A DNA stretch of 25,570 bases from a virus, in the IMG/VR virus record IMGVR_UViG_3300042345_000148, positions 1-25,570 of that record; one strand, 5' to 3'. How positions within the stretch are numbered: the stretch's first letter is position 1; each line of letters starts with the position of its first letter. A model generated the notes under the pieces. That model worked only from the letters and a program-made list of their open reading frames with translations, was not told the origin of the DNA and made no database searches. Both the position numbers and the translations under genes were made by a program. Below, piece by piece: positions 1 through 25,570 of the stretch.

Positions 1-187
1 CCCCGCCGTGGGCACGGTGATCTGCAACCCGGCTACCGGGGATGTAGCTGTCAGGGTGCATCAGTACGCCGAAATGTATTGGCGTGTCACTTCGAAGGAT
101 GACCGGTCGTGGATCGAAGCTGACCTTGTGGGTTGGGATGTGCTTGTTGATCCCGCTAAAGCGGAAGCGTCACCCGAGAAGGTTTAA
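1..187 (+). CDS. 3' end of an unrecognised phage gene (partial)
   Basis: An open frame enters the window at base 2 and runs 61 codons to TAA at 185-187; its start lies outside the window. The visible part contains the stretches VICNPATGDVAVRV and DDRSWIEADLVGWDVLVD and ends in a charged tail, AKAEASPEKV. It has no membrane segment or signal that I can see and I do not recognise the family. The endolysin TTG start lies only 3 nt after its stop, and the GAGAAGG that would serve as the endolysin ribosome binding site is inside its last codons, so the two genes are probably translated from one message. Being left of the endolysin, it would sit among the small left-end genes of an L5-type genome. 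Confidence 0.65.
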   Translation, partial: PAVGTVICNPATGDVAVRVHQYAEMYWRVTSKDDRSWIEADLVGWDVLVDPAKAEASPEKV

Positions 188-190
188 TCG

Positions 191-1843
191 TTGTTCGGCC
201 CGCCAGGAAGCCGAAAGAGTGTGCCAGAAAAGGTATTAGCCGTACCCCAACCAGACCGAATCCCACAGGAGACCGGGTACTGGTGCGGGCCGGCATCGTG
301 TCAAACAGCCCTCCAAGTGGTTCTCAACGAAGTCATTGAGGAACAAGAACTCGCCAACATGATGGGGACTACCGAAAACGGTACGAACCACATCGGCTTG
401 CTGGCTGATGCTTTGAACGTGAAGGCGCACCATTGTGAGTGGGAGCCGGTGTGGTTGGAGCAAGACCCGCCCACCCCGGCGCAGAAGGAACAGTTCTGGG
501 CTGACCTGAAGGCGAACATCGACGGCGGGTTCCCTATGCCCGCGAACTGGGTGGCCCCACCGGGGAATCACCCGGTGGCGGTGCGCGGTTCGGGTCCTAA
601 CCCTGGTTATTCAGGAACTATTTTTCATTACATCTGCTACGGCGGTTACGCCGAGGATAACGGGACACGTTACGTTTACGTCTACGATTCCGGTTTCTCT
701 CCGTGGCAGTATTGGGTGACGTTCGACCAGTGCGTGAGCCTGATGCCCCCGAAGGGCTATGTGAAAAGTGCTGCTGCACCGGCTGGTGTTCCAACGCTGC
801 CCGGTCCCGCACCCGCACCGCACACACAGGCAGAACTGTTGTCCTACGCAATGGACGAGTCGCTGCCGTTGGAGCGGTACGAAGAACTGCTGCCCGGTGT
901 CCTCAGTTGCCTTGAGGCTTCTCAATGCAACAACGTCGAGCGGATCGCTCAGTGGTTCGCTCAAGTGGGCCATGAGTCCGGTGGCCTGATGTACATGGAG
1001 GAACTGGCTGACGGTTCCCAGTACGAAGGCCGCGAAGACCTGGGTAACACTTCTCCTGGTGATGGTCCGAAGTACAAGGGCCACGGGCCAATTCAAATCA
1101 CCGGTAAGACGAACCATTCGGCTGTATCAGCTTGGGCTTATGGCGAAGGGTACGTCGAGTCACCCGACAAGTTCGTTGTCGAGCCGACGCTGCTGGCTTC
1201 GGATCATTACGGCTTCATGGGGACCGCCTGGTACTGGACGGTTGCTCGCGGTACTCAGATCAATGATGCTGCTGATCGTGAAGACCACGAAACCGTATGC
1301 CGTCTAATCAACGGTGGACTCACGGGCTATGACGACCGTGTGGCCCGCTATGCCAGGGCGAAGGAAGTCGCACCGACTTTCCTCGCTGTCCTACAATCCG
1401 GCCCGCCAGAAACCGGAGATGACCTTTTGAGCGCCCTGACCCCAGAGGAACAGAAAGAAGTTCTGTTCCTCGTCAGAATCCTCGCGGACGAACGGTTCCC
1501 GTCCAGGTCACCGTTCCGGCACATCAATGAGGGTCCGGTGGACACCGTGGCCGGCATGACCCTCAACACCGACGCAAGCTCGCACATCATGTTGGTGATC
1601 CGGCTCGCGGAGCTGGGTGACACGGGTGCGCTCGATCTGTTGAACGAGATCGCAACCAACACGGACCCTGATAGGTCTGGTGATGCGAAGTTGGCTTCGC
1701 GGGTGTTGACCGCTTTGCGTGCATCACAAACCGTCGACCAGACCGTGTACGACCCCCGGCCCGCCGCCGCCCCACCGGCTCCTGCGGCACCGCCCCCGGC
1801 CCCTAAGCCGGTGCGTCCCGCAGGGGCACGCTGGCGGCTGTAA
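191..1843 (+). CDS. lysA: Endolysin (LysA): C39-like peptidase plus GH19 muramidase
   Basis: Peptidoglycan hydrolase that degrades the host wall at the end of infection. Seen: an N-terminal papain-like peptidase of the C39-like type, with Cys32 in YWCGPAS, His146 in HYICYGGY and Asp166 in VYDSG as the likely triad; a Pro/Ala linker around 195-212; a GH19 chitinase-like domain at about 225-395 with FAQVGHESGG (catalytic Glu262), YEGREDLGNT and YKGHGPIQITG; then a helical C-terminal region (about 413-505) and a Pro/Ala-rich tail. L5-type LysA proteins are known to combine peptidase, glycosidase and cell-wall-binding parts, and 550 residues is usual for a three-part enzyme. The TTG at 191 has GAAGG 8 nt upstream; the in-frame GTG at 221 is a possible alternative and would keep all catalytic residues. 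The C-terminal region may bind the wall, which is inference. The stop overlaps the next start (TAATG). Confidence 0.93.
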   Translation: MFGPPGSRKSVPEKVLAVPQPDRIPQETGYWCGPASCQTALQVVLNEVIEEQELANMMGTTENGTNHIGLLADALNVKAHHCEWEPVWLEQDPPTPAQKEQFWADLKANIDGGFPMPANWVAPPGNHPVAVRGSGPNPGYSGTIFHYICYGGYAEDNGTRYVYVYDSGFSPWQYWVTFDQCVSLMPPKGYVKSAAAPAGVPTLPGPAPAPHTQAELLSYAMDESLPLERYEELLPGVLSCLEASQCNNVERIAQWFAQVGHESGGLMYMEELADGSQYEGREDLGNTSPGDGPKYKGHGPIQITGKTNHSAVSAWAYGEGYVESPDKFVVEPTLLASDHYGFMGTAWYWTVARGTQINDAADREDHETVCRLINGGLTGYDDRVARYARAKEVAPTFLAVLQSGPPETGDDLLSALTPEEQKEVLFLVRILADERFPSRSPFRHINEGPVDTVAGMTLNTDASSHIMLVIRLAELGDTGALDLLNEIATNTDPDRSGDAKLASRVLTALRASQTVDQTVYDPRPAAAPPAPAAPPPAPKPVRPAGARWRL

Positions 1844-2313
1844 TGGCCGGGGTGCCACCCATGATCCAGAACGCCTTTGGTGTTCGGACATGGGGTGACC
1901 TTCGGGCCATGATCCACTCCGGTGGACCCGCTATCAGTTCACTGTTGGTGGGTTGGAACATCGTTGATGACAACAAGGCCACCCTGATCGCCGGCCTGCT
2001 CGTCGCGTTGGCTTCACCGTTGGCTGCTTACCCCGAAGCTGAAAATAATTTTCGTAAGTGGCTTTATGGGGTTGTGGCTGCGGTTCAGGCTGTGCTGATC
2101 GGTGTGGTGGGTGTTGTTGATTCGCCGTGGGTTGATCTGCTGGGGTCCGCGTTGGCGATCCTGGGTGGGATGGTGGCGAGTGCGAATACCACTACCTCAA
2201 CTGGGGTTATTGCGGTAAATAGTCGCGCACCAGACCATTCTGGTAATTCGGTTGTTCCGGTGGTGACGGAACAGCCACATTCCCTGAACACAGGTGGGTG
2301 GCGTGGGCTATGA
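1843..2313 (+). CDS. Putative holin, multi-pass membrane protein
   Basis: A 156-residue protein with three hydrophobic stretches: about 46-63 (ATLIAGLLVALASPLAA), 73-92 (WLYGVVAAVQAVLIGVVGVV) and 97-114 (VDLLGSALAILGGMVASA), then a polar Ser/Thr/Pro-rich tail of about 40 residues. Its place directly after the endolysin (the ATG shares its A with the LysA stop) and its topology fit a holin, which would form inner-membrane lesions and time lysis. An in-frame ATG at 1861 is an alternative start and would leave every membrane segment intact. The first 45 residues are amphipathic and polar rather than a signal sequence. Assignment as the holin rests on position and topology only; the two small membrane proteins that follow could share or hold that role. 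Confidence 0.7.
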   Translation: MAGVPPMIQNAFGVRTWGDLRAMIHSGGPAISSLLVGWNIVDDNKATLIAGLLVALASPLAAYPEAENNFRKWLYGVVAAVQAVLIGVVGVVDSPWVDLLGSALAILGGMVASANTTTSTGVIAVNSRAPDHSGNSVVPVVTEQPHSLNTGGWRGL

Positions 2314-2492
2314 CCATGCAAATCAAAACCTTGCTAGCCGGGGTTGTCGGCGTGGTGTGGTTCGGGTCCTACATCCTCAAAGGGATTAAACCGGAGATTG
2401 ATTTGGGTTTAGCCCCTGACGCTCTGATGACAACGGTGGCCGGTTGGTGGTTCAACGAAGCCCGCAAGGAGGGCAATGAAGCCGAAGAATGA
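2310..2492 (+). CDS. Small membrane protein of the lysis block
   Basis: A 60-residue protein whose ATG overlaps the stop of the preceding holin candidate (ATGA). One clear membrane helix spans about residues 7-24 (TLLAGVVGVVWFGSYILK), and a second weakly hydrophobic stretch spans about 32-48 (LGLAPDALMTTVAGWWF), followed by a charged tail, NEARKEGNEAEE. An in-frame GTG at 2298 would give a longer form (MAWAMTMQ); I chose 2310 because of the tight overlap. Actinophage lysis blocks often carry two or more small membrane proteins beside the endolysin, and this could be a second holin or an antiholin-like regulator. No experiment or family match visible here distinguishes those options. Confidence 0.65.
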   Translation: MTMQIKTLLAGVVGVVWFGSYILKGIKPEIDLGLAPDALMTTVAGWWFNEARKEGNEAEE

Positions 2493-2769
2493 CGTGATGA
2501 CGTTGATATTCCTCATCATTGGGTTACTCGCAGCCGCCGATCTGGTGTTCGTGCAACTGCGGCAGCAGGCCAACGAGGACAACGCACGGGAGAAGCTGAA
2601 CTGTGTGGTTGAGGTTGTTGAGGCTGCCAGGGCGAACGTCGCTTACAACAACCAGCGCGACTTGGCGTTGCGTGCGTTCGTAGAGTCCGGTAACGGTGCG
2701 GAACTGAGGGTGGTTTTGTCCACACCCCCTCCCCCGTTCCCTCAGTGTGAGATCGCGTGGGAGAAGTGA
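2476..2769 (+). CDS. Single-pass membrane protein of the lysis block
   Basis: A 97-residue protein beginning MKPKNDVMTLIFLIIGLLAA: a short positive start, one membrane helix at about 8-25, then a helical soluble part rich in Gln, Asn, Ala and Arg, and a Pro run (STPPPPFPQC). This N-in, C-out layout is like i-spanins and like the single-pass proteins often found with actinophage endolysins, but no partner outer-membrane lipoprotein is expected or seen. The gene overlaps its upstream neighbour by 17 nt. AAGGAGGG lies only 3-4 nt before ATG 2476, an unusually short gap, so ATG 2497 is a possible alternative start, although it would trim the positive N-terminus. A lysis role is inferred from position. 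Confidence 0.6.
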   Translation: MKPKNDVMTLIFLIIGLLAAADLVFVQLRQQANEDNAREKLNCVVEVVEAARANVAYNNQRDLALRAFVESGNGAELRVVLSTPPPPFPQCEIAWEK

Positions 2770-3005
2770 TGCACCGTAACGATGTGGAACTGCCGCCTCG
2801 CTGGTGGTCAGGGTTTCAGCGTTCACCGGAACACCGTCACAGGTGGGATCACGGTGACTGCTGCGGAGAAGACGGTCTGGTTGTGCAGATGTGTTTCGAG
2901 GGGATGCCGTCAGGTGTCCGCTTTCGGGGCGGCTGGATCAACAACCACCACACAAGTGTGACCGTAGGAACTGAAGTGGAACGTAAATACACATGGCGGC
3001 GATAA
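2769..3005 (+). CDS. Small Cys/His/Trp-rich protein, function unknown
   Basis: A 78-residue protein starting at the ATG that overlaps the preceding stop (TGATG), with GGGAGAA a few bases upstream. The first half holds clustered metal-ligand-like residues (RHRWDHGDCCGED) and many Trp; the second half looks like short beta strands ending VERKYTWRR. I do not recognise it. It sits between the lysis block and the terminase, a place where some phages keep a small terminase subunit, but it is short, has no helix-turn-helix that I can see, and I do not call it TerS. The His/Cys cluster could bind zinc. A 26-nt gap follows before the TerL start. Confidence 0.6.
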   Translation: MHRNDVELPPRWWSGFQRSPEHRHRWDHGDCCGEDGLVVQMCFEGMPSGVRFRGGWINNHHTSVTVGTEVERKYTWRR

Positions 3006-3031
3006 CCGTCATCTAACGGAAGGGGCGGGGA

Positions 3032-4696
3032 GTGACAGTCGAACTACTCCCCGCTCCCCCGCACATCTCCGGGCCGTCCTGGCGTAAAACCCTTGAAGGG
3101 CAATGGTGGTTGCCTGAGAAGACCCTTGGTTGGGGTGTGCTGAACTGGTGGGCCCAGTACGTCAAAACACCCGGTGGGGATCATGCCGGTGAGGCGTTCA
3201 TGCCCACTTTGGAGCAGGCCCGGTGGGCTCTGTGGTGGTACGCGGTCGATGACGCCGGCCGGTACGCGTACCGCAACGGTGTGCTACGCAGGATGAAGGG
3301 TTGGGGGAAGGACCCGCTAGCCGCCGCTTTGGCGCTCGTGGAGTTGTGCGGCCCAGTGGCCTTCGACAAGTTCGATGCGTCGGGCAGCCCGGTCGGTAAA
3401 CGCCGGCACGCGGCGTGGGTTCAGATAGTCGCCGTGTCCCAGGAACAAACCAAAAATACGATGTCCTTGTTCCCGGTGATGGTGTCCTCTCAGTTAAAAG
3501 AGGACTACACACTTGAAGTGAATAAGACCATCATTTACTCAGAGGCTGGTGGCCGTATCGAAGCGGTCACCTCGTCCCCGTATTCGATGGAGGGCAACCG
3601 GCCCACCCTGGTGATCCGTAACGAGACTCAGTGGTGGCAGGAAGCCAATGACGGCCACGATCTGGCCGGCGTGATCGAAGGTAACGTCACTAAGATTCCC
3701 GGTTCCAGGGTGCTGTCGATTTGTAACGCACACATCCCCGGTGAGGACAGTGTGGCTGAGCGTGACTACGACGCGTGGCAGTCTGTGCAGTCCGGTGACG
3801 CAGTCGATGTCGGCACCCTGTACGACGCTCTGGAAGCACCAGCAGACACCCCTGTGTCGGAGATACCGTCTGAACGGGAAAACCCTGAGGGGTACACAGA
3901 GGGTGTTGCGAAGCTCCGGGAGGGCATTGAGATAGCCCGTGGGGATTCGGTGTGGCTCCCGGTGGACACCATCGTTGAATCGGTTTTGGATGTTCGTAAC
4001 CCGGTCACGGAGTCGCGGCGTAAGTTCCTGAATCAGGTCAACGCGCATGAGGATTCGTGGATCGCCCCGTATGAGTGGGATGCGGTTGCGGACCCCACAG
4101 CGAAGCTGGTACCCGGTGACAGGATCACCTTGGGGTTCGACGGGTCGAAATCCAATGACTGGACCGCTCTGGTTGCGTGCCGTGTCGAGGACGGCTGTTT
4201 GTTCTTGATCGGTGTGTGGAACCCAGAGAAGTACGACGGGCAGATACCCCGCGAGGACGTTGACGCTGTGGTGCGTTCGTGTTTCGAACGGTACGAGGTG
4301 GTGGCGTTTCGGGCAGATGTCAAAGAGTTCGAATCGTATGTGGATGCGTGGTCCCGTGATTTCAAGAAGCAGATCAAGGTCAACGCCTCACCGAATAACC
4401 CAATCGCTTTTGATATGCGCGGTCAGACGAAACGGTTCTCTTTTGATTGCGAAAAGTTTTTGGACGCGGTGTTGGAGGAGGAGTTGTCGCACAGCGCCAA
4501 TGTGACGTTGCGTCAGCACGTCCTTAATGCCCGCCGGTACCCGACGACGTACGACGCGATTTCTATCAGGAAAGCGTCGAAGGATTCATCGAAAAAGATC
4601 GACGCCGCTGTGTGCTGTGTTCTGGCGTTCGGTGCTCGTCAAGATTTCCTGATGTCCAAGCGAAACCGATCCAGAAAGGTGGCGGTTATTCAGTGA
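3032..4696 (+). CDS. Terminase, large subunit (TerL)
   Basis: ATP-driven motor and nuclease that packages DNA into the prohead through the portal. Seen in 554 residues: an N-terminal ATPase with the P-loop-like RRMKGWGKDP at about 86-95, a Walker B-like TLVIRNET at 192-199 (Glu198), and a C-terminal RNase H-like nuclease domain starting ITLGFDGSKSNDWTALVA, with Asp370, probably Asp429 (FRADVKEF) and Asp524 (KKIDAAVCCVLAF) as metal ligands. Length and order match L5-type TerL. The GTG start has a GGAAGGGGCGGGG ribosome-binding region just upstream. Oddity: the P-loop has Asp where Ser or Thr usually follows the Lys. The stop overlaps the start of the HNH gene. No small terminase subunit is recognisable next to it. 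Confidence 0.95.
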   Translation: MTVELLPAPPHISGPSWRKTLEGQWWLPEKTLGWGVLNWWAQYVKTPGGDHAGEAFMPTLEQARWALWWYAVDDAGRYAYRNGVLRRMKGWGKDPLAAALALVELCGPVAFDKFDASGSPVGKRRHAAWVQIVAVSQEQTKNTMSLFPVMVSSQLKEDYTLEVNKTIIYSEAGGRIEAVTSSPYSMEGNRPTLVIRNETQWWQEANDGHDLAGVIEGNVTKIPGSRVLSICNAHIPGEDSVAERDYDAWQSVQSGDAVDVGTLYDALEAPADTPVSEIPSERENPEGYTEGVAKLREGIEIARGDSVWLPVDTIVESVLDVRNPVTESRRKFLNQVNAHEDSWIAPYEWDAVADPTAKLVPGDRITLGFDGSKSNDWTALVACRVEDGCLFLIGVWNPEKYDGQIPREDVDAVVRSCFERYEVVAFRADVKEFESYVDAWSRDFKKQIKVNASPNNPIAFDMRGQTKRFSFDCEKFLDAVLEEELSHSANVTLRQHVLNARRYPTTYDAISIRKASKDSSKKIDAAVCCVLAFGARQDFLMSKRNRSRKVAVIQ

Positions 4697-5166
4697 CGTG
4701 TTCATTTGAAGGTTGCGACCGCCCTAACCGTTCGTATGGGTTGTGCGAGTCGCATCGTATCCAGCAGAAACGCCACGGCCGGCTCTGGCCTGTAGGGGAA
4801 AAGCCTGAGCGCACAGTGGAAGAGTGGCTACAGTTTGCTACACCTGACGGTGATTGCATGTTGTTCAAGCCGCACCTGAAGGCAAAGTACCCCAACGTGT
4901 ATGTGAAGTCGCTGGGCACTTGCGTAGGTGTCCACAAGGTTGTGTGGGCTCTGCATACGGGTGGCCCCATTACAGGTGTTCACATTCATCACACTTGCGG
5001 TCAGTCTAAGTGCATCAATCCTGCCCATCTTGAACGTGCTTCTGCTGCTGAGAACACCTTGGAGATGTTGGCTAGAGCGGACTACGAGGCTGAGATTGCG
5101 CGGTTGCAGTTGAGGATCGTGGAGCTTGAGGCTGAACTAGAAGGAGTTACAAGTGGCAGCCGTTGA
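4693..5166 (+). CDS. HNH endonuclease between terminase and portal
   Basis: A 157-residue protein starting at GTG 4693, overlapping the TerL stop (GTGA), with GAAAGGTGG about 10 nt upstream. It begins with a zinc-finger-like CSFEGC...C...H cluster (Cys3, Cys8, Cys18, His21), followed by a conserved HNH block: VHKVVWALHTG at 80-90 and HIHHTCGQSKCINPAHLE at 97-114, with His99/His100 and the CINPAHL motif typical of phage free-standing HNH nucleases. The C-terminus is a short heptad helix (YEAEIARLQLRIVELEAELE). Such genes often act as homing endonucleases, and HNH proteins near TerL can also assist packaging in some phages; either is possible here. Its end overlaps the portal start by 14 nt, so it is well embedded in the operon. 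Confidence 0.88.
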   Translation: MTCSFEGCDRPNRSYGLCESHRIQQKRHGRLWPVGEKPERTVEEWLQFATPDGDCMLFKPHLKAKYPNVYVKSLGTCVGVHKVVWALHTGGPITGVHIHHTCGQSKCINPAHLERASAAENTLEMLARADYEAEIARLQLRIVELEAELEGVTSGSR

Positions 5167-6553
5167 TATTGAGAAGCAACGCGATGAGATGCTCAACCTG
5201 TTCGAAGAGCGTCAGGCTGGTTTGAAGGACGCGAAGGCGTATTACGACGCGGAGCGCCGGCCGGACGCTATTGGTATCGCGGTCCCCCCTGAGATGCGGA
5301 ATTTGCTCGCCCATGTTGGTTATCCCCGCCTGTACATCGACTCCATTGCGGAGCGCCAGGAGGTCGAGGGTTTCCGCATGGGCGGGAACGATTCCGCCGA
5401 TGACGAGTTGTGGGATTGGTGGAAAGCCAACAACCTGGATATCGAAGCGACGTTGGGTCACACGGATGCGTTGATCTACGGGACTTCGTACATCACGGTG
5501 GCTGCCCCGGACCCGTCTGTGGATTTGAACGTGGACCCGAATGTTCCGATGATTCGGGTGGAACCGCCCACCGCTTTGACAGCGGTGATTGACACCCGCA
5601 CTAAGGATGTGACCCAGGCGATCCGCGCTATCTATGACGAGGATCAGACTGAGGTCATTGCCTGCACTTTGTATTTGCCTGATCAGACTGTGCAGTGGAT
5701 CAGGGAGCAGGGGTCTTGGAAGGTTCTGACGAGGGTGGCGCACGGCATGATGATGGTGCCGGTGATCCCCTTGGCGAACCGCACTAGGTTGTCCGATTTG
5801 TATGGCAGCAGCGAGATTACGCCTGAGCTACGCAGCGTGACTGATGCTGCCGCCCGCATTTTGATGGACATGCAGGGGACGGCTGAGTTGATGGCGATCC
5901 CGCAAAGGTTGATTTTCGGTGTTAAACCGGAGGACCTGGGTATTGACCCTGAGACTGGGGAGAAACTTTATAACGCTTACATGGCGAGAATATTAGGATT
6001 TGAGGACCCGGATGCAAAAGCGCAGCAATTCAGTGCCGCCGAATTGCGTAACTTCGTTGATGCTCTTGATGCACTTGACAGGAAAGCAGCAGCTTACACA
6101 GGGCTCCCGCCTCAATATTTGTCTACGTCTTCTGACAACCCGGCTAGTGCGGAGGCTATTAAATCCTCTGAATCCCGGTTGGTGAAGAAGACTGAGCGGA
6201 AGAACAAGATTTTTGGTGGTGCGTGGGAGCAGGCTATGCGTGTTGCTTACCGGGCTATGAAGGGTGGCACTGAGGTTCCCCCGGATATGTACCGGATGGA
6301 AACGGTGTGGCGTGACCCCAGCACCCCGACGTATGCCGCTAAGGCTGACGCTGCGGTGAAGCTGTATGCGAACGGTATGGGTGTTATCCCGCGTGAGCGT
6401 GCCCGTATTGATATGGGTTACTCAATTACTGAGCGTGATGAGATGCGTACGTGGGATGAGGAAGCCGATCCGATGCAGGCGTTGGCGGGGATGGTTGCCC
6501 CGCCTAGGGCTACACCGCAGCAGCCTAAAGCGCCGGCTGGGGATGATCAGTGA
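5153..6553 (+). CDS. Portal protein
   Basis: A 466-residue protein of the SPP1 gp6-like portal family, which forms the dodecameric ring at one capsid vertex through which DNA enters and leaves. Recognisable stretches are PPEMRNLLAHVGYPRLYIDS near the N-terminus, DALIYGTSYITVAAPDP, the clip/stem region around IPLANRTRLSDLYGSSEI, and AYTGLPPQYLSTSSDNPASA followed by a long helix (EAIKSSESRLVKKTERKN). The GTG start at 5153 has AAGGAG at 5141-5146 and lies inside the end of the HNH gene. Its own stop overlaps the next start (GTGA). Length and position directly after the terminase module are standard for L5-type phages. Confidence 0.95.
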   Translation: MAAVDIEKQRDEMLNLFEERQAGLKDAKAYYDAERRPDAIGIAVPPEMRNLLAHVGYPRLYIDSIAERQEVEGFRMGGNDSADDELWDWWKANNLDIEATLGHTDALIYGTSYITVAAPDPSVDLNVDPNVPMIRVEPPTALTAVIDTRTKDVTQAIRAIYDEDQTEVIACTLYLPDQTVQWIREQGSWKVLTRVAHGMMMVPVIPLANRTRLSDLYGSSEITPELRSVTDAAARILMDMQGTAELMAIPQRLIFGVKPEDLGIDPETGEKLYNAYMARILGFEDPDAKAQQFSAAELRNFVDALDALDRKAAAYTGLPPQYLSTSSDNPASAEAIKSSESRLVKKTERKNKIFGGAWEQAMRVAYRAMKGGTEVPPDMYRMETVWRDPSTPTYAAKADAAVKLYANGMGVIPRERARIDMGYSITERDEMRTWDEEADPMQALAGMVAPPRATPQQPKAPAGDDQ

Positions 6554-7668
6554 CCGCCCCGCAGCAGCCACAGGACGTTGAGCGGTACGGGGCGTTACAG
6601 GCTGCTGTAGCGGCTGCCGCCGCCGCCTATGCCACACAGTTCGCGACGTTGTTCGCGCCTGCACCGTTGTCCACTGTGGAGTGGGTGAAGATGTTGGCGT
6701 TGATGTACCCGAAGATCGCGGAGTTCCGGTTCAGGTCAGCGGATTTGGCCCGCGAGTTCTACGACGTGGAGAGGGCTGCGTTCTTCCCGGAGTTACCTCC
6801 GGTGGAGCAGTGGATTGAGCCGTTTGAGTTCGAATGGTTCGTGAAGGACATGGAGCCGGTGCGTAAGGCGATGGTGGTTGAGAAAGCCACCCCGTCTGCG
6901 CGAGGGCAGTTCGTTCTCCAAGCTGTTCGTGAGGTTCAGAACGGCGGTCGCAGACAGACCATCAACGCCGTGAGTACGGATGTTGAGGTCGCTGATTTCC
7001 TTTCCGGTGAGCAGCCGGCCCCTGAGCCGGTGGTGTTGGAGAGGACCGATTTACCTGAGAAACCGAAGCCGGTTCCTCGTGAGGTTTCGTGGATGGAACC
7101 ACGGAAATCCAAGCTGGCGTACAACTTCAGGTTGAGTAACCCGCAGCCGGTCCAGGCTGAACCTGAGATTGAGTACACAGGCCCGAAGTTGGTTCGGTCT
7201 TCAGGAGAGACACGGCCAATCCAAGGTTGGGCCAGGGTAGCCACCGGGCGCGAAACATGCGCGTGGTGTCTGATGCTGGTTTCTCGTGGCGCTGTGTACG
7301 GTTCGGCTACTTCCGCAGGGTTGAGGTTGGACGACGAGTCAGCTAAGGACGCGATCCTTGGCGGCACGGATGTTTCAGATTTGATGAACGAGTGGCACAT
7401 CGGTTGTGACTGTTTGGTTGTGCCCGTGTTCGACCTCAATAACTGGTCCGGTAAGGCTGCGAAGGACCGGGCTTTGGAGTTGTGGGTCGAGGCCGACGAG
7501 GAAGCCGAAAGGTTTGTCGAGGAGAACCCCGGAAGGGTTCACAAGACCGGTAAGAAAAGGGGTTCCCCGTATACCAAGAACGAGGAAATCCAGTTAGCAC
7601 TTCGCCGCAAGATTGATCGCGGTGAGATCAGTTCCCAAGAGTGGGCAGTCTTGAGTGAGGCTGCCTAG
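6550..7668 (+). CDS. MuF-like minor capsid protein / capsid maturation protein
   Basis: A 372-residue protein translated from the GTG overlapping the portal stop. The N-terminal half is helical (AAVAAAAAAYATQFATLFAP); the C-terminal part has the MuF-type signature GWARVATGRETCAWCLMLVS (about 226-245) with Cys237 and Cys240, followed by EWHIGCDCLVVPVFD with His283, Cys286 and Cys288, a likely metal site. In L5-type genomes this position is annotated as capsid maturation protease or MuF-like; the sequence shows the MuF domain but does not prove protease activity. A Pro/Glu-rich stretch at about 150-215 separates the halves and looks like a linker. The C-terminal tail is basic then helical (HKTGKKRGSPYTKNEE). 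MuF proteins usually sit inside the prohead near the portal. Confidence 0.85.
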   Translation: MTAPQQPQDVERYGALQAAVAAAAAAYATQFATLFAPAPLSTVEWVKMLALMYPKIAEFRFRSADLAREFYDVERAAFFPELPPVEQWIEPFEFEWFVKDMEPVRKAMVVEKATPSARGQFVLQAVREVQNGGRRQTINAVSTDVEVADFLSGEQPAPEPVVLERTDLPEKPKPVPREVSWMEPRKSKLAYNFRLSNPQPVQAEPEIEYTGPKLVRSSGETRPIQGWARVATGRETCAWCLMLVSRGAVYGSATSAGLRLDDESAKDAILGGTDVSDLMNEWHIGCDCLVVPVFDLNNWSGKAAKDRALELWVEADEEAERFVEENPGRVHKTGKKRGSPYTKNEEIQLALRRKIDRGEISSQEWAVLSEAA

Positions 7669-7674
7669 CCCGCC

Positions 7675-7691
7675 GAGCCCTTGATGGGCTC
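7675..7691 (+). other. Short RNA hairpin between MuF-like and scaffold genes
   Basis: GAGCCC (7675-7680) and GGGCTC (7686-7691) form a perfect 6-bp stem with a TTGAT loop in the 44-nt gap upstream of the scaffold gene. No T run follows, so it is not a classical terminator. The scaffold ribosome binding site (GGAGG) is about 12 nt downstream and stays free. It could set message stability or mark a processing site; the effect is unknown. Confidence 0.45.
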
Positions 7692-7712
7692 CAACCCGCC
7701 CAGGAGGCGAAA

Positions 7713-8213
7713 ATGTCAGACGTAACCCCCAACGATGTTGCCCCGCAGGCCCAGGTGGCTGTGGCTCCTGCGGCCCCGGCACCTGAAACTTTCTCGAAAG
7801 AGTACGTTCAGGAGCTTCGTAATGAGGCCGCTAAGTACCGCACGGAGAAGAACGATGCGGTCGAGCGTGCTAAGGCAGATGTCATCAAGGACTACGAGGT
7901 GAAGCTGTCGGAGAAAGAACAGGCGTTCGGTGAGACTCAAAAAGAGTTGTCTGAGCGTGCCCTTGAACTGTTGAAGCTCAAGGCGGTTGTTTCGGCCGGC
8001 ATTTCATCTGAGGACGCTTTGGATGTTGTGACTCTGATCCAGGGTTCCGATGAGGAATCGGTGTCGGAGAGCGTCAAGAGGGTTAAGTCGCTGATTGGGA
8101 AGACTCCTCCGAAGGATCGTCCCATTGACCCATCACAGGGCACGGGCAATCAGTTGCCGTTGAACGGTGATCCGCTGCTGGAAACAGTACGCCGGATCGT
8201 CGGTGCCAAATAA
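7713..8213 (+). CDS. Scaffolding protein
   Basis: A 166-residue acidic, mostly helical protein with a long charged coiled-coil region (about 27-90: EYVQELRNEAAKYRTEKNDA, then VKLSEKEQAFGETQKELSER) and a short C-terminal part ending DPLLETVRRIVGAK that could dock on the capsid protein. The N-terminus is Pro/Ala/Val-rich and disordered. Its place just before the major capsid gene and its composition are those of tailed-phage scaffolds, which organise procapsid assembly and then leave or are degraded. The ATG at 7713 has GGAGG 6 nt upstream. A 21-nt gap leads to the capsid gene. No enzymatic motif is seen. Confidence 0.9.
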   Translation: MSDVTPNDVAPQAQVAVAPAAPAPETFSKEYVQELRNEAAKYRTEKNDAVERAKADVIKDYEVKLSEKEQAFGETQKELSERALELLKLKAVVSAGISSEDALDVVTLIQGSDEESVSESVKRVKSLIGKTPPKDRPIDPSQGTGNQLPLNGDPLLETVRRIVGAK

Positions 8214-8234
8214 CTAAGAAAGAGAGTTAGCCAA

Positions 8235-9167
8235 ATGGCTGGTTACGTTACTCCGAATACCGTTGCTAAGACTACGGACCCGATGTTTTCGGGTTACCTT
8301 GACCCGGTTGTTTCCCAGGACTACTTCACTGAGATTGAGAAGGTGTCCATTGTTCAGCAGATCGCCCGGAAAATTCCGATGGGACCTACCGGGGTTCGGA
8401 TTCCTCACTGGTCCGGTGATGTCACCGCTAAGTGGGTTGCTGAAGGTGAGCAGAAGCCTGTCACCAAGGGCGACTTCACTAAGCAGGATATCGCCCCGTA
8501 CAAGATCGCTACGATCTTCGCGGCAAGCTCCGAGGTTGTGCGTGCGAACCCGCTGAACTACCTGAACACCATGCGGACCAAGGTCGCTGAGGCTATCGCC
8601 CTGGCGTTCGACACCGCCGTTCTTGGTGGCGACGGCCCGTTCGGTAACAGCGTTGCTGACACCGACAAAGAGGTCGATCTGGCCGATAACGCCTACGCCG
8701 CGTTGAACAACGGTTTGCAGCTTCTGCTTGACGATGGCAAGAAGTGGACCGGGACTCTGTTTGACAATCTGGCTGAGCCGATCCTGAATGGTTCGGTCGA
8801 TCAGATCGGCCGGCCGCTGTTCATTGAGGCCACTTACACGGACATCAACTCCCCGTTCCGTTCGGGGCGTGTCCTGGGCCGGCCCACCTACATCTCCGAT
8901 CATATCGCTGACGGTGACATGGTTGGTGTGATGGGTGATTTCAGCCAGATCATCTGGGGCCAGGTCGGTGGTCTTAGCTACGACGTGTCGGATCAGGCCA
9001 CCCTGGACCTCTCCGCCGCAGGTGACGGCTCTGGCATCGTGTCGCTCTGGCAGAACAACTTGGTTGCTGTGCGTGTGGAGGCTGAGTTCGCCGCCCTCGT
9101 CAATGACCCGACTGCGTTCGTGAAGCTGAACAAGGGCGCTGTCCCGAAGGCCGCTTCCGCTAAGTGA
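8235..9167 (+). CDS. Major capsid protein (HK97 fold)
   Basis: A 310-residue protein forming the icosahedral shell. The L5 gp17-like pattern is clear: a short N-terminal arm, then SGYLDPVVSQDYFTEIEKVS, VSIVQQIARKIPMGPTGVRI and WSGDVTAKWVAEGEQKP (the E-loop region), a spine helix around YLNTMRTKVAEAIALAFDTA, and a C-terminal axial domain ending VRVEAEFAALVNDPTAFVKL. There is no long N-terminal delta domain, consistent with the separate scaffold gene. The ATG at 8235 is preceded by the purine-rich AAGAAAGAGAG. A strong RNA hairpin follows the stop, as expected for a gene whose product is made in hundreds of copies. Confidence 0.95.
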   Translation: MAGYVTPNTVAKTTDPMFSGYLDPVVSQDYFTEIEKVSIVQQIARKIPMGPTGVRIPHWSGDVTAKWVAEGEQKPVTKGDFTKQDIAPYKIATIFAASSEVVRANPLNYLNTMRTKVAEAIALAFDTAVLGGDGPFGNSVADTDKEVDLADNAYAALNNGLQLLLDDGKKWTGTLFDNLAEPILNGSVDQIGRPLFIEATYTDINSPFRSGRVLGRPTYISDHIADGDMVGVMGDFSQIIWGQVGGLSYDVSDQATLDLSAAGDGSGIVSLWQNNLVAVRVEAEFAALVNDPTAFVKLNKGAVPKAASAK

Positions 9168-9176
9168 GGTTAAGGA

Positions 9177-9209
9177 GGACGGCTGACTTCACTTAGGGGT
9201 CAGCCGTCC
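9177..9209 (+). terminator. Strong RNA hairpin after the major capsid gene
   Basis: GGACGGCTGAC (9177-9187) and GTCAGCCGTCC (9199-9209) form a perfect 11-bp stem with an 11-nt loop, starting 10 nt after the capsid stop. No T run follows, so it may be a partial terminator, an exonuclease block or a processing site rather than a full intrinsic terminator. The loop contains TCACTTA (9189-9195), which is complementary to TAAGTGA (9161-9167) at the capsid stop codon. The AAGGAGG at 9172-9178 has no start codon at a useful distance. Confidence 0.7.
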
Positions 9210-9229
9210 CCTACCAAGGAAGGATTGGC

Positions 9230-9742
9230 GTGGTTCAAGTTCAGAACAAAGTTAATTACGGCTTGGCGTATGTGTCGCAGGAACAGGCCGATGGTTTGGG
9301 TGCGGATTGGCAAGAGGGTAATTCTCTTGTGAAGCCGCCGTTCGTGCCGCCGTGGGGTTCTGAGGAACCTGAGCCGATGCCGGAAGCACCTGTGGTTTTG
9401 ACGGGTGTGGATATCGTTTACGGCACCCTTTCGACGGTGAACTTCACCGCCATTAAGGGTGTTGTAGATGACCCTGACGGTGATGAGGCGTTCCTGTTCA
9501 GTTGTGTTGAGGTTCCCAGCCTGAACGGTTACACCGGGCGCACTTTTCAGAAGGTGTTCCCCGGCACTACCACCTACAACTGTTCTCTTGAGGACATTTA
9601 CGGTGACGGGTCTGGTGACCCGGCTACCCGTAAGACGGTGACGTTCACGGTGAAGCCCGTAGCCGGTGAGGCGGTTACCGGTGAGGCTGTTGTGCCGGCA
9701 CCCAAGAAGACCACTAGGAAAGCACCAGTCAAGAAGGGTTAG
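9230..9742 (+). CDS. Capsid-adjacent protein, possible decoration protein
   Basis: A 170-residue protein starting at GTG 9230 with AAGGAAGG upstream. Seen: an N-terminal segment of about 35 residues (NKVNYGLAYVSQEQADGLGA), a Pro/Glu-rich linker (FVPPWGSEEPEPMPEAP), a beta-rich, Ig-like middle with strands such as SLNGYTGRTF and TTTYNCSLEDIYG followed by TRKTVTFTVKP, and a basic Lys/Pro/Ala tail (PAPKKTTRKAPVKKG). L5-type phages have a gene of unknown role at this place. Its position between capsid and connector genes and its Ig-like look would suit a capsid surface decoration or a head-completion protein. The basic tail might contact DNA. None of this is proved by sequence. Confidence 0.7.
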   Translation: MVQVQNKVNYGLAYVSQEQADGLGADWQEGNSLVKPPFVPPWGSEEPEPMPEAPVVLTGVDIVYGTLSTVNFTAIKGVVDDPDGDEAFLFSCVEVPSLNGYTGRTFQKVFPGTTTYNCSLEDIYGDGSGDPATRKTVTFTVKPVAGEAVTGEAVVPAPKKTTRKAPVKKG

Positions 9743-9744
9743 TC

Positions 9745-10221
9745 ATGGCATACGCGACCGCCGAAGATGTTGCTGTCCGTTGGGCCCGTGAACTGACCTG
9801 CGAAGAAGTCGCACTGGTAGAGACACGTCTAGAAGACGTGGAGCGCATGATTAAGCGCAGCATCCCGGACCTTGACGAGCTTGTGGCGTCAGGTCAGATT
9901 GATGTCGAGGATGTCATCCAGGTCGAGTCAGATGTTGTTTTGAGACTGGCCCGTAACCCAGAAGGTTACGCGTCTGAGACTGACGGCAACTACATGTACC
10001 AGCTTCGTTCTGACCTTGCGTCAGGGAAGTTGGAAATCACTGACGACGAGTGGGCGATCCTTGGTGTCACCAAGAACGGGTTCTTCACTCTCCGCGCTTA
10101 CGGGGCTGTCGAGGGCGGCACTTACGCACCTCCGACTGTTCCTCGTTCTTTGTGGCGCAGGGACATTGAGGAGGTTCGTAGGGACTACCGGGTGATTGAC
10201 TGGACACGGCAGATTTGGTGA
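9745..10221 (+). CDS. Head-to-tail connector (adaptor-like)
   Basis: A 158-residue protein with the Gp19/Gp15-type adaptor pattern: an N-terminal YATAEDVAVRWARELTCEEV, a helix with VALVETRLEDVERMIKRSIP, then VIQVESDVVLRLARNPEGYA and a C-terminal segment after DDEWAILGVTKNGFFTLRAY. Proteins of this kind form the ring under the portal to which the tail joins. The ATG has AGAAGGG upstream and begins 2 nt after the previous stop. It is the first of four consecutive small connector genes, in the order known from L5-type phages (adaptor, stopper, HK97 gp10-like, tail terminator). Confidence 0.85.
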   Translation: MAYATAEDVAVRWARELTCEEVALVETRLEDVERMIKRSIPDLDELVASGQIDVEDVIQVESDVVLRLARNPEGYASETDGNYMYQLRSDLASGKLEITDDEWAILGVTKNGFFTLRAYGAVEGGTYAPPTVPRSLWRRDIEEVRRDYRVIDWTRQIW

Positions 10222-10225
10222 CGGC

Positions 10226-10579
10226 ATGAGTCTGTTGGATAAGGCGAACGAGAACATTTTGGTGTTCTTTGAAGAGGTCACCACGGACGTTGACGGGAAT
10301 GTGCGGACGCAGCCATCGAAGTGTGGGGTTCCTGCGGTGGCACGGTTTCAGGTGATGGGGCAGTCAGGTACTTCTTCCCGCCGCCAGGAACAGGACAACG
10401 AGGGGTACGAGGGCGAGAAGGTTTACTCCATGAGGTTGCCTCGTTCGTTCACCAGGATTCTGGGTGCCCAGTCGCAGATTGAGTGGCGGGGTCACAGGTG
10501 GGCTGTGTTCGGTGACGTGAACTATTACAACAACTCGCCTCGCACGGCGCATGTCTGGTACACGATCAAGAGGTACTGA
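10226..10579 (+). CDS. Head-to-tail stopper-like protein
   Basis: A 117-residue protein. ATG 10226 is chosen because it follows the previous stop by 4 nt, although its ribosome binding site is weak (GGTGACGG); the open frame extends further up to a TTG at 10196 inside the adaptor gene. The protein is beta-rich: VFFEEVTTDVDGNVRTQP, then RLPRSFTRILGAQSQIEWRG, then HRWAVFGDVNYYNNSPRTAH and a final VWYTIKRY strand. This is typical of the small stopper proteins that close the connector after DNA packaging. The role is assigned from order and size, since the family is poorly conserved. The stop overlaps the next start (TGATG). Confidence 0.75.
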   Translation: MSLLDKANENILVFFEEVTTDVDGNVRTQPSKCGVPAVARFQVMGQSGTSSRRQEQDNEGYEGEKVYSMRLPRSFTRILGAQSQIEWRGHRWAVFGDVNYYNNSPRTAHVWYTIKRY

Positions 10580-10950
10580 TGGGGCGTGTTGATATTTATT
10601 TGACGTGCCTTCCGACTGTGCTGAATTTGCGTGGCGTGAAGGGTGCGGTTAAGGAAGAGGCCGGGGATATCGGTCAGCGGGCCGATGCGATCCTTGACAC
10701 TGTTCGTGCCACTACCCCTCACCAGAAGCTGGTCGAGGAAGTGACGAACCCGCAGCCGTCGAGGCTGACGTTCATTAGAACGGAGCCGGCTGACAATCCG
10801 CATGACTGGTTCGTGTCCTTGTACGCACCTTCACCGTCGAACGCGTTCGCGTTGGAGTTCGGTCACCAACCGTCCGGTTTCTTCAAAGACAAACCGTCGA
10901 AGGCCCCTGAAGGGCTGTACATCCTGCACAGGGCGGCAGGGCTAATTTAG
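10579..10950 (+). CDS. HK97 gp10-like tail connector protein
   Basis: A 123-residue protein starting at the ATG overlapping the stopper stop. It has an N-terminal helical part (VKGAVKEEAGDIGQRADAIL) and a C-terminal FALEFGHQPSGFF segment. The FALEFGH stretch is characteristic of HK97 gp10-like connector proteins, which join at the head-tail interface or help complete the tail. Position third of four connector genes agrees with L5 gp21-type order. An 8-nt gap with AGGAGGG separates it from the next gene. Confidence 0.78.
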   Translation: MGRVDIYLTCLPTVLNLRGVKGAVKEEAGDIGQRADAILDTVRATTPHQKLVEEVTNPQPSRLTFIRTEPADNPHDWFVSLYAPSPSNAFALEFGHQPSGFFKDKPSKAPEGLYILHRAAGLI

Positions 10951-10958
10951 GAGGGCAC

Positions 10959-11372
10959 ATGTCCAAGATGCCCCGCGTGCAAGCTGTGGTGCTGCCTTTG
11001 TTGAGGGACGCGTTACCGCCTGAAATCACTGTCAGTTCTTGGGTTGCTGACATTGACTATCGGACGTTCCCGATTTTGAATGTTCGTAGGGTGGGCGGTA
11101 AAAGGCATTTGCGCCGGCCGACTCAGCTTGGGCTGCCAGTCATTGAGATGTCCGTGTATGGGAATGTCGGGCTCCCGGAGACTGAGCAGATTTACGAGGA
11201 TGCGCTTGAGGCGCTGTTCGAAGCCGTGAGGCTTCAGACGCAAACCCCCGCAGGGTATTTGCATTCGATGAAGGAAACGATGGGGATGACCCAGTTCTCT
11301 TCTTTGTTCATGGACTCCTGGCGGGTCCAGGGCCTGATTCAACTTGGGGTTCGCCCCAACCAAGTAACTTAA
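10959..11372 (+). CDS. Tail terminator-like protein
   Basis: A 137-residue protein with a clear AGGAGGG ribosome binding site before ATG 10959. Recognisable parts are an N-terminal helix (PRVQAVVLPLLRDAL), a beta region with VSSWVADIDYRTFPILNVRR and GLPVIEMSVYGNVGLPETEQ, a helix with EQIYEDALEALFEAV and a last strand DSWRVQGLIQLGVRP. It fits the tail-terminator/tail-completion group placed just before the major tail protein, which caps the tail tube and lets it join the head. Identification is by pattern and synteny. Confidence 0.8.
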   Translation: MSKMPRVQAVVLPLLRDALPPEITVSSWVADIDYRTFPILNVRRVGGKRHLRRPTQLGLPVIEMSVYGNVGLPETEQIYEDALEALFEAVRLQTQTPAGYLHSMKETMGMTQFSSLFMDSWRVQGLIQLGVRPNQVT

Positions 11373-11387
11373 ACCAGGAGAATATTC

Positions 11388-12443
11388 ATGTCACAGAATG
11401 ACCAGGCTGTCGTAACAGCGGCGGTCGGATACGTTTTTACGGCGGCACCGGGTACCCCCCGTCCGACCCCGGCGCAGATCGCGTCGATTGACCCTGAGGC
11501 GTTCGGTTCGTCTTCCAGCAAGGTGACCGCATCTGCGGTGCCGACTGGTGGCACGTTCAGCCTGACGGTCGGTGAGGGTGTTGCCCCCTTGAAGCAGGCT
11601 GCGGAAACCATCCCCGCGAAGGTTCCCGCCGAGGGTGCCAGCACCCTTGAGGCGACTGGTGTTGAGCCGCCTGCGGCCACCCCTGATCCGAAGGCAGCCA
11701 AGAGCAGCAAGACCTCTAAGGCTGTTGCGGCTGAGGAGCCGGTTGCCAAGGACGCCCCTTCGGGTACCACCCTTGACCTTCCGTTCGATTCCGGTGCTGC
11801 TGAGGTTCAGACCGCGCTGGAGAACATCGAAGGTGTCGGTTCGGGCAACGTCAAGGTTACCGGTGGCGGTTTCGCTGACGACGGTTTCGTGGTGGCGTTC
11901 GTGGGCAAGCTTGCCGGCGAGAACATTGAGGTCACCGTCAACTCCAAGCTGGAGCCGGCCACTGTCACCGCTACCGCTGAGGTCGCTACCGCACCGAATG
12001 GTTGGTCAACTCTGGGCCACACATCCCGCGATGACCTCCCAGAATTCGGCTTCGATGGTGGTGACACCGAGGTTCGTGGGACCTGGCAGAATGAGAATCT
12101 GCGTGAGGTTGTTACTCAGCCGATTGCGGATTATCTGACGATCCTGTTGCAGCAGTTCGACACTCAGTCTTTCGAACTGTACTACGGCAAGGATTCGGCC
12201 AAGGCCGCTGGTGTGTTCGGTGTCGCTTCCGGTACCGCCACACCCTTGGAGAAAGCCTTGCTGATAATCATTGTCGACGGGGAAACCAAGATCGGATTTT
12301 ATTCCCCGAAGGCGTCGATGCGCCGGGATGATTCGATCAGCCTTGCGACCGATGAGTTCGCTTCGCTTCCGGTTCGCGCCACGTTCTTGAAGTACGGCAG
12401 CGCCAACAAGTTCGAATGGATCAACGAGGACCTGTTCTCCTGA
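11388..12443 (+). CDS. Major tail (tube) protein with an inserted repeat-like domain
   Basis: A 351-residue tail tube subunit, with AGGAG upstream of ATG 11388. The tube body is formed by residues 1-49 and about 203-351, the latter with GFDGGDTEVRGTWQNENLRE, LTILLQQFDTQSFELYYGKD and the C-terminal KFEWINEDLFS. Between them lies an insert of about 150 residues: GGTFSLTVGEGVAPL, a low-complexity Ala/Pro/Lys linker at about 69-125, then LDLPFDSGAAEVQTALENIE and NVKVTGG with FVVAFVGKLAGENIEVTV. This insert resembles the beta repeats of the Dit-like minor tail protein in the same window. It would project outward from the tail as a decoration, by analogy with Ig-like domains on other tail tubes; that is inference. 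A strong hairpin follows the stop. Confidence 0.9.
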   Translation: MSQNDQAVVTAAVGYVFTAAPGTPRPTPAQIASIDPEAFGSSSSKVTASAVPTGGTFSLTVGEGVAPLKQAAETIPAKVPAEGASTLEATGVEPPAATPDPKAAKSSKTSKAVAAEEPVAKDAPSGTTLDLPFDSGAAEVQTALENIEGVGSGNVKVTGGGFADDGFVVAFVGKLAGENIEVTVNSKLEPATVTATAEVATAPNGWSTLGHTSRDDLPEFGFDGGDTEVRGTWQNENLREVVTQPIADYLTILLQQFDTQSFELYYGKDSAKAAGVFGVASGTATPLEKALLIIIVDGETKIGFYSPKASMRRDDSISLATDEFASLPVRATFLKYGSANKFEWINEDLFS

Positions 12444-12456
12444 TCCGTGTTTGACC

Positions 12457-12498
12457 GGGGGGAGGGGTGTCTTGGCGGGCCTACCCCTCCCCCCTTTT
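12457..12498 (+). terminator. Rho-independent terminator or attenuator after the major tail gene
   Basis: GGGGGGAGGGGT (12457-12468) and ACCCCTCCCCCC (12483-12494) form a perfect 12-bp stem with a 14-nt loop, followed by TTTT (12495-12498), 13 nt after the major tail stop. It would lower read-through into the tail chaperone and tape measure genes, which need less product. The loop holds TTGGCGGGCC (12472-12481), which can pair with GCCCGCCAA at 12499-12507 or with GGCCCGCCAA at 12512-12521, giving alternative structures. Confidence 0.8.
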
Positions 12499-12521
12499 GC
12501 CCGCCAATCAAGGCCCGCCAA
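12499..12521 (+). repeat. Direct repeat GCCCGCCAA (two copies) beside the terminator
   Basis: GCCCGCCAA occurs at 12499-12507 and again at 12513-12521. Both copies are complementary to TTGGCGGGC in the loop of the terminator hairpin; the second matches over 10 nt (GGCCCGCCAA, 12512-12521). Both lie upstream of the ribosome binding region of the tail chaperone gene. Confidence 0.7.
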
Positions 12522-12544
12522 CAACTTTCAATGAAAGGTCCGCT

Positions 12545-12925
12545 ATGGGAAACATTTTTACTCTTGACGCTATGCGTGAGGAAATTGAGAAAGAGTTCGC
12601 GCCGTTCCAGATTGAGATTGAGGGTAAGACCCTGACTCTCCGCAACCTGCTACGCATCCCCCGTAAGAACCGGGATCAGGTGTACGCACTGCTGGATGAG
12701 ATGTCTGACCTTCAGAAGAACTCTGACGGCGAGGGCGGCGGTTTGGCGTCGACTGAGAAGTCCGCACAGATCGCCTTGCACATCCTGCCGCTGGTTGCCG
12801 ACAACGAGAAGTTGGCGAACATTCTGGTGGAGAACATCGAAGACGATTTGGCTTTGTCGCTTCGCTTGTTCAACGCGTGGATGCAGAAGACCCAGTCGGG
12901 GGAAGCAGAGGGCTCGCCCAGCTAA
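12545..12925 (+). CDS. Tail assembly chaperone, unshifted product (gpG-like)
   Basis: A 126-residue protein from ATG 12545, with GAAAGG about 8 nt upstream. It begins MGNIFTLDAMREEIEKEF and includes LTLRNLLRIPRKNRDQVYAL and a C-terminal helix LALSLRLFNAWMQKTQSGEA. In lambda-like and L5-type phages, the gene before the tape measure makes two chaperones: this abundant short one and a rarer longer one produced by a programmed -1 frameshift near its end. Both bind the tape measure during tail assembly and are absent from the virion. Position, length and the slippery GGGGGAA near its end all agree. The TAA stop lies in the loop of the predicted frameshift-stimulating hairpin. Confidence 0.9.
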   Translation: MGNIFTLDAMREEIEKEFAPFQIEIEGKTLTLRNLLRIPRKNRDQVYALLDEMSDLQKNSDGEGGGLASTEKSAQIALHILPLVADNEKLANILVENIEDDLALSLRLFNAWMQKTQSGEAEGSPS

Positions 12926-13323
12926 TTGACGAGTACGGCGAGCACCTGGCCGCTGACTTGTTGGAGTTTTATGACGTGGATATCCGGGAGATGTTTCTCC
13001 CGGAGTCCCGCCTCACCCCCTTGTATTTGCTTGTGTTGATCCGGGGTTTGCCTGAGGGTTCGCGGTTTGTTGCGGAGCGTCGTGGCGGTTCTGAGTTCAG
13101 GGGTTGGGATGCGTCCAGGTATGCCGCTGTAGCGACAGTTAACGCTGTGCGGGCCCTTCAGTACACGTATGTGGCGGCGCATTCGAAGAACAAGCCGAAG
13201 GCCCCGGAGCCGTTCCCTGTTCCCGATAAGAGGGTTAGGAAACGCAATACGGGTCCGGGTTCATTTGCATTCATTGCGGCGCAGGGTATCGCTGCGGCTA
13301 GAAAGAATAGGGGTGGCGGATGA
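12545..13323 (+). CDS. Tail assembly chaperone, -1 frameshift fusion (gpGT-like)
   Basis: Predicted frameshift product: reading from ATG 12545 to the GGG at 12899-12901, slipping back one base and continuing from 12901 to the TGA at 13321-13323. This gives about 259 residues with the junction ...KTQSGGSRGLAQLIDEYG. The second-frame part contains DLLEFYDVDIREMFLPESRL, LYLLVLIRGLPEGSRFVAER, WDASRYAAVATVNAVRALQY and a basic tail, KRVRKRNTGPGS, as in other T-type extensions. This frame has no convincing start of its own: the in-frame ATG at 12877 is deep in the first ORF and lacks a ribosome binding site. It ends overlapping the tape measure start (ATGA). The slip is inferred from sequence, not observed. 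Confidence 0.85.
12898..12943 (+). promoter_or_regulatory. Programmed -1 frameshift site with downstream stem
   Basis: The heptamer G GGG GAA at 12898-12904 is in the right phase of the first frame. After a 7-nt spacer, GCTCGCC (12912-12918) pairs perfectly with GGCGAGC (12937-12943), leaving an 18-nt loop that includes the zero-frame TAA. Slip site, spacer and stem match known -1 frameshift signals. P-site re-pairing on GGG is perfect; the A-site match (GAA to GGA) is imperfect. Confidence 0.78.
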
Positions 13324-16300
13324 CAGGTCCAGCCGGCGGCGGTGGCGCTAATGAGGTAGGCCGGGTATCTGTCCGGGTTGTCCCGGATGCTTCGAAGTTC
13401 CGTGAGGACCTTGAGGAACAACTCAAGGGCCAGATGGCTAACTCTGACCGTGAGATTGATGTCAAGGCGAATGTCACTGGTCTGACTCAGGCTGAGGCTT
13501 CTATTGACAAGGTTGCGCGGGATCGCACAGCCAATGTCGATGTCGAGACAAACACAGCCGATTTGGATCGGTTTCAGAACCGGCTCATTTCGCAGGTTCA
13601 GTCGATCATGGGGAACCTGGAACCGAAGTTCACCCCCACTTTCGAGGGTGAAAAGGCGCGGCTGGGTTTTGAGAAACTTGCTAGCGACCTCACGGAGCTT
13701 TTGTCGGAGGAAATCCCTGTCGATGTCAAGTTGGCTGCTGGTTGGCGTGCGAGGGCTGAAGCTGAACTGACAGCGTTCCGGGCGGCAGCCGAAGAGCCGA
13801 TCAGGTTTGACATCACCGTGGACAAACGCGCACAGAGCGCGATGTTGGCCGAGTTGGATTCGATCACCAAAGGTCTTGAAGCTACGTTCAAACCCACACT
13901 TGAGGACGAGGAGCTTCGCCGGCAGTTTTATGAGTTAGAGGCTGAGCTTCGCGCTTTGGCTTCAAGGCCAATCCCTCTGGATGTGGAGTTGGCGGCTAGC
14001 TCGCGTGCTAAGGTAGCCGCCGAGCTAGCGGCTTTCAAAGAGCTAGCTGAACGCCAGAAGATCAAGCTGCAAGTGAAGCTTGACGAAAAGGCCGGCTACC
14101 AGATTCTGAAAAATATTCAGGAACTTGCTGATAGCCAGAAAATTAAACTTCAATTGGACCCGGAGTTTGACTACCGGTTTAGGCAGAAACTAAAGAAGTA
14201 CGAGCCTGAGCCGATCAAGATCGGTCTTGATCCGGTTGCGGATTACCGGCTTCGTCAAAGCATGAAGAAGCTTGCGGAAAAAGTTCAGGCAGAGATGGCT
14301 GAACTTCAGAATAAAGCCGCCGCCCAGATGACGTTGCGCCCAGACTTCTTCACTGTCGACAGCAGCAAGTGGTGGACTGAGACTGAAGCTCTGAAGGTCA
14401 AAGCGGAGTTGGACTCTGCTAGGGCTGAGATTGAGTGGAAGTTGTTGCAGGACAGGCTGGAGCGGGAAAGGCCCAAGATCAGCCCGGAACTTGATACGGG
14501 CTCCGTTGATTCTTTGATTGGTCGGATTCGGGCGCGGCTTAGGAACGCTAAGTTCCAGGTCGAGGTCGGTTCGTTGAGGGCCGACGATTTTGACTTTGAT
14601 GCTTTCCGTACCGGTGAGATCGCGGAGGGTATGAGTTGGGGCAAGAAACTTTCTAAGGGTTTGGGTGATATCGGTAAAGCTGCCGCAGCAGCCGTACCCG
14701 ACTTGTTGAGCTTCAGGGGTGTGTTGTTGTTGGTGATCGCCGCTGTGGCGATCCTGCTGCCGCCCTTGCTGGCTTTAGTGGCCGGCCTCGCCACCCTCGC
14801 CCCAGGCTTGTTGGCTATCGGTGTGCCGATAGCGGCTATCGCGTTGGGGTTGGACGGCATCAAGAACGCCGCTAAGGCTGTGCAACCTGAGTTCGAAGCG
14901 TTGAAGAAGACCATGTCCGACACGTTCGAAAACGGTATGCCCGGTATGACTGGGTTCACCGCGCAGTTCGAACGGTTGAAGGGGGAGTTCTTCCCGCTGC
15001 TCACACAGGAGCTACCGAAGGTTGCTCAGGGTTTGACTTCGATGTTCTCTGGTGTTGTCGATGCTGTGTCTTCGGAGAAGGGTTTAGGCAATCTCCGCAA
15101 CATCATTGACAATGTTGCTGAGGGGTTGGAGCGGGCCAAGGGCGGCATGGCCGGGTTCACTGAAGGTTTGCTGCAACTGATCTCAGGTATCTCTGAGAAG
15201 TTCCCCGGTATCGGGGACTGGTTCACTGATCTTGGTAAGAAGTTCGCCAAGAACATGACTGAGTGGACAACCATCGAGGACGACAACGGGTTCACGAAAC
15301 TTGAGCGTCTGATCCAGAATGTCCGCACGGGCATTGAGGGTTTGACTGGTGTGTTCCAGGCTTTCTGGAATCAGGGTTTGAAGGACATTTCTGACCCTAA
15401 TTTCGGTAAGGGCATGGAGAGTTTCTTTGAGGGTGTTCGGGAGTTCGTGACGAACACCCTGCCGGCTCTGTCTGAGGGTTTCAAGGAACTGGCTAACCTG
15501 TTCGACAGTCTTGATCCGTTGTTCAAGTTGATCGGTGCTGGCACTAACGGTGCGAAGATATTCACTGATCCGGGCGGCACCGTCAAAGACATGGTGGACA
15601 GGGCTAATCAGGTCAAAGAGGCCGGCGGTAGTTTGGCTGACCAGTTCAAGGCGGCGTTCTTGGATACTGGCCCTGTGGACCCGTTTAAGGGTTTGCCCGG
15701 TAAGGGCAAGGAGGCCGGTAAGAATGCTAGGACTGAGTTCGATGAGGGGTTCAACGGTGGTGTTCCTGGGCAGCCTGGTTCCCCTATGCCAACCCCAACT
15801 ACTACTACTCCTGAGGCGGCTCCTGACACCAGTTGGTGGGACGCGTTCAAGCTGAAGGTCAGCACCGGGATCACGGAGATGAAGACGTGGTTCTCCAACC
15901 TGTGGGTGAACATTCAGACAACCGCCGCTACCGCGTTCGCAACCTTGTACACGTCAATGAGTACGTTCTTGGCGGGTATCCCGTTGTTCTTTGCGAACCT
16001 GCCATTGCTGATCGGTAACGCGTTGGGTCAGATCACTGGAACGATTTTCACGTTCTTTGTGAATCTGCCAGCGCAGATCGCCGGGGCGTTGGCCGGTGTC
16101 CCTGCCGCTATCGCTACAGCTTTCGGTGGTATCACTGCCACGGTTATGTCTAAGGGCGCTGAGGTTATGGCTGAGGTGTCTACGTGGCCGGGTCGCATCC
16201 TGGGTGCGTTGAGCGGTCTGGCCGGCATTTTGATTAGTGCCGGTGTGGAACTGGTGTCCGGTTTGATTTCTGGTACTAGCCAGAAGTTCGGTGAGTTGAC

Positions 16301-17420
16301 TGCGGAGCTTTCGACGTGGCCGGCGAAGCTGAAGGGTGCTGTTGGCAACCTGGCCGGGGTTCTGGTTTCTGCGGGTGTCGCTCTTGTTTCTGGTTTCATC
16401 AGTGGTTTCACCAGTAAGGCTGGTGAGGCTTTGGCTACTGTTCGCCGTTGGGCTGGCATGTTGGCTGATGCCGCTAGATCGGCTCTTCGTATTAACTCCC
16501 CGTCGAAGGTGTTCATCAGTATCGGTGAGAGCGTCGGTGAGGGTTTAGAGAAGGGCATTTCGAACGGCACTAACGGTGTGGTTGCCCAGGTCAACGAGAT
16601 GGTTGAGAAGGCTATCGCTGCCGGTGACACTTCCCCGGAGGGTTTGAAGAACCTTCAGGAACTGTTGGGGCTGCAATCCCAGGCCGCTGATCTTAATTCT
16701 GTGGGCGGGTCTAGAGCCGCTAAGGCTGAGGCCCAGCGGATGAAGGATTTCAATTCCCTTCTCCAGGCCCGTTTGGACATGCGTTCCAAGGAGTTGGGTT
16801 TGATCACCCAGCAGGGCACTGCTGCGGCTAAGGCCGCTGGTGCCACGGGGAAGAGTGTGACTGCTTTCAGCGATCAGATTAAGCAATCGTTGGTTCCGTT
16901 GACTCAGATCACCGGGGACATGCTTGCTGGTGCCGGGAGTTCCTCTATCTATGAGGCTGGGAAGGTTGATTCCCAGACGAAGGCCGAGCTTGAAGCTCTG
17001 AAACTTAAAGAGCAGCAACTGGATTTGCAAAGGTCCATGTTGCAGTTGCAGGCGAAGGGCGCTACCGGACCTCAGGCTGACGCACTCCAAAGCGAGATGA
17101 AGATGCTTGATTTGCAGAAGCAGCGTCTGTCGATTCAGGGCAAGGAGTTGGAGTACTGGGCTAAGTACCAGGACACCAGCCGCGATCTAGCTGACCGGTA
17201 TGAGGAGGCTGGGGCGAAGCTCCAAGATATGCCGTTGGATTTCGCGAAGGCTGCGGGTCAGCAGTTCATGCAGGACTTGGGTATGTCCGGTAACGGGATG
17301 CTGCCGAATCTGTTGTCTGAGGGCACTAAGTACATCTTCAATGTCGCGGGTGTCGATGACGCGTTGTCGGCCCAGTCGAGGCTTCAGAACAAGCGTTCGC
17401 TTGGGCTGGTCGGAAGGTAG
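13320..17420 (+). CDS. Tape measure protein
   Basis: A 1366-residue protein that sets tail length and is ejected during infection. It starts at the ATG overlapping the chaperone stop. Seen in order: an N-terminal VSVRVVPDASKFREDLEEQL; two copies of a roughly 75-residue unit (about 100-172 and 187-261, e.g. LEPKFTPTFEGEK and LEATFKPTLEDEE); three short repeats around 246-321 (QKIKLQVKLDEK, QKIKLQLDPEFDYRFRQ, PIKIGLDPVADYRLRQ); a strongly hydrophobic part near 462-515 (VLLLVIAAVAILLPPLLALV); a Gly/Pro/Thr linker near 815-840; and a second hydrophobic repeat region near 890-1045 ending with INSPSKVFISIGESVGEGL. The last 200 residues are helical. At roughly 0.15 nm per residue, the tail would be about 200 nm, longer than L5's. 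Confidence 0.96.
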   Translation: MTGPAGGGGANEVGRVSVRVVPDASKFREDLEEQLKGQMANSDREIDVKANVTGLTQAEASIDKVARDRTANVDVETNTADLDRFQNRLISQVQSIMGNLEPKFTPTFEGEKARLGFEKLASDLTELLSEEIPVDVKLAAGWRARAEAELTAFRAAAEEPIRFDITVDKRAQSAMLAELDSITKGLEATFKPTLEDEELRRQFYELEAELRALASRPIPLDVELAASSRAKVAAELAAFKELAERQKIKLQVKLDEKAGYQILKNIQELADSQKIKLQLDPEFDYRFRQKLKKYEPEPIKIGLDPVADYRLRQSMKKLAEKVQAEMAELQNKAAAQMTLRPDFFTVDSSKWWTETEALKVKAELDSARAEIEWKLLQDRLERERPKISPELDTGSVDSLIGRIRARLRNAKFQVEVGSLRADDFDFDAFRTGEIAEGMSWGKKLSKGLGDIGKAAAAAVPDLLSFRGVLLLVIAAVAILLPPLLALVAGLATLAPGLLAIGVPIAAIALGLDGIKNAAKAVQPEFEALKKTMSDTFENGMPGMTGFTAQFERLKGEFFPLLTQELPKVAQGLTSMFSGVVDAVSSEKGLGNLRNIIDNVAEGLERAKGGMAGFTEGLLQLISGISEKFPGIGDWFTDLGKKFAKNMTEWTTIEDDNGFTKLERLIQNVRTGIEGLTGVFQAFWNQGLKDISDPNFGKGMESFFEGVREFVTNTLPALSEGFKELANLFDSLDPLFKLIGAGTNGAKIFTDPGGTVKDMVDRANQVKEAGGSLADQFKAAFLDTGPVDPFKGLPGKGKEAGKNARTEFDEGFNGGVPGQPGSPMPTPTTTTPEAAPDTSWWDAFKLKVSTGITEMKTWFSNLWVNIQTTAATAFATLYTSMSTFLAGIPLFFANLPLLIGNALGQITGTIFTFFVNLPAQIAGALAGVPAAIATAFGGITATVMSKGAEVMAEVSTWPGRILGALSGLAGILISAGVELVSGLISGTSQKFGELTAELSTWPAKLKGAVGNLAGVLVSAGVALVSGFISGFTSKAGEALATVRRWAGMLADAARSALRINSPSKVFISIGESVGEGLEKGISNGTNGVVAQVNEMVEKAIAAGDTSPEGLKNLQELLGLQSQAADLNSVGGSRAAKAEAQRMKDFNSLLQARLDMRSKELGLITQQGTAAAKAAGATGKSVTAFSDQIKQSLVPLTQITGDMLAGAGSSSIYEAGKVDSQTKAELEALKLKEQQLDLQRSMLQLQAKGATGPQADALQSEMKMLDLQKQRLSIQGKELEYWAKYQDTSRDLADRYEEAGAKLQDMPLDFAKAAGQQFMQDLGMSGNGMLPNLLSEGTKYIFNVAGVDDALSAQSRLQNKRSLGLVGR

Positions 17421-17422
17421 AG

Positions 17423-19399
17423 ATGCAGAAGACTGTTGTGGAGTTGGAGGGGGTGGACGGCCAGTGGTTTACGCTGGCCGGCCCCGCCGCCGGGGACGAG
17501 GGTGTGTACCTGGGCACTGACATCAAGGGGTTGTTTGAGCCACCTGTGAAGGTGGTGCATGAGGAGCCCGGTAACTGGCCCGGTGCCCGGTATCTGAATC
17601 ACCGTGTGCAGAAACGTGAGTTGACGTTCGCGGTGGAGATTCTTGCCGGCCGCACTGACTCTTGGCTGTCGAGGGACAGTGAGTGGCGTAAAGCGTGGGC
17701 TTTTGACCGGGACTCCAAACTGTATGTGACCACGGAGGAGTCTGGTACTCGCTGGTTGAAGGTGCGGTTGTTGGAGTCACCTGAGGTCGAAATGTTTTTC
17801 GACCCTAACGGTAACGGTGTGAACCGCACGGTGATGGTGGTGGTTGCCACTGACCCTTACTGGTATGAGGACGATGAGGTTTACTCCGCTGTGACCGTCA
17901 CGGACACACGGTTTGATCCTAACGAGTTGCAGTTGCCGTGGCCCTGGCCCCAGAAAGAGTTACCTAGGGAGACTTTGTGGTTGGAGGTCAACCCGAAGAG
18001 TTGCCGTAATGGTTTGAACCCGACTGATCAGTGGATATTTCCTAAGTGGACTGTTCCTGGTAGCACGGAGAAGCCGGCTGACCCGTATATTCCTGGGTTG
18101 CCGTGGTTGGGCGCTCCGAAGTCCCAGGCAACGATTTGGGTGTTGCCGGATTATTCCTGGAAGCAGGACGAGAACGCTAACCGCAGGTTGAAACTGCCCT
18201 CGTTGATTGGTGGGTTGCGGACTGAGGAAGTGCAGGAATTTTTTGTGGACGGCCGGCCTACCGGCGGTACGTTCACCCTGTCTTTCGACGGCGAAACAAC
18301 GATGCCGATCAGCTATAACGCTGAGGCGCAGCAGGTCGAGGATGCCCTGGTTGCGTTGGCTGGTATCGCCCGTGGGGACGTGGACGTGTGGCGGGCCCCT
18401 AACACCGATGAGAAGCAGACTGTGGAGCTTCTAGGGGGTGCTACGGGGGGTACCTGGCGGCTTAACCTAGAAGGCGCACAGACGGTTCCGTTGAATTACA
18501 ACGCGTCTGCCCTTGAGGTTTTCACTGCGTTGGCATCGTTGAACACGGTCGGTTTGCTTGGTGGCACTGTTACTGAGGAAATCCAGAACAACATTCAAGA
18601 AATTGTCATTGCGGGTGAGCCGACTCGTGGGACGTTCACGTTGGAGTTGGATGGGAACATCACCCGTGCCCTTCCTTACAACGCGACAGCCCTTCAGGTT
18701 GCCCAGGCTTTGGTGGAGTTGCCCGGTATCGGTGACTTCGATGTCCGGGTGGACGCTGATCTGTTTGGTGGTTCGCCGTGGAAGGTCGAGTTCGTCAACG
18801 GCATGGCGGGTGTACCCATCAACACGCTGGTGTGTGATGTGTCGAAGCTTGCCGGCGGTGCCGGTATCGAAGCTGATGTCAAGCGGGTTCAGAACGGTGG
18901 CCGCAGGTACACAATTACTTTCCAGGCCACCACTTCTGGTGTGAATTTCGATGCTTTGACTGGTGACGTTACGGGTCTGACTGGTGGTCAGAATAATCGT
19001 GTGGAGGTTGCCACTCTGGTGGACGGCTCCCGCCCGTACCGGGTGACGTTCAAAGCCGATGGTCTTCTTGGTGGTCTTGATGTCGATGAGTTGACCGGTG
19101 ATCCTGCCGGGTTGACTGGTGGTAGGCCGGTGAAGTCCGTTGTGGTTACGACGAAGCAGCAGGGGAACACTCTGCCCGCCGAGAACGCCATAATTGACAC
19201 CGATCCCCGTGTGGAACAGGTTGTCAGCGAGTCTGGTTCGCAGTTGTGGGGCAGGATGAACGGTGTTCGTTTCCGCCATCCGATTCCCCCGTACACCCCT
19301 TCGGGGCGCTTTGAGGTAACGGTGTCCGGTGCAAGGCCGGGTCAGATGGTGACGCTGCGTCTGCCGCGTCCGTGGACACGCCCGTGGGGGTTGGAATGA
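17423..19399 (+). CDS. Dit-like minor tail protein with duplicated beta repeats
   Basis: A 658-residue tail-tip protein, with GGAAGG before ATG 17423. Residues 1-160 look like the siphovirus distal tail (Dit) N-terminal domain (VVELEGVDGQWFTLAGPAAG, YLNHRVQKRELTFAVEILAG and VMVVVATDPYWYEDDE), the part that joins the tail tube end. Residues 270-580 are a repeat region: three N-half units (GGTFTLSFDGETTMPISYNA, GGTWRLNLEGAQTVPLNYNA, RGTFTLELDGNITRALPYNA) followed by three C-half units (SPWKVEFVNG, RRYTITFQAT, RPYRVTFKAD, each ending near L(A/T)GG). The last 60 residues (FRHPIPPYTPSGRFEVTVSG) look like the returning end of the Dit fold. The repeats probably face outward and may bind the cell surface, which is inference. 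Confidence 0.88.
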   Translation: MQKTVVELEGVDGQWFTLAGPAAGDEGVYLGTDIKGLFEPPVKVVHEEPGNWPGARYLNHRVQKRELTFAVEILAGRTDSWLSRDSEWRKAWAFDRDSKLYVTTEESGTRWLKVRLLESPEVEMFFDPNGNGVNRTVMVVVATDPYWYEDDEVYSAVTVTDTRFDPNELQLPWPWPQKELPRETLWLEVNPKSCRNGLNPTDQWIFPKWTVPGSTEKPADPYIPGLPWLGAPKSQATIWVLPDYSWKQDENANRRLKLPSLIGGLRTEEVQEFFVDGRPTGGTFTLSFDGETTMPISYNAEAQQVEDALVALAGIARGDVDVWRAPNTDEKQTVELLGGATGGTWRLNLEGAQTVPLNYNASALEVFTALASLNTVGLLGGTVTEEIQNNIQEIVIAGEPTRGTFTLELDGNITRALPYNATALQVAQALVELPGIGDFDVRVDADLFGGSPWKVEFVNGMAGVPINTLVCDVSKLAGGAGIEADVKRVQNGGRRYTITFQATTSGVNFDALTGDVTGLTGGQNNRVEVATLVDGSRPYRVTFKADGLLGGLDVDELTGDPAGLTGGRPVKSVVVTTKQQGNTLPAENAIIDTDPRVEQVVSESGSQLWGRMNGVRFRHPIPPYTPSGRFEVTVSGARPGQMVTLRLPRPWTRPWGLE

Positions 19400-19605
19400 T
19401 CCTTGTCGTGAAGCTGTTTGGTTTGGTCCCGTTGTTCACCGTGGAGTTACCTTCCCAGTTCGTGGTCGAGGAAGAAGAGGAAGACGAGGCTGGGATTGAG
19501 GGCGGTTCCGCCCACAATTTTGAGCGGGACATGGACCCGTTGAAACCGGAGGATCGGTATGACTGGGAGTGGGAGGACCGTAAGCGTGGGTTCGGATTCC
19601 GGTAA
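19396..19605 (+). CDS. Small acidic minor tail-region protein, unknown function
   Basis: A 69-residue protein starting at the ATG overlapping the Dit-like stop (ATGA). It begins with a hydrophobic stretch (MILVVKLFGLVPLFTVELP), then a run of acidic residues (VVEEEEEDEAGIEGG) and a charged end, PEDRYDWEWEDRKRGFGFR. The hydrophobic start could be a single membrane segment or just a buried strand. I do not recognise the family; the place between the Dit-like and Gp37-like genes implies a tail-tip or assembly role. Its last 47 nt overlap the next gene if that one starts at 19559. Confidence 0.65.
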   Translation: MILVVKLFGLVPLFTVELPSQFVVEEEEEDEAGIEGGSAHNFERDMDPLKPEDRYDWEWEDRKRGFGFR

Positions 19606-21379
19606 GGCCGGTGTGCAAGGCGGGCTAGCCACCCTTGAGGACCATGCGAACTTGTGGCAGTGGCACCAGGACCGTAAGAACCGCCTAGAGGAAGAGCGTT
19701 TACGCCCGCCTTTGATCCGGTTGTGGGACGGGGACTACACCCTGCGCGGTGAGGTGTCTGGTGAGCGTGGCGGTGATTTCGAATTCATTGAGAATGAGAC
19801 TGGCACCGCCTCCATCCAACTACCCTTGAACCATTATTTGTCTAAGTGGATATTGGATCACAAGGGCCGGCTGAAACGTAACGTGCATATCACTATTGAT
19901 AAGCAGGGTGCGCGTTGGGGTGGCCGGATGGATCACTACACAGTCATCAAGGACAAGTACGGTGATTGTTATTTAGACGTGTGGTTTAAACACGATTACG
20001 AAGAAGCGAAGCACATTTTGTGCTGGGCTAATCCAGCCTTAAGACCGGAACTGCAATTCCCTAAGATTTTTTTGCTTTTCGGACCAAGTCGCTGGGCATT
20101 ATCCGTGACCCTTTTCCTGAATCTACTTCGTTTGGAATCGTCTTTGTGGTCGATTCCAGATGATCCGCTTGATCCAACTGAGTGGATGGGGCCTTCGTTC
20201 TGGCCGGGGTTTTGGCGTAATCAGGTTAAACCGTTCCCGATCCTTGCGGATAATTCCCCGCTCACGATTGTGTTTTCCAGGTTCAAAACATTCCATGATG
20301 TGGCTAAACAAGTATTGGCTGATGCTCAGTTGACGATGGTGTGCCGGCGTTACCTGGACGGTGACCCCCACCCGTATTCTGAGTTGCAGGGCGAGCTTGG
20401 CATTGAGTCCATTGAGAAGTTGTTTGAGTATTTCCCTGTCCGGCACGGCTGTTTGATTTGGTCGATTGAGGACAATTCGGAGTGGGGTACTGAGACTGCG
20501 TTTGGTGGGTCTTGGTTGACTGGGCTGGTCAGGGCTGTTGTGAACATTGCCGATGACGGCACCACCGAAGGTGTGTCTGTGTACACGGGGGATGCCACAT
20601 ATCCGGGTGAGTATTATTCCCCGTGGTATTTGGGGACTTCTCCGACAGCACCGTGGGTGGTGTTCGAAGAAGGTGTGTACACCGGCATTAAGCAGTCTGA
20701 GTTTTCGTATTATGAAGCTACTGATACTTCGTTTGTTACGGGTGGGCAGTCTGCTCCTGGCGTGAATGAGGCTATTAGCGCAGCTATCAATATGACCGGG
20801 GACCTTATTGCCGCTGAGATTTCATTTATGATCGGGTATTCTCTTCCCCCTATCGGGGGTATGATGGATGCTATTGCCCGCCCACTTTACGAAAACACGA
20901 TAGCCGCATTTATGCAGGTACCGACATTACGTGCCGCCGGGGAAACTCTGCCCATTGCCGGCCTCGAAAATGTGGTCACCGGTCTTGGTGATTTTCACTA
21001 TTATGAGGGCTGGGGGGATAACGCCGACCGTGCGTTCACCCTGTCCGCTTTGTTGGCTATCCGGTCGAAGATGTGGGCTACCAGGGCGCACACCACTCAC
21101 AGCGTCAAGGTGTCCGACGCCGCACCGTATTACATCGGGGAGAAAGGCTACGGGCATTTCTTCCTGGGTTCCCGTGTCGCTACCTCTGTGTTGGGTTACC
21201 CGACTCCTCACACTTTGTTTGTGGAGCGTGTGAAGAAGTTGAAGTACGAGTGGGATAAGGATGGCCCTTCGGGTTGGGATATCGAAATCGGTTACCAAGA
21301 GTCTAGTGATCCTGTTGTGAAGTCCTTTGAGTTGATTCGCAATATCAATGGGGCGTTGAGCCAGATTGGAATTTTCTGA
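19559..21379 (+). CDS. Minor tail protein, ReqiPepy6 Gp37-like (tail hub / Tal-like)
   Basis: A 606-residue protein of the siphovirus Gp37-like family found in actinophage tail tips. Recognisable are LIRLWDGDYTLRGEVSGERG near residue 55, ENETGTASIQLPLNHYLSKW, KQGARWGGRMDHYTVIKDKY and a C-terminal GEKGYGHFFLGSRVATSVLG followed by YEWDKDGPSGWDIEIGYQES. It likely forms the tail hub below the Dit ring. Two starts are plausible: ATG 19559 with GGAGGA 5 nt upstream, and GTG 19586 with GGAGGA about 9 nt upstream; I used the first because it is an ATG with a strong site, although it overlaps the previous gene by 47 nt. The segment at 20030-20110 is more A/T-rich than its surroundings, without a break in the frame. 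Confidence 0.88.
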   Translation: MTGSGRTVSVGSDSGKAGVQGGLATLEDHANLWQWHQDRKNRLEEERLRPPLIRLWDGDYTLRGEVSGERGGDFEFIENETGTASIQLPLNHYLSKWILDHKGRLKRNVHITIDKQGARWGGRMDHYTVIKDKYGDCYLDVWFKHDYEEAKHILCWANPALRPELQFPKIFLLFGPSRWALSVTLFLNLLRLESSLWSIPDDPLDPTEWMGPSFWPGFWRNQVKPFPILADNSPLTIVFSRFKTFHDVAKQVLADAQLTMVCRRYLDGDPHPYSELQGELGIESIEKLFEYFPVRHGCLIWSIEDNSEWGTETAFGGSWLTGLVRAVVNIADDGTTEGVSVYTGDATYPGEYYSPWYLGTSPTAPWVVFEEGVYTGIKQSEFSYYEATDTSFVTGGQSAPGVNEAISAAINMTGDLIAAEISFMIGYSLPPIGGMMDAIARPLYENTIAAFMQVPTLRAAGETLPIAGLENVVTGLGDFHYYEGWGDNADRAFTLSALLAIRSKMWATRAHTTHSVKVSDAAPYYIGEKGYGHFFLGSRVATSVLGYPTPHTLFVERVKKLKYEWDKDGPSGWDIEIGYQESSDPVVKSFELIRNINGALSQIGIF

Positions 21380-21822
21380 TGATTCCCAGCCAGGAGGAAG
21401 TGAACTTCCACGATCCTGAGCAGCATTTTGTGTGGGCGTTGCGGAATATGCCGACGATGGCGGGTGCCGGGATGATCACGCATCCCGGTTACCTGAAGTT
21501 GTGGTCGAAGCATCTGTGGGAGTGCGGGTTCGCTCACCGCGATTACCTTGCGGGGTTGGCTGATGAGAACGGCATGATCAGTGTGGATAAGTTGCCTAGG
21601 CAGCGCATCCAGTTCCAGAAGGCTATGCGTGGTGCCCGCAACATTTTTAACAACGCCGCTACGTGGGTGCCTGTGGGTACGCCGGCCCCGAAGCTGATCA
21701 AGCTTCCTGACATCACCCAGTTGACCCGCGAGGAGAACGAGGCGATGCTTCAGCAGTACCGGGATGCGGGGATGATCGGGGATGGTCCCCCGAAGCCGGA
21801 TGTCGCTGAGGTCATCCGGTGA
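21379..21822 (+). CDS. Minor tail protein (conserved L5-type tail-tip protein)
   Basis: A 147-residue, mostly helical protein starting at the ATG overlapping the Gp37-like stop. It contains NFHDPEQHFVWALRNMPTMA, GAGMITHPGYLKLWSKHLWE and LPRQRIQFQKAMRGARNIFN, and ends with LTREENEAMLQQYRDAGMIG. Genes of this size and pattern are standard in the tail-tip block of L5-type phages, where they are annotated as minor tail proteins of unknown detailed role. It is tightly coupled to both neighbours (TGATG before, GTGA after), implying fixed co-translation. No catalytic motif is visible. Confidence 0.8.
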   Translation: MIPSQEEVNFHDPEQHFVWALRNMPTMAGAGMITHPGYLKLWSKHLWECGFAHRDYLAGLADENGMISVDKLPRQRIQFQKAMRGARNIFNNAATWVPVGTPAPKLIKLPDITQLTREENEAMLQQYRDAGMIGDGPPKPDVAEVIR

Positions 21823-22946
21823 CAACCCCGAATCAGGGGAAACCGGAATACGGCTCTACCTTCGATGATTACGCGTATGAGATCGGTGGGGGGCCTTGGC
21901 AGTACGGCTCTAAGTTGGATCAGGAAGCTATCGAACTGATCATTCATGGGCCGGTGGCGAACCAGGCTAACTCTGAGTATCTGTTCCAAGACAAACTGCT
22001 ACAGCTTCCGCTGGAAGTGCTGCGGTTGTTCCAGGGTTTCATACCGGGCAGCAGCATGGACGAGGATTTTGCGGATGTGCCGGGGTCGGTTGCGACGATC
22101 ATGCAGTGGTGGCCGCAGTTCCCTGCCGCGTTCAACGCAGACGAGTTCAACCAGTGGTTGACTGACACGTTTGAACCTGTGGCGGATGAGCTTCAGAAGC
22201 TGATCGACGCTATCGTGCAAGGTTTTAATGCCTGGTTCGAACAGGTGGGTTTCACCCCTGAGAATGTGCAGAAGGTGAACAACGATATCGGTGCCGCTAT
22301 TGGCACGTTGGGTACGTTGGGTTTGCGTCTGGAGAAGTTGGAGAAGGCTAACTCTGAGGTCCTTGAGGATTTCAAAACGTACCCGCAGAACGTGACCAGC
22401 CTTGGGCCTAGGTGGGAGCAGTGGTACACCGGGTCTGGGTCTGGTTCTCTGGGTGTGATTAACGGGTTCGCTGTTCCGACTTTGGGTTTGGACACGTCGA
22501 ACAAGTACATGTTCGCTGCGTGGCCGGACGAGATGCCCTCAGATTTACTGAAGGTGTCCACCACGATAAGCACCCCGCAAGAACTGTTTGGTCAGTCGGA
22601 GAACTTCATCATTGGCAGGTGGAACCCTGAACCTGTTGCGGGTGACTACATTTTCGCTGGGTTCACCCGGACCCGTGCCCGTATCGGTTTTGTGAAAGCC
22701 GGTCAGGTCACTCAGCTTCGCTCTGTGACACACGATTTCCGTAACGGTTCTGTGTATACGTTTGATTTCACTGAGGAGCGGACGTTCCGTATTTACGAGG
22801 GAACCAATCTGGTTTTGGAAGCTGTGGATGCTGGTGCCCAGTCCAGTTTCGGTGCCGGGTTTAAGCATGTTGGTTTCGGTAACTTTTGCCCCAACGCTGT
22901 GGCAAGGCCGGGTGTTGTTGGCTCGTTCGCGTCTTACGTTTTCTAA
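21819..22946 (+). CDS. Minor tail protein with C-terminal lectin-like domain
   Basis: A 375-residue protein from the GTG overlapping the previous stop. The N-terminal half is helical (SSMDEDFADVPGSVATIMQW, WFEQVGFTPENVQKVNNDIG) with a short coiled coil around LGLRLEKLEKANSEVLEDFK. The C-terminal 170 residues are beta-rich: SKYMFAAWP-like strands (NKYMFAAWPDEMPSDLLKVS), FIIGRWNPEPVAGDYIFAGF, TRTRARIGFVKAGQ and FRIYEGTNLVLEAVDAG, ending GFGNFCPNAVARPGVVGSFA. That pattern suits a concanavalin-like jelly roll, common at the tips of receptor-binding proteins. Being the last large tail gene, it is the best candidate for host recognition in this window; that is inference. Confidence 0.82.
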   Translation: MTTPNQGKPEYGSTFDDYAYEIGGGPWQYGSKLDQEAIELIIHGPVANQANSEYLFQDKLLQLPLEVLRLFQGFIPGSSMDEDFADVPGSVATIMQWWPQFPAAFNADEFNQWLTDTFEPVADELQKLIDAIVQGFNAWFEQVGFTPENVQKVNNDIGAAIGTLGTLGLRLEKLEKANSEVLEDFKTYPQNVTSLGPRWEQWYTGSGSGSLGVINGFAVPTLGLDTSNKYMFAAWPDEMPSDLLKVSTTISTPQELFGQSENFIIGRWNPEPVAGDYIFAGFTRTRARIGFVKAGQVTQLRSVTHDFRNGSVYTFDFTEERTFRIYEGTNLVLEAVDAGAQSSFGAGFKHVGFGNFCPNAVARPGVVGSFASYVF

Positions 22947-22955
22947 GGAGTGTTT

Positions 22956-23222
22956 GTGGTTGAGGGTGCTGTTTTGACGGCTGTGGCTGAGGCTACTGGT
23001 TTGTCTGTGGAGGATGTGCGCCGGGTGTTTGAGGCGCACCGGTTGGTGTCGGAAGGTGCGGTTGTTGGGACGATTGCGAAGGACCCTGAAACGGGCGCTG
23101 TTGCCGTTCGTATTAGCCAGAATGGTTTGCCTGTTTGGAAGATAAACACCGTCAGCGGTGACGAGTGGAAAGACGCCCAACCACGGTTGGATGGTTGGGA
23201 GATTCTGTTCCAACCAGAGTAA
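22956..23222 (+). CDS. Small protein at the end of the tail operon, unknown function
   Basis: An 88-residue protein. GTG 22956 is chosen because AAGGAG (22945-22950) lies 5 nt upstream; the GTG at 22950 overlaps that site. It begins MVEGAVLTAVAEATGLSVED, where TAVAEATGLSVEDVRRVFEAH resembles a small helical, perhaps helix-turn-helix-like bundle, followed by a beta part (VVGTIAKDPETGAVAVRISQ) and QPRLDGWEILFQPE at the end. It could be a tail-tip component or a small regulator; I cannot tell. It is the last plus-strand gene, and a convergent terminator starts 9 nt after its stop. Confidence 0.65.
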   Translation: MVEGAVLTAVAEATGLSVEDVRRVFEAHRLVSEGAVVGTIAKDPETGAVAVRISQNGLPVWKINTVSGDEWKDAQPRLDGWEILFQPE

Positions 23223-23231
23223 GCAAAGAAC

Positions 23232-23258
23232 CCCCCCTCTCACGAGGGGGGATTTTTT
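23232..23258. terminator. Bidirectional intrinsic terminator between tail operon and integrase
   Basis: CCCCCCTC (23232-23239) and GAGGGGGG (23244-23251) form a perfect 8-bp stem with a TCAC loop, followed by T6 at 23253-23258. Read from the other strand, the stem is followed by a T-rich TTCTTTGCTT. It lies between two convergent genes. The integrase stop codon is in the loop and its last codons form one arm. Confidence 0.88.
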
Positions 23259-24658
23259 GCGTTCAGACGGTCGAGGATTTCATCAGGGATATAGATTTCC
23301 CCGTGGATCATTTTAGTGCCTGGTGTGCGTTTCGTGCGGTAGGTGATCCCCGCACGCAGTAACAGTTCCCTGCGTTGTTCTTGTGTCCCTGTGTTCCACG
23401 CGTCTTTGAATAGCACCCCGGTTTCTTTGAATTCCCATCCTGGTTCACGGGCCGGTAATTTCTCCAACGCCTCTATCCGCCCGTCCAAAGCAAGCATCTG
23501 CTCATTCAACCTAGAACGCATACCAGCAGAACTGATTGTTCCTAGTAACGCTGTGAGTTCATCGACAGCCCGGTACGCCTCGTCTAATTCAGCTTGGTGG
23601 TTCTCCGCTGGCTGAAACACTTTCTCCAAAACAGGTGTTTCTTTGACAGCGTTTAGGAATGTTTCTTCGATCAGAGTTTCTGCCATCACCGCTTCGATGT
23701 GCGCGGTGTGACCGCCACGGCAGTAGTAGTACCGGTATGACTTTTTCTCTTTGACGTGGCATTGGTGGTAGAGGTTTGCCCCGCATTCCCAGCACAGGAT
23801 CACCCCCAGCAGGGGTGAGGTTTTGCTGACCCGGCGTGGGGCTGCCCGCCGTTCTTCCACGGCGCGTTGCAGCGCATCCCACTGGGTTTGTGTGAGTAGT
23901 GGTTCTGACCCGTAGATGGGTTTACCTTCCCGGTCCCGCACGGTGTTCCCCTCGTAGGTGGAGTGCCCTAGGAGGTATTTGGCGGTGATGATTTTCCAGA
24001 TCGTTTTGGCCGGCCACTTGACCCCGGTGGGGGAAGGGATGCCCTCTGTGTTGAGGTTGTCTGCTACTAGCTTGACGGGTTGCCCGTCAGTGACTTGCTG
24101 GACGATGCGGTGGATTATCGGGGCTGTGTCTGGGTTGTGTACCAGTGTCCATCCGCCGCCGTGTAGGGGTGCGGCTTGGAGCCCGTAGGGTACTGACCCT
24201 CCGGTCCATCTGCCGGCTTGCAGGAGGGCTTTACGGGACGCTCTGGTGCGCTCCCTGATGGCCTCAAGTTCACCTTCTGCTAGGAACGCTATGACGTTCG
24301 CTATGAGCCGGCCGACAGGCGTTGAGAGGTCGATTCCCTCAGAGCAAGACACAACCGTTTTGTTGTTGTCGATTGCCCACCCGAAGAGTTTGTTGAGCCT
24401 GATGGAGTCCCGGCCTAGCCGGTCCAGCTTCCACGCGCACAGCAGGTCCCAGTCTTGTTGTTTGTCCGGTGTGAGCCAGGGTCCTAGTGCTGGGGTGTCG
24501 AAGGGATCGACTGAACCGGAGACATCTAGGTCTTCGGCCCAGCCGACCACTTCGTGGGCGTTGGCGTGCGCCCATTGTTCGATAAGCTGCCGTTGACGTG
24601 CAGCGGAGGTTGATTCGTCTGTGAGTCTGGATAACCGGATTCTGCCTAGTACACGCAT
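23240..24658 (-). CDS. int: Large serine integrase (Bxb1-like)
   Basis: A 472-residue serine recombinase that integrates phage DNA at a bacterial attachment site. Seen: a catalytic N-terminal domain (VLGRIRLSRLTDES with nucleophile Ser10; AEDLDVSGSVDPFD; DRLGRDS with Arg80 and Arg83; LAEGELEAIRERTRA), a recombinase domain (about 150-275, GGSVPYGLQA, NTEGIPSPTG, KYLLGHSTYEGNTVRD), a zinc ribbon (Cys289, Cys292, Cys313, His317), a coiled coil (about 352-400) and a C-terminal GWEFKETGVLFKDAWNTG segment. The pattern AEDLDVSG.VDPFD is shared with Bxb1 integrase. ATG 24658 is the only start: a TAG lies in frame 18 nt upstream. No ribosome binding site is visible before it. The gene closes a leftward operon and meets the tail genes at a shared terminator. 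Confidence 0.96.
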   Translation of the reverse strand: MRVLGRIRLSRLTDESTSAARQRQLIEQWAHANAHEVVGWAEDLDVSGSVDPFDTPALGPWLTPDKQQDWDLLCAWKLDRLGRDSIRLNKLFGWAIDNNKTVVSCSEGIDLSTPVGRLIANVIAFLAEGELEAIRERTRASRKALLQAGRWTGGSVPYGLQAAPLHGGGWTLVHNPDTAPIIHRIVQQVTDGQPVKLVADNLNTEGIPSPTGVKWPAKTIWKIITAKYLLGHSTYEGNTVRDREGKPIYGSEPLLTQTQWDALQRAVEERRAAPRRVSKTSPLLGVILCWECGANLYHQCHVKEKKSYRYYYCRGGHTAHIEAVMAETLIEETFLNAVKETPVLEKVFQPAENHQAELDEAYRAVDELTALLGTISSAGMRSRLNEQMLALDGRIEALEKLPAREPGWEFKETGVLFKDAWNTGTQEQRRELLLRAGITYRTKRTPGTKMIHGEIYIPDEILDRLNAKNPPS

Positions 24659-24705
24659 TTCACAAACAGTAACCTATGACACATCAGGTGTCACGCTTTG
24701 TGAAA
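24658..24705. other. Candidate phage attachment site attP
   Basis: The short gap upstream of int is a 48-bp imperfect palindrome: TTTCACAAA (24658-24666) and TTTGTGAAA (24697-24705) are perfect 9-bp outer arms, and 16 of 24 symmetric pairs are complementary overall. An inner TGACAC (24677-24682) / GTGTCA (24688-24693) pair is centred 3.5 bp away. Bxb1 attP is also 48 bp with matching outer arms, and serine-integrase sites usually lie beside int. On outer-arm symmetry, the central dinucleotide would be 24681-24682 (AC on the plus strand). It could alternatively be an operator. Confidence 0.65.
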
Positions 24706-24707
24706 AA

Positions 24708-24851
24708 CTAGTTGAGTTCAACCCACTTTGAAAACTCGCTGTATTTCGGGCTGGGTTCATCCCAGCCTTGTTCGCCCCACAGCATCACGTCCAGGTTTCC
24801 CTTCTCCAACATGATCGTGTGGAGTTGCAGGATCAGTTCAGTCAGTTTCAT
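24708..24851 (-). CDS. Small protein upstream of integrase
   Basis: A 47-residue protein beginning MKLTELILQLHTIMLEKGNL, from ATG 24851 with GGAAGG 6 nt upstream; a longer frame reaching 24899 has no better start. It matches the general pattern of short phage proteins with an N-terminal helix of the TELILQL type followed by a G-[ND]-L-x-V strand (GNLDVMLWG). The function of such proteins is unknown. It overlaps its upstream neighbour by 14 nt, so it belongs to the leftward operon, and its stop lies just outside the palindrome before int. Confidence 0.72.
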   Translation of the reverse strand: MKLTELILQLHTIMLEKGNLDVMLWGEQGWDEPSPKYSEFSKWVELN

Positions 24852-25044
24852 CGTCGGCCTTCCATTCGGTGATGTACCGGTAGACGTTGGGTGCGGCACC
24901 CCAGAACTCGCGGTTGAGGGTTTGCTTTTCGAGTTTGAGTTCCGCGATCACCGCGTCGGCCATTTCGTCGTAGCCGATAAACCCTGCCACTCTCCTGTCG
25001 GCGGTTCTCAGCGCGGCGGCGATGCGGTCGCGGAGGTCACTCAT
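24838..25044 (-). CDS. Small conserved actinophage protein, unknown function
   Basis: A 68-residue protein from ATG 25044: MSDLRDRIAAALRTADRRVA at the start, then YDEMADAVIAELKLEKQTLN. Proteins with the start MSDLR.RIA and the motif [AE].ADAVI.EL are common in right-arm operons of actinophages, with no assigned role. A purine-rich GGATGGA lies about 6 nt upstream. A longer frame to 25146 exists, but its extra part overlaps the upstream membrane protein in another frame. Both neighbours overlap it by a few bases (8 nt upstream, 14 nt downstream). Confidence 0.75.
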   Translation of the reverse strand: MSDLRDRIAAALRTADRRVAGFIGYDEMADAVIAELKLEKQTLNREFWGAAPNVYRYITEWKADDETD

Positions 25045-25192
25045 CGTCGGCGTCCATCCAATGCTTGCGGGGCGGCTGTTTAGCCGTCTCCCGTATCTGT
25101 TCCCAGTACTGCCACCAATAGCCTCCGAAATAGCCAAACACAGCAACCCCCGCCAAAATCAGAGAAGCCACCAAAGCCGTTATCACAATCAT
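25037..25192 (-). CDS. Small membrane protein in the leftward operon
   Basis: A 51-residue open frame, starting at ATG 25192, which overlaps the stop of the upstream gene (ATGA), and ending at TGA 25037-25039, 6 bases into the next gene. It begins MIVITALVASLILAGVAVFG, a clear membrane helix of about 20 residues, then an aromatic patch (YFGGYWWQYWEQ) and a polar tail, KQPPRKHWMDADDE. GGAAGGG lies about 11 nt upstream. Perfect nesting between two other small genes and its strong composition support it as real despite its length. It could be a superinfection-exclusion or host-takeover membrane peptide, or merely a regulatory peptide; sequence does not decide. Confidence 0.72.
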   Translation of the reverse strand: MIVITALVASLILAGVAVFGYFGGYWWQYWEQIRETAKQPPRKHWMDADDE

Positions 25193-25542
25193 CCCGCAAT
25201 CAGCCCTTCCAAATCAGCCTTCAACTCCATAACCTCCAACTCCAACTCAGCAATACGGCACTCCCGGGCATCCCGTTCGTGGTCCGCCCTGTCCGCTTCA
25301 TCGAAAGCGGCCAACGCCTGCCGAACAATCTCCGGTAAAGCCGCATGAACCTGGGAAATAAACTCAGCGTCCTGCTTATACATGCCGAACCCGATAGTTT
25401 GCTCCCAGCCGTCCTTATCCGTTGACCACACATCCACCAGGATGTGTTCGCCGTCATCGTTGACCTCCCACTCCCCGTCATTAGCGTGCGTGGTTTTAGC
25501 CCACAGTTGGTACAGGTGGTCGAAGAAGTCCCGCTCATCCAT
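25189..25542 (-). CDS. Conserved small actinophage protein with C-terminal coiled coil
   Basis: A 117-residue acidic protein from ATG 25542, with GAAGGG about 10 nt upstream. It begins MDERDFFDHLYQLWAKTTHA, has a beta part (WEVNDDGEHILVDVWSTDKD and GWEQTIGFGMYKQDAEFISQ) and ends in a coiled coil (RDARECRIAELELEVMELKA). Proteins of this make-up, with W and D/E-rich beta segments and DAEFI-type motifs, are frequent in actinophage early operons and have no known function. It is the first minus-strand gene fully in the window; the 28 nt beyond it hold only its ribosome binding region, so the operon's promoter lies outside. Confidence 0.75.
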   Translation of the reverse strand: MDERDFFDHLYQLWAKTTHANDGEWEVNDDGEHILVDVWSTDKDGWEQTIGFGMYKQDAEFISQVHAALPEIVRQALAAFDEADRADHERDARECRIAELELEVMELKADLEGLIAG

Positions 25543-25570
25543 GCTTGAAAATCCCTTCGTTTTTGATGAC

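Follow-up and report, generated by a model that had tools for sequence, protein, structure and literature searches.

A 48-bp palindrome beside a serine integrase gene is very probably the phage attP site and probably holds a leaderless int promoter

The window, by which we mean the whole analyzed stretch of 25,570 bases, is a viral contig with a GC content of 56.6%. It derives from a temperate phage akin to the cluster A mycobacteriophages, and its terminase is ~76% identical to those of RhynO, Twister and others. The int gene (23240..24658, minus strand) encodes a product of 472 amino acids with three Pfam matches over the cut-off (Resolvase, Recombinase and Zn_ribbon_recom), and these resolvase, recombinase and zinc ribbon domains identify it as a large serine integrase. 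An RLSR motif containing Ser10 is invariant among its integrase relatives. The protein is ~55% identical to the integrases of Topanga and Twister and 54% identical to its counterpart in the M. abscessus phage phiGD24-3, and it matches the solved 500-residue integrase 9iu2 (chain E; 1.2e-64). We regard the assigned int start as sound because of the codons that precede the ATG in frame (TAG GTT ACT GTT TGT GAA) and because the N-terminal residues MRVLGR are conserved among relatives.

A hairpin with T/A tracts at 23227..23258 overlaps the int stop codon. It is strong, carries A/T tracts on both sides, and looks like a bidirectional terminator where tail-gene and int transcription converge. Upstream of int, a small gene of 47 amino acids counted from its ATG (24708..24851, minus strand) runs in the same direction and has no Pfam match. 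Its stop codon (24708-24710) leaves a gap of 49 bp before int (24659-24707), and nearly all of this gap is occupied by a palindrome at 24658-24705, as a previous interpretation of this DNA (the sequence-only reading) had pointed out.

The palindrome reads TTTCACAAACAGTAACCTATGACACATCAGGTGTCACGCTTTGTGAAA on the window strand and TTTCACAAAGCGTGACACCTGATG/TGTCATAGGTTACTGTTTGTGAAA in int sense (24658..24705, minus strand). It was described in the sequence-only reading as a 48-bp imperfect palindrome with perfect 9-bp outer arms, and the count bears this out: the sequence and its reverse complement agree at 32/48 positions, which makes 16 of 24 pairs, and the outer arms pair throughout (9/9). The arm of the P half, TTTCACAAA, lies at 24697..24705 and that of the P' half, TTTGTGAAA, at 24658..24666 (both minus strand), the last base of the latter being the A of the int ATG, so that the arm indeed touches the start codon. 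When the 48 bases were shuffled 20,000 times, a symmetry of 32/48 was never attained, and a position-maximised symmetry search gave 0/500 when compared with shuffles. Equal or higher 48-bp symmetry occurs elsewhere in the window, at 23218 (34/48, the highest, corresponding to the terminator) and at three other places (32/48). The palindrome is thus not unique by symmetry, and its distinguishing traits are its position, its perfect outer arms and its conservation. The window has one further copy of the outer arm TTTCACAAA, within a tail gene, which is the level expected by chance. At the palindrome centre (24681..24682, minus strand) lies the dinucleotide 5'-GT-3' in int sense, which is non-palindromic, as is usual for a serine-integrase attP, and which from the geometry we predict to be the crossover dinucleotide. 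The palindrome also contains an off-centre inner inverted repeat, TGACAC-ATCAG-GTGTCA, with perfect 6-bp arms (24677..24693), the centre of which is 3.5 bp away from the attP centre. The inner repeat is shortened in the relatives L030 and L031 (arms of 5 bp in L030) and absent in L032, and could be the site of another protein or a product of chance.

We evaluated the palindrome as a candidate attP by comparison, considering the serine integrase domains, the geometry, a relative with mapped junctions, conservation, and the replacement of arms with symmetry kept. Serine-integrase attP sites are imperfect inverted repeats of 45–50 bp next to int (PMC5311408), and the 48-bp element abutting int agrees in both respects. 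The requirement for 48 bp has been measured for the attP of Bxb1, whose central dinucleotide is GT (PMC3642061); the palindrome of the window agrees with it in length, symmetry, central GT and place, and the earlier attP call and its comparison with the 48 bp of Bxb1 are well supported. The zinc domain of LI integrase reads a 9-bp motif at attP half-site positions 16–24 (PMC3783163), and the perfect outer arms of the palindrome coincide exactly with these positions, where we predict the corresponding contacts. For phiGD24-3, the junctions of the prophage prophiGD24-3 were mapped to attB-7 in MAB_2445 (PMC8092301), and comparison of the phage and prophage records yields an 8-bp core, TACGACTT. 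This core lies at -38 to -31 and takes in the middle of a palindrome with the same geometry. In the window, the placement of the centre at 24681-24682, where the sequence-only reading had put a possible crossover, is well supported.

The conservation pattern delimits the same element. Between L030 and L031 the site is identical (48/48) while the upstream sequence is ~30% and int 72–88% identical; between these two and the window the site retains 43/48 bases and the upstream sequence 15–30% (all ungapped). Conservation ends where the palindrome does, at its outer edge. Seven distinct palindromes, including that of the window, are centred 22–23 bp before int in near relatives, with arms that differ yet pair; the sequences are related, so this and the other family counts are not independent observations. 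Across 15 sites, the arms of a site pair with each other at 7.4/9 positions as compared to 4.9 for re-dealt arms (maximum 6.5), a difference inflated by the sites having been picked for symmetry. Based on these observations, from which the identity, place and centre of the site all follow by comparison, we consider the 48-bp palindrome almost certainly to be the attP used by the serine integrase of the phage.

Searches for integrated copies, made in several collections, yielded no lysogen, prophage junction or attB of this phage. In bacterial genomes, the search for an integrated relative returned only a 22% Lachnospiraceae recombinase, and plasmid records contained distant recombinases only. 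Among viral contigs searched for split half-sites, all four contigs with the site (4/4) carry attP whole; the attP is likewise whole in the long GD24-3-like isolate contigs (L043, L084 and L052), from which no host flank was recovered. The L052 record, an isolate-derived provirus contig of 56,292 bases, opens within int and runs to the int start; its attP is whole and near one contig end, a layout consistent with a circular excised phage or with tandem copies.

The sequence-only reading had remarked that no ribosome binding site is visible before int, and this turns out to be a trait of the whole family. The window int has no Shine-Dalgarno-like 4-mer at -16 to -5, and such a 4-mer is present in only 1 of 25 distinct int upstreams (that of L041), versus 47 of 63 control genes, the latter being genes other than int, taken from nearby positions in ten reference phages. 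Conversely, a TANNNT box lies 6–8 nt before the start codon in 24 of the 25 int upstreams and in 3 of the 63 neighbouring genes; in shuffled int upstreams the mean count is 1.3 and the maximum 7. In the window, this -10-like box is TACTGT (24666..24671, minus strand), 7 nt before the int ATG and within the int-side half of attP. In HINdeR-type phages, the palindrome lies ~20 bp further upstream but the position of the -10 box relative to int is unchanged, which implies that the box is more than a by-product of the att arms. A -35-like element, GTGACA (24689..24694, minus strand), 17 bp upstream of the -10 box, is weak and belongs to the half of attP that integration would replace. A strict sigma-70 scan gave no promoter here.

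Leaderless mRNAs are common in mycobacteria. Together, the absent Shine-Dalgarno sequence and the -10 box 6–8 nt before the start codon, an arrangement typical of leaderless genes and found by comparison across the family, suggest a leaderless int promoter, which we judge likely to reside in the int-side half of attP. The combined explanation, in which the palindrome is attP and its int-side half contains this promoter, is in our assessment highly likely. Our literature search, with subscription papers outside its coverage, found no description of a leaderless int promoter within the attP of Bxb1-like phages. L041 (5940-6003) is the sole int relative without the -10 box; it has the Shine-Dalgarno sequence AAAGGAG and a GTG start instead, and is a case of a different way of expressing int. 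In Topanga (L009 1002-1489), the gene across attP is divergent and likewise preceded by a -10-like box, TAGGGT, which lies in the opposite attP arm at 8 nt from the ATG; the Topanga attP may thus hold two back-to-back leaderless promoters.

We propose the following sequence of events. An integrase dimer would bind the palindrome with the zinc domain of each subunit on one outer 9-bp arm, and recombination with the host attB would take place at the central GT. Integration would leave the int-side half and int next to host DNA and place the upstream genes at the opposite end of the prophage. That host DNA comes to lie upstream of int, as foreseen in the sequence-only reading, follows from the geometry and is ordinary, applying equally to Bxb1 and phiGD24-3. 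The int-side half, which holds the -10 box, would stay with int and its start codon after crossover at 24681-24682, and we infer that the int mRNA would start at or next to the int ATG. Because the box is in the retained half, int would be expressed mainly from its own promoter both before and after integration, and, as far as the sequence can tell, it is probably independent of the adjacent operon. Bound integrase would cover the promoter and would probably damp it (autorepression).

A different account of int, which builds on the sequence-only reading, is that int is the last gene of a leftward operon from which integration cuts it off, so that it is on in the free phage and off in the lysogen. 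The upstream genes do run in the same direction, and the terminator scan found none between the upstream operon and attP in the window, so that read-through of the operon into int is possible; moreover, the -35-like GTGACA sits in the exchanged half, and integrative elements such as ICEKp1 are known to have int promoters that respond to the integration state (PMC13023037). As stated, the claim that the operon feeds int and that integration switches it off is nevertheless unsupported. The -10 box is kept by int, which has no Shine-Dalgarno sequence, whereas the neighbouring genes of relatives use one; several relatives, including Bxb1, HINdeR, L050, L054 and GD24-3, have a strong terminator upstream of attP that blocks the operon, and upstream read-through should be low there; and excision requires integrase in the lysogen (PMC5311408). 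We therefore regard an operon-fed int as unlikely, and an own promoter within attP as the better account. Any change of int expression on integration, which we infer could arise only via the exchanged upstream half with its -35-like GTGACA or via read-through, is a possibility. We dropped the stronger proposal that the int promoter is dismantled by integration in every case, because a search across the int family found no shared -35 element.

The palindrome might instead serve as an operator, bound by the phage repressor, as already considered in the sequence-only reading, or by some other regulator of int, or it might act ahead of int as a transcription terminator or RNA hairpin. The inner repeat TGACAC-N5-GTGTCA could bind a dimeric regulator, and cluster A repressors bind many sites (PMC5712189). 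Such operators are repeated, however, and the window has no further copy of the arm except the chance one; the L5 stoperator consensus occurs in the window at chance level, and the 48-bp length and half-site layout fit attP. An operator role in place of attP is on these grounds very improbable. We likewise found no support for the palindrome as a cluster A stoperator, which is a 13-bp site with many intergenic copies, a judgment made with the L5 consensus. The attP sites of Twister and Topanga (L010 and L009; before 1489) contain TTGTCAAG, a sequence similar to the 3' portion of cluster A stoperators; with just 2 copies in the Twister genome, the likeness is probably due to chance. As to a terminator or RNA hairpin, the element is an inverted repeat in an intergenic gap, but its arms are A/T-rich, its interior spans 30 bp, it has no T run, the terminator scan does not find it, and a real terminator is present at 23227-23258; this role is scarcely conceivable.

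The attP–int arrangement is ordinary for Bxb1-like phages. Of greater use is the leaderless-promoter pattern, which offers a simple and testable account of integrase expression without a ribosome-binding site. If promoter and attP do overlap, the strand exchange that integrates the phage would also rebuild the integrase promoter. A more far-reaching and quite tentative idea is that the Bxb1-like attP may combine three roles, being the place of recombination, the core of the int promoter and the 5' end of the leaderless mRNA, with integrase repressing itself; integration might then swap the upstream promoter half for host DNA, and attB might set the int level of the lysogen. In practical terms, a well-delimited attP with its integrase, together with sister sites with different arms, is added to a family of genome-engineering tools.

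Comparison with known systems places these features in context. In KplE1 intS and ICEKp1, as may also hold for the window, the int promoter overlaps the recombination region and expression is tied to the integration state. These are other integrase systems, in which the behavior was shown by experiment (for KplE1, promoter overlap with negative autoregulation; PMC2951348) and is here predicted; KplE1 IntS uses arm-type sites and IHF, unlike the serine integrase of the window. The attP of Streptomyces phage phiJoe resembles that of the window in its 45–50 bp, its inverted repeats and its position just upstream of int, but is separated from int by an 18 bp gap and has a divergent RDF gene on its other side. 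In phiGD24-3/prophiGD24-3 (M. abscessus, cluster MabJ), a 48-bp palindrome likewise lies upstream of an int whose product is the 54% identical integrase, and the published junction core is at the palindrome centre; the centre is 31 bp rather than 23 bp before int, a terminator lies upstream, and the arms are different. Bxb1 (NC_002656) shares with the window a 48-bp attP with 16/24 symmetric pairs, the central GT, the place of attP, which in Bxb1 ends 1 bp before the int ATG, the lack of a Shine-Dalgarno sequence, and a TANNNT box, at 8 nt from the ATG in Bxb1. The differences are that Bxb1 int points rightward in its record, that its attP is preceded by a terminator, and that the arm sequences are not the same, with perfect outer arms of 7 bp instead of 9 bp.
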